From contig JBBDWO010000019.1 of the NCBI GenBank assembly GCA_040902765.1, forward strand, positions 1 through 64,000: a stretch of DNA of 64,000 nucleotides. Reading direction: 5' to 3'. Made by a program: the position numbers and the translations under genes. The notes under the pieces are model-generated. The model saw nothing but the letters and a program-made list of their open reading frames with translations, made no database searches and was not told the origin of the DNA. This document shows, piece by piece, positions 1-64,000 of this stretch (positions are counted from its first letter, which is position 1; each line of letters begins with the position of its first letter). Source of the stretch: Acidimicrobiia bacterium. Its GTDB lineage: Bacteria; Actinomycetota; Acidimicrobiia; Spongiisociales; UBA11373.

Positions 1-46
1 GACGCGTCTGGCCTCCCCCTCCGTCATCGGCCTTCGGCCGCTGCCA

Positions 47-65
47 CCTCCCCCGAAGGGGGAGG
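47..65 (-). terminator. Hairpin just downstream of add
   Basis: A perfect 8-bp stem of C-rich and G-rich arms closes a 3-nt loop, 15 bases past the add stop codon. No T-run follows on the minus strand, so it is either a weak intrinsic terminator or an mRNA end stabiliser. A second small hairpin (CGGCC TTC GGCCG) lies just beyond at 29-41. Confidence 0.5.
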
Positions 66-79
66 GGACGAGCTCAGCT

Positions 80-1120
80 CTACGCGTACCCCGTCTCCAC
101 CCTTTCCCTGACCCGCTCCCGGGTCTCCTCGTCGCAGAACGCTGCCTCGACCGCGTTGACGGTGATGGCCCGTAGGTCGTCGCGGGCGAACCCCTGGTGC
201 TCCAAGGCGAGGGTGAACTCTCGAGTCATCGACGTGGCGCTCATCAGCCGGTTGTCGGTGTTGATCGTCGTGGTAAATCCGGCTCGGTAGAGCAGACCGA
301 TCGGGTGATCGGCGGCCGTCGGGTAGATCCCGGTGTCCAGGTTCGAGTAGGGGCACAGTTCGAGGGCGATGCCGCGGTCGCGGACCTCGGTCGCTACCGG
401 CCCCAGGTCGACGATCTCGCCGTCTTCAACCGTGGTGTCTTCGATGATGCGGGCGCCGTGCCCGATCCGCTCGGCGCCCTGTTCGAGCGCCGCTCTGATG
501 CTGTCGACGCCATCACCTTCTCCGGCGTGGATGGTGATGCGCAGGCCCTCAATGCGAGCGAGCTCGATGGCCTCGGCGTGGAGCGACGGGGGGTATCCCG
601 CCTCGGGCCCGGCCAGGTCGAAGCCGACCACGCCCTTTCCGGCAAAGGCGACGGCGGCTTCAGCAACTTCGACCGAGTCGTCTTGCTGTCGGAGCGCGTC
701 GACCAGGATGCGAACCGGCAGCCCGGTGTCGGCCTCGGCTCGGGAGAACCCGTCGATCGCTGCCGCCAGCACGTCGACTCGTGACATACCGCGTTCGAGG
801 TGGAGGCTGGGCGCAAATCTGATCTCGGCATACACCACCGCTTCGGCGGCCAGATCCTCCGCAGCTTCGTAGGCGACCCGCGCAACCGCCTCGGGTGTCT
901 GCATGACGCCGAAGGTGTGGGCGAAAGCATCCAGATACCGCTCCAGGGAGAACGAGCCGTCCTGATGGAACCAGCGGGCCAGAGATGCAGCGTCGTCGAA
1001 GGGGAGGCGGTCGTAACCAGCGTCGCTGGCGAGGTCGAGGACGGTCTGCGGCCGCAGACCGCCATCGAGGTGATCGTGCAGCAGGACCTTCGGCAGCGAT
1101 CGGACTTCTTCGGGTTTCAT
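80..1120 (-). CDS. add: Adenosine deaminase
   Basis: A 346-residue purine-salvage hydrolase that should convert (deoxy)adenosine to (deoxy)inosine in the cytoplasm. Zinc and catalytic motifs of the family are visible in order: HDH at residues 15-17, HAGE at 198-201, RIGHG at 218-222 and NTDN at 287-290. In many actinobacterial ADAs the last motif reads TDN rather than TDDP, as here. The ATG at 1120 is chosen because the conserved region starts about ten residues after it; an upstream in-frame ATG would add 50 low-complexity residues. The gene stands alone and ends at a hairpin. Adenosine deaminase is favoured over adenine deaminase from the HDHLDGG opening, but substrate was not tested. Confidence 0.9.
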   Translation of the reverse strand: MKPEEVRSLPKVLLHDHLDGGLRPQTVLDLASDAGYDRLPFDDAASLARWFHQDGSFSLERYLDAFAHTFGVMQTPEAVARVAYEAAEDLAAEAVVYAEIRFAPSLHLERGMSRVDVLAAAIDGFSRAEADTGLPVRILVDALRQQDDSVEVAEAAVAFAGKGVVGFDLAGPEAGYPPSLHAEAIELARIEGLRITIHAGEGDGVDSIRAALEQGAERIGHGARIIEDTTVEDGEIVDLGPVATEVRDRGIALELCPYSNLDTGIYPTAADHPIGLLYRAGFTTTINTDNRLMSATSMTREFTLALEHQGFARDDLRAITVNAVEAAFCDEETRERVRERVETGYA

Positions 1121-1130
1121 GCCCTCCAGG

Positions 1131-1613
1131 CTACCCAGCGGGTTCCGAGCTGAGCCACCAGCGCCGTTCGACGATCTCCTCGTCGTGCAGGGTCGTCGCC
1201 ATGACCTCGCCGGGCACGAATCCGAGGGCCTCGAGAAATCGCTCGCCGTCGATGTTGCCCAGCACCACATCCGCTCGGACCGGCCGTTCCGGCTCGGTGA
1301 CCCTGGCCACTTCGACGAGGGCGCGTCCGACGCCGTGTCGCCGGAACCGGGGCTCGGTGGTCACATCGCCGACGATGGTCGCTACCTCTGAACTGCCGGC
1401 GTCGACAAACCCGACGACCTGCTCCTCCCACTCGGCGACGCGCAGCCCACCGGCGAGGAGACGGCGCCTCAGGGCGGCAGGGGAGTAGGACGCTTCGAGG
1501 AATCGGCCGACCGTCTCCGGCTTGAGGAGCCCGGCGTAACTGTCCCAATAGGCGGCGTCGGCGACTCTCCGCACCGCAACCAGGTCGTCACGAGTGGCCG
1601 GACGGACTCGCAT
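1131..1613 (-). CDS. GNAT-family N-acetyltransferase
   Basis: A 160-residue protein with the GNAT fold signature. It opens with a typical MRVRPATRDD segment, the acetyl-CoA pyrophosphate loop is RFRRHGVGRALV in the centre, and the C-terminal EALGF motif is present. The substrate cannot be told from sequence. The ATG at 1613 is chosen because the GNAT domain begins immediately after it; a longer reading would run into the divergently transcribed neighbour's promoter. It sits 10 bp upstream of add on the same strand and may be co-transcribed with it. Confidence 0.8.
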   Translation of the reverse strand: MRVRPATRDDLVAVRRVADAAYWDSYAGLLKPETVGRFLEASYSPAALRRRLLAGGLRVAEWEEQVVGFVDAGSSEVATIVGDVTTEPRFRRHGVGRALVEVARVTEPERPVRADVVLGNIDGERFLEALGFVPGEVMATTLHDEEIVERRWWLSSEPAG

Positions 1614-1674
1614 GTCGCCGAACCTACTCCTCGGCCCGAGGTGCGTGCCGGCCCACGGCCGTAGACTCCCGGGT

Positions 1675-2352
1675 ATGGCATCCAAGGCACGGCGACGACT
1701 GTTGTTCACGTTCGCTGCGGTCATCGTGGTGGCCGCCGGCTACGCCGTACTGCGGCGATGGCTCGAAAAGGCGAACATCCGAGAGGCATCCCTCGACGAA
1801 GCACCCACCGTCACGATGGGGGAGCGCGAGGCAGCCTGGGCGGCCGCAGCCGCCATCCGGCTGGCCGAGCGCCGCCGCGTCGAAGTCGGCGAGGCCGGTG
1901 TCGGCGTGGCCGCGGCCGAGGCCCACGCCGACGACCTCGAGGGGCAACTCGACCGAGCGCGCCGTCTGCTCGCCGAACACACCGCGACGTCCAACGAGAA
2001 CCACCGGCTGCGCGGCGCCGTGCAGGCTTTGACCGATGCGCTGACGGCGATGCCGCGGGGTCCCGCGACCGATCCACCGGATCCCGGACTTGTCGACGCC
2101 CTCCAGGGCGAGATCGACGGGCTGCGTGATGAGCTCGCCGCCATGGAACTTCAGATCAAGGAGCTCTCCGAGGACCGTGACCGCATCGTCGAAGAAGCAG
2201 ACCGGCTCCGCACGGCGCTCGAGGCCGCGGGGGATACGACCGACCCGGATCGGTTGGGCCGACTTCGTACCGAACTCCTCCACGTCCGACGATCGCTGGA
2301 CATCGAGCGGCAACGCAATCTGAGACTGGGGCGTCGCCGACGAGACCTCTGA
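1675..2352 (+). CDS. Membrane-anchored coiled-coil protein
   Basis: A 225-residue protein I cannot assign to a named family. Residues 1-10 are basic and residues 9-25 form a single hydrophobic helix (LLFTFAAVIVVAAGYAV), consistent with an N-in membrane anchor. The remainder is rich in Ala, Glu, Arg and Leu with heptad-like spacing, pointing to a long cytoplasmic or periplasmic coiled coil. The ATG at 1675 is chosen because it directly precedes the anchor. It is divergent from the GNAT gene and ends exactly where the convergent doxX-like gene ends (adjacent bases). The role is unknown; a structural or scaffolding function is possible. Confidence 0.6.
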   Translation: MASKARRRLLFTFAAVIVVAAGYAVLRRWLEKANIREASLDEAPTVTMGEREAAWAAAAAIRLAERRRVEVGEAGVGVAAAEAHADDLEGQLDRARRLLAEHTATSNENHRLRGAVQALTDALTAMPRGPATDPPDPGLVDALQGEIDGLRDELAAMELQIKELSEDRDRIVEEADRLRTALEAAGDTTDPDRLGRLRTELLHVRRSLDIERQRNLRLGRRRRDL

Positions 2353-2853
2353 CTAGTCGCTGGCGGATGGCCGATAGGTGGCCAGGAGTTGGAGCACGCC
2401 CGCCATGATGCCGGCCAGGGCGATCGTCAGCCCCGCAGTGCCCGACAGCCGCTCGGTGAGGCCCAGCGCGTCATCGACGCTGTATCGGCCCGGACCGAGG
2501 TAGGCGACGACGCCGGCGATCACCGACAGAGTGAGCACGTACTCGTAACCCTCGTCGGGCCTGGCCGACACGAAGAACCCGGCGCTCCGATGCACCGTCC
2601 AGAACGCCACGAACATCATCGCGATGAGAACGGCCGCACCGATCGATGTGAGGAACCCGGCGAGGAACGAGATGCCGATGCCGATCTCGGCGAAAGCCAT
2701 GAGGAACCACTGCATCGTCGAGTAGCGGAGTCCGATCGAGGCCGTCCACCGGATCGTCTTGTCCCGGTTGATCACGTGCTTGACCCCGTGGGCCAGGAAC
2801 ACGCCTCCCAGAAGGAACCGCAGGACAAGCATCACGAGGTCGTATTCGGGCAT
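2353..2853 (-). CDS. DoxX-family membrane protein
   Basis: A 166-residue integral membrane protein with about four hydrophobic segments. The first, LVMLVLRFLLGGVFLAHGVKH, is the typical DoxX opening with a glycine-rich helix and a downstream His. DoxX proteins are associated with redox stress and quinone-linked functions in other bacteria, but the exact reaction is not settled. The ATG at 2853 is preceded by a strong GGGAGGAGAGGG ribosome-binding stretch, which decides the start against an upstream ATG. The gene is followed, base to base, by the convergent coiled-coil gene. Confidence 0.8.
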   Translation of the reverse strand: MPEYDLVMLVLRFLLGGVFLAHGVKHVINRDKTIRWTASIGLRYSTMQWFLMAFAEIGIGISFLAGFLTSIGAAVLIAMMFVAFWTVHRSAGFFVSARPDEGYEYVLTLSVIAGVVAYLGPGRYSVDDALGLTERLSGTAGLTIALAGIMAGVLQLLATYRPSASD

Positions 2854-2934
2854 CCCTCTCCTCCCTGCGGTCACGCAATTGTCGCAGACCGCTGCGCTTG
2901 CCCAACCGTGGCTCACGGCCTGAGCAGATCGTCA

Positions 2935-4341
2935 TCAACCTTGGGAGGCGGCCGCCAGGAGGGCCTCGATTGCCCGATCGACGTCTGATTCGTCCGTTGC
3001 CCAGTCGGACACCGAGATGCGCATGAGACGGTTCCCGGCCCATGTCGTGGGACTGAAGTAGGCAACACCGCTCTCGCTCACGCGAGCCATGATGCGTTCC
3101 GCCAGCGCGTCACCATCGCCGTCGGGGTGCAGCCATCGCACGAGGACCTGGTTGAACACCACCTCGTTGACGATCTCGGCGGAACCCGACGCCGACAGCG
3201 CGGTGGCAAATCTTTGCGCCAGTGTGTGTGACCGGGTAACGAGATCACGCACCCCTACGACACCCAGGGAACGCAGGACGGCGTAGACACCGAGACCGCG
3301 AGCACGGCGCGAATGCTCCGGGTTCCAGTCCAGCTGGTCACGCACCTCGCCGGTTCCCTGAACCAGATACGCCCCGCGTGTGGTCATGGAGGCGTGATGG
3401 GCGTCGGGATGACGGCAGATCGCAATGCCCGAGTCGTACGCCACGTTGAGCAGCTTGTGGGCATCGGTTGACCACGAGTCCATGAGGTCGATGCCATCGG
3501 TGAGACGATCATCGACCGTAGCTGCCCACAAGCCAACGGCGCCGTCGACGTGCACCCAGGTTGGGTTCCCACGAAGCCGGTGCTCGTCGACTGCTGCCGC
3601 CACGTCCCGGAACCGATCGAACGAGCCGGTGTTTACGTTGCCGGCCTCGACGCACACGATCGTCGGACCGTTGGCTGCTTCGAGTGCCGCGCGCAGCGCG
3701 GGAATGCTCATGCGGGCCTCATCGTCAGACGCCACTTCGACCATTTGGCCGGCGCCGAGGCCGAGAAACCGGAGAGCGCGTGGGACGGTGCCGTGACGTT
3801 CTGTTTTGCCGATGACCTGAACCAGGGGAGCGCCTTGCAGACCGTCACGTTCCACATCCCATCCAGATCCCTTGAGAACATGGTTGCGTGCAGCCGCCAG
3901 GCAGGTAAACGTCGCCATCTGACCACCCGTCACGAACCCGACCGAGGCCCGGGCAGGCAGTCCCAAGAGGTCCACGACCCAACGAGCCGCCGTCTCTTCG
4001 ACCACGGCCGCACCGGGAGCCACGGCGTGCAGACCGGCATTCTGGTCCCACAGAGCCGTGAGGACTTCAGCGCCGAACGCTGCCGGGTGCAAGCCGCCGA
4101 TCACGAAGCCGAAGTAGCGGCCGGAGGCGTGGGCAGTGACGAATGGGTCGAGGTCTGCAGCCAAGGCGGTGATCATCGCTGCTGGGTCCTCACCATCCAT
4201 GGGCATGGCCCCGCCGACGAGGGCCCGAATGGGATCGGCTGCCACCGAAGGCTGGACCGGACGCGTGGGCAGCGATTCGAGGTAGGCGACCGACGCCTTG
4301 GCCAGCGTGTCCACGAGCGACTTCCAGTCGTACTCGCGCAT
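2935..4341 (-). CDS. PLP-dependent group II decarboxylase
   Basis: A 468-residue type-I-fold pyridoxal-phosphate enzyme of the aromatic-amino-acid / glutamate decarboxylase family. The internal-aldimine lysine lies in STDAHKLLNVAYDSG, where most relatives have DPHK. Family landmarks include ASGRYFGFVIGG, the phosphate-binding FVTGGQMA, the VHVDGA strand and the C-terminal RISVS motif. The substrate is unknown: aromatic amino acids, glutamate or a cofactor precursor are all possible. The ATG at 4341 follows a GGGAGTG ribosome-binding site. It is divergent from the DinB gene, with 74 bp holding both promoters, and nothing next to it suggests a pathway. Confidence 0.82.
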   Translation of the reverse strand: MREYDWKSLVDTLAKASVAYLESLPTRPVQPSVAADPIRALVGGAMPMDGEDPAAMITALAADLDPFVTAHASGRYFGFVIGGLHPAAFGAEVLTALWDQNAGLHAVAPGAAVVEETAARWVVDLLGLPARASVGFVTGGQMATFTCLAAARNHVLKGSGWDVERDGLQGAPLVQVIGKTERHGTVPRALRFLGLGAGQMVEVASDDEARMSIPALRAALEAANGPTIVCVEAGNVNTGSFDRFRDVAAAVDEHRLRGNPTWVHVDGAVGLWAATVDDRLTDGIDLMDSWSTDAHKLLNVAYDSGIAICRHPDAHHASMTTRGAYLVQGTGEVRDQLDWNPEHSRRARGLGVYAVLRSLGVVGVRDLVTRSHTLAQRFATALSASGSAEIVNEVVFNQVLVRWLHPDGDGDALAERIMARVSESGVAYFSPTTWAGNRLMRISVSDWATDESDVDRAIEALLAAASQG

Positions 4342-4415
4342 CGACACTCCCTTCGCACTCAGATCGATCCTCGCCACCAACGCTAGCGATGGGGGAGTAC
4401 CCCTATCCTGAGTGC

Positions 4416-4904
4416 ATGTCACATCTCATCACTGACTTCTACCGCCAGAACGAATGGGCGAACCTCGCCATCATCGACCACTGCCGTCCGCTGACCGACG
4501 AGCAACTCGACGACGCCTCGGTCACCGGTGTCTACGGATCCATCCGCTCGACGCTGCTGCACATCGTCGGAGCCGAGGTCGCCTACGCCGCCCGACTCGG
4601 CGACACCGACCTGGAGAGGCACGGCGCGGACGACCCGTGGCCGGGATTCGATCGGGTCGCCGAGTACGCGAGGCTGGCGGCGGCCTCGTTGACGGCACAC
4701 GCCGAGTCCCTTCCGGCCGAGCCGATTCTGTCGCGGGACGGTAAGGATGAGATCGACCGCGAGGTCGTCCTCGTCCAGATGTACCACCACAGCACGCATC
4801 ACCGCGCGGAGATCTGCACGGTGCTCACCCAGATCGGGGTCGAACCCCTCGACCTCAGCGCCTGGAGTTGGGGACCGGCCGACGGTCGAATCCGGCCGGT
4901 CTGA
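4416..4904 (+). CDS. DinB-family putative metal-dependent protein
   Basis: A 162-residue four-helix-bundle protein of the DinB / YfiT-like superfamily. Three candidate metal-binding histidine sites are visible: LLHIVGAE in helix 2, and the two histidines in HHSTHHRAE in helix 4. Members are often thiol transferases or metal-dependent hydrolases, or have no known function, so no reaction is assigned. The ATG at 4416 begins the first amphipathic helix. The gene is single, divergent from the decarboxylase and convergent with a lipoprotein gene 22 bp downstream. Confidence 0.75.
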   Translation: MSHLITDFYRQNEWANLAIIDHCRPLTDEQLDDASVTGVYGSIRSTLLHIVGAEVAYAARLGDTDLERHGADDPWPGFDRVAEYARLAAASLTAHAESLPAEPILSRDGKDEIDREVVLVQMYHHSTHHRAEICTVLTQIGVEPLDLSAWSWGPADGRIRPV

Positions 4905-4926
4905 GTCGAACCTGAGCCAACTCACG

Positions 4927-5577
4927 TCAGGGCTGGAACATCTCCACGACGCCCGTCGCCTGACCACCGTTGACGTACAGCCACACACCACAGAACTCAC
5001 CGGGGCAGGGCAGATAGGACGCAGCCGTCGGCCATGACGACACGGCGATCGGCTGCGGGAAGAAACCGGCGTCGCTCAGAGTGGCGTCGATGTAGAACAC
5101 CTGGGCGAGCGGGGAGATCGGCACCGGGAAGGTCATCGGGTTCTGGTTCCGGATGTAGTTGTCGAAGACTTCGGTACCGTCGGCCGTCGCCTCGGCCTCG
5201 GCGGCGGCGCCGGTAAAGTAGCAGGCCAGGTCGAAGGTGATCACCCCGCCCCCGACCGCCTCGGCATATCCGAACCACAGGCCGTCCGGGAGCAGGCCGC
5301 CCTCCACGACGCACCCGGAACCGTGGGGATCACCCGACGCGCCGAACACGGCGGGGAACTCCCACGGGATGGGAACCACATAGAGGGGGGCGGTTGTCGT
5401 GGTCACGCCGGCCGTCGTCGTCGTGGCCTCAGCGGCCGTGGTCGTCGTGTCTTCTGGCACCGTGGTGGTCGCCTCGCTCGTCGTCGATGCAACCGTGGTC
5501 GAGGTGCCAGTGGTCCCTGTACCTCCACAGGCAGCCAGAACGAGGCTGAGAACAAGAGACAGACGCAGCGGGATCAT
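4927..5577 (-). CDS. Secreted lipoprotein with Thr-rich linker
   Basis: A 216-residue lipoprotein. Residues 1-17 form a signal peptide ending in the lipobox LAAC, so Cys17 should be lipidated and the protein anchored outside the membrane. Residues 18-64 are a Thr/Ser/Ala-rich disordered linker common in actinobacterial surface proteins. The globular part (65-216) has four cysteines (SGCV, LACY, LPCPGEFCG) likely to form disulfides, and I do not recognise it. The start is supported by an AAGGAG site six bases upstream of the ATG. No neighbour suggests a role. Confidence 0.75.
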   Translation of the reverse strand: MIPLRLSLVLSLVLAACGGTGTTGTSTTVASTTSEATTTVPEDTTTTAAEATTTTAGVTTTTAPLYVVPIPWEFPAVFGASGDPHGSGCVVEGGLLPDGLWFGYAEAVGGGVITFDLACYFTGAAAEAEATADGTEVFDNYIRNQNPMTFPVPISPLAQVFYIDATLSDAGFFPQPIAVSSWPTAASYLPCPGEFCGVWLYVNGGQATGVVEMFQP

Positions 5578-5706
5578 CTTGATCTCCTTCGGGACTTCGG
5601 GTTCTCCTGAGAGCCTACCGAACAGACCCCAAGGGGAGAGGACCCGGAGTGGTTCGGTTCTCGAAGTTTCGAAGCAATGTTACATAACGTGGATTATGGG
5701 ACATGG

Positions 5707-6327
5707 CTACGACGCCTGCACCGACCTCCAGGCACGCCGGCGCTCCTCACTCGTAGCTCGCGCCTGACACCCGTCCAGGTGGTCGTTGACGAGCCCCACG
5801 GCCTGCATGAGGGCATACATCGTCGTCGGGCCGACGAACGACCAGCCGCGGCCCTTCAGATCCTTGCTGAGCTCCTTCGACGCCTCGGTGATCGCCGGGA
5901 TGTCCTCCAGCGAGGTCGGTGCCGGGCGGGCAAAGTCGGCGTACCGCGCCAGGAAGCCGGCGACCGACCCGAATTCAGCACTGAGTTCGAGCGCGCGCGC
6001 CGCGTTACCGATGGCGGCACGGATCTTGGCTTCGTTGCGGATGATGCGGGCATCGCCGAGGAGTCGACGGACCTCCCGGTCGCCGAAGCGACTCACCGTG
6101 TCGGGGTCGAAGCCGGCGAAGACCTCACGGAAGGCGTCGCGCTTGCGCAGGGTCGTGATCCATGACAGGCCGGCTTGGAAGCCCTCGAGAGCGACCCGCT
6201 CGTAGAGGCCGGCGTCGCTCAGGACGGGGTAACCCCACTCGCGGTCGTGATAGTCGACATAGAGAGGGTCAGAACCGGGCCACGGGCACCGCGGGACCCC
6301 GTCGTCGCCGACCGTGAGGTCACTCAC
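5707..6327 (-). CDS. tag: DNA-3-methyladenine glycosylase I
   Basis: A 206-residue base-excision repair enzyme that removes N3-methyladenine from alkylated DNA. It has the Tag zinc-site residues: Cys14 in RCPWP, His27 in YHDREWG, and His183 and Cys187 in HLDGC. The substrate-binding segment FQAGLSWITTLRKRDAFREVFAGFD is also typical. The GTG at 6327 is chosen because it overlaps the msrB stop by 8 bases and lies ten residues before the conserved RCPW. Tag and MsrB probably share an mRNA, grouping alkylation and oxidation repair. Confidence 0.92.
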   Translation of the reverse strand: MSDLTVGDDGVPRCPWPGSDPLYVDYHDREWGYPVLSDAGLYERVALEGFQAGLSWITTLRKRDAFREVFAGFDPDTVSRFGDREVRRLLGDARIIRNEAKIRAAIGNAARALELSAEFGSVAGFLARYADFARPAPTSLEDIPAITEASKELSKDLKGRGWSFVGPTTMYALMQAVGLVNDHLDGCQARATSEERRRAWRSVQAS

Positions 6328-6718
6328 CGGTCGGATCGAAGTCCAGCGCTCCCGAGTTGATGCAGTACCGCAGCCCGTCGGAGCCGGGTCCGTCCTCGAA
6401 CACGTGGCCGAGATGACCGCCGCAGGTGGCACACAGCACCTCTGTCCGCACACGGCCGTAGCCGGTGTCGGGCTTGGTGGTCACCGCCGCGACGTCGGCG
6501 GGAGCGACGAACGAGGGCCAGCCGGTACCGCTGTCGTACTTGTCGGCGGACCGGAACAGCTCGGTGCCGCAGCCGGCGCACTTGTACGAACCCGGGTCCT
6601 TGGTGTCCCAGTAAGCACCGGTGAACGCCGGTTCGGTAGCGCTGCATCGCAGGATGTCGTACTGCTCGGGGCTGAGGCGCTCTGCCCAGTCGGTGTCGGT
6701 GGCGGGAACATCGGGCAT
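6320..6718 (-). CDS. msrB: Peptide methionine-(R)-S-oxide reductase
   Basis: A 132-residue MsrB that reduces methionine-R-sulfoxide in proteins. Two zinc CxxC pairs are present (KCAGCG and CATCGGHLGH). The catalytic cysteine is in RYCINSGALDF, where relatives usually read RYCINSASL. Three adjacent start codons exist (GTG 6724, ATG 6721, ATG 6718); the last has the best spacing (5 nt) from a GGAG. The GGAG overlaps the GTG, so 6718 is preferred. It is the first gene of a two-gene unit with tag. Confidence 0.92.
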   Translation of the reverse strand: MPDVPATDTDWAERLSPEQYDILRCSATEPAFTGAYWDTKDPGSYKCAGCGTELFRSADKYDSGTGWPSFVAPADVAAVTTKPDTGYGRVRTEVLCATCGGHLGHVFEDGPGSDGLRYCINSGALDFDPTGE

Positions 6719-6768
6719 CATCACTCCGTTGTCGTTGGAGACAAGGGTATCGCAGGATCGGAGGAGTC

Positions 6769-7323
6769 ATGGCCAGGATCGCCATCATCGGAGACGGACC
6801 GGGAGGCTTGAGCGCGGCGCTCTTCCTCGCCAAGAACGGGCACGAGGCACTCGTCTACGGTGACGACAAGACGGCGGTGCACTACGCCCAGCTCCACAAC
6901 TACCTGGGACTCCCCGACACAGCGGGTACCGAGTTCATCGACATCGCGCGCGCTCACACCAGATCCCACGGGGCGCGCTTTCTCGACGAGCGGGCCCGCG
7001 ACGTAGTCCCCTCCCCCACCGGATTCTCCGTCGTCTCCGAGTCGGATAGGACGCAGGACGTGGACTACGTCGTCCTCGACGAGGGCAAGAACCCGGTCAT
7101 CGCCGGCGCCCTCGGCCTCGAGGTGGATGACTCCGGCGCGGTGCCGGTAGACAGCGAACAGCGGACCGGTCTCCCCCGCGTCTACGCAGTCGGCCGCATG
7201 ACCCGGCCCAAACGGAGCCAGGTGGTCATCTCCGCCGGTGCCGGCGCCGTTGCAGCTCTCGACATCCTCGCCGCCGAAGCCGGCGAGGACCTCCAGGACT
7301 GGGACTCTCCCCCGAAGGACTGA
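6769..7323 (+). CDS. Minimal FAD-dependent oxidoreductase, thioredoxin-reductase-like
   Basis: A 184-residue protein with an N-terminal dinucleotide-binding motif (IIGDGPGGLSAALFLAKNG) and a C-terminal FAD segment (YAVGRMTRPKRSQVVISAGAGAVAA) as in thioredoxin reductases. Those enzymes have about 310 residues. Here the central NADPH-binding domain and the redox CxxC pair are missing: the sequence passes almost directly from the first FAD half to the second. It may be an FAD-binding module using another electron donor, or a sensor. GGAGGAG lies just upstream of the ATG. It is divergent from msrB with about 45 bp between. Confidence 0.7.
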   Translation: MARIAIIGDGPGGLSAALFLAKNGHEALVYGDDKTAVHYAQLHNYLGLPDTAGTEFIDIARAHTRSHGARFLDERARDVVPSPTGFSVVSESDRTQDVDYVVLDEGKNPVIAGALGLEVDDSGAVPVDSEQRTGLPRVYAVGRMTRPKRSQVVISAGAGAVAALDILAAEAGEDLQDWDSPPKD

Positions 7324-7378
7324 CCGACCTCACCCCCCTGGCGGCACCGGAGGTTCATACGGTGCGGTTCGATGTCGC

Positions 7379-8386
7379 TCAGTACATGGTCGTTCGGGTC
7401 AGGTGATGCGGCCAGTGGGTCGTGTGGTACACGCTCCACAGCCGAAAGTCCACATGCGGGATGATCACGGCCCGGTCGGCGGGGCGCCGACGATTGATCG
7501 CATCGGTCAGCAGGGCGGTGCCGTAGATGGTGTGGAGGCGGATCTCGATCTCGTCGTTCGAGTCGCGCTCGATGATCTCGCCGGTACCGATTCGACGGTC
7601 GAGATCCTCGGAGTACTCGAGGATGCCCATCACCCGGAGCGCCACCGGCACGATGTAGTCGGCGAACGCCGTCAGCCGGTCCAACCCGCGGATATCGAGG
7701 CCGCGTTCGGGGCCGATGGTGAGATGCAGGGACCAGAGGGCCAGTTGAGCGAGCTTGTGGAACAAGATCGTGCGCTCCTTGTACGCGCTGCGATCATCGA
7801 AGCGCGGGAACTCGACGATCAGCCGCTCCAGCAGACCGTCGCCGTCGGCGTAGACGGCAGGTGCGCACGACGGGATGAACCGGTGGAAACGCCCGCCGTA
7901 GCGCTCCTCGAGTATGGCCCCGACGGCGTTCAAGACGGAGGCACGCTCGTCGAGCATCGGCATGGTCACCGTGCCTTGGAAGATCCGATCCAGGTCATCG
8001 GCGGCGACGGTGGCGAGGTAGCCACCTTCGAGCACTGGCGTGCCAGCTCGCCAGGCGCGGTGGAGACAAGCATGCATCGCCTCGCTGTCGGACCAGGTGC
8101 CGCCCTCGTAATCGACCTCGAACCGTCGACCGCTGGCGAAATCGGTGAAAGCGAAATCGAGCACCGATCTCAGCATGACCGCATCGATCTGATCCGCGAC
8201 GGTGTCGCCCCACGAGAAGGACCCGCTCGGCCCGCTCCCGGGTGGTGCGAAGGGCTCGTACGCCATCCAGTCGGCCACCCACTCGACCCTCTCCAGATTG
8301 GTGCGCACGTTGTCCGTGAGATCCACGACCGGCACCACCGACTCGAGCACGGGCATGTCCCATGCCCTGATCCTCTCCGTGGGCAC
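7379..8386 (-). CDS. Queuosine-salvage family protein (DUF2419 / Qng1-like)
   Basis: A 335-residue protein matching the queuosine salvage family, whose characterised members (eukaryotic Qng1/DUF2419) hydrolyse queuosine 5'-phosphate to free queuine. Family-like stretches are AYKERTILFHKLAQLALWSLH, LTAFADYIVPVALRVMGILEYS, EIEIRLHTIYGTALL and the C-terminal HHLTRTTMY. The start is the GTG at 8386, which has AGGGGAGG five bases upstream; longer readings overlap the divergent ribokinase gene. It stands alone, and no queuosine-synthesis genes are in the window, consistent with salvage. The assignment rests on remembered family motifs. Confidence 0.75.
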   Translation of the reverse strand: MPTERIRAWDMPVLESVVPVVDLTDNVRTNLERVEWVADWMAYEPFAPPGSGPSGSFSWGDTVADQIDAVMLRSVLDFAFTDFASGRRFEVDYEGGTWSDSEAMHACLHRAWRAGTPVLEGGYLATVAADDLDRIFQGTVTMPMLDERASVLNAVGAILEERYGGRFHRFIPSCAPAVYADGDGLLERLIVEFPRFDDRSAYKERTILFHKLAQLALWSLHLTIGPERGLDIRGLDRLTAFADYIVPVALRVMGILEYSEDLDRRIGTGEIIERDSNDEIEIRLHTIYGTALLTDAINRRRPADRAVIIPHVDFRLWSVYHTTHWPHHLTRTTMY

Positions 8387-8438
8387 CCGATCCTCCCCTC
8401 TCGGCTGGCGGACAGCGGCCGCTAGGGTCCCACACATC

Positions 8439-9383
8439 GTGACCCCCACGCGTCACCCACCACGGATCGCCGTCGTCGGCTCCACGAACATCGACCTGGT
8501 TGCGTACACCCCGCGGGTTCCCGATGCCGGCGAAACCATCATCGGGGAGCGGTTCGCCATGGGATTCGGAGGCAAAGGAGCCAACCAGGCCGTCATGGCC
8601 CGGCTCCTCGGCGCCGATGTGGCCATGATCAACTGCGTGGGCAGCGACCCATACGGGCGAATGACGCTCGACAACTTTGCCGCCTTTGGTGTCGACACCT
8701 CGCACGTGCACACGGTCGAGGGCGCCAGCGGCGTCGCTCCGATCTGGGTGGAACCCGACGGCACCAACCGGATCATCGTGATCCCCGGGGCGAACGATGC
8801 GCTCACCCCTCAGCAAGCGGTCGCCGCGATCGAGGGTCTGGCTCCGATCGACGTGCTCATCGGGCAGTTCGAGATCCCCCAGGCCGTGACCGCCGCCGCC
8901 TTCGCCACCGCCCGGAACGCCGGGGTGACCACGATTCTCAACCCGGCGCCCGGAGCCGCCCTCGATCCATCTCTTCTCGCCGAAACCGAGTGGCTCATAC
9001 CGAACCAGGTCGAGCTCAGTCAGGTGACCGGAACCACCTCGGCATCGGACGCCGACCTGGTGACCGCAGCCGCGCAGCTCGGATGTCGTCTCCTCGTGAC
9101 CCTCGGCGAGGACGGTGCCGCATTGGTCGCCGACGGTGCGGTGCACCGCTACCCCGCACCGACGGTCGCGGCCGTCGACACGACCGGTGCTGGCGATGCC
9201 TTCGTCGGGTCCTTCGCCTACGGTCTCGCTGCCGGCTGGGACGAGTCGCAGGCGGTCACCCTTGGAGTGATGTGTGCCGCCGACAGCGTGACCCGCCACG
9301 GGACCCAGGCGTCGTTCCCGAGAGACGACCGGATCACCGAACTGATGACCGCAGCTTTCAAGGCAGCCTCGACCTCGGGTTGA
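8439..9383 (+). CDS. rbsK: Ribokinase (PfkB family sugar kinase)
   Basis: A 314-residue PfkB-fold kinase that should phosphorylate ribose (or a similar sugar) to the 5-phosphate. The N-terminal signature GFGGKGANQA and the C-terminal signature DTTGAGDAFVGSF with the catalytic Asp are intact, and NPAPG is present as in ribokinases. The GTG at 8439 is chosen because it starts seven residues before the first strand (IAVVGSTNIDLV). No ABC transporter or rbsD accompanies it, so deoxyribose or nucleoside-derived ribose is as likely as imported ribose. It is divergent from the queuosine-salvage gene. Confidence 0.85.
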   Translation: MTPTRHPPRIAVVGSTNIDLVAYTPRVPDAGETIIGERFAMGFGGKGANQAVMARLLGADVAMINCVGSDPYGRMTLDNFAAFGVDTSHVHTVEGASGVAPIWVEPDGTNRIIVIPGANDALTPQQAVAAIEGLAPIDVLIGQFEIPQAVTAAAFATARNAGVTTILNPAPGAALDPSLLAETEWLIPNQVELSQVTGTTSASDADLVTAAAQLGCRLLVTLGEDGAALVADGAVHRYPAPTVAAVDTTGAGDAFVGSFAYGLAAGWDESQAVTLGVMCAADSVTRHGTQASFPRDDRITELMTAAFKAASTSG

Positions 9384-9460
9384 GACCTGCCAGCGACCTT
9401 CGACTCGAACTCGAGGGTCCTCGATGAACGACCGCGCGGTCGGACCGGGGTCCCGGGTGA

Positions 9461-10681
9461 TCAACCGATCGCGTGAGAGTGGGAGCGGGGGCCGAAGTCC
9501 TCACTGGCGAAGACCGCGGCAAGCCAGGTCGTGATCGGCACTGAGGCGACCAGGCCGATGCTCCCGACGAGGGTCCGAACTGCCTCGACCGCCACGATCT
9601 CGCTGTTGAGCACGGTGCCCAGCGACTGCTCCGCCAGCACGAAGAAGATCATCAACGGCATCGCCGCCCCGGCATATGCGAGCAGCAGGGTGTTGACCGT
9701 CGAAGCCACGTGGTCGCGCCCCACCTTGAGGCCATGCCGCGTCAGGGCGACCCGGCCCAGGTCGGGACGCACCCGGTGGAGCTCCCACACGGCCGACGCC
9801 TGGGTGACGGTGACGTCGTCAATCGCCCCGATCGCACCAAGCACGATGCCGGCGAGGATGAGACCGGCGGGATCGATGCCAGCGATCGTGAGGATGAAGG
9901 CCTCGTCGGTGATCAGCCCGGTGAAACGGGCGGCCTCGACCACGAACCACGACAGCATGGCCGTGAGACCCAAAGCGACGAGCGTGCCCAGGAGTGCCAC
10001 CGTGGTCATACGGTTGAACCCGTGGGCGCTGTACAGCGCCACGTAGGCGATGAGTGATGCCCCCACCACCGCAACCAGCACGGGCGGCCGCGCATCGAGG
10101 ATGGCCGGGATCACGAACTGCAGGAGGACGAAAACCGTGGCGATCAGCCCACCGAGGGCGGCGAGGCCCCGCAACCGTCCGAGGAGGATCACCACGGCGG
10201 CGAACGCCAGGGCCACCCACAGGAGCACCGGGCGCCGCTGTCTGTCGGCGTAGGTGTAGCGGAACTCCGGCTCTGCTCCGGCCTGGTACTCGAGCACGAC
10301 CCGGTCGCCGGGGACGAAGTCCGGGGCGGTCTCGGCGACGACGAACGTCAGCGGGAACACCTGGCCTTTGTCCGGCCCCTGGGTGAGGCGGAAGGCGATG
10401 GTGGCGCACTGGAGGGCCTGCTCGGGGGCCACGCCCTCGCAGGGCTCGATGTCGACGGTTTCCGCCACGGCCTCATATACGGTGGCGTTGACCCCGATCA
10501 CCGAGAGGTCGGGCCGGATCTCCCCCGTCGGGCGGAGGAGGAGGGCGCCGAGTGCCGTGGCCGCAGCGAGGAAGCCGACGATGACGATCGGCAGGGCCCG
10601 CAACACGGCTCTGCTCTCCGGCTCGAGGAACCGGTCGAGGTCGGCGTGACCCGAGCCCGCAGAGGACGGATCGGTACTCAC
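9461..10681 (-). CDS. YibE/F-family membrane protein
   Basis: A 406-residue protein with an N-terminal membrane helix (about 29-48), an extracytoplasmic beta-rich domain (about 55-150) and six or more C-terminal membrane helices. The segment LAGIVLGAIGAIDDVTVTQASAVWEL is the hallmark of the YibE/F family. The function is not established; a transporter or channel has been proposed for members. The GTG start at 10681 overlaps the stop of the DUF2277 gene by four bases (GTGA), so the two are translationally coupled. Confidence 0.82.
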   Translation of the reverse strand: MSTDPSSAGSGHADLDRFLEPESRAVLRALPIVIVGFLAAATALGALLLRPTGEIRPDLSVIGVNATVYEAVAETVDIEPCEGVAPEQALQCATIAFRLTQGPDKGQVFPLTFVVAETAPDFVPGDRVVLEYQAGAEPEFRYTYADRQRRPVLLWVALAFAAVVILLGRLRGLAALGGLIATVFVLLQFVIPAILDARPPVLVAVVGASLIAYVALYSAHGFNRMTTVALLGTLVALGLTAMLSWFVVEAARFTGLITDEAFILTIAGIDPAGLILAGIVLGAIGAIDDVTVTQASAVWELHRVRPDLGRVALTRHGLKVGRDHVASTVNTLLLAYAGAAMPLMIFFVLAEQSLGTVLNSEIVAVEAVRTLVGSIGLVASVPITTWLAAVFASEDFGPRSHSHAIG

Positions 10682-10884
10682 CCGTGAGCCCGCACGACCA
10701 GGTGGTCGAGCAGGTGCCTGCTCGAGGCGGCGATCTCGGCGATCGCCTGCTCGAACACCTCACCGTTGGCCTTCGAGGGCTCCCGAAAGCCGGAAATCTT
10801 GCGGACGAACTGACGCGCCGCCGCCTCCAAGGCGACGTCCTCGGGCCGCTCCTCCCCTCTCAACTGAACGATGCTCCGGCACAC
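10678..10884 (-). CDS. DUF2277 family protein
   Basis: A 68-residue cytoplasmic protein. The MCRSI opening, the central AARQFVRKISGFREPSKAN and a C-terminal helix ending LLDHLV match DUF2277, a small family of unknown function common in actinobacteria. The start is GTG with GAGGAGGG six bases upstream, which settles it. It overlaps the YibE/F gene by four bases. No enzymatic residues are evident beyond the conserved Cys2. Confidence 0.85.
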   Translation of the reverse strand: MCRSIVQLRGEERPEDVALEAAARQFVRKISGFREPSKANGEVFEQAIAEIAASSRHLLDHLVVRAHG

Positions 10885-10916
10885 GGTGATCCCTCCTCGC
10901 TGTCGTCTGTCGCAAC

Positions 10917-11447
10917 CTACATCCTGCCGCCGGTCCGCCAGTACACCCCGTCGGCTCGGGTCAGGAATCCTTCGTCCACCAGGTAGCGCCTCAAGGCGGC
11001 GTGATTCGGGTGGTACATCTGCAGCATGAAATTGACCTCGCGCTCGTCATAGCGCACACCGGGCTCAAACTCCTGCGCCAGCCGCTCGAGGACGACCAGG
11101 CGTTTGGCGTGCTGCGACGGGATCTCGCGAAGACGTCTGCCCGAGAAGAAGACGGTCAGGACGCGGCTCTCCTCTCCGGACCACGGCCCGTCCATCATCG
11201 ATGGGTCGATGCCCTCGTCCTGCGGCAGACTCTGAGCGAGCGTGCGGAGAGCATCCTCGACCAACCGGCCGTCGACGAGCAGGCCAGCCTCGGTGAGCCG
11301 CCCGATCTCGTGCTCCACCTTCCGCGGCACGATCCCCCGCGCCTCGGCAATCCGTGCAGCGTCGACGGTGCTCACGGCTGCGGCGCCGAGGATGGAGAGA
11401 CGCACCGGATCTACGCACAGACGCAGGAAACCGGAAACGTCGAGCAT
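10917..11447 (-). CDS. ArsR-like regulator with DUF2087 domain
   Basis: A 176-residue two-part protein. Residues 1-75 look like a winged-helix DNA-binding domain (RLSILGAAAVSTVDAARIAEARGI, then a recognition helix RKVEHEIGRLTEAGLL). Residues 90-176 match DUF2087, recognisable from KRLVVLERLAQEFEPGVRYDEREVN and the HPNHAALRRYLVDEGFLTRADGVYWR ending. DUF2087 proteins are often annotated as transcription regulators; the ligand and target are unknown. It lies 32 bp upstream of the DUF2277-YibE/F pair and could regulate or join that operon. Confidence 0.78.
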   Translation of the reverse strand: MLDVSGFLRLCVDPVRLSILGAAAVSTVDAARIAEARGIVPRKVEHEIGRLTEAGLLVDGRLVEDALRTLAQSLPQDEGIDPSMMDGPWSGEESRVLTVFFSGRRLREIPSQHAKRLVVLERLAQEFEPGVRYDEREVNFMLQMYHPNHAALRRYLVDEGFLTRADGVYWRTGGRM

Positions 11448-11463
11448 CCCGGCAGGCTACCTG

Positions 11464-11814
11464 TCAGGCGTCGACACCCAACGGTTCCGGCTCGACGCTG
11501 TCATCGGCGGCTTCCTCCCGCACGCATACCTGGTCTGCGACGAGCTCGATGCGGCTGCGTCGACCATCCGATCCGCTCCAGAAGCGCCGCTGCACAGACC
11601 CTGCGGCCCATACCCGCGTTCCGGGCTGGGGATCGGCATCGATCAGCTCGTCGGCCGGATCCCACAAGGTGATGGGGAGGACGTCGACACGCCGATGCGG
11701 CTCCTCTGAACGAACCGTCACCAGGTAGCGAGCGAGCTTCGCACCACTCTCGAACTGGCGTATCTCGGGCGGGGCGGCGAGGCGACCGGACACCACCATG
11801 AGGTTCAGATCCAT
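11464..11814 (-). CDS. Single-stranded DNA-binding protein-like (short OB-fold)
   Basis: A 116-residue OB-fold protein related to SSB, shown by MVVSGRLAAPPEIRQFESGAKLARYLVTV followed by PITLWDP. It lacks the Gly-rich tail and the acidic DDIPF-type C-terminus of the replicative SSB, and it is shorter than the usual 150-170 residues. It is therefore probably an accessory paralogue rather than the essential SSB. The ATG at 11814 is chosen because GGAG lies six bases upstream; a second ATG four codons earlier lacks this. Confidence 0.7.
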   Translation of the reverse strand: MDLNLMVVSGRLAAPPEIRQFESGAKLARYLVTVRSEEPHRRVDVLPITLWDPADELIDADPQPGTRVWAAGSVQRRFWSGSDGRRSRIELVADQVCVREEAADDSVEPEPLGVDA

Positions 11815-11952
11815 TGCACACTCCATCGATCAGTGGGGAGTGCGGGTAACGACAAGGTATGGCGCGGGGGTGACACGAATGACGCGGTGCCCTGCCCCTG
11901 GTGGACCACCGGGGGCTCGCGACGGGCGACCGGCGGCGGGTAACGTCGCTCC

Positions 11953-12873
11953 ATGCCCGATGTGTCGGTGACACCACTGGGACATGACCTGTACCAGATC
12001 GACGCCTTCATGCACGACGAGGAGCACCGCCTCGCCTGCTACCTGTTCGACACGCCGAACCGTGTGCTGATCGAGTGCGGACCGTCGAGTTCGATCCACA
12101 ACCTCTACGACGCTCTCGCATCCATCGGCGTCGACGACGTCGCGGTGATGGCGGTCTCCCACATCCACCTCGACCATGCCGGCGGCGCCGGACACTTCGC
12201 CGAACGCTTCCCGAACGCCCGCATCGGCGTCCACGCCAAGGGCGCCCCTCACCTGAGCTCGCCGGATCGCCTCTGGGCGAGTGCCGAACGCATCTACGGG
12301 ACCGAGGGCATGCTCCGCCTCTGGGGCATGATGGAGCCCATCGATCCTGACCGGTTGCTGATCCTCGACGAGGGGAGCCGGATCCCACTGGGAGGGCGAC
12401 GCTTCGTCGAGGTGATGTACACGCCAGGCCACGCCAAGCATCACATCGTGTTCTTCGAGGACGACAGCGGCGGGGGCTTCATCGGCGACGCCGTGGGGAT
12501 CGCCTTCCCGCACGGCCACATGGTGCAGCCGGTCACTCCCCCACCGGACTTCGACCCCCATCTGGTCGACCAGCAACTCGCCCGTATCGCCCGACGCGAT
12601 CCGGCCTTTCTGGGGTTCGCCCACTACGGCGTCAGGAAGGGCAGCACCGAGCACCTGCGGCAGGCCTCGGACCGGCTCTGGGACTGGGTGAGATGGGTGG
12701 AGGCTGCCGGAGTGGAGCGTGATCTCACCGCGGCGATGCGGGAGTGGGTCCTCTCCGGATACCGCGACGAGGGGTACGACGAGGAGACGATCGACCAGTA
12801 CGACCGCAACACCTTCTGGCCGATGCAGGCACAGGGCATTCAGCGCTGGTTGCGGCTGCGGGACTCTGCCTGA
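11953..12873 (+). CDS. MBL-fold metallo-hydrolase
   Basis: A 306-residue metallo-beta-lactamase-fold hydrolase. The binuclear metal motif is SHIHLDHAGG (HxHxDH), followed by TPGHAKHH, FIGDAV and FAHYG, which supply the remaining His/Asp ligands. The C-terminal 90 residues are helical. The domain order resembles the glyoxalase II and lactonase branches, but the substrate is unknown. It is single, divergent from the SSB-like gene across about 138 bp, and convergent with the TPR gene (10 bp apart). Confidence 0.85.
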   Translation: MPDVSVTPLGHDLYQIDAFMHDEEHRLACYLFDTPNRVLIECGPSSSIHNLYDALASIGVDDVAVMAVSHIHLDHAGGAGHFAERFPNARIGVHAKGAPHLSSPDRLWASAERIYGTEGMLRLWGMMEPIDPDRLLILDEGSRIPLGGRRFVEVMYTPGHAKHHIVFFEDDSGGGFIGDAVGIAFPHGHMVQPVTPPPDFDPHLVDQQLARIARRDPAFLGFAHYGVRKGSTEHLRQASDRLWDWVRWVEAAGVERDLTAAMREWVLSGYRDEGYDEETIDQYDRNTFWPMQAQGIQRWLRLRDSA

Positions 12874-12882
12874 GTCGAAACG

Positions 12883-13653
12883 TCAGGGTCGTGAGAGCTC
12901 GTCCAGCCCCGGGAAGGCCGGATCCGCCTCCTCGATGGCCTCGCGGAGCCGGTGCGCCGTCGCCGTGTCACCGAGGATGCCGGCAGCACGCGCCGCCACG
13001 TACCACACCCGCAGTTCACTCTCCGCGGGATCCGCAGTCAAGCGTTTGGGGCCGGTGATCTCCCACGCCCGGCGCGTTTCGCCGCGGTCCATCAGGTGGG
13101 AGGCGTACACGACTCGGGCCTCGTCGCGGGTCGCCGGGTCGGCGTCGAGGCGCTGAAGCCGCTCCCACACCTCGTCGATCTCGGTCGAAGCCCGGCCCAG
13201 CGCCCGCAGCACGTCGATCTCGATCGGGATGTGGAGCGGCTCGCCGGTGAGCCGCCGGAAGACCCGCAGCTCTCGCAGTGCCACATCCCAGCGCCCGAGC
13301 CGGTACGCAGACAGGGCGATGAGCTCGCGGATGGTGGCGTCGCGCGGTGACAGTGCCTTCGCCGATTCGGCTTCGGCCATCGCCTTTCCATACCGGCTGG
13401 CGGCGAACGCCTTGGCCGCCAGTTCGAGGTGTTCGATGGCCGCGCTGAGGCGAACCTTCGGCGTCGCCCTGGTGAGTGCCTCGAGAACCCATCGCGGGAG
13501 GCCACCTTCGGCCGCCCAGGATCGACGGGGCGCAGCGGCGGTGGGGCGATCGACCCGGTCGGGGGGCTCTGGTTTCCTCGCCGAGGTGGTACCGGTGGGC
13601 TTGGGCCGCGGTCCAGGCCGCCGCCCGCGCGGCGGGTCCTTCTGTCCTGGCAT
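12883..13653 (-). CDS. TPR-repeat protein
   Basis: A 256-residue protein. Residues 1-45 are a basic, Pro/Arg-rich disordered tail. Residues 70-250 contain helix-turn-helix pairs of TPR type (for example AAKAFAASRYGKAMAEAESAKALSP and LIALSAYRLGRWDVALRELR). There is no signal peptide, so it is cytoplasmic and possibly nucleic-acid-associated through the basic tail. I cannot name a specific function. It lies immediately downstream of the rRNA operon on the same strand, beyond a hairpin. Confidence 0.65.
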   Translation of the reverse strand: MPGQKDPPRGRRPGPRPKPTGTTSARKPEPPDRVDRPTAAAPRRSWAAEGGLPRWVLEALTRATPKVRLSAAIEHLELAAKAFAASRYGKAMAEAESAKALSPRDATIRELIALSAYRLGRWDVALRELRVFRRLTGEPLHIPIEIDVLRALGRASTEIDEVWERLQRLDADPATRDEARVVYASHLMDRGETRRAWEITGPKRLTADPAESELRVWYVAARAAGILGDTATAHRLREAIEEADPAFPGLDELSRP

Positions 13654-13696
13654 CGCACCGCCTCCTCGTCACCGGATCGTACCTGGGCCCGAACGC

Positions 13697-13729
13697 GATC
13701 GGGCCGCCCCAGTACGGGACGGCCCGATC
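13697..13729 (-). terminator. Hairpin downstream of 5S rRNA
   Basis: A 10-bp stem (GATCGGGCCG / CGGCCCGATC) with a 13-nt loop lies about 10 nt past the 5S end on the minus strand. It is well placed to end the rRNA operon but has no T-run. It also sits just ahead of the TPR gene. Confidence 0.55.
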
Positions 13730-13739
13730 ATCGAAATAC

Positions 13740-13852
<113 letters not shown>

Positions 13853-14133
13853 AATCTTCGAATGCTCAACTCCCTGAGCACTCCATAGCGAGCACGCACG
13901 TCTACGAATTCGATTCAAGCCCTCGACCGATTAGTACCGGTCGGCTGAACGCATCGCTGCGCTTACACCTCCGGCCTATCAACCTGATGTTCTTTCAGGG
14001 GTCTTACCCGCTTGATGCGGTGGGAGATCTCATCTCGGAGCCGGCTTCGCACTTAGATGCCTTCAGCGCTTATCCGTTCCGTACGTGGCCAACCAGCCGT
14101 GCCTTTGGCAAGACAACTGGCACACCAGAGGTA

Positions 14134-14165
<32 letters not shown>

Positions 14166-14192
14166 CTCTCCTCAAATCTCCTGCGCCTGCGA

Positions 14193-14224
<32 letters not shown>

Positions 14225-14243
14225 AAACCCAGCTCGCGTACCG

Positions 14244-14319
<76 letters not shown>

Positions 14320-14858
14320 CCCTTGCCGTCGATATGGACTCTTGGGCAAGATTAGCCTGTTATCCCCGGGGTACCTTTTAGCCGATTAGCCATGGCGCTT
14401 CCACATGCCACCATGGGATCATTAGGCCCTGCTTTCGCATCTGCTCGACTTGTAGGTCTCGCAGTCAAGCTCCCTTGTGCCCTTACACTCAACGCCCGAT
14501 TGCCAACCGGGCTGAGGGAACCTTTGGGCGCCTCCGTTACACTTTAGGAGGCCACCACCCCAGTGAAACTGCCCGCCAGGCACTGTTCCTGATCCGGATA
14601 ACGGACCGAGGTTAGAAGCCCAGTATGTCAAGGGTGGTATTTCAAGGTCGACTCCACGAAAGCTAGCGCCTCCGCTTCCAAGTCTCCCACCTATCCTACA
14701 CATAACACACCAAACTCCAATGCCAAGCTGCAGTAAAGGTCCCGGGGTCTTTCCGTCCTGTCGCAGGTAGTGAGCATCTTTACTCACACTGCAATTTCGC
14801 CGAGTCCGTGGTCGAGACAGCGCCCAAGTCGTTACGCCATTCGTGCAGGTCGGAACTT

Positions 14859-15272
14859 CATCGATCATCCCCTGTTTCCAGGGGCGACAGACTATGCCTT
14901 CATCTCGAAACCGAGGATGCAACATCAATCGCCGTGTACCGACGAACCCCGCTGGGGTTCATCCTCTCGACGAGATGGGCGATCCTGTACGACGGCACGT
15001 GGTGCCGTCGGTTTCGAGAGCCCGCGTATTGCCCCGGCGATAGATTTGTCACATCCTGACCGTACGGTCTGGGTGTGACAGACACCGGAGCCTCTCCCTT
15101 TGAGGGATCAGTCGTTACGGGGCCATACCGATCCATGAGGATCAGCAGAGGGCTTCCCACGGCATCACCCGCCGTCCATTGCCTCGTCCTTGATCGAGGC
15201 GGCCGGTGTGGGTTTCGCCGTTATGAGCGGGGTTGAATGTGCGAGGTCGCCCTCGCACCGGGCAACGTGTTT
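14859..15272 (-). other. Group I intron in 23S after U1951, no nuclease gene
   Basis: This 414-nt insertion separates GTCGGGT from AAGTTCCGACC. Its last base is G, as expected for group I introns. A P1 helix can form between the exon CGGGT and the intron GCCCG about 10 nt inside, giving the diagnostic U-G pair at the splice site. Near the 3' end, GAAGGCATAGTC resembles the conserved P7 strand, and a CCCCTG-GAAA-CAGGGG hairpin fits P9. No LAGLIDADG gene fits inside. The 3' hairpin and core differ from the other three introns, so it is a separate lineage. Confidence 0.85.
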
Positions 15273-15292
15273 ACCCGACAAGGAATTTCGCT

Positions 15293-16000
15293 CTAGGTAC
15301 TCCCCATGTCGCCATGAGGCTAGGACCATATCTTCATCTCGATGCCGATCGAGACGGACGGCGTATGGCCTCTGAGGATTCCAGGTACCGGGATGGCTGC
15401 TTTCGGTTCATGCGCTCCGTGAGTCTTGCGATCTCCCGGAGGCCATTGACCTCGAGATGCTCCCCAGCGACGATAAGTTCCATCGCTTCTGAGAAGAGTT
15501 CGAGGTCCCGTTGCTTTGCCGTCACGAGTGGATGTGCTCCGAAGAAGGGCAGGATGACCCTCATCAGGTCCTCCCTTGCCTTCACCGAGAATCTCGCCAG
15601 TCGTCCGTGACGGATGTCACGCCGATCCTGGACGATGATTCGCCCACAGCCGAAGTGCTCACGCACCAGCTGTAGGGCCTCGATCGAGCTCTCCGACTGA
15701 GTTATGGCGAACTCATGCTGGACTTGCCAGCCGAGTCGACACCCAGCGTTTCGCACGATCGAGATCGAGAAGCAGCCTTCACCATCGGTGAAGCCGGCTA
15801 TCCACTCCGCGGTACATGGCCTTTCCTGCTGATTGCCCGCACCGATCAGATTGTCACTGTCCATCCATCACAAGGTATTGGATACCTGTGACACGAACGG
15901 ACGAGTACTGTCGGATACTCGGGGTTTCCAGCATATAGCCGCCTGCACTCACCCACATCACTGTGGGGAGGGGCAACGCCTGGTTGCACAACCAGGTCTT
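15293..16000 (-). other. Group I intron in 23S after U1931, with nuclease gene
   Basis: This 708-nt insertion lies between CCTAAGGT and AGCGAAATT. The last base is G. A core segment (GGTGCGGGCAATCAGCAGG) and a P7-like ATGAAGATATGGTCC are present, followed by a P9 hairpin with a GCGA loop (CATG-GCGA-CATG). The P1 helix is the least clear of the four: AGGT can pair with ACCT a few bases inside, giving U-A rather than U-G at the junction. The upstream exon is only 8 nt, so its P1 must use that micro-exon. Confidence 0.82.
15334..15864 (-). CDS. LAGLIDADG homing endonuclease in the L1931 intron
   Basis: A 176-residue protein with one clear LAGLIDADG motif, EWIAGFTDGEGCFSISIV at about residues 20-37, so it should act as a dimer cutting intronless 23S genes near the insertion site. 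The following HEFAITQSES and HFGCGRIIVQDRR segments match the single-motif rRNA-intron family. The N-terminal MDSDNLIGAGNQQ is encoded by the ribozyme core, and the stop codon falls at the P7-like strand. It is closely similar in design to the nuclease of the neighbouring L1923 intron, so one may derive from the other. Confidence 0.88.
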   Translation of the reverse strand: MDSDNLIGAGNQQERPCTAEWIAGFTDGEGCFSISIVRNAGCRLGWQVQHEFAITQSESSIEALQLVREHFGCGRIIVQDRRDIRHGRLARFSVKAREDLMRVILPFFGAHPLVTAKQRDLELFSEAMELIVAGEHLEVNGLREIARLTERMNRKQPSRYLESSEAIRRPSRSASR

Positions 16001-16008
16001 ACCTTAGG
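16001..16008 (-). other. 8-nt micro-exon of 23S rRNA (positions 1924-1931)
   Basis: The minus-strand bases CCTAAGGT are exactly the conserved 23S residues 1924-1931 that are missing from both flanking exons. They are bounded by two introns. Both intron-exon junctions give a 3' terminal G on the upstream intron and a 5' exon ending in U, as expected for group I splicing. Confidence 0.85.
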
Positions 16009-16752
16009 CACGCTTGTTACTCCCCTCGCGGGAACCATATTTCCCCGAGGGTGGCCGGATCATTTCTGCCCGGCTCCTCATGTCGCCATGAGGGTCGGAC
16101 TGTCTCATCGCCGCTCATGCGGCGCCTGGCGTACAGTCTCTGAGGATCCCAGGAGGATCGCTTCCTTTGATCGAGCTCGCTGCTTGCCGGTTCCGTTCAT
16201 CTCGTAGGCGAGGTGAACGATCCGTTCGAAGCCAGTCGGCTCGAGGTGCTCTCTACCTCGCATCGACCTGACGATCGATGCGAACAGCTCGAAATCCCGG
16301 CGCTTCACCTCGAGCGGCCAAGCCTCGAAGAACGGAAGGATCCGATCGACGAGGTCCTGACGGCTCGATACGCCGTAGACGTCTACATCGCTGCGCGGAC
16401 CCTTCGACCGAACACCACCGCACCCGAAGGTGACGGCGAGTCGCTCGAGGATCTCGCGGTCCCGCTCATGTTGTGAGACCTGGAACACGGCAGTCACCTG
16501 CCAGCCCCGGGTCCTTCGTACATGTGGGTTCTTGTGAAACGAGATGGAGAAGCAACCTTCACCATCGACGAATCCACTCACCCATCGCGGGTCGAGAGCG
16601 CGAATCCTGGTTTCCTGCTGATTGTCCGCACCGGACGGATTTTCACTGCCCATGTCGTCGACCCTATGTCGGGCGTGTGACATGGACGAGTACCGCCGGA
16701 TACTCGGATGTTCCAGCATATAGCCAGGTTTACCCACCGCCAGTAGGTACTA
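16009..16752 (-). other. Group I intron in 23S after U1923, with nuclease gene
   Basis: This 744-nt insertion follows the exon sequence ACTATAACCGT. The internal guide GCGGT (16736-16740) pairs with exon ACCGT to give a U-G at the splice site, and the last intron base is G. The core segment GGTGCGGACAATCAGCAGG and the P9 GCGA hairpin are shared with the L1931 and 16S introns. Position 1923 is the site also used by the well-known I-CeuI intron of chloroplast 23S genes. Confidence 0.87.
16105..16653 (-). CDS. LAGLIDADG homing endonuclease in the L1923 intron
   Basis: A 182-residue single-motif LAGLIDADG protein (RWVSGFVDGEGCFSISF near residue 25) that should dimerise to cut intron-free 23S genes. 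Other landmarks are VFQVSQHERDREILE, TFGCGGVRSKGPR and ILPFFEAWPL, parallel to the L1931 protein (ILPFFGAHPL). The ATG at 16653 is preferred because the N-terminus MGSENPSGADNQQ then matches the other two intron proteins. A longer reading from 16737 is possible and would begin inside P1/P2 of the ribozyme. Confidence 0.87.
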   Translation of the reverse strand: MGSENPSGADNQQETRIRALDPRWVSGFVDGEGCFSISFHKNPHVRRTRGWQVTAVFQVSQHERDREILERLAVTFGCGGVRSKGPRSDVDVYGVSSRQDLVDRILPFFEAWPLEVKRRDFELFASIVRSMRGREHLEPTGFERIVHLAYEMNGTGKQRARSKEAILLGSSETVRQAPHERR

Positions 16753-17708
16753 ACGGTTATAGTTACCGCCGCCGTTTACCGGGGCTTTGGTTCAGAGCTT
16801 CGCCTCCGAAGAGGCTAACCCCTCCCCTTAACCTTCCGGCACCGGGCAGGCGTCACAGCGTATACGTCGTCTTGCGACTTAGCACGCTGCTGTGTTTTTA
16901 GTAAACAGTCGCTTGGGCCGAGTCACTGCGGCCTCATCGAGCTCCGGGACGCGAAGTCCCATCACTCTATCGAGGCGCCCCTTCTCCCTAAGTTACGGGG
17001 CCATTTTGCCGAGTTCCTTGACCACGGTTCTCTCGCTCGCCTTGGTATTCTCTACCTGTCCACCTGTGTCGGTTTGGGGTACGGGCACCCCGTGCACTCG
17101 CTAGAGGTTGTTTCTTGGCGGCATGGACGTTCGGCAGCTTCCCCTAAATCGGGTCGGCATCCCGCCTCAGGCTTCGTGGGATCCGGATTTGCCTAGATCC
17201 CGCCCTACACGGTTACCCCGGGTCAACCAACGCCCGGGTCTGCTTATCCTTCCGCGTCACCCCATCGCTGGCCTAGTACCGGCTGGGTCGGTAGGCCCCG
17301 AAGGGCTTTCCTTAGCAAACCGGGTTCGGCCTGGGCGCGCACGTGGTGGTACTGGAATATCAACCAGTTGTCCATCGACTACGCTTCACAGCCTCGCCTT
17401 AGGTCCCGACTAACCCTGGGCGGACGAGCCTTCCCCAGGAAACCTTGGACATTCGGCGGGGGAGATTCGCACTCCCCTTTCGCTACTCATGCCGGCATTC
17501 TCACTCGAACGGCCTCCACGACTGGCTCACGCCGCCGCTTCGCTGGCCGTTCGACGCTCTCCTACCGATCCCGTCACCTGGACCTGTACCCGAAGGCACA
17601 GGCCTGGCTATTGACGAAATCCCGCAGCTTCGGTGCTGAACTTGAGCCCCGTTACATTTTCCGCGCAGAACCACTCGACCAGTGAGCTGTTACGCACTCT
17701 TTAAAGGA

Positions 17709-17739
<31 letters not shown>

Positions 17740-18307
17740 TTGTGCAATTCCACATCGTTCCCCACTTAGTTCAGACTTAGGGACCTTAGCTGGCGATCTG
17801 GGCTGTTTCCCTTTCGACCAATGAGGCTCATCCCCCATGGTCTGACTGCCGCGCTGTGGCACCATGAAATTCGGAGTTTGATTGGGGTCGGTAAGCTTGT
17901 TGGCCCCCTTACCCATTCAGTGCTCTACCTCCATGGTGGAACGCGCGACGCTAGCCCTAGAGCTATTTCGGAGAGAACCAGCTATCGCCGAGTTTGATTG
18001 GCCTTTCACCCCTATCCACAGGTCATCCCCCAAGTTTTCAACCTTGGTGGGTTCGGGCCTCCACGAGGTCTTACCCTCGATTCACCCTGCCCATGGATAG
18101 ATCACTCGGCTTCGGGTCTAGAGCACGCGACTAGTCGCCCTATTCAGACTTGCTTTCGCTGCGGCTTCGGCTCACGCCTTAACCTTGCCACGTACTGCTA
18201 ACTCGCCGGCTCATTCTTCAAAAGGCAGGCCGTCAGGTCCCGAAGGACCCTCCGACTGCTTGTAAGTTTACGGTTTCAGGTTCTATTTAACTCCCCTCAC
18301 CGGGGTG

Positions 18308-18349
<42 letters not shown>

Positions 18350-18875
18350 TGGGTAGTACTTAGCCTTACGAGGTGGTCCTCGCAGATTCACACGGGATTT
18401 CACGTGCCCCGTGCTACTTGGGAAATCCACCAGGAGCTCAGTGCGCTTTCGCCTACAGGGCTGTTACCTTCTATGGCCTGCCTTTCCAGGCATGTTCGAC
18501 TAGCACCTGAGTTTGTAACTCCTTGACGGTTCCGGTGGACCGTCAGGTGACTCCCACAACCCCAGCATGACAACGGCACCGGCCTATCACGCCACACTGG
18601 TTTGGGCTCTTCCCGTTTCGCTCGCCGCTACTCCGGGAGTCGCTGTTGCTTTACTTTCCTCGGGGTACTGAGATGTTTCAATTCCCCCGGTTACCTTTAC
18701 CGGTCCTATGTGTTCAAACCGGAATGACTGGGCATTACCCCAGACGGGTTCCCCCATTCGGACATCCCCGGATCAGTGCCTGCTTGGCGGCTCCCCGAGG
18801 CTTATCGCAGCCTGCTACGTCCTTCATCGGCTCCCAGCGCCAAGGCATCCACCGTAAACCCTTAGTAGCTTGAAT

Positions 18876-19097
18876 CTTGTGAATCCAAGACGCTTGTGCT
18901 CGCTATGCAGTTCTCAAGGTGCATGAGATAGACGGACCGAAGCCCGACTCCCTCACGACTGAACAATGTGCCCATGCCGACATCCGATCGATGCCGTCGC
19001 GGCCGAAGCCGCTGCGTCGCCGATCTTCGATCGGCATGAGTAGCCAGTTTCATTGACTAGGTAGCTGTTGGGGCTCGAGGCCCCGGTTGCTCCTTAG
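18876..19097 (-). other. 16S-23S spacer without tRNA
   Basis: The spacer is about 222 bp. I find no tRNA gene in it on either strand. Just before 23S it carries CCTTGAGAACTGCATAGCGA (minus strand), a box also seen in altered form before 16S (CTTGACAACTGAACAATG). It probably takes part in precursor folding or antitermination. Confidence 0.7.
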
Positions 19098-19141
19098 AAA
19101 GGAGGTGATCCAGCCGCACGTTCCCGTACGGCTACCTTGTT

Positions 19142-19946
19142 CACGTGGTTCCCCATGTCGCCATGGGGCGTGGACTATATCTTCATCCTGGTATGCATCT
19201 GCTGACGCTTCCTCGGATGCCATGATCCAACGACGGCCATGAACCGTCGATGTGACCCTGCTCGGACGTAGAACCTCCAGTAGTCGGGATCGACCCGGCT
19301 ACTCGGGTTGTGGATCACGCCACAACGGATGTTCACGCCCTCGAGGATCTGGACCACGGCTGCGAGGCTGTCGCGGTTCTTCTGACCGAATTGGAAGTAG
19401 AGCCTCGCTCTACCGTCTCTCGGCATCCCGCCCTCGGCGTCGAAGTATCCGCGCACGTAGTCGATCCCTGAGGATGATTTAGCGCAACGGATCTCGTCGC
19501 CTCGGGCCAGGAAAGGTGCTGTGGTTTCCAGCACCCAGAATCGCCGCAGCTTGCCTTCTCGGTAGACCCAACTCGAGTGACCGAGCCGTGCCAAGCAGAA
19601 CTCGAGCACAGTCAGCCATCTCCGGTCGGCCTGTCCGAACCGAAAGGTCCGATGCAGGCGACTGTTGGTTCCATCGTGAGCGGCGCCCTGGAGATAGGAC
19701 TCCAGGCCCTCCGCGTCAGCAGCCAGGAGCTCGGCGTGTAGTCTCTGAGGGGTCAAGGCAACACCCGAGGGCGGGTGTGCCCGACTTCCCTGCTGATTGT
19801 CCGCACCGGGTGGATTTTCACTTCCCATGCTTGCACCCTATGTAAAGGGTGTGACACGGGTGAGTACCAACCGGATACTCGGGGTTCCCAGCATACAGCC
19901 GAGTTTGTGTCGCTCGCCGTTACCGGCGAGAGGTCGCAAATGGTTT
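19142..19946 (-). other. Group I intron in 16S after U1498, with nuclease gene
   Basis: This 805-nt insertion separates GAAGTCGT from AACAAGG. The intron guide GCGAC, about 10 nt inside, pairs with exon GTCGT to give U-G at the splice site, and the last intron base is G. The core GGTGCGGACAATCAGCAGG, the classic P7 strand AAGATATAGTCC and the CCCCATG-GCGA-CATGGGG P9 hairpin are all visible. The ribozyme is clearly related to those at L1923 and L1931. Confidence 0.9.
19175..19828 (-). CDS. LAGLIDADG endonuclease of a different subfamily, in the 16S intron
   Basis: A 217-residue protein whose motif reads YVRGYFDAEGGMPRDG at about residues 127-142, followed by YFQFGQKNRDSL. This matches the RGYFDAEG branch of LAGLIDADG enzymes rather than the WIAGFTDGEG branch seen in the 23S introns. 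The N-terminal half (RTFRFGQADRRWLTVLEFCLARLG) may hold a degenerate second repeat, so it could act as a monomer. It starts with ribozyme-encoded MGSENPPGADNQQ and ends RMKI-stop, where the codons are the P7 strand ATGAAGATATAG. Confidence 0.85.
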   Translation of the reverse strand: MGSENPPGADNQQGSRAHPPSGVALTPQRLHAELLAADAEGLESYLQGAAHDGTNSRLHRTFRFGQADRRWLTVLEFCLARLGHSSWVYREGKLRRFWVLETTAPFLARGDEIRCAKSSSGIDYVRGYFDAEGGMPRDGRARLYFQFGQKNRDSLAAVVQILEGVNIRCGVIHNPSSRVDPDYWRFYVRAGSHRRFMAVVGSWHPRKRQQMHTRMKI

Positions 19947-20026
19947 ACGACTTCATCCCAATCGCCGACTCCACCTTCGGCAGCTCCCTCCCCGAGGGGT
20001 TAGGCCACTGACTTCGGGTGTCTCCG

Positions 20027-20057
<31 letters not shown>

Positions 20058-20113
20058 AGCCCGAGAACGTATTCACCGCGGCTTTGCTGATCCGCGATTA
20101 CTAGCGACTCCAG

Positions 20114-20150
<37 letters not shown>

Positions 20151-20330
20151 AGACAGGCTTTAAGGGATTGGCTCACCCTCGCGGGATCGCGACCCGTTGT
20201 ACCTGCCATTGTAGCATGCGTGCAGCCCTGGACATAAGGGGCATGATGACTTGACTTCGACCCCGCCTTCCTCCGAGTTGTCCTCGGCGGTCTTCTATGA
20301 GTCCCCGGCATTATCCGCTGGCAACATAGA

Positions 20331-20397
<67 letters not shown>

Positions 20398-20518
20398 CCA
20401 CCTGTCATGGACGCTTTCGCACACCATATCTCTATGGTTTTTCCCATGATGTCAAGCCCAGGTAAGGTTCTTCGGGTTGCATCGAATTAAGCCGCATGCT
20501 CCGCCGCTTGTGCGGGCT

Positions 20519-20549
<31 letters not shown>

Positions 20550-20995
20550 ACCGTACTCCCCAGGCGGGGTACTTAATGCGTTAGCTACGGCACGGCAGAT
20601 GTCAATGACTCCGCCACACCTAGTACCCAACGTTTACGGCTAGGACTACCAGGGTCTCTAATCCTGTTTGCTCCCCTAGCTTTCGCTCCTCAGCGTCGGT
20701 GTCGGCCCAGAGAGCCGCCTTCGCTACTGGTGTTCCTCCCGATATCTGCGCATTTCACCGCTACACCGGGAATTCCACTCTCCTCTACCGAACCCAAGCC
20801 ACAGCAGTATCGACCGGCGTCCCGGAGTTGAGCTCCGGGTTTTCACGGCCGACTTGCTGAGCCGCCTACGAGCTCTTTACGCCCAATAAATCCGGACAAC
20901 GTTCGCCCCCTACGTATCACCGCGGCTGCTGGCACGTAGTTGGCCGGGGCTTCTTCTGGAGGTACCGTCACTTTCGCTTCGTCCCTCCTGAAAGG

Positions 20996-21033
<38 letters not shown>

Positions 21034-21072
21034 CGCTGCATCAAGCTTTCGCTCATTGTGCAAAATTCCCTG

Positions 21073-21145
<73 letters not shown>

Positions 21146-21436
21146 CGTCGAAGCCTTGGTGAGCCGTTACCTCACCAACAAGCTGATAGGGCGCGAGGCC
21201 ATCCCGGAGCAGCGGACTGTTTCCTCGGCCGGCCATGCGGCCATCCGAGGACATCCGGTATTAATCCAGGTTTCCCTGGGCTATCCCGGTCTCCGGGGCA
21301 GGTTCCTCACGTGTTACTCACCCGTTCGCCACTAGGTGACCACCGCCGGTTACCCGGTGATGGTCCCTCGTTCGACTTGCATGCATTAGGCACGCCGCCA
21401 ACGTTCGTCCTGAGCCAGGATCAAACTCTCCAACGA

Positions 21437-21794
21437 AAGATCGAGGGCCCGAAGGCCCACAATCCTCAAGTTGTTCGAGTTTGTGTGCGAGGGGTTGGCC
21501 AAACCGCACCCTCGCGGCTGACATCAGTTGTTGTCTGATGCTTACTCGAGTACGAATGCTCTCACGACGCGACAGAAAAACCCATCGGACGTGAGAGGCT
21601 AAAACTGGCTTTTGGCACATTGTTCAGTTGTCAAGGAGCCAGGACCACTCCTGCGGCATGCGCGACAGCGCTGGGGCGCGGGAGCGGACGCAATCGTAAA
21701 CCAACGTCTACGACTGTGCAATTCGGCCAACCTGGTCCCCGGCTGAAGCATTCCCGTCTCGGCGGCCGCGACCGAGCCACTACCCTGCCCTGCC
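21437..21794. promoter_or_regulatory. rRNA leader and promoter region between 16S and tyrS
   Basis: This 358-bp gene-free stretch separates the divergent 16S and tyrS genes. On the minus strand a good promoter candidate is TTGCAC (21716-21721), 17 bp, then TACGAT (21693-21698). Further toward 16S lies CTTGACAACTGAACAATG, resembling a box before 23S and probably used for precursor folding. I see no T-box or other leader for tyrS on the plus strand. Confidence 0.55.
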
Positions 21795-23075
21795 GTGGCG
21801 AACCCACTCGACACCCTCATCGAACGCGGCTTCGTCCAGGACGTCAGCGACCGCGATGCCCTGCGCGACCTGCTCGACGAGGGCCCCACGACCTTCTACT
21901 ACGGCTGCGATCCCACGGCGAGCGCACTCCACATCGGGAACCTGGTCGGCCTCATGGCCATGGCGTGGCTGCAGCGGTCCGGACATCGGGCCATCGCCCT
22001 CGCCGGTGGAGGGACCGGCCGCATCGGTGATCCGTCGTTCCGCGACGACGAGCGCCAACTGCTCCCCGAGGAGACCATTGCCCACAACCTCGATCGGATC
22101 CGGGAGCAGATGGGACGGCTCATCGACATCGAAGACCCGAGCCACGGGATCCTCGTCGACAACCACGACTGGCTCGGCGCACTGGGCCTTCTCGACTTCC
22201 TGCGCGACGTGGGCAAGCACTTCTCGGTCAACCAGATGATCGCTCGCGAATCGGTGCGTCGGCGCCTGGAGGAGAGGGAGCAGGGCGTCTCCTTCACCGA
22301 GTTCTCGTATCAGCTCCTCCAGGCCTACGACTTCGCCCACCTGCACGCCGCAGAGGGATGCATGCTCCAGATCGGCGGGTCCGATCAGTGGGGGAACATC
22401 ACCGCCGGCATCGAGTTGACCCGGCGCCTCCACGGCGCGCGGGTTCACGGATTCACCTGGCCGCTCATCGAGCGGTCCGACGGCAAGAAGATCTCCAAGT
22501 CGACCAACACCGATGCCCCCGTGCTCGCCGCCGACGAGACGAGCCAATACGCCTTCTACCAGTGGTTCTTCAACGTTCCCGACGCCGACGTCGACCGCTT
22601 CCTTCGCCTCTTCACCTTCCTACCCCTGGACGAGATCGCCGGCCTGGTGGCCGCCGGTGAGACCGACCCGTCGGCGAGGACGCCGCAGCGGACCCTCGCC
22701 GAGGAGATCACCCGCATCGTCCATGGCGAGGACGGCCTGGCGGCGGCCCGGAACGCCACTGAGATCCTGTTTGGCTCGGAGCCGTTCATCGGACTCGACG
22801 AACGGACCATCAACGATGCGTTTGCCGCCGCCCCGTCGGTGACCCTCGACCGCGGCCTCCTCGGCTCGATCGGACTCCTGGAGCTCATGGTGCAGGCCGG
22901 AGCGGCCGCTTCCAACGGCGAGGCCCGACGCCTGGTGACTCAGGGCGCCGTTCGGATCAACAACGCCCCGGTGGAGGAGCCCACCACCACCATCACGGAG
23001 GCGCACCTGATCGGATCAGACGCCGTCGTCATCCGAACGGGTAAGAAGACCTATCACCTCGCTAGGTTCCGTTGA
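21795..23075 (+). CDS. tyrS: Tyrosyl-tRNA synthetase
   Basis: A 426-residue class I synthetase that charges tRNA-Tyr. The adenylate motif is CDPTASALHIGNL (HIGH box) and the KMSKS box is the variant GKKISKS. The tyrosine-binding YQLLQAYDF and GGSDQWGN segments are intact, and residues about 355-426 form an S4-type RNA-binding domain. The GTG at 21795 is the start; MANPLDTLIERGF is the usual opening. The stop overlaps the next gene's TTG by two bases, so the pair is coupled. Confidence 0.96.
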   Translation: MANPLDTLIERGFVQDVSDRDALRDLLDEGPTTFYYGCDPTASALHIGNLVGLMAMAWLQRSGHRAIALAGGGTGRIGDPSFRDDERQLLPEETIAHNLDRIREQMGRLIDIEDPSHGILVDNHDWLGALGLLDFLRDVGKHFSVNQMIARESVRRRLEEREQGVSFTEFSYQLLQAYDFAHLHAAEGCMLQIGGSDQWGNITAGIELTRRLHGARVHGFTWPLIERSDGKKISKSTNTDAPVLAADETSQYAFYQWFFNVPDADVDRFLRLFTFLPLDEIAGLVAAGETDPSARTPQRTLAEEITRIVHGEDGLAAARNATEILFGSEPFIGLDERTINDAFAAAPSVTLDRGLLGSIGLLELMVQAGAAASNGEARRLVTQGAVRINNAPVEEPTTTITEAHLIGSDAVVIRTGKKTYHLARFR

Positions 23076-23902
23076 AGGGGGCCGGCCCCCTCCTCGTCCC
23101 CGTGGCCCTGGTCGTCGTCGCCTGTGGCCCGCCGGGCCCGACGCGTGATGCCAACGGCGCCATCATCGAGGCGGCTGGGATGCCCAGCGGCGACCTCCGC
23201 AAGGGAGACTGCTTCTCCGTGCCGGGCGGACTCTCGGGAGGGGAGATCGAGCGCGTCGACGGCGTTCCCTGCGCCGACGATCACGACTTTCGCGTCGTCG
23301 GTGTGGTGGAGGTGACCGGTGACGGTCATCCCGGCCAGTCTGCCCTCGACGGGCTCGCCCTGGATGCCTGCCCGGCTGCCTTCGAGAGCCGCGTCGGTGC
23401 TCCCTTCCACGACTCCGAGGTGGCGATGATCTGGCTGACCCCGACCGGCGACTCGTGGCGCGCCGGGGCTCGGACGATCCAGTGCATCGTGAGCGATCTC
23501 GCCACACCAACCCGTGACGACACCGGCGCCATCGTCGCCGCCGGCGAGAGCACCGTGTTCGGCCTGCGCCAGGGTGACTGCTACGACGACCCGACGACGG
23601 CGGATGGGCTGACCATCACCGCGGTGCCCTGTGCCGAGCCCCACGACAACGAGATGTTCCACCGCTTCACGCTCCCGGCGGGCCCCTTCCCCGGTGACGA
23701 CGCCCAGACCGACATCGACGCCTCGTGCCTGGAGGCCTTCGAGGACTTCACCGGTGCCCCGCACCGTGCCACGCCTCTCGAGTTCTTCACCGATTGGCCC
23801 ACCGAGCAGCTGTGGGAGATGGGCGACCGGGACATCCACTGCGTGCTGTTCGCCTCGAACGGCTCGAAGCTCACCGGCTCGATGGCCGGCTCAGGAGCCT
23901 GA
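23072..23902 (+). CDS. Lipoprotein with two septum-formation-type domains
   Basis: A 276-residue surface lipoprotein with a short signal peptide and lipobox VVAC (Cys about 18). Two similar units follow, each starting GDCF or GDCY and containing VPCAxxHD, typical of the actinobacterial septum-formation domain family (Septum_form). Paired cysteines in each unit suggest disulfides. The family name comes from a proposed role in division, but direct evidence is limited. The TTG at 23072 overlaps the tyrS stop (TTGA); it is the only start that keeps the whole signal peptide. Confidence 0.75.
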   Translation: MKGAGPLLVPVALVVVACGPPGPTRDANGAIIEAAGMPSGDLRKGDCFSVPGGLSGGEIERVDGVPCADDHDFRVVGVVEVTGDGHPGQSALDGLALDACPAAFESRVGAPFHDSEVAMIWLTPTGDSWRAGARTIQCIVSDLATPTRDDTGAIVAAGESTVFGLRQGDCYDDPTTADGLTITAVPCAEPHDNEMFHRFTLPAGPFPGDDAQTDIDASCLEAFEDFTGAPHRATPLEFFTDWPTEQLWEMGDRDIHCVLFASNGSKLTGSMAGSGA

Positions 23903-24439
23903 GAGGAGGAACCTCCAGGGTCGGTCGGTCGCACGGGAGATGCCGATCCGAGGTGTTGCCGTCCAGGTCAGATCCGGTTGAGGAACGCCGACGATCGACA
24001 CCGGTCCGTCGAACACCGACGATCCATCGAGGTCTCCACTCACGCCGAGCGCCTGGGTGAGGCGTCCCGGCCCCCGCGCCAGGACGTCGGACCTGCCCCG
24101 TCGCTCCACCATCGTCGCTTCGCCCTCCACCGGTTTCCCGCCGCGTAACAGCACGGCCGACGCCACCCCCTCGGGGCCGATGACAACATTCATGCACCAA
24201 TGGATCCCGTAGCTGCGGTATACGTACAGCGTGCCAGGCGGCCCGAACATGCTGCGGTTCCGCGCTGTCGGCCCACGGTGGGCGTGGCTCGCAGGGTCAT
24301 CGGCGCCGCCGTAGGCCTCCAGCTCGGTGATGACGACGGCGACGACCTTCCCACCGCTTCGGGACTCCAGCCTGCGCCCGAGCAGGCCCTGCGCCGCCGT
24401 CACGACCGGGCCGCTCAGCAACCGCTCGAGCTCGGTCAC
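23891..24439 (-). CDS. mpg: DNA-3-methyladenine glycosylase (AAG/MPG type)
   Basis: A 182-residue glycosylase of the alkyladenine family that excises alkylated and deaminated purines. Family motifs are ELEAYGGADDPASHAHRGPTARNRSMFGPPGTLYVYRSYGIHWCMNVV, shown here as one continuous core at residues about 37-85, and LLARGPGRLTQALG-like ARGPGRLTQALGV later. The GTG at 24439 overlaps the argF stop by four bases. The 3' end overlaps the convergent lipoprotein by 12 bases. It is a second alkylation-repair enzyme in the window beside Tag, from an unrelated fold. Confidence 0.92.
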   Translation of the reverse strand: MTELERLLSGPVVTAAQGLLGRRLESRSGGKVVAVVITELEAYGGADDPASHAHRGPTARNRSMFGPPGTLYVYRSYGIHWCMNVVIGPEGVASAVLLRGGKPVEGEATMVERRGRSDVLARGPGRLTQALGVSGDLDGSSVFDGPVSIVGVPQPDLTWTATPRIGISRATDRPWRFLLSGS

Positions 24440-25338
24440 CCCGTCAGATGGAGGAGCAGCGCCTTGAAGGCGTGGAGACGGTTCTCTGCCTGGTCGAAGA
24501 CACGGCTGCGCTCGTGGTCGACCACGGCGTCGGTGACCTCTTCCTCCCGGTGCGCCGGCAGGCAATGCAGGAAGATCGCCGTCGGCGCCGCCAGCCCGAA
24601 CAACGCCTGGTCGACCCGGTAGGGGGTGAACAGCGAGCGACGCTCGGCGGCCTCGGCTTCCTGGCCCATTGACGTCCACACATCGGTGTACACCGCGTCG
24701 GCGCCGCGCACGGCCTCCGCGGGATCCGCCATCACTTCCACCTGCCCCCCATCGGCGGCAATGACCCTCGCCTCGTCCACCGACCACGCCGGCGGCTCGT
24801 AACCCGAGGGCGACGCCACCCGCACCCTGGCGCCGAGCGCCACTCCGGCGATCATGAGCGAGGTACACACGTTGTTGCCGTCGCCGACATAGGCGATCGT
24901 CGACCCTTGGATCGGTCGGTTTTCGGCGATGGTCTGCATGTCGGCGAGGGCCTGACACGGGTGCTCCAGATCGGAGAGCAGGTTGATCACCGGGGCCGCA
25001 GCGTGGGCGGCGATCGTGTCGAGGTTGCGGTGATCGAACACCCGGAAGGCGAGGACGTCGAGATACCGGTCGAGGACCCGGGCCACGTCCTCCACGGCCT
25101 CCCGGGCACCGAGTCCGACCTCGTCCTGCTTGAGCACGATCGGCACGCCCCCGAGATCCGTGGTCGCCACCTCGCACGACACCCTCGTTCGCGTCGACGG
25201 CTTCTCGAAGAACAGGCCGACCCGAAGGCCACGGCGGCTGCCGGCGACGCGATCACGGTCGCGCTTCACCTCGGCGGCGAGATCGACGAGGTGCCGTATG
25301 CCGTCGGCGCCGAGGTCGCCGACCTTTACGAAGTCCAC
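24436..25338 (-). CDS. argF: Ornithine carbamoyltransferase
   Basis: A 300-residue transcarbamylase that makes citrulline from ornithine and carbamoyl phosphate in arginine synthesis. Carbamoyl-phosphate motif STRTR is at 48-52, HPCQ at 126-129, and the ornithine-binding HCLPAH at 258-263; the DGNN motif is also present. Length is normal. It is isolated from other arg genes and sits between pheT and mpg, overlapping mpg by four bases. Acetylornithine carbamoyltransferase is less likely given HCLPAH. Confidence 0.93.
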   Translation of the reverse strand: MDFVKVGDLGADGIRHLVDLAAEVKRDRDRVAGSRRGLRVGLFFEKPSTRTRVSCEVATTDLGGVPIVLKQDEVGLGAREAVEDVARVLDRYLDVLAFRVFDHRNLDTIAAHAAAPVINLLSDLEHPCQALADMQTIAENRPIQGSTIAYVGDGNNVCTSLMIAGVALGARVRVASPSGYEPPAWSVDEARVIAADGGQVEVMADPAEAVRGADAVYTDVWTSMGQEAEAAERRSLFTPYRVDQALFGLAAPTAIFLHCLPAHREEEVTDAVVDHERSRVFDQAENRLHAFKALLLHLTG

Positions 25339-25342
25339 GAGT

Positions 25343-27685
25343 TCACCCTCCCCTGAGTCGTCCGTCCAGTGATGCCGCTACCGCCGACGCAATGGTCCCG
25401 CGCACCGGAGCCAGTTCGTCATCGGTGAGCGTCCGCTCCATGTCGCGAGCGGTGAGGCGCAGACCGATGCTCTTGCGCCCCTCTGCAAGCGGCGGGCCGG
25501 AGAACACGTCGAAGACCACGACCCGCTCTATCAGAGGCCCGGCCGACGACCTCACCTCGTCGAGGAGCCGGGCAGCGGGCGCGTCCTCGGGCAAATCGAA
25601 GGCGAGGTCGAAGACGACCGGCGGCATCGGGCTGGGGGGCACGAACGGTGCCGTCTCGCCGAGCAGCGCCAGCAACTCGATCTCGCCGGCGACCACCCGG
25701 TCCGCCAGGTCCCATCGCAAAGCCACCGACGGGTGCACCTCGCCGAAGTAGCCAACGGTGCGTCCGTCCACCCGGACTTCGGCGGCGCGGCCCGGGTGCA
25801 AGCCGGGCACCCGAGCGGCGACGATGTCGGCGCGCACCGCGGCCTCTGCCAGCAGTCGATCGACCAGGCCGGCTGCGTCGGTGGCATCACGCCCACCCAT
25901 CGCGGCGAACCCCACCATGTGGGGCTGGTCGGGGAGCTCGCCAACGCCGCGAACAAAGACACTGCCCACTTCGAACAGCGAGGCCGTCCGTTGACCGCGC
26001 GCCTGATTGGTACCTAGCCCACCGAGGAGACCCGGCAACAGGGTCGTGCGCAGGTAGGCGTGCTCCTCGGACAAAGGGTTACGGACCCGGATCGGCTGAG
26101 CCCGTCGATCATCGTCCGGGAATCCGATGGCTTCGATCGCATCGTCGTCGACGAAGTCGAGAGAAAGCACCTCGTAGTAACCGGCGCCGACCAGCACCTG
26201 ACGCACCTGCCTGCGGAGGCGCTCCGCGGGCGGCAGGCCGGCTCCCGGACCGCGCGGGAGCCGTGCCGGGATGTGATCGAAACCGTGGATCCGGGCCACC
26301 TCCTCGACCAGATCGGCCGGCCGGGCGACATCGGGCCGATACGACGGGACGGTCACCGTGAACGGATCGGACCCTTCGACGCCGAACCCGAGCGCGGTGA
26401 GGATCCGCTCGATCTCATCCGGAGAGACCGTCACCCCCAGCAGCCGTTCCACCTCGGTCGATGCCAGGGTGACCGGTGGTGTCACAGTGCGTTCTGCGAC
26501 AACGTCGATGAGGTCGCCGGCCACCTCGCCCCCGGCATGCTCCAGGATCAAGGCGGTGGCACGGGCCGAAGCGAGCGGCGGGAGCTCGGGATCGACCCCG
26601 CGCTCGAACCTGGCGAGCGCCTCGGTGCGGATGGCGTGATGCTTCCCGGTGAACAGGACCCGGGCGTGGTCGAAGTGGGCGGCCTCGAGGACCAGGGAGG
26701 TCGTGCCCTCCGTCACCTCGGAGTCCTCACCTCCCATGATCCCGGCGAGACCCAACGCCACCGAAGCGTCGGCGATCACCAGGTCGTCGGCTCGCAGCGT
26801 CCGCTCCTCGCCGTCCAGGGTGCGCAGCACCTCCCCGTCGGCGGCGCGCCGCACCACGATGCGGGTCTCCGCCAGGCGGTCGCGATCGAACGCATGAAGG
26901 GGTTGCCCCACCTCGAGCATCACGTAGTTGGTGATGTCGACGACGTTGGAGATCGGCCGTACGCCGAGGCTTCGCAGCCGAAGCCGCATCCACAGCGGAG
27001 CCGGCCCGACGCGGACGCCGGTGATCTCCCGGGCCGTGAAGCGTGGACAGCCATCGGCATCGTCGACGCGTACGTCCACCGAAGCCGCACCCGCCGATGG
27101 CACGACCGGCATCTCCGGGGTGCTGGCTGCAACGCCGAAATGGGCGGCAAGATCACGGGCCAGACCGTAGGTGGACATCAGGTCGGGACGGTTGGAGGTG
27201 ATCGCGACGTCGAACACGACATCCGGCAGTGGGACGATGCTCGCCAGGTCGGCTCCGATGGGCGCCTCGCTTTCGTCAAGGACGAGGATGCCGTCGGCAT
27301 CGTCGCCGATACCGAGTTCACGCTCCGAACAGATCATGCCGGGAGACGGCACGCCCCGGATCTCCTTCTCCCCCACCTCGAAGCCACCCGCCAGAATCGC
27401 GCCCGGCGGCGAGTACGCCACCGTCGCCCCCACATCGAAGTTCCAGGCCCCGCAGATGAGCGTGACCTCGCGACCACCGACGTCGATGGTGACCACCCTG
27501 ATGCGGTCGGCATCGGGATGCGGCTCGATCGCCGTCACCCTGGCCACCACCACGCCGCGGAACGGCAACTCGAGGTGGTCGATCTCCTCCACTTCCACAC
27601 CGATGGAGTCGAGTGCCGCTGCCACCTCGGCCGGGTGCTCGGGGAGATCGACGAACTCGCGCAGCCAGCTCAGCGAGGCCCTCAT
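25343..27685 (-). CDS. pheT: Phenylalanyl-tRNA synthetase beta subunit
   Basis: A 780-residue subunit that, with PheS, forms the tetrameric enzyme. Domains in order are a short N-terminal helix, a tRNA-binding OB domain (GVVVARVTAIEPHPDADRIRVV), the B3/B4 editing region, B5, the catalytic-like core and a C-terminal anticodon-binding FDX-ACB domain. The ATG at 27685 overlaps the pheS stop (ATGA), the standard arrangement. The downstream argF begins 5 bp later, so argF may share the transcript. Confidence 0.95.
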   Translation of the reverse strand: MRASLSWLREFVDLPEHPAEVAAALDSIGVEVEEIDHLELPFRGVVVARVTAIEPHPDADRIRVVTIDVGGREVTLICGAWNFDVGATVAYSPPGAILAGGFEVGEKEIRGVPSPGMICSERELGIGDDADGILVLDESEAPIGADLASIVPLPDVVFDVAITSNRPDLMSTYGLARDLAAHFGVAASTPEMPVVPSAGAASVDVRVDDADGCPRFTAREITGVRVGPAPLWMRLRLRSLGVRPISNVVDITNYVMLEVGQPLHAFDRDRLAETRIVVRRAADGEVLRTLDGEERTLRADDLVIADASVALGLAGIMGGEDSEVTEGTTSLVLEAAHFDHARVLFTGKHHAIRTEALARFERGVDPELPPLASARATALILEHAGGEVAGDLIDVVAERTVTPPVTLASTEVERLLGVTVSPDEIERILTALGFGVEGSDPFTVTVPSYRPDVARPADLVEEVARIHGFDHIPARLPRGPGAGLPPAERLRRQVRQVLVGAGYYEVLSLDFVDDDAIEAIGFPDDDRRAQPIRVRNPLSEEHAYLRTTLLPGLLGGLGTNQARGQRTASLFEVGSVFVRGVGELPDQPHMVGFAAMGGRDATDAAGLVDRLLAEAAVRADIVAARVPGLHPGRAAEVRVDGRTVGYFGEVHPSVALRWDLADRVVAGEIELLALLGETAPFVPPSPMPPVVFDLAFDLPEDAPAARLLDEVRSSAGPLIERVVVFDVFSGPPLAEGRKSIGLRLTARDMERTLTDDELAPVRGTIASAVAASLDGRLRGG

Positions 27686-28725
27686 CGGAACTGCTCCAAG
27701 ACGCGCAGGTCGGCATCCCACAGATGCCGGATCTCGGGGATGCCGTGACGGGCCATGGCGAGGCGATCGATCCCCACGCCGAAAGCGAAGCCGCTCACCT
27801 CGTCGGGATCGTGACCGGCCGCGCTGAGCACGTAAGGATCGACCACACCACAACCGAGCAGCTCGATCCATCCCTTGTTGCTGCAGGTGCGGCAGCCCGA
27901 TCCGTCGCACAGGTGGCACGACATGAACAGCTCGGCACTGGGCTCGGTGAAGGGGAAGAAGTGCGGGAGGAAGCGGATCCGTCGGCCCTTGCCGTAGAGC
28001 GCGTCGATGAAGTGCTGCAGGGTGCCCTTGAGGTCGGCAAAGCTGAGGTCCCGGTCGACGGCGAGGCCCTCCATCTGGTGGAACACCGGGCTATGGGTTA
28101 CGTCGAGCGGGTCGCGTCGGTAGACCCGCCCCGGGGCGACCACGTACACCGGGGTTGGATGCTCCTCCAGCCAGCGCACCTGCACCGGGGACGTCTGGGT
28201 GCGCAGCAGGACACCTTCGGGGTCGTCGCCGTAGTCGAGGTACAGCGTGTCGCTCTCCAGCCGTGCCGGATGCCAGGGCGGCGTGTTGAGCGCATCAAAG
28301 TTGTGATAGGCCGTCTCGGCTTCAGGACCCGACGCGACCGTATACCCGAGGGCCACGAAGATGTCGACGATCTCGTCCCACATCGCGTGCACCGCATGCA
28401 CCGTCCCGCGTGGCGGCACCCGCCCGGGCAGGGTCAGGTCGAGCGACTCCGAAGCGAGCCTTCCATCGATGGCAGCCCGCTCGAGTGTCGCCCTGCGTTC
28501 TGCGACCAACGCACCGAGGTGTGTGCTCACCTCGTGGACGGCCCGGCCCAACTCCCGCCGGGTTTCCTCATCGGCCGCCCGAAGGGAACGACGCGCCACC
28601 GCGACCGCCGACTCCGGGCCGAGGTACTCGTCCTCGATCCGGTCGAGGTCGGTGATCGACCTGGCGTCGGCGACGGCTACCTCAGCGGCGTCGGCGGCTT
28701 CTCGGAGGGTGTCGGGCGTGGTCAT
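27682..28725 (-). CDS. pheS: Phenylalanyl-tRNA synthetase alpha subunit
   Basis: A 347-residue class II synthetase subunit. Motif 2 is visible as HSPVFHQMEG, and the Phe-binding and motif 3 region as GFAFGVGIDRLAM. An unusual CHLCDGSGCRTCSNKG segment provides four cysteines before motif 3, as in many bacterial PheS proteins. The N-terminal coiled coil (residues 1-85) binds tRNA. The ATG at 28725 is chosen because the coiled coil begins right after it. Confidence 0.95.
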   Translation of the reverse strand: MTTPDTLREAADAAEVAVADARSITDLDRIEDEYLGPESAVAVARRSLRAADEETRRELGRAVHEVSTHLGALVAERRATLERAAIDGRLASESLDLTLPGRVPPRGTVHAVHAMWDEIVDIFVALGYTVASGPEAETAYHNFDALNTPPWHPARLESDTLYLDYGDDPEGVLLRTQTSPVQVRWLEEHPTPVYVVAPGRVYRRDPLDVTHSPVFHQMEGLAVDRDLSFADLKGTLQHFIDALYGKGRRIRFLPHFFPFTEPSAELFMSCHLCDGSGCRTCSNKGWIELLGCGVVDPYVLSAAGHDPDEVSGFAFGVGIDRLAMARHGIPEIRHLWDADLRVLEQFR

Positions 28726-28768
28726 ACGAGCGCAGAGGTTAGGACGCTCGGAGGTTCCCCGGCGCTCA

Positions 28769-29479
28769 TCACGATCGCAGGGCGTAGGCCAGAATCGACC
28801 CGGCGACCGCGGCATTGAGGCTCTCAGAGCCGGACGACATCGGGATCGTGACCCGAAGGTCGGCCGCCACGACCACGTCGTCGGGCAGCCCGTGTGCCTC
28901 GCTCCCGATCACCAGAGCGATCGCCTCGGGCCCTCGGACCGGTGCCACTCCCCCGCTCGCCACCGCCGCCAGGACACGCCGACCGCCGGCACGCAGCTCC
29001 TCTATGGTGTCGGCGTTACCGATCGCGGTTCGAAACGATGCACCGGCGGCCGCCCTGACCACCTTCGGCGACCACGGGTCGGCGGTGTCGGGTCCGCAGA
29101 CGAAGCCAAACCCGAAGGCGGCGGCCGTCCTGATGAGCGTTCCCACGTTGCCCGGGTCGCCAACACCCCAGGCCACCAGCAGGTCGCCCAGGTCCGGGAT
29201 GACGGATACCGGGACCACGGCAACCGCAATCGGTGCCTGTGGGGTGGTGGTGGTGGCGATCCTCGCCACGACCTCGTCGGCGACCGTGACCACCCGCGCC
29301 TCGCCGTAGTCGGCGAGATCGCCCTCGAGCGTGAACACGGTCTCGAGCGGGAACCCTGCGGTCAACGCGTCGCCGACCGCGTGGGGGCCCTCGATGAGGA
29401 ACCTGCCGGACTCGGCGCGCCGGCGACGATGGTGGAGTTGTCGCGCCGCGGCGACGAGTGCGTTGTGGACCGACGTGAT
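28769..29479 (-). CDS. TrmH/SpoU-family RNA 2'-O-methyltransferase
   Basis: A protein of about 236 residues that should methylate rRNA or tRNA ribose using SAM. It has the SpoU substrate-binding opening ESGRFLIEGPHAV and the three knot motifs: WGVGDPGNVGTLIRTAAAFG, ALVIGSEAHGL and IPMSSGSESLNAAVAGSILAYAL. The conserved N-terminus (ITSVHNALV) begins at an ATC at 29479. No ATG, GTG or TTG lies in frame between 29668, deep inside rplT, and a TTG at 29365 that would delete the conserved motif. The start is therefore uncertain. It follows rplT by 11 bp. Confidence 0.82.
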   Translation of the reverse strand: MTSVHNALVAAARQLHHRRRRAESGRFLIEGPHAVGDALTAGFPLETVFTLEGDLADYGEARVVTVADEVVARIATTTTPQAPIAVAVVPVSVIPDLGDLLVAWGVGDPGNVGTLIRTAAAFGFGFVCGPDTADPWSPKVVRAAAGASFRTAIGNADTIEELRAGGRRVLAAVASGGVAPVRGPEAIALVIGSEAHGLPDDVVVAADLRVTIPMSSGSESLNAAVAGSILAYALRS

Positions 29480-29490
29480 CGGGCCGTCGG

Positions 29491-29847
29491 CTATTTCGCC
29501 GCGCCCGTCGCCGTCTTCACCAGGTTTCCGAATGCATCCGGATCGGACACCGCCATCTCGGCCAGCATCTTGCGGTCCACCTCGATCTCGGCCTGCTTGA
29601 GGCCGGCGATCAACTGCGAGTACGTGGTGCCGTGCTGCCGGGCAGCGGCGTTGATCCGGGAGATCCACAACCGCCGGAAGTCGCCCTTGCGGGCACGCCG
29701 GTCGCGGTAGGCGTCCTGCATGGCGCCCATGACCTGCTCGTTGGCAGCCCGCAAACGCCTGCCGCGGGCACCCTTGTATCCCTTGGCGCGCTCCAGGATG
29801 ACCCGACGGCCCTTCTTGGCGTGTACCGATCGTTTGACTCGTGCCAT
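29491..29847 (-). CDS. rplT: Ribosomal protein L20
   Basis: A 118-residue, very basic protein that binds 23S rRNA early in large-subunit assembly. The opening [26 protein letters not shown] is characteristic. It is the third gene of the universal infC-rpmI-rplT operon, four bases after rpmI. In other bacteria L20 represses the operon by binding the leader mRNA; whether that occurs here is not shown. Confidence 0.97.
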
Positions 29848-29851
29848 GGTG

Positions 29852-30049
29852 CTACTTCCCCAACATCTTCTTGACCCGCGGCTCGTCCACGGAAGACACG
29901 ATCTTCGTCCCCTTCAGGCGACGCAAGCGACTGCTCGACTTGTTGCCCGCCACGAGGTGGGAACGGTACGCCTGCCGGCGCTGGATCTTGCCCGAGCCCG
30001 TGACCTCGAAGCGCTTGGCGGCTGACCGCCTCGTCTTCTGCTTCGCCAT
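29852..30049 (-). CDS. rpmI: Ribosomal protein L35
   Basis: A 65-residue basic large-subunit protein with the usual pattern [22 protein letters not shown] and a [11 protein letters not shown] centre. It lies two bases downstream of infC and four upstream of rplT. Length is normal for the family. Confidence 0.96.
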
Positions 30050-30051
30050 CT

Positions 30052-30618
30052 CTACTCCCCTTCTCCGGCGGAGTCGGCCTCCGCCTTGGCGGCGGGTGCC
30101 TCCCGCTGCCGCTTCTCCGGCGCAAACGACATGGTCATGTTGCGCCCCTCCAACTTCGGGCCCATCTCGACCGAGCCGTACTCGACCACCTGTTCGGCTA
30201 GTTTCCGCAGGATCCGCTCGCCGAACTCCGGGTGGGCCAACTCCCTCCCCCGGTACATCATCGTGACCTTGACCTTGTCGCCCTCGCTGAGGAACTCGAT
30301 CACACGCCGCTTCTTCACGTCGTAGTCGTGGATGTCGATCTTCGGGCGGAACTTCACTTCCTTGACCACGGTTCGGGTCTGCTTCTTTCGGGCTTCACGC
30401 TGCTTGACCGACTGCTCGTACTTGTACTTGCCGTAGTCCATCAGTCGGCAGACAGGGGGTTTGGCGTCGGCGGCGACTTCCACCAGGTCCAGTCCCAGCT
30501 GGCTGGCCAGATAGCGCGCCTCGTCGATGGCGAGGACTCCGATCTGGCTCCCATCCGGTGCGACCACGCGCACCTCCTTGGCCCGAATCTTGTCGTTGAC
30601 CCTCAGTTCCTGGGCTAT
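30052..30618 (-). CDS. infC: Translation initiation factor IF-3
   Basis: IF-3 of about 188 residues; it binds 30S subunits and checks start codons. The N-domain opens [18 protein letters not shown], the linker is [21 protein letters not shown], and the C-domain contains the RGRE motif [14 protein letters not shown]. The best start is the ATA at 30618, five bases after GGGAGG. The only in-frame ATG (30684) lies before a leader hairpin and would add 22 unrelated residues. Non-standard starts (AUU, AUC, AUA) are known for infC and let IF-3 limit its own synthesis. Confidence 0.95.
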
Positions 30619-30652
30619 CTCGACCTCCCGATCGTCGCGTCCACTACATGAA

Positions 30653-30677
30653 AGAGACGGCAGCGGCTGCCGTCTCT
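30653..30677 (-). promoter_or_regulatory. Leader hairpin of the infC operon
   Basis: A perfect 12-bp stem (AGAGACGGCAGC / GCTGCCGTCTCT) with a single-base centre, so the real loop is about 3-5 nt. On the minus strand it is followed by TTTCATG, a weak T-run. It lies 35 bp before the infC start, so it may be an attenuator or an L20/IF-3 control element. Confidence 0.6.
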
Positions 30678-30751
30678 GCGACAAGACCTCGGCTCACCGT
30701 CGGTGGCCGGGTGGGAAGCAGCGCCTCCTCTTTCGTATTCAGTTGCGCCAC

Positions 30752-30779
30752 AGTATACGGCCAGCACCACTAGTGAACA
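30752..30779 (-). promoter_or_regulatory. Candidate infC operon promoter
   Basis: The -10 element TATACT (30752-30757) lies 16 bp after a weak -35 TGTTCA (30774-30779). It is the best sigma-70-like match ahead of infC and leaves a leader of about 125 nt including the hairpin. Confidence 0.5.
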
Positions 30780-30810
30780 CCCTCGTCCGACCGAGGATTC
30801 CCGCCGTGCC

Positions 30811-31509
30811 TCAGAAGAGCCGTTCCTGGCCGTGACGATCGGAGCGCTCAATGCCTGCCCACATCAGACCGTCCATGAACACCCATGATCGCCGGTGAAT
30901 GGTGCTGGGGCCGTATGCCTGGAGGGCAGCTCGATGCTTGGGATCGGGATACCCCTTGTTCGAGTCGAATCCGAAGTGGGGGAAGTGGAGCGCCTCGTCA
31001 CGCATGATCCGGTCGCGGATGACCTTGGCCAGGATCGAGGCGGCGGCGATGGAGAGACACCGGGCGTCGCCCTTGACCACCATCGTCGTCGGAACCCCGT
31101 CGACGAAGTCCCAACGCCCATCCACCAGGACCCGGTCGGGGCGCACGTCGAGCGCTTCCATGGCGCGGGAGGCGGCGAGGCGATGCGCCGCCGACATCCC
31201 GAGATCGTCACACTCCTCCGGCGAGGCATGGGCGACCGCCCAGGCGTCACACCAGTCGGCGATCCGGTCGAAGAGCGCCTCGCGCTCGCCTTCCGTCATC
31301 ATCTTCGAGTCCCGAACTTTGTAGACCCGCCGATCCTGAGGGATCACCGCGACGCCGACCGTGATCGGCCCCGCCCAGGCGCCGCGGCCGACCTCGTCGA
31401 CGCCCCCCACGTGTGCCGCACCCGCATCCCAGAGTTCCCGTTCCGCCGAGAGCGACGGCGAGGCCCGCTTCAGGGAAGGTCGGAGTCGGGGTACGGACGC
31501 TGCCGGCAC
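30811..31509 (-). CDS. rnhB: Ribonuclease HII
   Basis: A 232-residue nuclease that removes ribonucleotides from DNA and RNA primers. The RNase HII signature is VGGVDEVGRGAWAGP with the catalytic Asp/Glu, and the later Asp residues lie in DGRWDF and RDRIMRDEA. The basic KGY motif follows as SNKGYPDPKHRAAL. The start is GTG at 31509; an internal start near GGVDEVGRG would truncate the first strand. It is 18 bp downstream of ribH. Confidence 0.93.
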   Translation of the reverse strand: MPAASVPRLRPSLKRASPSLSAERELWDAGAAHVGGVDEVGRGAWAGPITVGVAVIPQDRRVYKVRDSKMMTEGEREALFDRIADWCDAWAVAHASPEECDDLGMSAAHRLAASRAMEALDVRPDRVLVDGRWDFVDGVPTTMVVKGDARCLSIAAASILAKVIRDRIMRDEALHFPHFGFDSNKGYPDPKHRAALQAYGPSTIHRRSWVFMDGLMWAGIERSDRHGQERLF

Positions 31510-31527
31510 AGCCCAAGGTTACCGGGA

Positions 31528-31983
31528 TCAGTCGTTCGGACCGGGAGAGGCCTCTCGCAGCGAGGCGACGACGCGGGCCGCTTCCACCGACGCCCGGGCC
31601 GCCTCGGCCCCCTTGTTGCCGGCTCCGGGGCGGCTCCGTTCGACGGCGTGGGCGATGTCACGGACGGTGAGCAGCCCGATTCCGACGGGACGCCCGCTGG
31701 CGATCGACACCTGCATCAGCCCGGCCATGGACTGCGTGGCCACGTGGTGGTAGTGGTCGGTCTCCCCCTCGATGACCGCCCCTAGGGCGACGACGCAGTC
31801 GTGGCCGGCGTCGACGAGGGCCCGGGCGATGACGGGCAGCTCGAGCGCCCCGGGAACCTCGACCACGGTCGGCTCGGTCACACCGAGCCGCTCCAGTTCG
31901 TCGAGTGCGCCCCGGCGAAGCCCTTCGGTGATGCTCCCGTTGAACGTCGACACCACGACGCCCACCCGCAACCCGTCAGACAT
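31528..31983 (-). CDS. ribH: 6,7-dimethyl-8-ribityllumazine synthase
   Basis: A 151-residue riboflavin-pathway enzyme that joins dihydroxybutanone phosphate with the pyrimidine intermediate. Motifs are [10 protein letters not shown], the substrate-binding [23 protein letters not shown] with the catalytic His, and GNKGAEAA at the C-terminus. The ATG overlaps the ribBA stop by 8 bases. It closes the riboflavin operon and probably assembles as pentamers or a capsid-like shell as in relatives. Confidence 0.96.
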
Positions 31984-33187
31984 CGGACTCCTTTAGCAGG
32001 TGGCCCAGCTTTGCGGCCTTCGTCCGCAGGTAGTCGCGGTTCTCCGGCGTCGGCTCGGTCTCGAGCGGGACCCGATCGGTGATGCTCAACCCGAAGCCCT
32101 CCAGCCCGGCCCGCTTCGTCGGGTTGTTGGTGAGCAGCCGCATCGAACCGACGCCGAGGTCGGCGAGGATCTGCGCGCCGATGCCGTAGTCGCGAGCGTC
32201 GGGCGGAAAACCGAGGCTCACGTTCGCCTCGACCGTGTCCTGGCCCTGGTCCTGGAGCGTGTAAGCCGCCAGCTTGTGCAGCAGTCCGATGCCGCGGCCC
32301 TCGTGGCCGCGCAGGTAGACGACGACCCCGGTACCTTCCACCGCGATGCGCTCCATCGCCAGATCCAGTTGCATCCCACAGTCGCAGCGGCGGCTGCCGA
32401 ACACGTCGCCGGTGAGGCACTCGGAGTGCACCCGCACCAGCACGTCGTCCGTTCCCTTCACGTCCCCCTTGACCAGAGCGATGTGAGTGGCACCGTCGAC
32501 CAACGACTCGTATCCGACCGCCCGAAACTCACCATGGCGGGTCGGGATGCGGGCCTCGACCCGACGCCGGACCAGCACTTCGCTCTGACGACGGTGGGCG
32601 ATGAGGTCGGCGATGGTGATGATGACGATGCCGTGCTCCTCGGCGAAGGCGAGCAACTCGGGGAGCCGGGCCATCGAACCGTCCTGGGAGACGATCTCAC
32701 ACAGGACACCCGCTGGGTAGCGACCGGCGAGTCGAGCCAGGTCGACCGACGCCTCCGTGTGTCCGGCGCGCCGGAGCACGCCGCCCTCCTGGTAGCGCAG
32801 CGGGAAGATGTGACCGGGCCGGGCCAGGTCCGACGGCGCGGTGGTCGGATCGATGAGTGCCTGGATGGTCGCCGCCCGATCCCCCGCCGAGATCCCGGTG
32901 GTGGTGCCGTCGGCGACGTCCACCGACACGGTGAAGGCCGTCCGATGCGAGTCGGTGTTCTCGGTGACCATCAGGGGCAGGCGGAGCTCGTCAAGGCGCT
33001 CCCCGAGCATCGGGACACAGATGAGACCCGACGTGTGGCGCACCATGAAGGCGATGCGCTCGGGTCTGGCCGCCTCGGCCGGCAGGATGAGGTCGCCTTC
33101 GTTCTCGCGGTCGGCATCGTCCACCACGACGACGAACTCGCCGCGGCGGAACGCCTCGATGGCTTGCTCGACGGTCCCGAAGCTCAT
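31976..33187 (-). CDS. ribBA: Bifunctional DHBP synthase / GTP cyclohydrolase II
   Basis: A 403-residue fusion. Residues 1-200 are dihydroxybutanone-phosphate synthase ([24 protein letters not shown]). Residues about 205-403 are GTP cyclohydrolase II, with the zinc motif [12 protein letters not shown] and the HEGRGIGL loop. It therefore supplies both starting compounds of riboflavin synthesis. The ATG overlaps the ribE stop by four bases, and both catalytic halves look complete. Confidence 0.96.
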
Positions 33188-33777
33188 CGCCTCGCCTCCA
33201 GCATCCGTTCCACGTACTTGGCCACGACATCGACCTCCACATTGACCGCGTCGCCCGGCGCCAGGGCCCCGAGCGTGGTCACCGCGAGCGTGTGCGGAAT
33301 CAACGCCACCTCGAACCCGTCGTCGTCGACGGCGGTGACGGTGAGACTCACCCCGTCCACGGCGACGGAACCCTTAGAGGCGACGTAGCGGGCAAGGCCA
33401 CCGTCGAGTTCGACCCACACGCGCCTCGCCTCGCCGTCGACGACCACCGACCGCACCGCGCCGACGCCGTCGACATGACCCTGGACGATGTGGCCGTCCA
33501 GACGCCCCGACGCGGCGAGCGGGCGCTCGAGGTTGACCGCGGCACCCGCCTGAAGCGAGCCGAGACCGGTGTGGCGCAGGGTCTCGGCCATCGCCTCCAC
33601 CTGGAAGGACGGGGGCGAAACCGCCACCGCGGTGAGGCAAACCCCGGAGACGGCAATCGAGTCGCCGACCGAGAGGTCGCTGGCAGTGGCGCCACCCTCG
33701 ATCCTGAGCCGGGTGAGCCCCTCTGCCGGATCGATGGCGACGACCCGGCCGACTTCGGTGACGATGCCGGTGAACAT
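33184..33777 (-). CDS. ribE: Riboflavin synthase (alpha chain)
   Basis: A 197-residue enzyme that dismutates two lumazine molecules to riboflavin. It contains the expected tandem lumazine-binding repeats, [10 protein letters not shown] with VSGVCLTAV, and [11 protein letters not shown] with VDGVSLTV. The ATG at 33777 overlaps the ribD stop by one base. The length is normal for the family. Confidence 0.96.
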
Positions 33778-34838
33778 CAGGCGGCACCCACGAGGGCTTC
33801 GATACGAACGTCGGGACCGATCCGATCGACCGAGACGATCTCGATCCGGCGCAGGGCGTCCATCGACGGGAATGTTCCGCCGACTGCCGGACGACCGACG
33901 CCACCGGCCACGGCCGCTCCGACGTACCAGACGATCCGGTCGACCAGCCCGCCGCGCAGCAGGGAGCCGGCGATCGTCGGGCCCCCTTCCACCAACAGGT
34001 CGACGATCCCCCGGCCTCCCAGGTCGTCGAGGACTCCCCCCAGGTCGACGCCTCCCGGTCCGGGCAGCTCGATGACCGTGGCCGTATCCGGAAGCTCGAG
34101 GGGTGTCTGTGCGTATACCAGGCACGGTCGGGTGAAGACACGCGCCGTCGGGTGCAGCGCGCGCTCACCGGCGACGATCACCGGGAGCGGGCGATCGCCG
34201 GGGGCGTCGGGCCCGCGGGCGGTGAGTCGCGGGTCGTCGAGGAGCACGGTCCCGGCACCGACCAATACGGCGTCGGCGGATGCCCTGAGGCCGTGCACGT
34301 CGGAGCGTGCCTCCTCGGAGGTGATCCACTGCGAGCCGCCGTCGGCAGCACCCGCCTGCCCGTCGAGCGTGGCCGCCATCTTCAGGGTCACCCGGGGACG
34401 GCCGGTCCGCCGGTGATGGAAGTACCCGGGGTCGAGCGCCTCGGCGTCGACGCCGTCCACGCCGACCACCACCTCGATGCCCGCCGCCTCCAGGGCGGCG
34501 ACGCCGCGCCCCGCCACGCGCCGGTCGAGGTCGAGGGCGCCGATCACCACCCGATCGAAACCGGCGGCGATCACCGCCTCGGTGCAGGGCGGGGTGCGCC
34601 CGTGATGGGAGCAGGGCTCGAGGGTGACGACGAGGGTCCCACCGGCCGACCGTTCGGCGGCCTCCGCCAGTGCCACGGCCTCGGCATGTGGTTCACCGGG
34701 TCCGACATGGGCCCCACGCCCGACGACCTCCCCCGATGGGGCGACCACGACGGCGCCGACGCGCGGGTTGGGATGCGGCCAATGGCGCGCGGCGAGGCCG
34801 ATTGCCTCGACCATGAGCGTTCGATCGTCTGTCCTCAT
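33777..34838 (-). CDS. ribD: Riboflavin deaminase / reductase
   Basis: A 353-residue bifunctional enzyme. Residues 1-145 are the pyrimidine deaminase with zinc ligands in PHAEAVAL and EPCSHHGRTPPC. Residues 148-353 are the NADPH-dependent reductase (KMAATLDGQAG, LLVEGGPTIAGSLL). It is the first gene after the FMN riboswitch and leads ribD-ribE-ribBA-ribH, all overlapping. Confidence 0.96.
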   Translation of the reverse strand: MRTDDRTLMVEAIGLAARHWPHPNPRVGAVVVAPSGEVVGRGAHVGPGEPHAEAVALAEAAERSAGGTLVVTLEPCSHHGRTPPCTEAVIAAGFDRVVIGALDLDRRVAGRGVAALEAAGIEVVVGVDGVDAEALDPGYFHHRRTGRPRVTLKMAATLDGQAGAADGGSQWITSEEARSDVHGLRASADAVLVGAGTVLLDDPRLTARGPDAPGDRPLPVIVAGERALHPTARVFTRPCLVYAQTPLELPDTATVIELPGPGGVDLGGVLDDLGGRGIVDLLVEGGPTIAGSLLRGGLVDRIVWYVGAAVAGGVGRPAVGGTFPSMDALRRIEIVSVDRIGPDVRIEALVGAA

Positions 34839-34892
34839 CGCATCCGCTCCTCGTGGGGCACACGAGCGCGCGGGCGCGCCAGACGTGCCCCT

Positions 34893-35019
34893 CTCCTCTC
34901 ATCCGGACTATCACCGTCGGCTCCGGTATTCCACCGGATCGGCCCCCGACGCCGTCGTCGGGGGTTCGCGGGCTCTCACCGCCGGTAGGGACTTGCACCC
35001 TGCCCCGGAAAGGGGGTTC
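34893..35019 (-). promoter_or_regulatory. FMN riboswitch (RFN element)
   Basis: The minus strand carries the RFN core in order: GGGGCAGGGTGCAAGTCCC, TACCGGCGGTGAGAGCCCGCGA, a variable hairpin (CCCCCGACG / CGTCGGGGG), GATCCGGTGGAATACCGGAG, and CCGACGGTGATAGTCCGGAT with GAGAGG. These are the FMN-binding junction strands. It ends about 55 bp before ribD, leaving room for a translation or transcription switch. FMN should reduce rib expression. Confidence 0.95.
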
Positions 35020-35033
35020 TAAAGAGAATGTTA

Positions 35034-35096
35034 CCTGTTGCCCGTTGCCCGTTAGCCATGAGGACCCGGCAACTGGCAACTGGCAAGTGGCAACGG
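35034..35096. repeat. 7-bp tandem repeats, inverted pair, GTTGCCC / GGCAACT
   Basis: The left arm reads CTGTTGC CCGTTGC CCGTTAG. The right arm reads GGCAACT GGCAACT GGCAAGT GGCAACG. The arms are largely complementary, so the transcript could fold. The array lies between the response-regulator stop and the riboswitch. Confidence 0.8.
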
Positions 35097-35105
35097 CGAC
35101 CTGGC

Positions 35106-36035
35106 CTAGCTCGTACGGCGGTCGATCCGGTAGGAGGAGCCGGGGTCGGACTTGGCGGCCTTGCACATCTCGGAGGCGACCGCCGACATCTCCCACTCGT
35201 TGCTGAACGAGCGGCGCTCGTTGGTGGCGATTCCCAGCGAGAACGAAACGATCGGGAAGGCATGGCGCTCGCCGCGGCGGTCGAGGACCTCCACGTAGCC
35301 GCGCAGCGCGTCTGCCGGGTCGTAGAAGTCGAGGACGCCGTCGTCGAACCGTTCGATGACCTCCTTGCAGAACTGCTCGGCCACCGTCGGGTTCATGGCC
35401 ATGACGAAGTCGTCGCCGCCGACGTGCCCGATGAACACCGTGGGATCTCCGGTGGTCCGCGCCGCCTCCACGAGGACCTCGGCGATGAACCGGATCACCT
35501 TGTCGCCGCGCATGAACCCGTAGTGATCGTTGAACGCCTTGAAGTTGTCGAAGTCTCCGTGAACCACCGCCAGCGGCCCCCCGGCGGCCACCCGCCGCTG
35601 GAGCTCGTCGGCGATGCGGAAATTCCCCGGCAGGCCGGTGAGGGGCGACAGGTCGCGCATGGAACGCACCCTCCGCAGCACCGACCCGACGCGGGCGACG
35701 AGCTCCTCCAGATCGAAGGGCTTGCTCAGGTAGTCGTCGGCGCCCCCGTCGAGGCCACGAACCAGGTCGGCGACCGTCGACTCGGTGGTGAGCAGCACGA
35801 TCGACACATTCGTGGTGCCCGGCGTCGACCGGATCTCCTGCATGAGCGTGTGGCCGTCGACGTCGGCCAGGGTGAGATCCAACAGCAGCAGGTCCGGCGT
35901 GGCATCGGCCAGGAAGGCGCGCGCGGCAGCACCGTCCCCGACGATGTTCACCGTGTGGCCGGCCTCGGTGAGGCCGGCGGCGACGTAGTCGGCGAGGTCC
36001 TTGTCGTCGTCGATGACCAGGATGCTGGCGCTCAT
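35106..36035 (-). CDS. Response regulator with GGDEF-type domain
   Basis: A 309-residue protein. Residues 1-120 are a receiver domain with the acidic DDD pocket at 9-11, the phospho-acceptor Asp in LLLLDLTLADVDG and the conserved Lys in LSKPFDL. Residues about 130-305 form a GGDEF-like domain whose signature reads GGDDF instead of GG(D/E)EF. The Asp change may still permit diguanylate cyclase activity, since many cyclases tolerate it poorly, so activity is open. It overlaps rpe by four bases, an unusual partner. Confidence 0.85.
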   Translation of the reverse strand: MSASILVIDDDKDLADYVAAGLTEAGHTVNIVGDGAAARAFLADATPDLLLLDLTLADVDGHTLMQEIRSTPGTTNVSIVLLTTESTVADLVRGLDGGADDYLSKPFDLEELVARVGSVLRRVRSMRDLSPLTGLPGNFRIADELQRRVAAGGPLAVVHGDFDNFKAFNDHYGFMRGDKVIRFIAEVLVEAARTTGDPTVFIGHVGGDDFVMAMNPTVAEQFCKEVIERFDDGVLDFYDPADALRGYVEVLDRRGERHAFPIVSFSLGIATNERRSFSNEWEMSAVASEMCKAAKSDPGSSYRIDRRTS

Positions 36036-36694
36036 TCCTCTGCTTCCGCTGCGGCGCGCAGCCGGGCGATCGCGTCCACCGGGTCGGGCGATCCGAAGAT
36101 CGCCGTGCCCGCGACGAACACGTCGGCGCCGGCGCGGCGCGCCATACCGATCGTCTCGGGGGTGATGCCCCCGTCTACTTCGATATCGGTCGCCAAACCG
36201 CTCGAGTCAATGAACTTTCTCGCTGCCTCCACCTTGGGCAGCACGTCGGGGATGAACGACTGGCCGCCGAACCCGGGGACCACCGACATCACCAGGAGCA
36301 CATCGCACAGCTCCACGAAGGGTTCCACCGCCTCGAAGGGCGTGGCCGGGTTGAGCACCAGCCCGAAGCGGAGGCCGAGGTCCCGCGCCCTCGCCGCAGG
36401 CACCGACGGGTCGGGATGCACCTCGATGTGAACCGAGACCGTGGTCGCACCGGCATCCGCCAGCGAGCCGAACAGCGACACCGGATTGGTGACCATCAGG
36501 TGGCAGTTGAACGGCAGGTCGGTGACGGTCCGCAAGGACTCGATCACCGGCATCCCGAACGACAGGTTGGGCACGAAGTGGCCGTCCATGACGTCCAGGT
36601 GGAATCCCTCCACGTGCGGCTCCACCAACGACACCTGTTCGCCGAGGCGTGTGAAGTCGGCGTTCAGGATCGAGGGAGAGATGGAGAGAGCCAC
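36032..36694 (-). CDS. rpe: Ribulose-phosphate 3-epimerase
   Basis: A 220-residue TIM-barrel enzyme of the pentose phosphate pathway. Metal and catalytic motifs are LSISPSILNADF, HLDVMDGHFVPNLSFG, CHLMV, HIE, SVVPGFGGQSFIP and EVDGGI. All are intact. It is transcribed ahead of the response regulator, with a four-base overlap, and downstream of a long repeat block. Confidence 0.96.
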   Translation of the reverse strand: MALSISPSILNADFTRLGEQVSLVEPHVEGFHLDVMDGHFVPNLSFGMPVIESLRTVTDLPFNCHLMVTNPVSLFGSLADAGATTVSVHIEVHPDPSVPAARARDLGLRFGLVLNPATPFEAVEPFVELCDVLLVMSVVPGFGGQSFIPDVLPKVEAARKFIDSSGLATDIEVDGGITPETIGMARRAGADVFVAGTAIFGSPDPVDAIARLRAAAEAEE

Positions 36695-36715
36695 GCGCCA
36701 GAGGTTACCGCCAGA

Positions 36716-36926
36716 GTGGTCAGTGGTCAGTGGTCAGTGGCCAGGACGCTTAACGCTCAACGCTTAACGCAAGAGGGTGTTAGTTCTGGCGTTGAGCGTT
36801 ACGCGTTGAGCGTCATTCCGAGAGACGCGGAACGCTCAACGCTCAACGCAAGATCTCCACTTCTCCGGCGTTGAGCGTTAAGCGTTGAGCGTTCTTCCCA
36901 GGGACGCGTGAGGCTCAACGCTCGCG
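36716..36926. repeat. Large block of 7-bp repeats and inverted repeats (GTGGTCA, AACGCTC)
   Basis: The block starts with GTGGTCA GTGGTCA GTGGTCA GTGG. It continues with alternating AACGCTC or AACGCTT arrays and their complements (GTTGAGC), giving at least two hairpins: one near 36747-36813 and one near 36832-36892. A further AGGCTCAACGCTCG stands at the end. It fills the 233 bp between ppk2 and rpe and holds no gene. Confidence 0.85.
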
Positions 36927-36927
36927 G

Positions 36928-37731
36928 TCACTCAATAACCACCTGACTGAGGTCCTCGTCCGACTCCGGATACTCCATTCCCAGACCTTCGAGCGTGTCG
37001 ACGAGGGTCTGGGCCACCACCACGTTGCGATACCACTTGCGATCGGCCGGGACCACGTACCAGGGCGCCCATCCGGTCGAGGTGCGCTCCAACACCGCCT
37101 CGAAGGCGGCGGTGTAGTCATCCCATCGGGCCCGCTCCGCCAGGTCGCCGGTGTCGAACTTCCAGTGCTTGTCGGGGTCATCGAGTCGGGCCTGGAGGCG
37201 CTCCTTCTGCTCATCCTTGGAGATGTGCAGATAGAACTTGACGATGGTGGTGCCCTCATCGGCGAGCAGGCGCTCGAAGGCGTTGATGTGGTCGTAGCGC
37301 CTGGCCCACACCTCCTCCGGGACCAGCCCGTGGACCCGCACCACCAGGACGTCCTCGTAGTGGCTCCGGTTGAACACGACGATCTCACCATTGCCCGGCA
37401 CCTCCGAGTGGACGCGCCACAGGTAGTCGTGGGCCAGTTCGATCGGCGTCGGTCGCTTGAACGAGGCGACCTTCACCCCCTGCGGATTGACCGGTGAGAA
37501 CACCGCGCGGATGGTGCCGTCCTTGCCGCCGGTGTCGAGAGCCTGGAGCACGACGAGGAGACGGTGGCGGCCCTGGGCGAAGAGCAGCGTCTGAAGCTCC
37601 GCCAGACGAGCGGTCAGGTCGGCGAGCGCCCGTCGAGCCTCCTTCTCGCCGCCGTCGAACCCGGGGGTGCCCCGGGTATCTATCGACGAGAGGTCGACCG
37701 GGGCGCCCGGTGTCATGCGGTGGACGTCCAT
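36928..37731 (-). CDS. Polyphosphate kinase 2 family protein
   Basis: A 267-residue PPK2-family nucleotide phosphotransferase that should use polyphosphate to phosphorylate AMP or ADP (or the reverse). The P-loop is VVLQALDTGGKDGTIR, and the lid and Asp motif is FNRSHYEDVLVVRVHG. The C-terminal APWYVVPADRKWYRNVVVA is typical of the class. The subclass cannot be fixed by eye. It stands alone, with its stop inside the end of a repeat block. Confidence 0.88.
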   Translation of the reverse strand: MDVHRMTPGAPVDLSSIDTRGTPGFDGGEKEARRALADLTARLAELQTLLFAQGRHRLLVVLQALDTGGKDGTIRAVFSPVNPQGVKVASFKRPTPIELAHDYLWRVHSEVPGNGEIVVFNRSHYEDVLVVRVHGLVPEEVWARRYDHINAFERLLADEGTTIVKFYLHISKDEQKERLQARLDDPDKHWKFDTGDLAERARWDDYTAAFEAVLERTSTGWAPWYVVPADRKWYRNVVVAQTLVDTLEGLGMEYPESDEDLSQVVIE

Positions 37732-37762
37732 GCGCCGAGGCTAGCCCTGCCCGGGCCCGGCC

Positions 37763-38683
37763 TCACGGACGCTCGAACCGCGCCGTGGCCCCGCGACGCC
37801 CATTCATCCAGGCCACCGCATCCATGGGCGCCTTGCCTTCTGGCTGGACCGTGATTAGGCGCAGGGCGCCCCCGACGGCCCCGAGCACCGCGTCGCCGTC
37901 CCTGAGTTCGACTGTCCCGGGGGCCGGAGGATCGGCGTCCATGGGTGAAGCGCTGAGCACCTTGAGCCGGGCGCCGTCGACCATCCCCCACGCCCCCGGC
38001 CGGGGGTGGAAGGCCCGGATCGCCCGGTCGATCGCGACATGGCCGTGGCGAGCGGGGTCGAGAAAGGCCTCCTCGACGCTCACCTTCGCCGCCGCGGTGG
38101 CCAGGGCGTCTTCCTGTGGCCTGGCGCTGAGGTCTCCGGCCACGAAGGCGGTGAGGTGATCGGCTACCAGGGAGGCGCCGGAGCCCGCCAGCCGGGCGGT
38201 GAGCGTCCCGGTGGTGTCGGTTGGTCGGATCGGCATGACCGACGTCGCCAGCATCGGCCCGGTGTCGAGCCCTTCGTCCATCACCATGAGGGTGACGCCG
38301 GTTTCGGTGTCGCCGGCGAGCAACGCACGGGTGACCGGACTGGCACCGCGCCACCGGGGCAGCAGCGAGAAGTGGACGTTGACGAACCCCGCCACGGGCA
38401 TCGCCAGGATCCGTCCGGAAACGATGCGCCCGTATGCGGCAACGACGGCGACATCGGACTCGGACTCGGCGACGGCCTCGCCGAGCTCCGCTCGGTTCGT
38501 CGGTGTCCGGACCGGGATGTCCCAGGCCGTGGCCGCTTCCTCGACGGGGGACGAGTCCACCCGCAGCCCGCGGCCCCGGGGCCGAGCGGGTTGCGAGATC
38601 GCCATGACGACCTCGCTGATGCCTAGGAGCGCGGCGAGCGTCGGCACGGCCTCCTCAGGCGTGCCGACGAAGACAGTGCGCAT
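37763..38683 (-). CDS. fmt: Methionyl-tRNA formyltransferase
   Basis: A 306-residue enzyme that formylates initiator Met-tRNA. Motifs are FVGTPEEAVPTL at the start, the catalytic region GFVNVHFSLLPRWRGASPVTRALLAGD (Asn, His, Asp), VTLMVMDEGLDTGPML, and a C-terminal OB-like tRNA-binding domain. The usual SLLPxxRG reads SLLPRWRG. The ATG at 38683 shares one base with the def stop. Confidence 0.95.
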   Translation of the reverse strand: MRTVFVGTPEEAVPTLAALLGISEVVMAISQPARPRGRGLRVDSSPVEEAATAWDIPVRTPTNRAELGEAVAESESDVAVVAAYGRIVSGRILAMPVAGFVNVHFSLLPRWRGASPVTRALLAGDTETGVTLMVMDEGLDTGPMLATSVMPIRPTDTTGTLTARLAGSGASLVADHLTAFVAGDLSARPQEDALATAAAKVSVEEAFLDPARHGHVAIDRAIRAFHPRPGAWGMVDGARLKVLSASPMDADPPAPGTVELRDGDAVLGAVGGALRLITVQPEGKAPMDAVAWMNGRRGATARFERP

Positions 38684-39183
38684 CAGGTGCTCCTGTCGAC
38701 TGCGGCATCTTCTCGGAGCTCGCGCAGCGCCTGCTTGCGTTCCCGTCGCCCCAGGTGTTCCAGCAGCACGATCCCGTCGATGTGGTCCAGCTCGTGCTGG
38801 AGGACGCGCCCGATCAGCTCGTCGCCCTCGTAGACGACCTCGTCGCCGTGGATGTCCAGACCGCGCGCCCGGGCGAAGGCGGGGCGCGTGATCGGCCACC
38901 ACCTGCCGGGCACCGAGAGGCAGCCCTCCTCGAACTCGTGCTTCCCCGACGTGGACTCAATCACCGGGTTGACCAGGTGCCGGGGTCCTTCACCGGCATC
39001 GAACACGACGACCCGCAGCAACACCCCCATCTGCGGAGCGGCCAGACCGACACCGGGCGCGGCGTACATCGTCTCCACCATGTCGTCGACGAGCCGGGCG
39101 AGGTCGTCGTCGAAGCGCTCGACCGGCGCCGCCTTCATGCGCAGCACCGGGTCCGGGAAGACACGAATGGGAAAGACGGCCAC
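38683..39183 (-). CDS. def: Peptide deformylase
   Basis: A 166-residue metalloenzyme that removes the N-formyl group from new proteins. The three family motifs are GVGLAAPQMG, EEGCLSVPG (metal Cys) and HELDHIDG (metal His and catalytic Glu). The last is usually QHExDHL; here it is QHELDHIDG. The GTG at 39183 is chosen because VFPIRVFPDPVLR is the normal start. No clear ribosome-binding site precedes it. It forms a coupled pair with fmt. Confidence 0.95.
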   Translation of the reverse strand: MAVFPIRVFPDPVLRMKAAPVERFDDDLARLVDDMVETMYAAPGVGLAAPQMGVLLRVVVFDAGEGPRHLVNPVIESTSGKHEFEEGCLSVPGRWWPITRPAFARARGLDIHGDEVVYEGDELIGRVLQHELDHIDGIVLLEHLGRRERKQALRELREDAAVDRST

Positions 39184-39207
39184 GGCCCGGGAGGCTACCG
39201 CACGAAT

Positions 39208-39233
39208 CGGTGACCGCCTCAAGGCGGTCACCG
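39208..39233. terminator. Hairpin between priA and def
   Basis: An 11-bp perfect inverted repeat (CGGTGACCGCC / GGCGGTCACCG) with a TCAA loop lies downstream of priA and 25 bp before def. It has no T-run. It could end priA transcription or form part of the repeat block that follows. Confidence 0.5.
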
Positions 39234-39235
39234 AA

Positions 39236-39341
39236 GCCGCCAGCTACCAGCTACCAGCACAGAAGCCCTGAGACCGGGCCCTCGTCTGGCTGGTAGCCGG
39301 TAGCCGGCAGCCGGTAGCTGGCAGCTGGTAGCTGGTAGCGG
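39236..39341. repeat. 7-bp tandem repeats as inverted pair (CCAGCTA / GGTAGCT)
   Basis: The left arm is CCAGCTA CCAGCTA CCAGC. The right arm is GGTAGCC GGTAGCC GGCAGCC GGTAGCT GGCAGCT GGTAGCT GGTAGCG, seven heptamers with changes mainly at positions 3 and 7. The arms are complementary, so a long stem can form in priA 3' RNA. The rest of the priA-def gap holds no gene. Confidence 0.85.
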
Positions 39342-39357
39342 CGCCCGTAGCGCGCCG

Positions 39358-41112
39358 TCACAGGTCGATCGGGTCGGCATCCAGGCGAATCCGCACCCCG
39401 GCCTCGCGCCACTCACCGACCAGTGGCCGGACCACCACCTTGGCTGCCCCCAAGTCCGGACCCTGGACATACCAACGGGCGGTGTCGTCGACGACGGTGG
39501 GACCGTGGACCACCGCCCGCCCCCCGATCACCTCGCCCAGCTGGCTCCGACGCTCCGCGGGCAGCCCCGAGGCCTCGACGACCATGACTTCCCCACCGGG
39601 CGGGAATCCGAGCGCGGCACGCCGGCGGCCTTCGTCGCCGAGGAACTCGATCGCATCACCGCGCCGCAGCGCCTTGATCGCCGGATGGTCCGGTTGCAGC
39701 GTCTGCACCACGGCGCGGCGGCCGCCACCGCTCCCGGCCGACAGCACCGCCCGGGCGATGGTGCGCAGACCGTCCTCGGCGGCGCGGTAGTTGGGTGCCA
39801 TGACGAAACCGTCGGCATCGGGCACCACGGCGAGGTCCACCGTCAGCCCGACCAGGTCGCGCTCGGTCCCGACGGTCACCGCACGACCGTCCCCGCGATC
39901 TCCGACCCGCTGTTCCCCCACCAGTCGGCCAACCTCGGCCACCAGGCGGGGGATGCCGCCGGAGAGCGGTTCGAACCGTTCGCCGCCACACCCGGCGCAG
40001 GCACCGTTCACCGCACCGCAGCGCTCGCAGGTGGCTCCGGTGCCCGGAGCCGCCTCACACTGACCGCAGCGCCGCAGGAGGCGGCATCGGGCACACCGCT
40101 GGGCGCCGCCACGCCGATGGGTGAGGACGAACACCCGCCTGCCGTCTGCGACCGCCGCTCGGATGGCGGCAGCGGTGGCACGAGCGAACGTGCCATCACC
40201 CGCCTCGGCAGCACCTCGATCCACCACCTCGACGAGACCCCATGCCCGCCCGGCGCGCACCACGGTTCCGGCGGCCGCCAGGGACTCGGGGGTCGGCACC
40301 GCGCCGGTGACGATGGCGGCGAAGCCCTCGGTGCGGGAACGCCTGAGCAGCAGGTCACGAGCGTGGACCGTCGGCATCGCCTTCTCCTTTAGGCCCCGCC
40401 GTCCGTCGTCCAGGACGATGGCAGCTCCCAGCGACGGGGGTAGCCACCAGGCGACGTCTCGGGTTCCGATGATGAGCCGCCCCGGAACCGTCGCCGCCTC
40501 CACCCAGCTGCGGGTGAGCACCGCTGCGCTCAAATGGGACGAACCGACGACGATCGGCAGTCCGCGGTCACCCAGGTCGTCGATGAGCGCCTCGGCCTCG
40601 GGCCACGTGGGCGCCACCACGACCACTGAATGGCCATCACCGAGGAGCGGCGCCGCCGTCTCGCGCACCAGGGGACCCCACGGAGCGGGGGCGGCGTGGA
40701 CACTCACCGACCCGGTGGGCTCGGATCGAAGGGCTGCGTTCGGCGCCGGCCGGCGACGGCCCTTAGGGAGGTTGGGTGGGGTGGCTTTCGCCAGGACGGT
40801 CGCCAGCGGGGCCACGTAGTGCTGTGCCGTCCACCTCAGGGTGTCGAGCAGGGCGGCATCGAACACCGCCACCTCACCCGACCTCCCAATGAGCGAACGG
40901 ATACGGCGTGCCTCCGGGGGTTCGGCGGGGCCGACCACCCACCCGCGCACCCGTCGTCCCCCGAGCGGTATCCGAACGATGTCGCCGACACCCACGGAGA
41001 GCCCGTCGGGAACGGCATAGGCGAAACCGTCGTCGACGGCGAACGACGGGACGTCGGGGACGACGCGGACGATCGCCGTCAGATCTGGCGTGCCTCGATG
41101 ATCCGGTCCCAC
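39358..41112 (-). CDS. priA: Primosomal protein N' (PriA-like, degenerate helicase)
   Basis: A protein of about 584 residues related to PriA, which restarts stalled replication forks. The zinc-binding cysteines are present (CARCRLLRRCGQC and CERCGAVNGACAGCGG). The Walker A lysine motif is absent: the expected site reads VVVVAPTWPEAEAL. Loss of helicase motifs is a known trait of actinobacterial PriA, so it may act as a DNA-binding scaffold. The start is uncertain. A GTG at 41112 overlaps coaBC by 34 bases, and a CTG at 41082 overlaps its stop; neither has a clear ribosome-binding site. Confidence 0.85.
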   Translation of the reverse strand: MGPDHRGTPDLTAIVRVVPDVPSFAVDDGFAYAVPDGLSVGVGDIVRIPLGGRRVRGWVVGPAEPPEARRIRSLIGRSGEVAVFDAALLDTLRWTAQHYVAPLATVLAKATPPNLPKGRRRPAPNAALRSEPTGSVSVHAAPAPWGPLVRETAAPLLGDGHSVVVVAPTWPEAEALIDDLGDRGLPIVVGSSHLSAAVLTRSWVEAATVPGRLIIGTRDVAWWLPPSLGAAIVLDDGRRGLKEKAMPTVHARDLLLRRSRTEGFAAIVTGAVPTPESLAAAGTVVRAGRAWGLVEVVDRGAAEAGDGTFARATAAAIRAAVADGRRVFVLTHRRGGAQRCARCRLLRRCGQCEAAPGTGATCERCGAVNGACAGCGGERFEPLSGGIPRLVAEVGRLVGEQRVGDRGDGRAVTVGTERDLVGLTVDLAVVPDADGFVMAPNYRAAEDGLRTIARAVLSAGSGGGRRAVVQTLQPDHPAIKALRRGDAIEFLGDEGRRRAALGFPPGGEVMVVEASGLPAERRSQLGEVIGGRAVVHGPTVVDDTARWYVQGPDLGAAKVVVRPLVGEWREAGVRIRLDADPIDL

Positions 41113-42260
41113 AGTCGGGAGGCTACGGCCTGCTTGGTCATCAGCGGCCACGCGTCGACCGAGCCGTCCGGAGTGATGAGCGACACGATGTTGGTCTCGG
41201 TCCCGAACCCGGCGCCCGCTGTGGTGACGTCGTTGGCCACGAGGAGGTCGACGCCCTTCTCCTTCGCCTTCACCACGGCACCGTCGAGGGACCCTGTCTC
41301 GGCGGCGAATCCCACCAGGAAGGGCCGCGGTGACATCTCCGCCACGCCGGCGAGGATGTCCGGCGTCGGCCCCAGATCCACCACGGGCAGCCGGTCGGCT
41401 CGATGCACCTTGGCCTCGGCCGGGTCTACCGGCTTGAAATCGGCGACGGCGGCGGCGAGCACGGCCACGTCGCACCTCGGAGCCTGCTCCCAGACCGCTT
41501 CAGCCATCTCGTCGGCGGTCTCGACGGGGACGACTTCCACCAGGGAGTGTTCGGCGCCCGCCACGGTGGTCACCAGGATCACCCGGGCGCCACGCCCGGC
41601 GGCCTCCAGGGCAATGGCGTTGCCCATCTTCCCGCTGGAGCGGTTGCCGATGTAGCGGACCGGGTCGATCGGCTCCCGGGTGCCACCGGCGCTGACCAGG
41701 ACGGTCCAGCCGGCCAGGCTCCCGGCGCCGAGCGTCTCCTCGAGGGCGACCACGATGTCCTCCGGCTCGACCATGCGGCCCTCACCCACGTCGCCTCCGG
41801 CGAGGGCACCGGACACCGGTCCCGCGAGCACCACGCCGTCGGCCCGCAGCGTCGCCGCGTTGCGCTGGGTGGCAGGGTGCTCCCACATCTCGGTGTGCAT
41901 CGCCGGCGCGACCACCACCGGACCCGTGAAGGCGAGCACCGTCGCCGAAAGCAGGTCGTCGCTCTGGCCGTTGGCGATCCGGGCCATGGTCGCCGCGGTC
42001 GCCGGCGCGATCACGATCGCATCGGCCCACCGAGCGAGCTCGGTATGAGGGCTCACCGAATCGGCACCGAAGAAGTCCGTCGCCGGGTGCCGACCCGTGA
42101 TGGCGGCGAGGGTCTGGGCACCGAGGAACTGGAGCGAGGACCGGGTCATCACCGGTTGCACGATCGCCCCGGCCTCGACGAGACGGCGGGCGAGGTACGC
42201 AGCCTTGAAAGCTGCTACTCCCCCGCTGACCCCCAGGACGATCCGACGACCGTCGAGCAT
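41079..42260 (-). CDS. coaBC: Phosphopantothenoylcysteine decarboxylase / synthase
   Basis: A 393-residue bifunctional coenzyme A enzyme. Residues 1-180 are the flavin decarboxylase CoaC (GVSGGVAAFKA, PAMHTEMWEHPATQ). Residues 185-393 are the synthase CoaB (VLVSAGGTREPIDPVRYIGNRSSGKMG). The ATG at 42260 immediately precedes the first strand. It is four bp downstream of rpoZ and continuous with priA, a common order in actinobacteria. Confidence 0.96.
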   Translation of the reverse strand: MLDGRRIVLGVSGGVAAFKAAYLARRLVEAGAIVQPVMTRSSLQFLGAQTLAAITGRHPATDFFGADSVSPHTELARWADAIVIAPATAATMARIANGQSDDLLSATVLAFTGPVVVAPAMHTEMWEHPATQRNAATLRADGVVLAGPVSGALAGGDVGEGRMVEPEDIVVALEETLGAGSLAGWTVLVSAGGTREPIDPVRYIGNRSSGKMGNAIALEAAGRGARVILVTTVAGAEHSLVEVVPVETADEMAEAVWEQAPRCDVAVLAAAVADFKPVDPAEAKVHRADRLPVVDLGPTPDILAGVAEMSPRPFLVGFAAETGSLDGAVVKAKEKGVDLLVANDVTTAGAGFGTETNIVSLITPDGSVDAWPLMTKQAVASRLWDRIIEARQI

Positions 42261-42264
42261 CGGG

Positions 42265-42492
42265 CTACTCGCCGCTGTCGACGACGACCTTGTCGGCAGC
42301 GATCTCCTCGAGGGCGATCGAGAGGGGCTTGTCGGACAGCGAGTGCACCTGCGGCGGGATGTTGCTGCCCATGCCGTCGCCGAGCTGGTTGAAGTACGAG
42401 TTGATCTGCCGGGCACGACGTGCCGCCAGCACCACCAGGGTGAAACGCTCACCGGTGCGGGCTAGGACGGTCTCGATGGGAGGCTCGATCAT
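42265..42492 (-). CDS. rpoZ: RNA polymerase omega subunit
   Basis: A 75-residue subunit that helps assemble RNA polymerase. The core RFTLVVLAARRARQINSYFNQLG matches the family, as does the acidic tail. Its position ahead of coaBC is conserved in actinobacteria. A gmk gene would normally lie upstream; here a divergent kinase gene and repeats occupy the region. Confidence 0.93.
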   Translation of the reverse strand: MIEPPIETVLARTGERFTLVVLAARRARQINSYFNQLGDGMGSNIPPQVHSLSDKPLSIALEEIAADKVVVDSGE

Positions 42493-42603
42493 TGGGACAA
42501 TCCGTGGGTTGGGGTCGGTGACGAGTATATGCGACCGGCGGCCGCAAGCAGTCGTTCACCGATCAGCGACAAACGCTGAGGCGTTCGGGTTCGAGTGGCG
42601 TCA

Positions 42604-42684
42604 CAACGCTCAACGCTCAACGCAAGACGCGTGACCGTCGGCTACCAGCTACCGGCTACCCGCTACCAGCTACCGGCCACTAGA
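42604..42684. repeat. Two 7-bp repeat arrays (AACGCTC; GCTACCN)
   Basis: The first array is AACGCTC AACGCTC AACGC (42604-42622). The second is GCTACCA GCTACCG GCTACCC GCTACCA GCTACCG (42641-42675), five units that differ only in the last base, then a decayed copy. They lie in the 290-bp gap between rpoZ and the divergent kinase, which holds no other gene. Confidence 0.88.
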
Positions 42685-42779
42685 TACCAGATATCACATA
42701 CCGGTACCAGCCGGCGACGAAGGGGTGAGCCGCGAACCTCAGCCAGGTGATTGCTGATGACCTGACATACTGCGATCGC

Positions 42780-43541
42780 ATGCCAGCCGATCTTCAACAC
42801 CCCACCGTCGTGTCCATCGCCGGCCACGTGGGCAGCGGAAAGAGCGCCACCGCCCGAATCGTCGCCGAGACCCTCGGATGGAGCCACCTCTCCACCGGCG
42901 AGATGTTCCGACAGATCGCCGGCCGGCTCGGCATGACCGTCCTGGAGTTGAATCGCCACGCCGAGACCGACGGCTCGATCGACGAGGAGATCGACAGCTA
43001 CCTGCGGGGCCTCGCCGGCGTGGCCAGTGATGTGGTCATCGACTCACGCATGGCCTGGCACTTCGTTCCCGAGTCGCTCAAGGTGTTCCTCCTGGTGGAT
43101 CCCATCGAGGGGGCCCGGCGTGTCCTGCGGGCTGGCCGAGCCGATGAGACGTATGCCACCCTCGAGGACGCCGCCGCGGCGAACGTCGCCCGCATGGCCG
43201 CCGAGGCCGAGCGATATCACGATCTGTACGGGGTCCGGCGCGACGATTGGCGCAACTACGACCTGGTCATCGACACCACCGACGTCGCCAAGGAGGCCGT
43301 GACCACCCGCATCGTCGCTGCCGTCATCGGACCGCCCTCCGAGCGTTCCGGGGTATGGCTCGCCACCCGCCGCCTCCGTCGCAATGGTGCGATCAAGACC
43401 GGCGACACCGTTGAGGTCGACATCCGCGACGGCTTGGGCTCGGTACGCCGCGGCTGGGACCTCGTGGAGCATGCCCGGGCGGCGGCCGAACCCCTCATCC
43501 GCTGCCGGCTCGTCGGATACGAGGGATCACCCGTCGACTGA
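42780..43541 (+). CDS. Cytidylate kinase-like P-loop kinase
   Basis: A 253-residue protein with a Walker A motif SIAGHVGSGKSATARIVAETLG at the start and STGEMFR after it, as in the archaeal-type CMP kinase family. The DSRMAWHFVP and RYHDLYGVRRDDWRNYDLVIDT segments fit that family too. About 60 C-terminal residues (from VWLATRRLRR) form an extra part I do not recognise. The ATG at 42780 directly precedes the P-loop domain. It may supply CMP kinase or a related activity. The last 15 bases overlap mihF. Confidence 0.75.
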   Translation: MPADLQHPTVVSIAGHVGSGKSATARIVAETLGWSHLSTGEMFRQIAGRLGMTVLELNRHAETDGSIDEEIDSYLRGLAGVASDVVIDSRMAWHFVPESLKVFLLVDPIEGARRVLRAGRADETYATLEDAAAANVARMAAEAERYHDLYGVRRDDWRNYDLVIDTTDVAKEAVTTRIVAAVIGPPSERSGVWLATRRLRRNGAIKTGDTVEVDIRDGLGSVRRGWDLVEHARAAAEPLIRCRLVGYEGSPVD

Positions 43542-43844
43542 GCGTGCCTCGGCCACCAGGCGACGGCGCTGGTCGACGTCGAGGGTGCCGATCCGCTCGA
43601 ATTCGGAGATCCCGAGCCGCGCCAGCAGCCGAACCGTCCTGATCTTACCTAGCGCAGGCACCGCGGTGAGCACACTCTTGACCTTCAGGGCAGCGATCAG
43701 ATCATCGTCCGTGTCGAGCAGCACCTCGGCGATGGTGATCTCTCCGGCCTGAAGAGACCGGCGGATCTCAGTGCGGCAGGCCCGCAACGCGGTGACGCGG
43801 GCGAGCACCGATGGGCGAACGTCGTCGACGGGACTCTCGGACAC
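43527..43844 (-). CDS. mihF: Actinobacterial integration host factor
   Basis: A 105-residue DNA-bending nucleoid protein, unrelated to E. coli IHF. The helix-two-turn-helix region is VLTAVPALGKIRTVRLLARLGISEFERIGTLDVDQRRRLV, and the N-terminal arm is basic. The start is GTG at 43844. It lies downstream of the pyrF-like gene, as in other actinobacteria, but a nested palindrome separates them. Confidence 0.9.
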   Translation of the reverse strand: MSESPVDDVRPSVLARVTALRACRTEIRRSLQAGEITIAEVLLDTDDDLIAALKVKSVLTAVPALGKIRTVRLLARLGISEFERIGTLDVDQRRRLVAEARSVDG

Positions 43845-43857
43845 GCTGCGACTCTAC

Positions 43858-43948
43858 GGGGGTGAGCGAATAGGTCGCTGGCTTCATCAGGTTTCGGCTT
43901 GCAGCAAGCCGAAACCTGATCCCGGGGCGAGCCTATTCGCTCACCCCC
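43858..43948. repeat. Nested inverted repeat between pyrF-like gene and mihF
   Basis: The outer arms (GGGGGTGAGCGAATAGG at 43858-43874 and its exact complement at 43932-43948) enclose inner arms at 43886-43901 and 43905-43920 (ATCAGGTTTCGGCTTG and complement). The right outer arm is also the end of the pyrF-like coding sequence. It could act as a double terminator, or be a decayed mobile element. Its sequence differs from the heptamer arrays. Confidence 0.8.
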
Positions 43949-44568
43949 GACGACGCCGTGGCGATGCCGCCGACCAGGGCCGATGGGGCGACGACCAAGT
44001 CGGCGGCGCGTCGTCGGGCCTCGTCGATCCCGGCGAGCGACGAGATACCGATGGCGACACGTTCCAGTTCGGGAGCCGCCTGAGCAACCACGCCGAGGTC
44101 GCCGAGGGTGACGAGCACGCCCGACGCACCCGCGGCCAACGCCCGCTTGGCGAGCCGGGACACCACGGCGCCCCGCGAACGGCCGAGTCCCAGCACTGCA
44201 GCCCTCGCGTCGTTGACCCCGGGATCCAACGATGCCGCCACGACCGTCGCGCCCGATGCCGCTGCCGCCGCGACTGCTGCCTCCATCGCGCCCTCCTCCA
44301 CGACGGCGTGGACCGCGATCCGCCGTGCTCCGTACTCGGCGAGGCGCCCTGCGGCGCGTCCGACGACGTCGGGGGTGCCGTGGATGGCGAACAGCGTCGT
44401 CACCTCCCCGATCCTCGCCAGCGCTCCCACCACTCCGGGACCCGGACCGAGGAGGAGGTCGGCGCCAACAGCAAAACCATCCACCGCCCCGCTGATCCGG
44501 TCCGCCTCGCGCACCGCGTCTTCGGCGATCCGTGCCGTCAGCAAAGCAACCAGGCGACCGTTACCCAC
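43933..44568 (-). CDS. PyrF-like protein lacking the OMP decarboxylase active site
   Basis: A 211-residue TIM-barrel-like protein in the place normally held by pyrF (upstream of mihF). Weak similarity to orotidine-5'-phosphate decarboxylase is seen in ISGAVDGFAVGADLLL and GASGVLVTLGD. The catalytic DxKxxDIPNT motif is replaced by LFAIHGTPDVV, so the Asp-Lys-Asp network is gone. It is Ala/Gly/Val-rich but keeps an open frame, so it is not an obvious pseudogene. It may have a new role or be decaying; another enzyme would have to make UMP. Confidence 0.55.
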   Translation of the reverse strand: MGNGRLVALLTARIAEDAVREADRISGAVDGFAVGADLLLGPGPGVVGALARIGEVTTLFAIHGTPDVVGRAAGRLAEYGARRIAVHAVVEEGAMEAAVAAAAASGATVVAASLDPGVNDARAAVLGLGRSRGAVVSRLAKRALAAGASGVLVTLGDLGVVAQAAPELERVAIGISSLAGIDEARRRAADLVVAPSALVGGIATASSGVSE

Positions 44569-44572
44569 GGTG

Positions 44573-44947
44573 TCACTCCCGATCGCGCTCGGCGGCGAGC
44601 TTGGACAGGACGCCGTTGACGAAGGCGCCGCTACGAGCGGTCGAGTACGTCTTGACCAGGCGCACCGCCTCGGCGATCACGACGGGCACCGGGACCTCGG
44701 GGCGACTGCGCAACTCCCAGAGGGCGATGCGCAGGACGTTGCGATCGACCGGCGGCATCCGTTCCACCCGCCACCCCGTCGACGCTGCGCCAATCGCTTC
44801 ATCGAGCGACTCACGAGACCCCCACACACCGCTCACGATCGCCGCAGAGCGCTTCGACAGCCCCTCCAGGGTCGGTATCGCCTCCCGGCGTTGGTCGGCC
44901 TCGTAGAGGGCGTGAAGCGCCGCTTCCCGGTGGTCCTGGGGGGTCAC
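44573..44947 (-). CDS. nusB: Transcription antitermination factor NusB
   Basis: A 124-residue all-helical factor that binds boxA RNA with S10 (NusE) and supports rRNA antitermination. The pattern REAALHALYEADQR, then PPVDRNVLRIALWELRSRPEVPVPVVIAEAVRLVKTYS, and ARSGAFVNGVLSKL is characteristic. Its ATG overlaps the efp stop by four bases. The pairing efp-nusB is common. Confidence 0.95.
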   Translation of the reverse strand: MTPQDHREAALHALYEADQRREAIPTLEGLSKRSAAIVSGVWGSRESLDEAIGAASTGWRVERMPPVDRNVLRIALWELRSRPEVPVPVVIAEAVRLVKTYSTARSGAFVNGVLSKLAAERDRE

Positions 44948-45504
44948 GACACCCGGGTCATGTATTCGCCACTTCGGGTGTCCACCTTGATGCGATCACC
45001 CTGCTCGACGAACAGCGGCACGTTGACCACGAGGCCGGTCTCGACGGTGGCCGGTTTGGTCCCGGCCGACGACCGATCGCCCTTGACACCCGGTTCGGCG
45101 TGGGTCACTTCGAGTTCGACCGAGGCGGGGAGCTCCAGACCGATCGCCCTCCCGTCGTACATGGCGATACTGGCGCCGTCACCTTCCTTGAGGAAGGACG
45201 CCGCCGACCCGACCTCTTCGTCCCGCAGCACCACCTGGGCATAGGTCTCGCCGTCCATGAAGTGAAACCCCGTGTCGTCGCGGTACAGGAACTGATGGGG
45301 ACGACGGTCCACGATCGCCTGGTTGACCGCCTCGTCGGCCCGGAAGGTGCGGTCGACCACGGCACCCGACTGGAGATTCTTCAGCTTCATGCGTACGAAT
45401 GCCTTGCCCTTGCCCGGTTTGACGTGCTGGTACTCGACGATCTGGAACAGGCCGTCGTCGAGGTCCAGCGTCATGCCCGGCCGAACGTCGTTGGTGGAGA
45501 TCAT
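44944..45504 (-). CDS. efp: Translation elongation factor P
   Basis: A 186-residue factor that relieves ribosome stalling at proline runs. The KOW-like first domain ends in VKPGKGKAFVRMKLKNLQSG, with the modifiable loop residue Lys in PGKGKA. Domains two and three follow with MDGETYAQVVL and GLVVNVPLFVEQGDRIKVDTRSGEYMTRVS. A 7-bp repeat array lies only 10-34 bases upstream of its ATG, so it is likely within the leader. Confidence 0.96.
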   Translation of the reverse strand: MISTNDVRPGMTLDLDDGLFQIVEYQHVKPGKGKAFVRMKLKNLQSGAVVDRTFRADEAVNQAIVDRRPHQFLYRDDTGFHFMDGETYAQVVLRDEEVGSAASFLKEGDGASIAMYDGRAIGLELPASVELEVTHAEPGVKGDRSSAGTKPATVETGLVVNVPLFVEQGDRIKVDTRSGEYMTRVS

Positions 45505-45514
45505 GACCAGCCGT

Positions 45515-45538
45515 CAGCTGCCAGCTGCCAGCTGCCAG
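45515..45538. repeat. 7-bp tandem repeat (CAGCTGC x3) upstream of efp
   Basis: The sequence CAGCTGC CAGCTGC CAGCTGC CAG follows TGACCAGCCGT. It sits between the pepP stop and the efp start in a gap of about 50 bp. Each unit contains the palindrome CAGCTG. Confidence 0.85.
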
Positions 45539-45556
45539 CCAGGAGGCGAACCGCGG

Positions 45557-46618
45557 TCATGTGGTGAGGGCCTTTGGGGAGGAGGTGAGGACCCGATTGC
45601 CGGTCTCGGTCACCAGGACCATGTCTTCGATGCGCACGCCGCCGATGCCGGGCAGGTAGACGCCGGGCTCCACCGTGACGGCATCTCCCGGTACCAGACG
45701 ATCCTCGTTGCCGCGCCGGACCCACGGGGGCTCGTGGATCTCGAGCCCCACCCCATGGCCGGTGCTGTGGAGGAACTGCTCCTCGTAGCCGTAGCCGCGC
45801 AACACCGCACGACACGCCTCGTCGACGTCGTTGCACGACACTCCCGGGCCGACGGCGGCGATGCCCGCCTCCTGGGACTCGAGGACCGCGGCGTGAACCC
45901 TGACCATCTCGTCCGACGGTTCGCCGCTCAGCCAGACGGTGCGACTCATGTCGCTGTGGTAGCCATCGACGACGCATCCGTAGTCGAGCAGGAGGAGCGC
46001 ATCTCCGACCGGCTTCCGTCCGGAGCGATAGTGCGGGATCGAGGCGCCGGCTCTGGCGGCGACGATGGGCTCCCACCCGGCGGCCTCACCACCCTTCGAC
46101 CGCATCACGTCGATCAGACGCCACCCCAACTCGGCCTCACCGACCGCTGGCTCGGCGAGCTCCGACAACCGGGCAAAGGCGGCGTCGCCGGCGGCGGCCG
46201 CCTTCGAGAGCGCCTCGACCTCCTCGGGGTCCTTGGCCCGACGGAGCCGCTCGACCGAACCTCCCCCGGCGGCCGGAATGACCCCCGTCTCCCGGCCGAA
46301 GTCGGTGGCCCATCCCCAGGTGACCCCGTCGGCCTCGAGGGTCACGGTGTCGAGTCCTGAAACGAGGCCCCTCAGCGTGTCCCACAGGCCGCTGGTATAC
46401 ACGACGAGATCCGTCTGAGGAAGGTCGGCGACCAGGGCCCCGGCGAGTTCCCCGTAACGGCCGTCGGTGACGAACGTGGCAGGCCCGTCAGGGGTCACCA
46501 GCAGCCAACCGCTGCTCCCGGTGAACCCGGTGAGGTACCGCAGGTTGGGGAGCCGAGACACGAGCAACGGAGCCTCGATACCGGCTCGCAACGCCTCGAG
46601 CCGTGCAGCGTGGTTCAT
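45557..46618 (-). CDS. Xaa-Pro aminopeptidase / Xaa-Pro dipeptidase
   Basis: A 353-residue M24-family metallopeptidase that removes N-terminal residues before proline. The metal ligands are in LLDYGCVVDGYHSDMSRT (two Asp), HSTGHGVGLEIHE (His), and VTVEPGVYLPGIGGVRIED (two Glu). The N-terminal creatinase-like domain is present (YLTGFTGSSGWLLV). The placement between aroB and efp is common in actinobacteria, where it is usually called pepQ or pepP. Confidence 0.92.
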   Translation of the reverse strand: MNHAARLEALRAGIEAPLLVSRLPNLRYLTGFTGSSGWLLVTPDGPATFVTDGRYGELAGALVADLPQTDLVVYTSGLWDTLRGLVSGLDTVTLEADGVTWGWATDFGRETGVIPAAGGGSVERLRRAKDPEEVEALSKAAAAGDAAFARLSELAEPAVGEAELGWRLIDVMRSKGGEAAGWEPIVAARAGASIPHYRSGRKPVGDALLLLDYGCVVDGYHSDMSRTVWLSGEPSDEMVRVHAAVLESQEAGIAAVGPGVSCNDVDEACRAVLRGYGYEEQFLHSTGHGVGLEIHEPPWVRRGNEDRLVPGDAVTVEPGVYLPGIGGVRIEDMVLVTETGNRVLTSSPKALTT

Positions 46619-47634
46619 CGACGACGACCTCCGTGGATTCCGACGGACCCCAAAGCGGCGTCAACGGTAGCCGCACCGACGTGGACCACCTCCGGAGCCC
46701 CGATGGCCCGCAGGAGGACCATCCGCACCCCTCCGGCGTCTCGCTTCTTGTCCCGGCCGACCTGGGTGAGGACCTGCGCAGGGTCGGCTTCTGCGGCCTC
46801 GGTGGGCAAACCGAGACCGGCGACGATGTCTCGCTGGCGATCCTCGTCACCGAATCCCACCTCGAGCGCCGAAGCGCGCCCGGCGGCGACCATGCCGACC
46901 GCCACCGCCAGCCCGTGGGGCCACCCGGTGACCGTCTCGACTGCGTGACCGACCGTATGCCCGTAGTTGAGATGGGCCCGCTCGCCCTCATCCAAGGGGT
47001 CGCGGCGGACGATGTCCTGCTTGACGGCGAGGGCGCGTCCCACCACGGTCTCCAGGTCCGCTGCGGCGCCCTGGGCCTCGATGAGATCGACGAGGGCGGG
47101 GTCCCCGACCAGGCCCGCCTTGAGGGCTTCGGCGAAGCCCTGCCGCTTCAGGTCGTCGGGGAGCGCATCGAGGATCCCGGCGTCCACCACTACCCGCCGC
47201 GGATCCCGGAACACCCCGACCAGGTTCTTGCCACCGACGTTGACTCCGGTCTTCCCGCCCACGGCCGCATCGACGGCTCCAAGGAGCGTCGTGGGGACAT
47301 AGATCGCGGCGACTCCTCGGAGGTACACCGCGGCTACGAAACCGGCGAGATCGGTGACCGCCCCGCCGCCGACTCCCACGACCAGACCGTCGCGGCGCAT
47401 TCCGCGTTCGAGGAGCCACCCGACCACGCGCTCGACGTTATGGAGCGTCTTTGCCGCGTCCCCAGCGGGCACGACGAGCACGTCGCCGGGCACGTCGCCG
47501 AGCGCCGTTGCCACCTGGCGGGCCACGGCCTCGGCTCCGGGTTGGGTGATGATCCCTACGAAGCCCGGACGAAGCCCTCCGAGAAGGCGTTGGTGATCGA
47601 GCACCCCGCGCCCCACCACCACCTCAGTCGACAT
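46615..47634 (-). CDS. aroB: 3-dehydroquinate synthase
   Basis: A 339-residue NAD- and zinc-dependent enzyme that makes dehydroquinate, the second shikimate step. The NAD motif is VVGVGGGAVTDLAGFVAAVYLRGV, and the metal and substrate motifs are KTGVNVGGKNLVG, PLDEGERAHLNYGHTVGHAVE and HGLAVAVGM. The ATG at 47634 is followed directly by the first strand. It overlaps aroK by 11 bases and the pepP-like gene by four. Confidence 0.96.
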   Translation of the reverse strand: MSTEVVVGRGVLDHQRLLGGLRPGFVGIITQPGAEAVARQVATALGDVPGDVLVVPAGDAAKTLHNVERVVGWLLERGMRRDGLVVGVGGGAVTDLAGFVAAVYLRGVAAIYVPTTLLGAVDAAVGGKTGVNVGGKNLVGVFRDPRRVVVDAGILDALPDDLKRQGFAEALKAGLVGDPALVDLIEAQGAAADLETVVGRALAVKQDIVRRDPLDEGERAHLNYGHTVGHAVETVTGWPHGLAVAVGMVAAGRASALEVGFGDEDRQRDIVAGLGLPTEAAEADPAQVLTQVGRDKKRDAGGVRMVLLRAIGAPEVVHVGAATVDAALGSVGIHGGRRR

Positions 47635-48127
47635 GCGATGCCTCCCAGTAGGCGACCACCAGGTCGGCCACCGTCGAGGCCGGGCCTGACGCCTCGACGG
47701 TGACATGGGCCGCCTCCTGGTATCGCCCTTGTCGCTCCTCGAGCAGCCGCTCCATCGCCGTGATCGGATCGCTGCCCAGCAGGGGCCGGCCCTCCCCCGA
47801 GCCCACTCTCCGGGCGAGCTCCTCGACCGGAACGTCCAGCCAGACGACCAACCCCGAGGAGCGCATCCGTGCCACTGAACCGTCGTCGAGGACGACCCCA
47901 CCGCCCGTGGCAACGACGGCCTCGGACGCCGCGATCCCGACGACGGCCTCGGCCTCGGTCCTTCTGAAGGCCACCGGATCGGTGGTGAGGAGATCCCCCG
48001 TCGCCTCCCCTGAGCTCGTCTCCACCAGATCGTCGGTGTCCACGAAGTCGAGCCCGAGCCGCTCGGCGACGAGCCAACCCACCGTCGACTTCCCGGATCC
48101 CATCATGCCGACCAACCACAGGGGCAT
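47624..48127 (-). CDS. aroK: Shikimate kinase
   Basis: A 167-residue kinase that phosphorylates shikimate. The Walker A motif is GMMGSGKSTVGWLVAERLGLDFVDTDD, the shikimate-binding TGGGVVL follows, and the lid is GEGRPLL. The ATG at 48127 overlaps the aroC stop by one base. A full aroC-aroK-aroB unit results. Confidence 0.95.
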   Translation of the reverse strand: MPLWLVGMMGSGKSTVGWLVAERLGLDFVDTDDLVETSSGEATGDLLTTDPVAFRRTEAEAVVGIAASEAVVATGGGVVLDDGSVARMRSSGLVVWLDVPVEELARRVGSGEGRPLLGSDPITAMERLLEERQGRYQEAAHVTVEASGPASTVADLVVAYWEASHVD

Positions 48128-49278
48128 CAGAACGCCTCCAGGCGACCCCGCCTCCGCGCCACCGCTTCGACGAACTCGTCGACCGTGTCCCCCCCGAACA
48201 CGCGCTGCATCTCCGATGCCAGCACCCAGGCGACCATCTGCTCGCACACCACTCCCGCCGCGGGTACGGCACAGACATCCGAGCGCTCGCGGAAGGCGGC
48301 GGCGGGCTCCTTGGTGACCACGTCGGCGCTGCGCAGCGGCCGCATGAGCGTCGACAGCGGCTTCATGGCGGCTCTGGCCCTGATCGTCTGCCCGGTGCTG
48401 ACACCGCCCTCGATGCCGCCGGCTCGGTCGGTATCTCGGGTGAACGACCCGTCACGCACGTCGATCTCGTCGTGAGCCTCCGACCCGCGGCGCGCCGCGG
48501 ACGCGAAGCCGTCGCCGATCTCCACGGCCTTGATCGCCGGTACCGACATGAGAGCGCCGCCGAGGAGTCCGTCGAGCTTCCGGTCCCAGTGGACGTGGCT
48601 GCCCACGCCAGCCGGCACGCCGAAGCCGAGTACCTCGACCACGCCTCCCACGCTGTCGCGTTCGGCGTGGGCCCGGTCGATGCGCTCCATCATCGCCGCC
48701 TCGACCGACCGGTCGAACACCCGAACCGGAGATGCGTCGACAGCGTCACGGTCGTCTGGACCGGGGCGGACGCCGTCCTCCACGACGATCCCGCCGATGG
48801 AGACGACATGGCTCAGCACAGAGGCGCCGGCGGCCCCCAGGAGCTGCTTGGCCAGGAACCCGGCGACGGTCCGTGCCGCGGTCTCTCGAGCCGATGCTCG
48901 CTCGAGGATGTTGCGGGCGTCATACGACCCGTGCTTCTGCATGCCGGCGAGGTCGGCATGTCCAGGCCGAGGCGTCGTCAAGGGCCGTTTGGGTTCACCC
49001 TGTCGAGGATCCATCTCCTCCTGCCACCGCGGCCATTCCGTGTTGCGGACCACGATCGCCACCGGACTTCCCAGGGTCTTGCCGAAGCGCAGGCCGCCGA
49101 GTGGTTCCAATTCGTCGCGCTCGATGTTCATGCGCTTGCCCCGGCCGTGACCGAGGCGCCGCCGGGCGAGCTCGTGGGCAAGGCCGTCGAGGTCGACGCT
49201 GAGCCCCGACGGGAGACCTTCGACGATGGTGACCAGACCGGGTCCGTGTGACTCCCCGGCGGTGAGGAACCGCAGCAT
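48127..49278 (-). CDS. aroC: Chorismate synthase
   Basis: A 383-residue FMN-dependent enzyme that completes chorismate synthesis. The signatures GESHGPGLVTIVEGLPSGL, RPGHADLAGMQKHGSYDARNILERASARETAARTVAG (spanning residues about 102-138), and GGVSTGQTIRARAAMKP are intact. It is the first gene of aroC-aroK-aroB and follows pilO by 23 bp, so it may be read from the pilus promoter. Confidence 0.96.
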   Translation of the reverse strand: MLRFLTAGESHGPGLVTIVEGLPSGLSVDLDGLAHELARRRLGHGRGKRMNIERDELEPLGGLRFGKTLGSPVAIVVRNTEWPRWQEEMDPRQGEPKRPLTTPRPGHADLAGMQKHGSYDARNILERASARETAARTVAGFLAKQLLGAAGASVLSHVVSIGGIVVEDGVRPGPDDRDAVDASPVRVFDRSVEAAMMERIDRAHAERDSVGGVVEVLGFGVPAGVGSHVHWDRKLDGLLGGALMSVPAIKAVEIGDGFASAARRGSEAHDEIDVRDGSFTRDTDRAGGIEGGVSTGQTIRARAAMKPLSTLMRPLRSADVVTKEPAAAFRERSDVCAVPAAGVVCEQMVAWVLASEMQRVFGGDTVDEFVEAVARRRGRLEAF

Positions 49279-49301
49279 GACCGGAGGCTACCCGCGAAGG
49301 A

Positions 49302-49955
49302 TCAGCCCTCCGTGTCGGCCCCGTCGCCGTCGACCGGATCCTCCGGTGCCGGTGGATCGTCGACCACCGTCGTGGTGGTGGTGTCGTCGATGGGGATCAC
49401 CGATTCCAGGCCGTCGGGCAGTGCGCCGGACAGCGTGAAGAAGCGGATCTGGAGTGAGACGCCCAGCCCGCCGTCCTCGTCGGCACCGACGCTCATGGCA
49501 ATCGCATCCACTCTCGCCAACCTGGGCAGGTCGTTGACCGCGATGAGGAAGTTGACCACCTCGAAGTAGCCACCGGTGAAACGGGTGGTGACGACGATCG
49601 ATCGCATCCCTCTCCCGTCGCTGGGCTCGGCGGGAAGGCCGGGGACCAACGAGAGGAGCTCCACCCGGCTCCGCAATGCGAGGTCATACAGGCTGTCGAT
49701 GATCTCGTCGAGCTCCGGATCGTCGGGGATGGCGACACTGAGCGAGTCCAACGCGCTGCGGTACTCGGATTCCAACTCGGCCACGGACCGGAGGTCGGCG
49801 ACCTGCTCCCGCAGACGTAGCTCTTCGTCCTGGGCGACCTGTAGATCGGCGCGGAGCTCGTCGACCCGTGCCGCCTTCGGCGAGAACAAGAAGAACCACC
49901 AAACGGCGCCGAGTAGCACCAGCAGCAATCCCACGAGTACCGGTCGCCGGGTCAT
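49302..49955 (-). CDS. pilO: Type IV pilus inner-membrane protein PilO
   Basis: A 217-residue bitopic membrane protein with one N-terminal helix (VLVGLLLVLLGAVWWFFLF) and a coiled coil (about 30-70), then a ferredoxin-like domain ending in a Thr/Pro/Asp-rich tail. It should pair with PilN and PilM to form the pilus alignment subcomplex. The ATG at 49955 overlaps the pilN stop by one base. Confidence 0.88.
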   Translation of the reverse strand: MTRRPVLVGLLLVLLGAVWWFFLFSPKAARVDELRADLQVAQDEELRLREQVADLRSVAELESEYRSALDSLSVAIPDDPELDEIIDSLYDLALRSRVELLSLVPGLPAEPSDGRGMRSIVVTTRFTGGYFEVVNFLIAVNDLPRLARVDAIAMSVGADEDGGLGVSLQIRFFTLSGALPDGLESVIPIDDTTTTTVVDDPPAPEDPVDGDGADTEG

Positions 49956-50569
49956 CAGGGCACCTCCGGGACGATGCGGTCGATGCGGCCGGTTCCCGAC
50001 TGCGGGGTGAGGATCGCCGTCGAGGTGAAGTTGACGGTGAGCTCGTCGTCGAGAATCTGGCGCATGATGTTGGTCACCCACGGGCCGGTGACACCGCCGA
50101 AGTCCTCACTCTCCAGGGTACGCAGCCACTCGGCGACGTCAGGGAAGTCGGGTCCGAACCCGCTGAACGCGACCCTCCCGAACGCACCTTCCACGTCCCC
50201 GCCACCGGCGGTCCCGCTGAGAGTCTCGATCCGAATGTCGGAAGACACCAGGCGAACCAACTCAGTGAGGAACCGGCCCCAGTCGACGTCGCGGTCGAGA
50301 GCGACATGGACCTTGTCCACCCGATCCTGGTAGGTGGCGCGGAGGTCGTCCATCGGCGCCAGAGCGGCCACTGCGGCACCGAGGCTCTCGTTGACCTGGT
50401 TCTGGGCCCGCACATCTTCGCTCGCCGCGGTCACCCACTGCTCCTGCCAGTAGACGCCGTAGACCATCCCCGCCACCGCGAGGAGAACGATGAGCACGGT
50501 GGCGATCAACCCACCGCGACCGCGCCGACCAGTGGCCCCGCGTGTCGGGAGCAGGTTGATCGGCCTCAT
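49955..50569 (-). CDS. pilN: Type IV pilus assembly protein PilN
   Basis: A 204-residue protein that starts with MRPINLLP, the conserved PilN N-terminus that binds PilM in the cytoplasm. One membrane helix follows (about residues 22-40), then a periplasmic coiled coil and a folded domain. The ATG overlaps the pilM stop by four bases. Confidence 0.9.
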   Translation of the reverse strand: MRPINLLPTRGATGRRGRGGLIATVLIVLLAVAGMVYGVYWQEQWVTAASEDVRAQNQVNESLGAAVAALAPMDDLRATYQDRVDKVHVALDRDVDWGRFLTELVRLVSSDIRIETLSGTAGGGDVEGAFGRVAFSGFGPDFPDVAEWLRTLESEDFGGVTGPWVTNIMRQILDDELTVNFTSTAILTPQSGTGRIDRIVPEVP

Positions 50570-51684
50570 GCCGACTCCTCTTCCATCGCGGGATCGAGTC
50601 GCCGACTCGCCGGCACCACGTACTCCCCCCACAGGGCGAGGCCCACCGCGGCAGGCAGCACCGGCTGATAGGCGAGCAACTCGTTCCTGGTCATCTTGAG
50701 GCGCCCGACGTCCACGTGGTCGAGGACCCGCGCCGCCTCCACCCTCGTGTCGAGAACTCTCCCAATACGGTTGGCCAGGTGAGGCAGGCGAGCGCCGTTG
50801 CCGGCCACGATCAGCTGCTCCAGCGCGGGCTCATCCGCCTGGGACAGGTAGTAGTTGACCGAGCCGCGCACGTCGTCGATCAGCCGGTCTGCGGTCTCGG
50901 TGAGGATCACCCCGGCGGCGACGGCACCGCCGGACCCGCTGGGAACGCCCTCGGGCAGGACCCCCACCTGACGCTTGAGGTCCTCGGCGACGTCCACATC
51001 GATCTCGAGTCCCTCGGCGAGGTCGTGGGTGAACTTTTGGCCACCGGTTGGCAGCAGCCGAACGAATCGGATGACCCCGTCGCGGACGATGGCGATCTGC
51101 GTGAGGGATCCGCCGATGTCGATGAGGGCATGAGAGCCCCCATCTGCGGCGAGCAGGTCGGTACCGAAGCTGGCTCGCACCAGCGCGAACGCCTGCAGGT
51201 CGACCGCCAGCAGGCGGATGCCAGCCGCAGCGGTCAGGTCGATCAGACCCTCGATCATCTCGCGATGGGCGGCGACCGTGAGGATCGACAACATCGGGGC
51301 TCCTTCGGAGCCGGTGAACTCCTCCACCGGGACGAAGTCGAGCACCGCGTCCTCCACCGGGATGGGGATCGCGTCCTGGACCAGATACGGAAGGGCTTCG
51401 ACGATCTCGGATTCGCCGAGCGAGGGGATGTCGAGGTGCCGGACGATCACCCGCTGATTGGCGACCCCGATAACGACGCGCTTCTTCGGGAACTTGCCCT
51501 GTTTCCACAGGGCGACGAGCGCCTCGCGGACCGCACCCTCGTCGACGATCTCGCCGGCTTCGACCGCTCCGGGCGGCAGCGGCATCTCGCCGAACTGCCG
51601 CAGTATCGGGGCCGACCGCGTCGTCTCCACGACGGCGGCGCGTACGGCCTCCGATCCGATCTCGAGTCCTGTGATGACCGGCAT
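50566..51684 (-). CDS. pilM: Type IV pilus assembly ATPase-like protein PilM
   Basis: A 372-residue actin-like cytoplasmic protein. It has the phosphate-1 region LEIGSEAVRAAVVE, the phosphate-2 region ALIDIGGSLTQIAIVRDG, and the adenosine region IVAGNGARLPHLANRI. It should bind the PilN N-terminus and connect the inner-membrane complex. AGAGGAGACC lies just before the ATG. It is first in pilM-pilN-pilO(-aroC-aroK-aroB). Confidence 0.92.
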   Translation of the reverse strand: MPVITGLEIGSEAVRAAVVETTRSAPILRQFGEMPLPPGAVEAGEIVDEGAVREALVALWKQGKFPKKRVVIGVANQRVIVRHLDIPSLGESEIVEALPYLVQDAIPIPVEDAVLDFVPVEEFTGSEGAPMLSILTVAAHREMIEGLIDLTAAAGIRLLAVDLQAFALVRASFGTDLLAADGGSHALIDIGGSLTQIAIVRDGVIRFVRLLPTGGQKFTHDLAEGLEIDVDVAEDLKRQVGVLPEGVPSGSGGAVAAGVILTETADRLIDDVRGSVNYYLSQADEPALEQLIVAGNGARLPHLANRIGRVLDTRVEAARVLDHVDVGRLKMTRNELLAYQPVLPAAVGLALWGEYVVPASRRLDPAMEEESA

Positions 51685-51735
51685 GGTCTCCTCTGCGCGA
51701 TCGAGCGGATCGCGGCGTCACCAATGCGTACGGCA

Positions 51736-51764
51736 AGCGTAGGAAGGCACCACCCGGCAACCAA
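51736..51764 (-). promoter_or_regulatory. Candidate promoter of pilM operon
   Basis: A -35-like TTGGTT (51759-51764) and a -10-like TACGCT (51736-51741) are separated by exactly 17 bp, about 50 bp upstream of pilM. Both hexamers are weak matches, so confidence is low. Confidence 0.35.
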
Positions 51765-51844
51765 GGATCACCGGCAGAACGACCCGCGCCCGCAGACGGA
51801 GTACTTCGGAGGGCCGAGCCCACTACTTGAGCGTGAAGAGCTCC

Positions 51845-51898
51845 TCAACCGTCAACCGTCAGCCGGGAGGTCTGGCCATGAGCCATGAGCCATGAGCT
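51845..51898. repeat. Two 7-bp repeat arrays (TCAACCG; GCCATGA) at the pilD start
   Basis: The first is TCAACCG TCAACCG TCAGCCG (51845-51865). The second is GCCATGA GCCATGA GCCATGA GCT (51875-51898). The second array supplies three ATG codons, one of which is in frame with pilD. Confidence 0.85.
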
Positions 51899-51917
51899 GC
51901 TTTGCTACCTTCGTCCC

Positions 51918-52679
51918 GTGCCGATCGCCATCGCCGCCGTGTTCGGGCTCCTCGTCGGCTCGTTCCTCAACGTCATCATCTATCGGATCCCGGCAGGGCG
52001 GTCGGTGGTACGGCCCCGATCGGCCTGCCCGCACTGCGGCTCTCAGATAGCCGCGATCGACAACATCCCACTGCTCTCGTGGATCCTCCTGCGTGGCCGG
52101 TGTCGGCGCTGCCAGGCACCGATCTCGATTCGATACCCCATGGTCGAGGTAGCGACCGCGGGCCTGTTCGCCGCCACCACCGCGATCGTCGGAGTGGGCC
52201 CGCTGCTGCCCGCCCACCTGTGGTTCGTCGCGGTGACCTTCGTCCTCGCCATCATCGACCTCGACACCAAACGCCTCCCCAACCGGCTCCTGTATCCCAG
52301 CACCGCGGTCGCATTGGTACTCCTCATCGGCGGCACCGCCTTCGAAGGCAACTGGCACGATCTCGGGAGGGGCGCCCTGGGGGGACTCGCCTATTTCGCC
52401 GGGCTGTATGCGCTCGCCGTCGTCGCCCGCGGCGGCTTCGGCTTCGGAGACGTCAAACTCGCCTTACTCCTCGGCCTCTTCGTGACCCGCGTCTCATGGG
52501 GAGCGCTGGGCGTGGCCGTCCTCGGCGCCTTCTTCCTCGGCGGGATGGTGGGCGTGGCCCTGCTCGCCACCCGCCGCGCCGGGCGCAAGACGGCCATCCC
52601 CTTCGGTCCGGCGATGGTCCTGGCAGCCTGGCTGGCGATCGCGATCGGACAACAGGTCGTGGAGTGGTACCTGGGTTAA
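51918..52679 (+). CDS. pilD: Prepilin peptidase / methyltransferase PilD
   Basis: A 253-residue membrane protease (from GTG 51918) that cleaves pre-pilin and methylates the new N-terminus. Two CxxC zinc pairs (CPHCGS and CRRCQAP) form the cytoplasmic domain. The aspartyl active sites are IIDLDTKRLPN and FGFGDVKLALLLG. Eight or so membrane helices are evident. An ATG at 51885 adds 11 residues encoded by the heptamer repeat; the GTG begins the first helix and is preferred. It is opposite in orientation to the other pil genes. Confidence 0.92.
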   Translation: MPIAIAAVFGLLVGSFLNVIIYRIPAGRSVVRPRSACPHCGSQIAAIDNIPLLSWILLRGRCRRCQAPISIRYPMVEVATAGLFAATTAIVGVGPLLPAHLWFVAVTFVLAIIDLDTKRLPNRLLYPSTAVALVLLIGGTAFEGNWHDLGRGALGGLAYFAGLYALAVVARGGFGFGDVKLALLLGLFVTRVSWGALGVAVLGAFFLGGMVGVALLATRRAGRKTAIPFGPAMVLAAWLAIAIGQQVVEWYLG

Positions 52680-52719
52680 GCAGAAGGCAGAGGGCCTCGT
52701 CCCTCGCCCCTCGCCCCTC
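52680..52719. repeat. 7-bp repeats after pilD (GCAGAAG, CCTCGCC)
   Basis: After the pilD stop come GCAGAAG GCAGAGG (52682-52695) and then CCTCGTC CCTCGCC CCTCGCC CCTCA. This array runs into a strong hairpin. Confidence 0.7.
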
Positions 52720-52721
52720 AG

Positions 52722-52759
52722 ACGCACGAGGGGGCGGCTTGCGCCGCCCCCTCGTGCGT
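52722..52759. terminator. Strong hairpin between convergent pilD and pilA
   Basis: A perfect 17-bp stem with a 4-nt loop, GC-rich (arm ACGCACGAGGGGGCGGC). Both convergent genes end near it, so it can serve as a two-way terminator. No T-run on either strand is longer than two bases. Confidence 0.7.
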
Positions 52760-52800
52760 TACGGATCAACCTTCGTGGTCGACCGTGGGATCGATGGTGA

Positions 52801-53238
52801 TTACCAGCCGAGAGTCGACCAGCCTGCGGGAGCACCCGCGAGCGTGGGACAAGTGGCTGTGGTTCCCTGCGAGTAGTACGTGGCTCCGTTGGCGACCTGG
52901 TACACGGCGAACGTATTAGTCGACTCGCTGGTGCCGTGGAGGCACAGATCGGCGCCGACAAGGTTCATCGTGATCGCATCGAGCCGGGCGTTGGCCTCGA
53001 TCGCGAGGATCGTCGCGTCGACGTTGGTGAACACATTGTTCTCCAACTGGTACGCGTTTTCTGCCAACAGCACGTTGCGCAGATCGCTCTGTACGGACCG
53101 GTCCTGGGCGTTCCGACGGAATCCGAGGAACGACGGGATGGCGATGGCGATGAGAATTGCAATGATCATCACCACGACCATCAGTTCGATCAGGGTGAAA
53201 CCGTCTTCACGGCGTCCCTGACGCATTGCCTTGAACAT
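52801..53238 (-). CDS. pilA: Type IV pilin
   Basis: A 145-residue prepilin. The leader ends MFKAMRQGRREDG, and cleavage before FTLIELMVVVMIIAILIAIAIP gives the usual Phe-1 and Glu-5 helix. The globular part has two cysteines (ADLCLHG and ATCPTL) that may form the C-terminal disulfide loop. It should be processed by PilD and built by PilB/PilC. It is preceded by an AGGAGG site six bases before the ATG and lies in its own transcript after a terminator. Confidence 0.93.
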   Translation of the reverse strand: MFKAMRQGRREDGFTLIELMVVVMIIAILIAIAIPSFLGFRRNAQDRSVQSDLRNVLLAENAYQLENNVFTNVDATILAIEANARLDAITMNLVGADLCLHGTSESTNTFAVYQVANGATYYSQGTTATCPTLAGAPAGWSTLGW

Positions 53239-53379
53239 TGAGACCTCCTGGATCTCCGACTGTGATGGACCGTGACCGGCCCACAGGTCGATTTATCGGC
53301 CCCGATGCCCCAGACCTTGAGAGGCAAATGCGGACGGGGACCGCATCACGGGCACCACCACCTCACGCATCACGATTTG

Positions 53380-53410
53380 GCGAATAGCGAACCGCGAATC
53401 GCGAATCGTG
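53380..53410. repeat. 7-bp tandem repeat (GCGAATA/GCGAACC/GCGAATC)
   Basis: Four units read GCGAATA GCGAACC GCGAATC GCGAATC GTG. Just before, TCACGCA TCACGAT forms two more heptamers. They lie upstream of pilA. Confidence 0.82.
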
Positions 53411-53424
53411 CTGAAAAGCAAACA

Positions 53425-53451
53425 GCCGACGGAGGGAGGGACACCGTCGGC
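53425..53451 (-). terminator. Terminator of the pilB-pilT-pilC transcript
   Basis: An 8-bp stem (GCCGACGG / CCGTCGGC) with an 11-nt loop is followed on the minus strand by TGTTTGCTTTTC. This is the best intrinsic-terminator match in the window. Confidence 0.75.
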
Positions 53452-53547
53452 CGTTCGCCGGAGGACGTGGTGACCGTGGGAAGGACACCGATGCCAGAGT
53501 GATCGGCACGAGCCTGCCGAACTTGAGGGGATTTGAAGAGACGGAAC

Positions 53548-53600
53548 AACGCTCAACGCTCAACGCAGGAGGGACCACATCTTGCGTTGAGCGTTGAGCG
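53548..53600. repeat. 7-bp repeats as inverted pair (CAACGCT / GCGTTGA)
   Basis: The left arm is CAACGCT CAACGCT CAACGCA, the right arm TGCGTTGAGCGTTGAGCG. They are complementary over about 18 bases and lie just after the pilC stop. The same heptamer occurs at 36.8 and 42.6 kb. Confidence 0.88.
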
Positions 53601-53605
53601 ATTTG

Positions 53606-54832
53606 CTACTGAATCAACGACGCGATGTTGAACATCGGAAGGTACAGGGCGATGAGGATCCCGCCCACGCTCAAGCCCATCACGATGATGAGCAGCGGTT
53701 CGATCAGCGAGGTCAGCGCGCTCACCGTGTCCTCGACCTCCTGGTCGTAGAAGTCGGAAACCTTGCTGAGCATCGTATCGATGGCGCCGGTCTCCTCGCC
53801 CACCACCATCATCTGCGTCACCATCGGCGGGAACACCTTGTGACGATCGAGGGGGTGGGCCAGCGACTCGCCTCGCTTCACCGACTTCTGCATGTCGATG
53901 ACGCCGGCGCGTACCTGCGAATTCCCGGCGGTTTCGGCCACGATGTCGAGGGCCTGGAGCACCGGCACGCCGCTCTTGCTGAGCACCGACAGAGTGCGCG
54001 AGAAGCGGCTGATCGCCACCTTCTGCACGAGCCCGCCGATCACTGGCAGCCTCAACTTCAGGGCGTCGTATGAGACCCGCCCCGTCGGGCTGCGCTTCCA
54101 GCGCCGAAAGGTGACGATGCCGCCGACGATCGCGCCAACCGCGATCCACCAGTAGGTGGTGAGAGCAGACGACACAGTGATGAGCATCTTGGTCGGCGCC
54201 GGCAGCGACCCGCCGAGGTCGGTGTACATGGCGTCGAAGATGGGCACGACGAATACCAGCATGCCCGTGAGCACGAGCACGATGAGGCCGAGCACAACCA
54301 TCGGATATGCCATCGCAGACTTCACCTTGGCGCGCAGGCGAACCCCGGCCTCCAGTGTGTCGGCCAGGCGGTTGAGCGTCTCGTCGAGCGCACCGCTGAC
54401 CTCTCCGGCTTCGATCAACGACACGTAGAGGTGATTGAACACCTTGGGATGCGCCTCGAGAGCACTGGAGAGCGCCGTCCCCTCCTCCACCCGATGTCGC
54501 ACGTCGGCGATCACCTTGCGCAGCTCGGCGCCCTCCGTCTGCTGCTCGAGCACGGTCAGAGCCCGAACCAGGGTCAGGCCCGAATTGACCATCGTCGCCA
54601 GCTGACGGCTGAGGATCGCCACCTCCTTCGGCTTGACCGACTTCTTGAAGCCCGGGATGGTGATTTCCTTGCGAAGGGCAGACACCGTCCGCTTCTCCAC
54701 CTTCAGCGGCACATACCCCTTGGAACGCAGGGCGTGGGCGACCGACGAGGCGTTGGGTCCTTCCATCACGCCTTCGTGAAGACTCCCGGAGCGATCGCGG
54801 GCTCGGTATTCGTAGGCGACAGCGCTGCTCAT
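53606..54832 (-). CDS. pilC: Type IV pilus platform protein PilC
   Basis: A 408-residue inner-membrane protein with two related T2SSF-type units (around ILSRQLATMVNSGLTLVRAL and RFSRTLSVLSKSGVPVLQAL) and about three membrane helices. It anchors the pilus and couples to the PilB and PilT motors. Its ATG overlaps the pilT stop by four bases. Confidence 0.95.
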   Translation of the reverse strand: MSSAVAYEYRARDRSGSLHEGVMEGPNASSVAHALRSKGYVPLKVEKRTVSALRKEITIPGFKKSVKPKEVAILSRQLATMVNSGLTLVRALTVLEQQTEGAELRKVIADVRHRVEEGTALSSALEAHPKVFNHLYVSLIEAGEVSGALDETLNRLADTLEAGVRLRAKVKSAMAYPMVVLGLIVLVLTGMLVFVVPIFDAMYTDLGGSLPAPTKMLITVSSALTTYWWIAVGAIVGGIVTFRRWKRSPTGRVSYDALKLRLPVIGGLVQKVAISRFSRTLSVLSKSGVPVLQALDIVAETAGNSQVRAGVIDMQKSVKRGESLAHPLDRHKVFPPMVTQMMVVGEETGAIDTMLSKVSDFYDQEVEDTVSALTSLIEPLLIIVMGLSVGGILIALYLPMFNIASLIQ

Positions 54833-56433
54833 CGGCCCCCTCCCATCAGGTTGTTGAGTTCATCCACGCTGTGGGCCCGTTCCAGGGCCATGTCGCGCGA
54901 GATCTTGCCGGCGCGCACCAGGCTGGCGAGCGCCGAGTCCATGCTCTGCATGCCGTGGCGGGCTCCCGACTGGATCGCGCTGCGGATCTGGTGCACCTTG
55001 CCTTCGCGGATGAGGTTGCGGATGGCGGGGGTGGCCACCATCACCTCTACCGAGGCGACCCGACCCCTGCCATCCAGGGTGGGCAGGAGCTGCTGACTGA
55101 CCACGCCCTGGAGGGATTCGGCCAGCTGGACCCGGACCTGCTGCTGCTGGTGGGGAGGGAACACATCGATCATGCGCTCCACGGTGCTGGCGGCGTCCTG
55201 GGTGTGGAGAGTCGCCAGCACCAGGTGCCCGGTCTCGGCAGCGGTGAGCGCCGTCGAGATCGTCTCCAGGTCGCGCATCTCACCCAGGAGGATCACATCG
55301 GGGTCCTGCCTGAGAGCGTGACGGAGAGCGTTGGCGAACGACCCGGTATCGGCGCCTACCTCTCGCTGGTTGACAATCGCCTTCTTGTGCATGTGGATGA
55401 ACTCGATCGGATCCTCGATGGTCATGATGTGGACCGACCGATTTGCGTTGACTAGGTCGACGAGCGCAGCCAGCGTCGTCGACTTGCCCGACCCGGTGGC
55501 TCCGGTGACCAGTACGAGCCCCCGGGGCAGAATGCCGAACTCCCGAACCGCTGGCGGCATGCCCAGGGCCTCGAGCGACACGATATCGTTGGGGATGGCC
55601 CGCATCACGGCACCCACCGTGCCACGTTGGAAGAACACGTTGACCCGGAATCGGCCCCGAGCCGGCAGCGGGTGCGAAGCGTCGAGCTCCAGCTTGTCCT
55701 CCAACTCCTCCCGCTGGCGAGCGGTCAGGATGGCGTAGATGACCGAGCGCAGCGGACCGGGGAGCAGGATCCCATGTCCGGGCATCTCCCTCAGTTCGCC
55801 GTTGACCCGGACCCGCGGAGGTGATCCCGCGCTGAGGTGCAGGTCAGAGCCACCCATGTCGATCAGTTCCTCGAGGAGCTGGTTGATGTGGAATTCGGGT
55901 TCATCGGCGTCGCTGTCGCCAGCGTTCGGTGCCGTCGACCCGATGCCGACCCGCCCCCCGGCCAGTGCCGGGTTCGAGCCTTCAGTGTCCTGAGGGGTGT
56001 ATGCCCGGCGAATGGCTGCTTCCAAGCCCGCCTTGGCAACCAGGGCGAGGGTAACCGGGTACTTAGCCTCGTCGGTGAGCCGCTTTCCCAGGTCGAAATC
56101 GAACGGGTCGACGACGCCGACGACGAGACGGTCGCCCGAGATCCGGATCGGTAGGGCGGACTCGTCGGCGGCGACCCTCGCCGGAAGTCGGTTCGTGGCG
56201 GCGCGGTCGACGCTGCTGTGTGCCGATGGGTCGTAGAACTCGACGCCGGCGAGTCCGGCGACCTTGCGGAGGACGTCGACCTGTCGGACGATGCCGGATT
56301 CGATCAGCTCCCGAACCAGATTGCCGCCCTCCATCGCGGTCGCCGCCGATGCCTCGGCGAAGGCGTCCACGGAGAGCAGGTTGTCGTCGACGAGTGCCTG
56401 GCCAACCCGTCGCGTGATCATGTCGATTGCCAT
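54829..56433 (-). CDS. pilT: PilT-type retraction ATPase with an extra N-terminal domain
   Basis: A 534-residue ATPase, much longer than the roughly 345-residue PilT. Residues 190-534 are the PilT motor: LDLHLSAGSPPRVRVNGEL-like GGSDLHLSAGSPP, Walker A GATGSGKSTTLAAL, HIMTIEDPIEF, Walker B ILLGEMRDLET and the AGSS/His box TLHTQDA. Residues 1-135 resemble the MshEN/GspE N-terminal domain (GQALVDDNLLSVDAFAEA, VVGVVDPFD), which binds c-di-GMP in some relatives. It should power retraction and might respond to c-di-GMP. It overlaps pilB and pilC. Confidence 0.92.
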   Translation of the reverse strand: MAIDMITRRVGQALVDDNLLSVDAFAEASAATAMEGGNLVRELIESGIVRQVDVLRKVAGLAGVEFYDPSAHSSVDRAATNRLPARVAADESALPIRISGDRLVVGVVDPFDFDLGKRLTDEAKYPVTLALVAKAGLEAAIRRAYTPQDTEGSNPALAGGRVGIGSTAPNAGDSDADEPEFHINQLLEELIDMGGSDLHLSAGSPPRVRVNGELREMPGHGILLPGPLRSVIYAILTARQREELEDKLELDASHPLPARGRFRVNVFFQRGTVGAVMRAIPNDIVSLEALGMPPAVREFGILPRGLVLVTGATGSGKSTTLAALVDLVNANRSVHIMTIEDPIEFIHMHKKAIVNQREVGADTGSFANALRHALRQDPDVILLGEMRDLETISTALTAAETGHLVLATLHTQDAASTVERMIDVFPPHQQQQVRVQLAESLQGVVSQQLLPTLDGRGRVASVEVMVATPAIRNLIREGKVHQIRSAIQSGARHGMQSMDSALASLVRAGKISRDMALERAHSVDELNNLMGGGR

Positions 56434-58097
56434 CAGGCCACCACCCTCAGTACTTCTTCGAGGCTCGTCAGTCCGAGCTTTACTTTCTCCATGCCATCGG
56501 CCCGCAGAGTCACCATGCCCTGCTCTATCGCCTTCGCCTTGATCTCGTCCGATCGGCGATGGTCGACCGCCATGTGCTGTATCTCTTCGGTCACCACCAT
56601 CAATTCATTGATGGCAAGTCGCCCCGAATATCCGGTCCCCGAACACATCGAGCAGCCAGCGGGGCCGAAAATGGCGGCCCTCCCGTAGTACGGGCCGATG
56701 CCGATGTCCTTGGCCACCTCCTGAGGGACGTCCTGCGGCGTCTTGCAGCGGTCGCACAGTTTGCGAGCGAGCCGCTGGGCAAGCACGGAGTCCAGCGCCG
56801 ACGACACCAGGAAGGGCTCCACCCCCATATCGATGAGACGACCGACACTCGAGGCCGCATCGTTGGTGTGCAGGGTGCTGAGTACGAGGTGGCCGGTGAG
56901 TGCCGACTCGACGGCGATCTTCGCGGTCTCCACATCGCGCACCTCGCCGATCAGGATGATGTCGGGGTCGGACCTGAGAATGGACTTCAGAGCGGTGGCG
57001 AAGTGCAGGCCGGCCTTGCGGTTGACCTGGACCTGATTGACCCCGGCGAGTCGGTACTCGACCGGGTCCTCGACCGTGATGATGTTCTTTTCGGGGCTGT
57101 TCAGCTGTTCGAGCGCGGCGTACAGCGTCGTCGTCTTTCCGGACCCGGTGGGGCCGGTGACCAGGATCAGCCCGTGCGGGCGTCGGAAGGAGCGCTCGAA
57201 GGGCTCGAGCGTGTGCGGGAGGAAGCCGAGGTCGGGGAGGTTGAGGACGGCGTCCTCCTTGTCGAGGATCCGCAGCACCACTTTCTCGCCGTAGATGCCC
57301 GGGAGGGTGGCGACGCGTAGGTCGATGGCACGACCGGCCACCCGGACACTGATACGCCCGTCCTGGGGAACCCGCCGCTCGGCGATGTCCAGGTCGCCCA
57401 TGATCTTGAGGCGACTGACCACCGCGTTGGCCACCGAGCGCGGCGTGGTCATGATTTCGTGCAGCACGCCATCGATGCGGAACCGGATCCGGAGGTCCTT
57501 GGCACCCGGCTCGACGTGGATGTCGGAGGCTCGCTCGTTGACGGCCCGGGTGATCAGGGTGCTGACCAGCTTGACGACCGGTGCCTCCTCGACGGCGGCT
57601 TGGATGGCTCCGAGGTCCTCCAGGTCGGCGTCGCCGGGCGCCAGCTCTGCGATGTCGAAATCTTCGGTCTCCTCGCGCTGATGCCAACCGTGGGCGGCCT
57701 GGATGTCGGACCTGGTGGCCACCCGCACGATCACCCTGCGTCCGGTGAGGGCTCTGACGTCGTCGATGACGAGCACATTCGCTGGATCGGCCATGGCCAG
57801 TACGAGGTCCTCTCCCTCGAAGCCGATCGGGATCACCGTGGCGCGACGAGCGATCGAGTCGGGCACCAGGGCCACCGCCGCCGGGTCGACCACGGCGTCG
57901 GCGAGGTTCACATACTCGAGGCCCATGTAGTCCGCCATGGCCCGAACCAGGGAGGCCTCGTCGTGCGTCGAGTCGTCGACGAGGACGTCGATGAGCGACT
58001 CGCCGGTTTCAGCCTGTCGTTCGGTGGCGTTGTCTACGTCCTGCTCGGTGACGAGCCCGGACCCGATCAGCGCGGCGCCGATCTCGTCCTTTTCCAT
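56433..58097 (-). CDS. pilB: Type IV pilus extension ATPase PilB
   Basis: A 554-residue hexameric motor that powers pilus extension. An N-terminal MshEN domain (GSGLVTEQDVDNATERQAETGESLIDVLVD, RRATVIPIGFEGEDLVLAMADPAN) is followed by the ATPase core: Walker A GPTGSGKTTTLYAAL, EDPVEYRL, Walker B IILIGEVRDVETA, and the zinc site CDRC...GCSMCSGTGYSGR. The MshEN domain is a known c-di-GMP binding unit in PilB relatives. It is first in pilB-pilT-pilC. Confidence 0.96.
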   Translation of the reverse strand: MEKDEIGAALIGSGLVTEQDVDNATERQAETGESLIDVLVDDSTHDEASLVRAMADYMGLEYVNLADAVVDPAAVALVPDSIARRATVIPIGFEGEDLVLAMADPANVLVIDDVRALTGRRVIVRVATRSDIQAAHGWHQREETEDFDIAELAPGDADLEDLGAIQAAVEEAPVVKLVSTLITRAVNERASDIHVEPGAKDLRIRFRIDGVLHEIMTTPRSVANAVVSRLKIMGDLDIAERRVPQDGRISVRVAGRAIDLRVATLPGIYGEKVVLRILDKEDAVLNLPDLGFLPHTLEPFERSFRRPHGLILVTGPTGSGKTTTLYAALEQLNSPEKNIITVEDPVEYRLAGVNQVQVNRKAGLHFATALKSILRSDPDIILIGEVRDVETAKIAVESALTGHLVLSTLHTNDAASSVGRLIDMGVEPFLVSSALDSVLAQRLARKLCDRCKTPQDVPQEVAKDIGIGPYYGRAAIFGPAGCSMCSGTGYSGRLAINELMVVTEEIQHMAVDHRRSDEIKAKAIEQGMVTLRADGMEKVKLGLTSLEEVLRVVA

Positions 58098-58128
58098 GAA
58101 TGGGTCCTCGTACTGGGTATCCCTATAG

Positions 58129-58157
58129 ATGTCGGCATGCTCAAGGGTGCCCTTGAC
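58129..58157 (-). promoter_or_regulatory. Possible sigma-28/WhiG-type promoter before pilB
   Basis: On the minus strand GTCAAG, 15 bp, then GCCGACAT resembles the alternative-sigma consensus CTAAAG-N15/16-GCCGATAA, about 32 bp ahead of pilB. An ordinary sigma-70 promoter in the same 90 bp is not obvious. The match is imperfect. Confidence 0.3.
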
Positions 58158-58187
58158 GGGTTCATCGCTGGCGGTCGACCGCTCGTC

Positions 58188-58949
58188 TCAACGGCGGGCG
58201 GCACGCTCCATCACGTCGACGGGTGGTTCCAGTCCGGTCCACAGTTCGAACGAGACAGCCGCCTGAGCGACGAGAGCGTCGATCCCGTCGAAGACGGTCA
58301 GACCGAGGCGACGCGCCTGACGCGTCGCCGGCGTCGGCTCGTCGCCGTAGGGAAGATCGATGAGCGCCTCCTGACCGGCCAGGAAGTCGGCCGGGAGGGG
58401 CTCTCGATCCATGCCGAGCGTCGTCGCATTGATCACGATCTGACCGGGCAACGGCGGCGCCCATCCGGCGACCGTGGCTTCGATGCCCAGGGCATCCACC
58501 AGGGCTGCGGCACGCGCCTGGTCTCGCCCCAGAACGGTCACCACTTTGCCTTCGGCGGCGAGGAGGGCCACCGCTGCGGTGGCACCGGTACCGAGCACGA
58601 CGATCGGCAGCGCGGGAAGTCTGCCGATCAGGGAGCGCAACCCCGACGCGTCGGTGTTGTCACCGACGAGGTCACCATCGTCGAGGTAAAGCGTGTTGAC
58701 CGCGCCAGCGCGACCCGCGGTGATGCTCGTCCGATCGCAGAGTTCGACGGCCGCCGCCTTGAGCGGAGTCGTGACGTTGGCTCCGTCGAGGTGACCACTG
58801 CGAAGCTCGTCGCAGCCGCTGCGCAGCCCGACGGTGTCACAGCGACGAGCCTCGTACCCGCCCTCCATCCCGACGGCGCGCAGAGCGGCCTCGTGGATGG
58901 CCGGAGACCTCGAGTGAGCGACCGGATCGCCAAAGAGGGCGAGCCGCAC
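58188..58949 (-). CDS. aroE: Shikimate dehydrogenase
   Basis: A 253-residue NADPH-dependent enzyme that makes shikimate. Substrate residues are in FGDPVAHSRSPAIHEAAL, NVTTPLK, GDNTDASGL, and the nucleotide site is VVLGTGATAAVALLA. The last is GTGATA rather than the usual GAGGAA. The GTG at 58949 lies two bases after the mltG stop. It is separate from the aroC-K-B unit 9 kb away. Confidence 0.93.
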   Translation of the reverse strand: MRLALFGDPVAHSRSPAIHEAALRAVGMEGGYEARRCDTVGLRSGCDELRSGHLDGANVTTPLKAAAVELCDRTSITAGRAGAVNTLYLDDGDLVGDNTDASGLRSLIGRLPALPIVVLGTGATAAVALLAAEGKVVTVLGRDQARAAALVDALGIEATVAGWAPPLPGQIVINATTLGMDREPLPADFLAGQEALIDLPYGDEPTPATRQARRLGLTVFDGIDALVAQAAVSFELWTGLEPPVDVMERAARR

Positions 58950-58951
58950 CG

Positions 58952-60046
58952 TCAGTCCACGCCCTCGAGCTGCCACCGCAAGAACTCGTCGAAGTCGTCG
59001 GTGAAGCTGTGCGATCCGTCGTCGCCGGTGAGCAGGTAGAACAGGTACACCGTATCCGCCGGGTGAGCCGCCGCCTCCAACGACGCCGCCCGCACCCCGG
59101 CGATCGGCGTGGGCGGCAGCCCGTGATTGCGATATGTGTTGTACGGGCTGTCTACTTCGAGATGGGCGAGGGTCAGGCCGCCGTCGGGTACCCCACCGAG
59201 GGCATAGATGACCGTCGCATCGATCTGGAGCATCATCTCGATGGCGAGCCGATTGAAGATGACGCTGGCGACGAGCGGCCGCTCCTCGTCGAGTACCACT
59301 TCGCGCTCGATGAGTGAGGCGATGATCAACCCGTCGTACGGTGTCAACCCCAGATCGGTCAGATGGGTCCAATCCACGGCGGCGACGCGTTCCTCCATGG
59401 TGGAGGCAAGCCGGCTCAGCAGGTCGACCGCGGTCGCCGACGTGCGAAACTCGTAGGTGTCGGGAAACAGGAGCCCCTCCCAGTCGGACACCGACTCCGG
59501 GGCATCCGGCAGCAGCGTCGAGGTGACGGTCCCGTCGAGCAAGGGTGCGGTGAGTTCGGCGAGCGGGATGTCGGTCTGCCGTGATATCGACTCGAGCATC
59601 TGGGCGACGGTCAGCCCTTCGACCACGGTGAGTCGATACACGCCGACCCCCGGGCCGGCGATCAGGATGTCGAGGACCGCATCCGGGGCCATCCCGGTCA
59701 CCAGCTCGTAGGTGCCCGCCTGCAGGCGATCGCTGGCCCGAGCGTCGCGCACCGTCCGATCGAAATCCGAGGCCGAGGCGACGACGCCAGCGGCGGCGAG
59801 ATCCCGAGCTATCTGAGAAGCCGGCTCACCGGGGGCGACCACGAAGCTCACCGGCAGGCCCGCCACCACCGTCGACTCGCCCGGAGTGATGACGTCGCGT
59901 ACCGCGGCACCGAGCCATCGGACCCCGACGTAGGCAACGACGAACATGCCGACGATCATCCCTGCGATGAGCAGGCCGCGGGCCGCCCTCCCGCCCGGAG
60001 TCGGGCCGGATGGGGGTGGCGTGTAGTCCTCCAGCTCGACGCTCAT
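58952..60046 (-). CDS. mltG: Endolytic murein transglycosylase
   Basis: A 364-residue membrane protein of the YceG/MltG family that cuts new glycan strands. One membrane helix (about residues 24-42) follows a short Pro-rich cytoplasmic tail. The domain then has the LysM-like region and the catalytic glutamate in LIIASLIEREVVLDEERPLVASVIFNRL, with LQIDATVIYALG and SPYNTYRNHGLPPTPI also conserved. Its ATG overlaps the ruvX stop by four bases. Confidence 0.94.
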   Translation of the reverse strand: MSVELEDYTPPPSGPTPGGRAARGLLIAGMIVGMFVVAYVGVRWLGAAVRDVITPGESTVVAGLPVSFVVAPGEPASQIARDLAAAGVVASASDFDRTVRDARASDRLQAGTYELVTGMAPDAVLDILIAGPGVGVYRLTVVEGLTVAQMLESISRQTDIPLAELTAPLLDGTVTSTLLPDAPESVSDWEGLLFPDTYEFRTSATAVDLLSRLASTMEERVAAVDWTHLTDLGLTPYDGLIIASLIEREVVLDEERPLVASVIFNRLAIEMMLQIDATVIYALGGVPDGGLTLAHLEVDSPYNTYRNHGLPPTPIAGVRAASLEAAAHPADTVYLFYLLTGDDGSHSFTDDFDEFLRWQLEGVD

Positions 60047-60456
60047 CGGCGAGTCTCCAGGTAGTCGCTGAGCAACAGCGCGGCAGCCACCCCGTCGCGG
60101 AGGCGGCGGCGCTTCGACCGGCGGAGGCTGCCCTCGAGCAGCGCCCGCTCGGCGATCACGGACGTGTACCGCTCGTCGTGCAGCGTAGTGGGAACCCCGA
60201 GATGCGCCTCCACCCGAGCGGCGAAGTCCCGCGCCGCTTCCGCCGCAGCGCCCTCCGCACCCGAGAGCGACGTCGGTAGACCGACCACGACGAGTCCGAC
60301 GCCGAGGTCACGCACCAGGTTCCCGATGGCGTCGAGCAGGCCAGGATCGCCAGCATCCAGCGACGGACGGGGATGAGCAGCGATTCCCTCGGCGTCGGTG
60401 ACGGCGACCCCGATGCGATGGCTGCCCGGATCGAGAGCGAGGATGCGCCCGGTCAC
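60043..60456 (-). CDS. ruvX: Putative Holliday-junction resolvase (YqgF)
   Basis: A 137-residue RNase-H-fold nuclease linked to 16S rRNA end processing and recombination. Acidic residues are in ILALDPGSHRIGVAVTD, VVVGLPTSLSG and the DERYTSV loop. The C-terminal helix is RRLRDGVAAALLLSDYL. It overlaps alaS and mltG by four bases each, a conserved order. Confidence 0.94.
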   Translation of the reverse strand: MTGRILALDPGSHRIGVAVTDAEGIAAHPRPSLDAGDPGLLDAIGNLVRDLGVGLVVVGLPTSLSGAEGAAAEAARDFAARVEAHLGVPTTLHDERYTSVIAERALLEGSLRRSKRRRLRDGVAAALLLSDYLETRR

Positions 60457-63104
60457 GCCGACGCCAGCGCCTCCTGCGCCGCCACCCGAGCCCGATCCAT
60501 CGCCTCGGCAAGCCGGTCGCCCTTCGGCCCACCCGCCTGGGCGAGCGCCGGATCGCGGCTCGCCCCGCCGCCGAGTACCGAGGCGGCCGCCGATGCGATG
60601 GTCGCCGCCGACACTCCTCGGGCGACGAGATCGTCGGTGACCACCACCACGATCGAGGCCTTGCCGTCCCTGGGTGCTCCGACGACGGCGACCCCTGATC
60701 CGACCCGATCCCGAACCTGCAACGCGAGCAGGCGGAGCCCGTCGACGTCGGCGCCGTCGGCGACGGTGACCACGAGGCGCCTCCCGCCGACCTCATCCGC
60801 CTCCGCGGCGAGCCGCTCGGCGGTCCCGGCTCGACTGCTCGCTTCGAGGACCTCGAGTCGCTCCTCGAGGTCGCGGTTCTTCTGGAGAAGGCGCTCTACC
60901 GCTTCCAGGGCCCCGTCTGCATTGGTCTTGAGCACGCCGGCGGTGGCGTCTAGTTGCTGCCGAAGCCGGCTCAGGTGGGCGTAGCCCGCCGCACCGGTGT
61001 AGGCCTCGACGCGACGCAGGTTGGCCCCGATCGACGACTCGTCGGTGAGCACCACCGGTCCGACCTGCCCGCTGGTGGCCACGTGGGTGCCGCCGCACAG
61101 CTCCAACGAGTAGCCACCGATGTCGATGACCCGGACGTGGTCGCCATAGTCCCCGTACTTCTCCCCGAAGAACGCGAGCGCTCCCATGGCGTCGGCTTCG
61201 TCGGGAGTCACCAGCCTGGCCTCGACCAGGGCGTTCTCGATCACCCGCTGGTTGGTGGCCTCTTCGACGATCGCCAACTCGTCCCGGGACAGGGAGAGGT
61301 GGTGGGTGAAGTCGAATCGCAGGCGATCGGGCTCGACCACCGAGCCCGCCTGCCGAACGTGCTCCCCCAGGACTTCGCGTAGCGCCCAGTGCAGTATGTG
61401 GGTACCGGTGTGGCTCTTGCGGATCCGCTCCCGCCGGTCGGCATCGACCTCGAGCTTCGCCGGCTGGCCGACTTCGACCGTGCCGGAGACGACGGTCGCC
61501 TCATGGCCGTGCAGGCCGTAGACCGCGTGCCTGGTGTCGCTGACCCGGAGTGTCCCGGTGGGGGTCTCGATGATTCCGGTGTCGCCCACCTGGCCACCCC
61601 GCTCGGCATAGAAGGTGCTCGCGTCGAGGAAGACCTCGACGTCGGCCCCGTCACCCGCGCTCTGCACCTGTTCGCCATCGAGCACGAGCGCCAGGATCGT
61701 GGCCTCGGTGTCCACGTCGGTGTAGCCCCGGAACTCGGTCGGACCCTCGGCATCCATGATGGTGCGGTAGACGCTCGTGTCGGCGGCCGCTGCCTTTGCC
61801 TTGCGGGCTTGGCGCGCCCGCGATCGCTGCGCCTCCATCTCGAACTCGAAGCCATCACGATCCACTTCGACGCCCGCCTCGGCCGCGATCTCCTCGGTCA
61901 GCTCGACAGGGAATCCGAACGTGTCGTGCAATTTGAAGGCGGTACCGCCGGGAAGGAGGTGCTCGTCGCCGAGGGCCTCGAGCTCGGCACTCAGGAGCGA
62001 GTGGCCCGACTCGAGAGTGCGCAGGAATCGCTCCTCCTCGCGCAACGCCGTCTCCACGATGCTGTCGGACGCTCCGGCGAGCTCCGGGTACGCCTCCCCC
62101 ATCATCTCGACCGTCGCCTCGACCAGGCGCGGGGTGATCGGTTCTTTGGCGCCGAGCTGCCAGCCGTGACGCACGGCCCGGCGGAGGAGTCGCCGCAGCA
62201 CATAACCCCTGCCCTCATTGGACGGCACGATCCCGTCGCCGATCATGAAGCTGAGAGAACGACCGTGATCGGCGAGAATCCGCAGGCTGACGTCGGACAC
62301 GTCGCCCGTCCCGTATCGGGTCCCGGTCGCCGCCTCCCCCGCTTCGAGGACGGGGGCGACGAGATCGGTGAGGAAGGCGTTGTCCACCTCCTGGAGGAGC
62401 ACGGCAATCCGCTCGAGCCCCGCACCGGTGTCGATGCTCTTCATGGGCAGATCGCCCACCACGTGATAGGGCTCGTCCTGGACGTACTGCATGAACACGA
62501 GGTTCCAGAACTCCATGAACCGCGACTCGTCGACGATGGGTCCCCCGGGCTCACCGTGCTCGGGCCCCCGGTCGTAGAACAGTTCCGAGGACGGCCCGGC
62601 AGGGCCGGCCACCCCCATCTGCCAGAAGTTGTCCCGGTCGCGACGCTGCACCCGATCCGGCGACACACCGACACCATCGATCCAGATCTCGGCGGCTTCG
62701 TCGTCGCTGTGATGAACGGTGAACCACAGCCGATCGGGATCGAACCCGAACACTTCGGTGGACACCTCGTACGCCCACGGGATCGCCCGCTCCTTGAAGT
62801 AGTCGCCGAACGAGAAGTTGCCCAGCATCTCGAAGAAGGACATGTGCCGCGCCGTCGTTCCCACGATGTCGATGTCGACGGTACGAACACACTTCTGTGA
62901 GGTAACCGCACGGGGATACGGCGGTGTCTCCTCACCGAGCAGGTAGGGCTTGAAGGGCACCATCCCGGCGACGGTGAGCAGCAGGGAAGGGTCGTTGGGC
63001 ACGAGCGATGCCGAGGACACGACCTCGTGCTCCCGCGCCGCGAAGAAGTCGATGAAGGCGCGTCTGATCTCCGCGCCGGTCTTCGGTGTGGTGATCGCCG
63101 CCAT
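60453..63104 (-). CDS. alaS: Alanyl-tRNA synthetase
   Basis: An 883-residue synthetase with a complete domain set: class II catalytic core (FFAAREHEVVSSASLVPNDPSLLLTVAGM), tRNA-recognition region, editing domain with zinc ligands HTGTHILH and CGGTHVATSG, and a C-terminal DHHA1-type domain. It is the first gene of alaS-ruvX-mltG-aroE. No Shine-Dalgarno sequence is obvious, and a heptamer block lies immediately upstream. Confidence 0.97.
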   Translation of the reverse strand: MAAITTPKTGAEIRRAFIDFFAAREHEVVSSASLVPNDPSLLLTVAGMVPFKPYLLGEETPPYPRAVTSQKCVRTVDIDIVGTTARHMSFFEMLGNFSFGDYFKERAIPWAYEVSTEVFGFDPDRLWFTVHHSDDEAAEIWIDGVGVSPDRVQRRDRDNFWQMGVAGPAGPSSELFYDRGPEHGEPGGPIVDESRFMEFWNLVFMQYVQDEPYHVVGDLPMKSIDTGAGLERIAVLLQEVDNAFLTDLVAPVLEAGEAATGTRYGTGDVSDVSLRILADHGRSLSFMIGDGIVPSNEGRGYVLRRLLRRAVRHGWQLGAKEPITPRLVEATVEMMGEAYPELAGASDSIVETALREEERFLRTLESGHSLLSAELEALGDEHLLPGGTAFKLHDTFGFPVELTEEIAAEAGVEVDRDGFEFEMEAQRSRARQARKAKAAAADTSVYRTIMDAEGPTEFRGYTDVDTEATILALVLDGEQVQSAGDGADVEVFLDASTFYAERGGQVGDTGIIETPTGTLRVSDTRHAVYGLHGHEATVVSGTVEVGQPAKLEVDADRRERIRKSHTGTHILHWALREVLGEHVRQAGSVVEPDRLRFDFTHHLSLSRDELAIVEEATNQRVIENALVEARLVTPDEADAMGALAFFGEKYGDYGDHVRVIDIGGYSLELCGGTHVATSGQVGPVVLTDESSIGANLRRVEAYTGAAGYAHLSRLRQQLDATAGVLKTNADGALEAVERLLQKNRDLEERLEVLEASSRAGTAERLAAEADEVGGRRLVVTVADGADVDGLRLLALQVRDRVGSGVAVVGAPRDGKASIVVVVTDDLVARGVSAATIASAAASVLGGGASRDPALAQAGGPKGDRLAEAMDRARVAAQEALASA

Positions 63105-63123
63105 GATCCGGGGAGGGTAGTGA

Positions 63124-63241
63124 GCTACCAGCTACCAGCTACCAGCCAACAGCCAACAGCCAACAGCCAACAGCCAACAGCCAACAGCCAACAGCCAGAG
63201 GATGTCTGGCTATGAGCCATGAGCTAAGAGCCATGAGCTAC
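63124..63241. repeat. Long 7-bp repeat block (GCTACCA, GCCAACA, TGAGCCA)
   Basis: The first part is three GCTACCA units, then seven GCCAACA units, then GCCAGAG (63124-63200). After a short break the second part reads TGAGCCA TGAGCTA AGAGCCA TGAGCTA (63213-63240). The order shows one heptamer changing into another inside a single array. It fills the alaS-rarA gap. Confidence 0.9.
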
Positions 63242-64000
63242 TCGCGGCTCTTCTTCCCCATCACCCGGTCGATCTCGGTGAGGCGGTCGGCGATCCGCGC
63301 CTCGGCCCCGCCTCGTTTCGGCCGGTAGATGATCCGATCGATGGCCTCGTCGGGGAGGTATTGCTGGGCGACCAGGCCCCCCTCGTGGTCGTGGGGATAG
63401 TCGTACCCGACGCCGTGGCCGAGGTCGGCCGCCGCGGAGAACCCGGTCGACCGCAGATGTGGCGGCACCGTCGACGACGGCGTCTCCTCGACGGCAGCAG
63501 CCGCCCTCCGCATCGCCTTGGCCACCGAGTTGGACTTCGGCGCCGTCGCCAGATACAGCGCGGCGTGGTGCAGGGCGTACGACGCTTCCGGCAGGCCGAC
63601 GAAGGCAAGGGCGCGAACGGCGTTCACGGCGATGGCGAGCGCCGCCGGGTCGGCCAATCCGACGTCCTCGGACGCCAGGATCACCATACGACGGGCGATG
63701 AACTCGGGATCCTCGCCGGCGGAGAGCATCGTCTCCAGCCAGTAAACGGCGGCATCGGGATCGGACCCGCGCACGCTCTTGATGAAGGCCGAGATCACGT
63801 CGTAGTGCTGGTCGCCCTTCTTGTCGTATCGGACGATCCGACGCTGGAGCGCCTCTTCGACCTCGGGGAGGCCGATCCGGTCCGAGCCGGCCCCGGCGGC
63901 GAGTACCGCGGCGACCTCCAGAGCGTTGAGCGCCAACCGGGCGTCACCGCCGCTCCGCGTGGCCAGCGCGTCGCGAGCCTCCTCGGTGATCCCGATGGAA
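63238..64000 (-). CDS. rarA: Replication-associated recombination protein A, C-terminal part (gene continues past the window)
   Basis: The 254 residues visible are the C-terminal part of a RarA/MgsA AAA+ ATPase, which acts at stalled forks. Family landmarks are GDARLALNALEVAAVLA, QRRIVRYDKKGDQHYDVISAFIKSVRGSDPDAAVYWLE, FIARRMVILASEDVGLADP and YDYPHDHEGG. The P-loop lies beyond base 64000. The stop at 63238 overlaps the end of the heptamer block. Confidence 0.94.
   Translation of the reverse strand, partial: SIGITEEARDALATRSGGDARLALNALEVAAVLAAGAGSDRIGLPEVEEALQRRIVRYDKKGDQHYDVISAFIKSVRGSDPDAAVYWLETMLSAGEDPEFIARRMVILASEDVGLADPAALAIAVNAVRALAFVGLPEASYALHHAALYLATAPKSNSVAKAMRRAAAAVEETPSSTVPPHLRSTGFSAAADLGHGVGYDYPHDHEGGLVAQQYLPDEAIDRIIYRPKRGGAEARIADRLTEIDRVMGKKSRE

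Follow-up and report, generated by a model that had tools for sequence, protein, structure and literature searches.

The window, by which we mean the whole stretch of 64,000 nucleotides that was analysed, carries on its minus strand the genes efp, nusB, pyrF* and mihF in that order, where pyrF* denotes a gene for an apparently dead group I OMP decarboxylase. The features on which the analysis draws are as follows.

44944..45504, minus strand: efp, elongation factor P.
44573..44947, minus strand: nusB.
43933..44568, minus strand: pyrF*, the putatively catalytically dead group I OMP decarboxylase gene, 211 aa, GTG start, TAG stop.
44365..44397, minus strand: the former DxKxxDIP active-site stretch of pyrF*, now TLFAIHGTPDV (residues 58-68).
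44074..44175, minus strand: codons 132-165 of pyrF*, spanning helix alpha-5, strand 6 and helix alpha-6 and including the derived, invariant Arg132 and Asp157.
43859..43947, no strand assigned: a dispersed palindromic element of 89 bp at the 3' end of pyrF*, which supplies its last four codons and stop.
43527..43844, minus strand: mihF, actinobacterial integration host factor.

A preliminary description of this DNA had placed a gene with an intact frame of 211 codons at the pyrF position before mihF, and both points were borne out: there are zero internal stops in 44568..43933 on the minus strand, the order nusB-pyrF*-mihF was confirmed, and pyrF precedes mihF across the order. The start of pyrF* follows the nusB stop after a gap of 4 bp, and the motif CGGGAG, read from the sequence where it overlaps the end of nusB a few nucleotides before the GTG, is a plausible ribosome-binding site. 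At the other end of the gene, the inserted 89-bp element provides the final four codons (GVSE) together with the TAG stop. It is near-palindromic with 16-bp terminal inverted repeats (GGGGTGAGCGAATAGG) and has at least 21 near-full copies in the genome at 88-97% identity, several of them lying between 5-bp duplications (CTTAG or CTGAG, for example) and others at contig ends. Beyond mihF, a CMP-kinase-like gene with a C-terminal extension (42747-43541, plus strand; TIGR02173, 7.5e-27, just under the cut-off) occupies the mihF/rpoZ interval where relatives have gmk, on the opposite strand, an arrangement common to genomes G003 and G008. No match to guanylate kinase (PF00625) passing the cut-off was found in the window's 97%-complete genome (G000; 1.99 Mb), and the CMP-kinase-like gene may encode a non-orthologous GMP kinase.

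By sequence and predicted fold, the pyrF* protein is a group I PyrF. It matches the Pfam OMPdecase family (PF00215) at 4.6e-7 with 30.4 bits, over the cut-off of 27, a match shared by 24 of 27 locus orthologues, and it scores far under the cut-offs of the NCBIfam PyrF models. An AlphaFold model built from the 27 locus orthologues has a mean pLDDT of 95.3 and the full (beta/alpha)8 barrel order, and its best matches among solved structures are OMP decarboxylases (TM 0.74-0.86, about 0.8), which speaks against the unrelated fold that the preliminary description had envisaged as an alternative. The OMP decarboxylase fold is predicted to be intact in degraded proteins of two independent lineages.

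An alignment to ten active orthologues shows the active site of the pyrF* protein to be substituted at each catalytic or ligand-contact position checked. The stretch LFAIHGTPDVV, earlier said to lack the catalytic Asp-Lys-Asp, is the exact aligned DxKxxDxP region, with the D-x-K-x-x-D of strand 3 replaced by L59, A61 and G64, and the residue matching G64 is Asp in 32/32 active sequences read. The retained pseudoenzyme that had been proposed on this basis is substituted more widely than was noted: the beta-1 Asp is T11, the beta-2 Lys is A33, the beta-5 Thr/Ser (TS) is P116 G117, the beta-7 TPGIR and DQRR loop is deleted, and the phosphate-binding Arg of beta-8 is S196. A displaced set of conserved polar residues at the barrel mouth, the other way out that had been foreseen, was sought in the alignment of degraded proteins and none was found; the only invariant polar residues in the nine degraded proteins of the window's family, f1, are R132, S137 and D157. 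Open frames with degraded sites are also present in 16 orthologues of related genomes, so the degradation of pyrF* reflects neither chance nor one bad assembly, and on the evidence of sequence and model pyrF* appears to be a true pseudoenzyme.

An organism with such a protein would need another PyrF for UMP synthesis, as had been anticipated, and one was found on contig C11 of G000, where pyrC, pyrB, pyrFE and pyrD2 stand in a row.

L103 4894-9297 (G000 contig C11): complete alternative pyrimidine operon pyrC-pyrB-pyrFE-pyrD2.

The pyrFE product is a PyrF-PyrE fusion of 456 aa, whose PyrF half belongs to group II (TIGR02127, 225 bits versus a cut-off of 110.6; motif DAKRGDI) and whose PyrE half scores 123 bits with TIGR00336, over the cut-off, while the pyrD of the operon is of the class 2, quinone-dependent dihydroorotate dehydrogenase type. 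Judged from its motifs, the fusion is intact and can supply UMP. The order pyrC-pyrB-pyrFE-pyrD2 is identical in f1 and in a species of genus g37 of another family, which suggests that the operon was transferred as a unit.

We surveyed 138 genomes of the window's order and found a group II PyrF in 15 of them, comprising seven from f1, two from genus g37 (family f2) and six from genus g35 (family f3); all 15 have a degraded resident PyrF next to mihF. Two further f1 genomes, G004 and G012, both incomplete, have a degraded PyrF, and the fusion was sought in them and not found; as the new-type pyrB of G012 runs off the contig end, its missing fusion is likely an assembly gap. A PyrF match exists in 117 of the remaining 121 genomes, scoring at least 119 bits in almost every case and split by or truncated at contig ends in a few, and the four with no match are all incomplete. 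For 32 of these 121 we read the active-site motif itself.

On a tree of the neighbouring genes coaBC and rpoZ the degraded state needs three origins, with the f1 cases forming one clade of eight sampled species. Origins were counted on this tree because the PyrF gene tree, which was rejected for the purpose, unites degraded sequences of f1 with those of f3, a grouping that probably reflects long branches. The two g37 genomes, G069 and G081, keep the D-K-D and have Asp for Ile after the second Asp, Gln for the beta-2 Lys and a broken beta-7 phosphate loop.

L080 2160-2861 and L081 2370-3071: early-stage degraded pyrF of G069 and G081.

PyrF is normal in four sister species that lack the fusion; the loss in g37 is young and probably at an early stage. 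A genome of another family, G386, was considered as a fourth case and rejected, as its resident PyrF is intact (VDLKLHDIP). Next to mihF this genome carries its intact group I PyrF (L134 5193-5840), with a group II-like PyrF elsewhere, and its two-PyrF state possibly resembles the starting state before displacement.

The degraded state thus occurs in at least three lineages, and the window's locus has lost the remainder of the ancestral pyr operon, neither of which was part of the preliminary description. Active genomes of the order have the arrangement nusB-pyrR-pyrB-pyrC-(carAB)-pyrD-pyrF-mihF-gmk-rpoZ-coaBC. In the degraded f1 and g37 genomes pyrF* is the sole gene between nusB and mihF, pyrR, pyrB, pyrC and pyrD having gone from the old locus in the window's lineage; G093 of g35 retains carA there besides its degraded pyrF. 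In two f1 genomes, G006 and G011, an active PyrF follows nusB directly and stands by itself at this spot, with pyrR, pyrB, pyrC and pyrD missing there, so loss of the other pyr genes from the locus is separable from loss of activity.

L036 3112-3807 and L038 12-704: active pyrF of G006 and G011.

The genomes examined from families f9, f27 and f51 of the same class have the mirror image of the arrangement in the window's order: a pyrR-pyrB-pyrC-carA-pyrD block is followed by mihF or gmk, resident pyrF is absent from this locus, and a group II PyrF lies elsewhere. Neither mihF nor a group II PyrF therefore requires a group I relic, and the retention is particular to the window's order. This bears on the proposal that the dead protein is a partner of the group II decarboxylase, either regulatory, by modulating it, or structural, as part of mixed complexes, which would be in keeping with the strict co-occurrence of degraded PyrF and group II PyrF in the order. 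Simple displacement predicts this co-occurrence equally, however, and the group I and group II proteins have very dissimilar sequences, g35 has its group II PyrF unfused, and other families run a group II PyrF with no group I relic, such that we consider a partnership of this kind improbable.

All 17 degraded pyrF frames are open, with a start and a stop. Selection on them was assessed from dN/dS in relatives, a check that the preliminary description had put forward; as pairwise omega is saturated in dS for f1 and for most active pairs, only the values for g35 and for G069/G081 are used numerically. Degraded g35 pairs at dS 0.2-0.56 have omega of 0.20-0.35 (2dlnL 14-47 versus omega = 1), and their shared degraded motif indicates that the loss predates the species split. 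In the same comparison omega is 0.05-0.09 for coaBC and 0.10-0.15 for gmk, so that the degraded pyrF stands at ~1.5-5x the level of these two genes of the same genomes, and the G069-G081 pair has an omega of 0.12-0.13 versus ~0.03 in active sisters. The f1 degraded pairs reject omega = 1, though with dS saturated, and the degraded gene has been kept across six f1 genera at synonymous saturation and 30-60% identity. These comparisons point to purifying selection that is relaxed but real, the case for f1 being indirect since dS is saturated there.

If pyrF* were a useless relic undergoing slow decay, its frame open by chance in a GC-rich, stop-poor genome, one would expect constraint to be relaxed relative to the neighbours, as it is, and could account for the shortened C-terminus, for the element insertion that rewrote the 3' end in the window, and for the resemblance of G069 and G081 to an early stage, with D-K-D present and the phosphate loop broken. 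Decay accords poorly with the intactness of every one of the 17 frames, with omega values significantly under 1 in pairs that split only after the loss, with persistence throughout the six f1 genera at such divergence, and with the deletion of pyrR, pyrB, pyrC and pyrD from the same place; we regard it as unlikely. The tight coupling of pyrF* to nusB and its unchanging position could also mean that the open reading frame is kept only to carry transcription or translation from nusB into mihF. A spacer would not conserve amino acids, yet omega is well below 1 in g35, and other families have pyrD and then mihF with no pyrF between them, which leaves this idea with hardly any credibility.

Relative to active f1 enzymes, conservation in the f1 degraded proteins is lower everywhere except in alpha-5 and alpha-6: it falls from 0.92 to 0.22 in beta-8 and from 0.82 to 0.39 in alpha-3, and goes from 0.55 to 0.57 in alpha-5 and from 0.64 to 0.63 in alpha-6. 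Two changes in this region are derived, Arg for Pro132 and Asp for Glu157, and all nine f1 degraded proteins share both without exception; conservation of R132 and D157 does not extend to the g35 lineage. Active enzymes vary at positions 159 and 163; the degraded proteins have Gly and Gln there in every g35 case and in nearly every f1 case. As the alpha-5/alpha-6 contrast comes only fifth among 204 circular shifts and was picked after looking at all elements, the pattern is a lead rather than proof.

Derived invariant polar residues could also be read as parts of a new enzyme. The OMPDC suprafamily, which includes KGPDC and HPS, is known to change reaction, and R132 and D157 lie at helix starts on the catalytic-loop side, as might be expected had the pyrF* protein acquired a different activity on the same barrel. 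The strand ends nevertheless carry no conserved polar set, phosphate-binding loops 7 and 8 are lost, strand 8 is the least conserved strand, and R132 and D157 are not conserved in g35; a new activity thus seems very improbable.

The explanation that we favour, with some reserve, is that pyrF* is a pseudoenzyme whose retention is due to a non-catalytic function, probably exercised by binding via helices 5-6. The resident PyrF of the order is a group I enzyme, and its gene stands last among the pyr genes of the nusB-pyrR-pyrB-pyrC-(carAB)-pyrD-pyrF-mihF block. In its place the window's lineage has a pyrC-pyrB-pyrFE-pyrD2 operon, whose group II PyrF-PyrE fusion can supply UMP. The genes pyrR, pyrB, pyrC and pyrD are gone from the old locus while pyrF has stayed, without its Asp-Lys-Asp and its substrate contacts; its product is still predicted to fold as a (beta/alpha)8 barrel, and the gene is under purifying selection. 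Under the model that we favour, the protein would no longer bind OMP and would instead act by contacting another macromolecule through the alpha-5/alpha-6 surface, and this second role, either already present in the active enzyme of the order or gained early, would have blocked deletion of the gene. The first candidate partners are PyrFE, NusB and mIHF. That an old second, non-catalytic function of PyrF in this order of Actinomycetota was alone what kept the gene, as three independent pseudoenzymes, after each operon takeover is a more tentative idea, which we hold to be possible but rather doubtful. Since pyrF is missing from the locus in f9, f27 and f51, the role of pyrF* would not be general in the class.

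OMP decarboxylase is the last enzyme of UMP synthesis and a textbook case of catalytic proficiency, normally considered to have a single function. The repeated replacement of PyrF with retention of the dead fold would constitute a natural experiment in which catalysis is set apart from whatever else the protein may do, and it predicts that a non-catalytic role should exist already in the active PyrF enzymes of the same order. An old second function, if true, would mean that an enzyme among the most proficient known also moonlights. The locus also holds a warning for annotation, as Pfam alone still labels the pyrF* protein an OMP decarboxylase.

We found no report of a retained dead OMP decarboxylase in the open-access literature searched, a body that leaves most subscription journals outside. 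Compared with known group I PyrF (PF00215; TIGR01740; B. subtilis 1dbt and E. coli 1eix), pyrF* shares the fold, approximate length, locus and barrel-wide homology, but differs in the wholesale substitution of the catalytic and ligand-contact residues checked and in its low NCBIfam scores. The C11 fusion, encoded separately from pyrF*, shares domain order and the DAKRGDI motif with the bifunctional PyrF-PyrE proteins (PRK05500; group II TIGR02127), although at 307 bits it scores under the PRK05500 cut-off of 656. Other members of the OMPDC suprafamily (KGPDC, HPS/HUMPS) belong to the same barrel family as pyrF*, which, unlike them, retains no catalytic Asp/Lys pattern and gives marginal matches only (HxlA, E 0.01). 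With the general kind of pseudoenzyme that persists once another enzyme has displaced the active form, pyrF* shares a dead site, a predicted live fold and what appears to be continuing selection.
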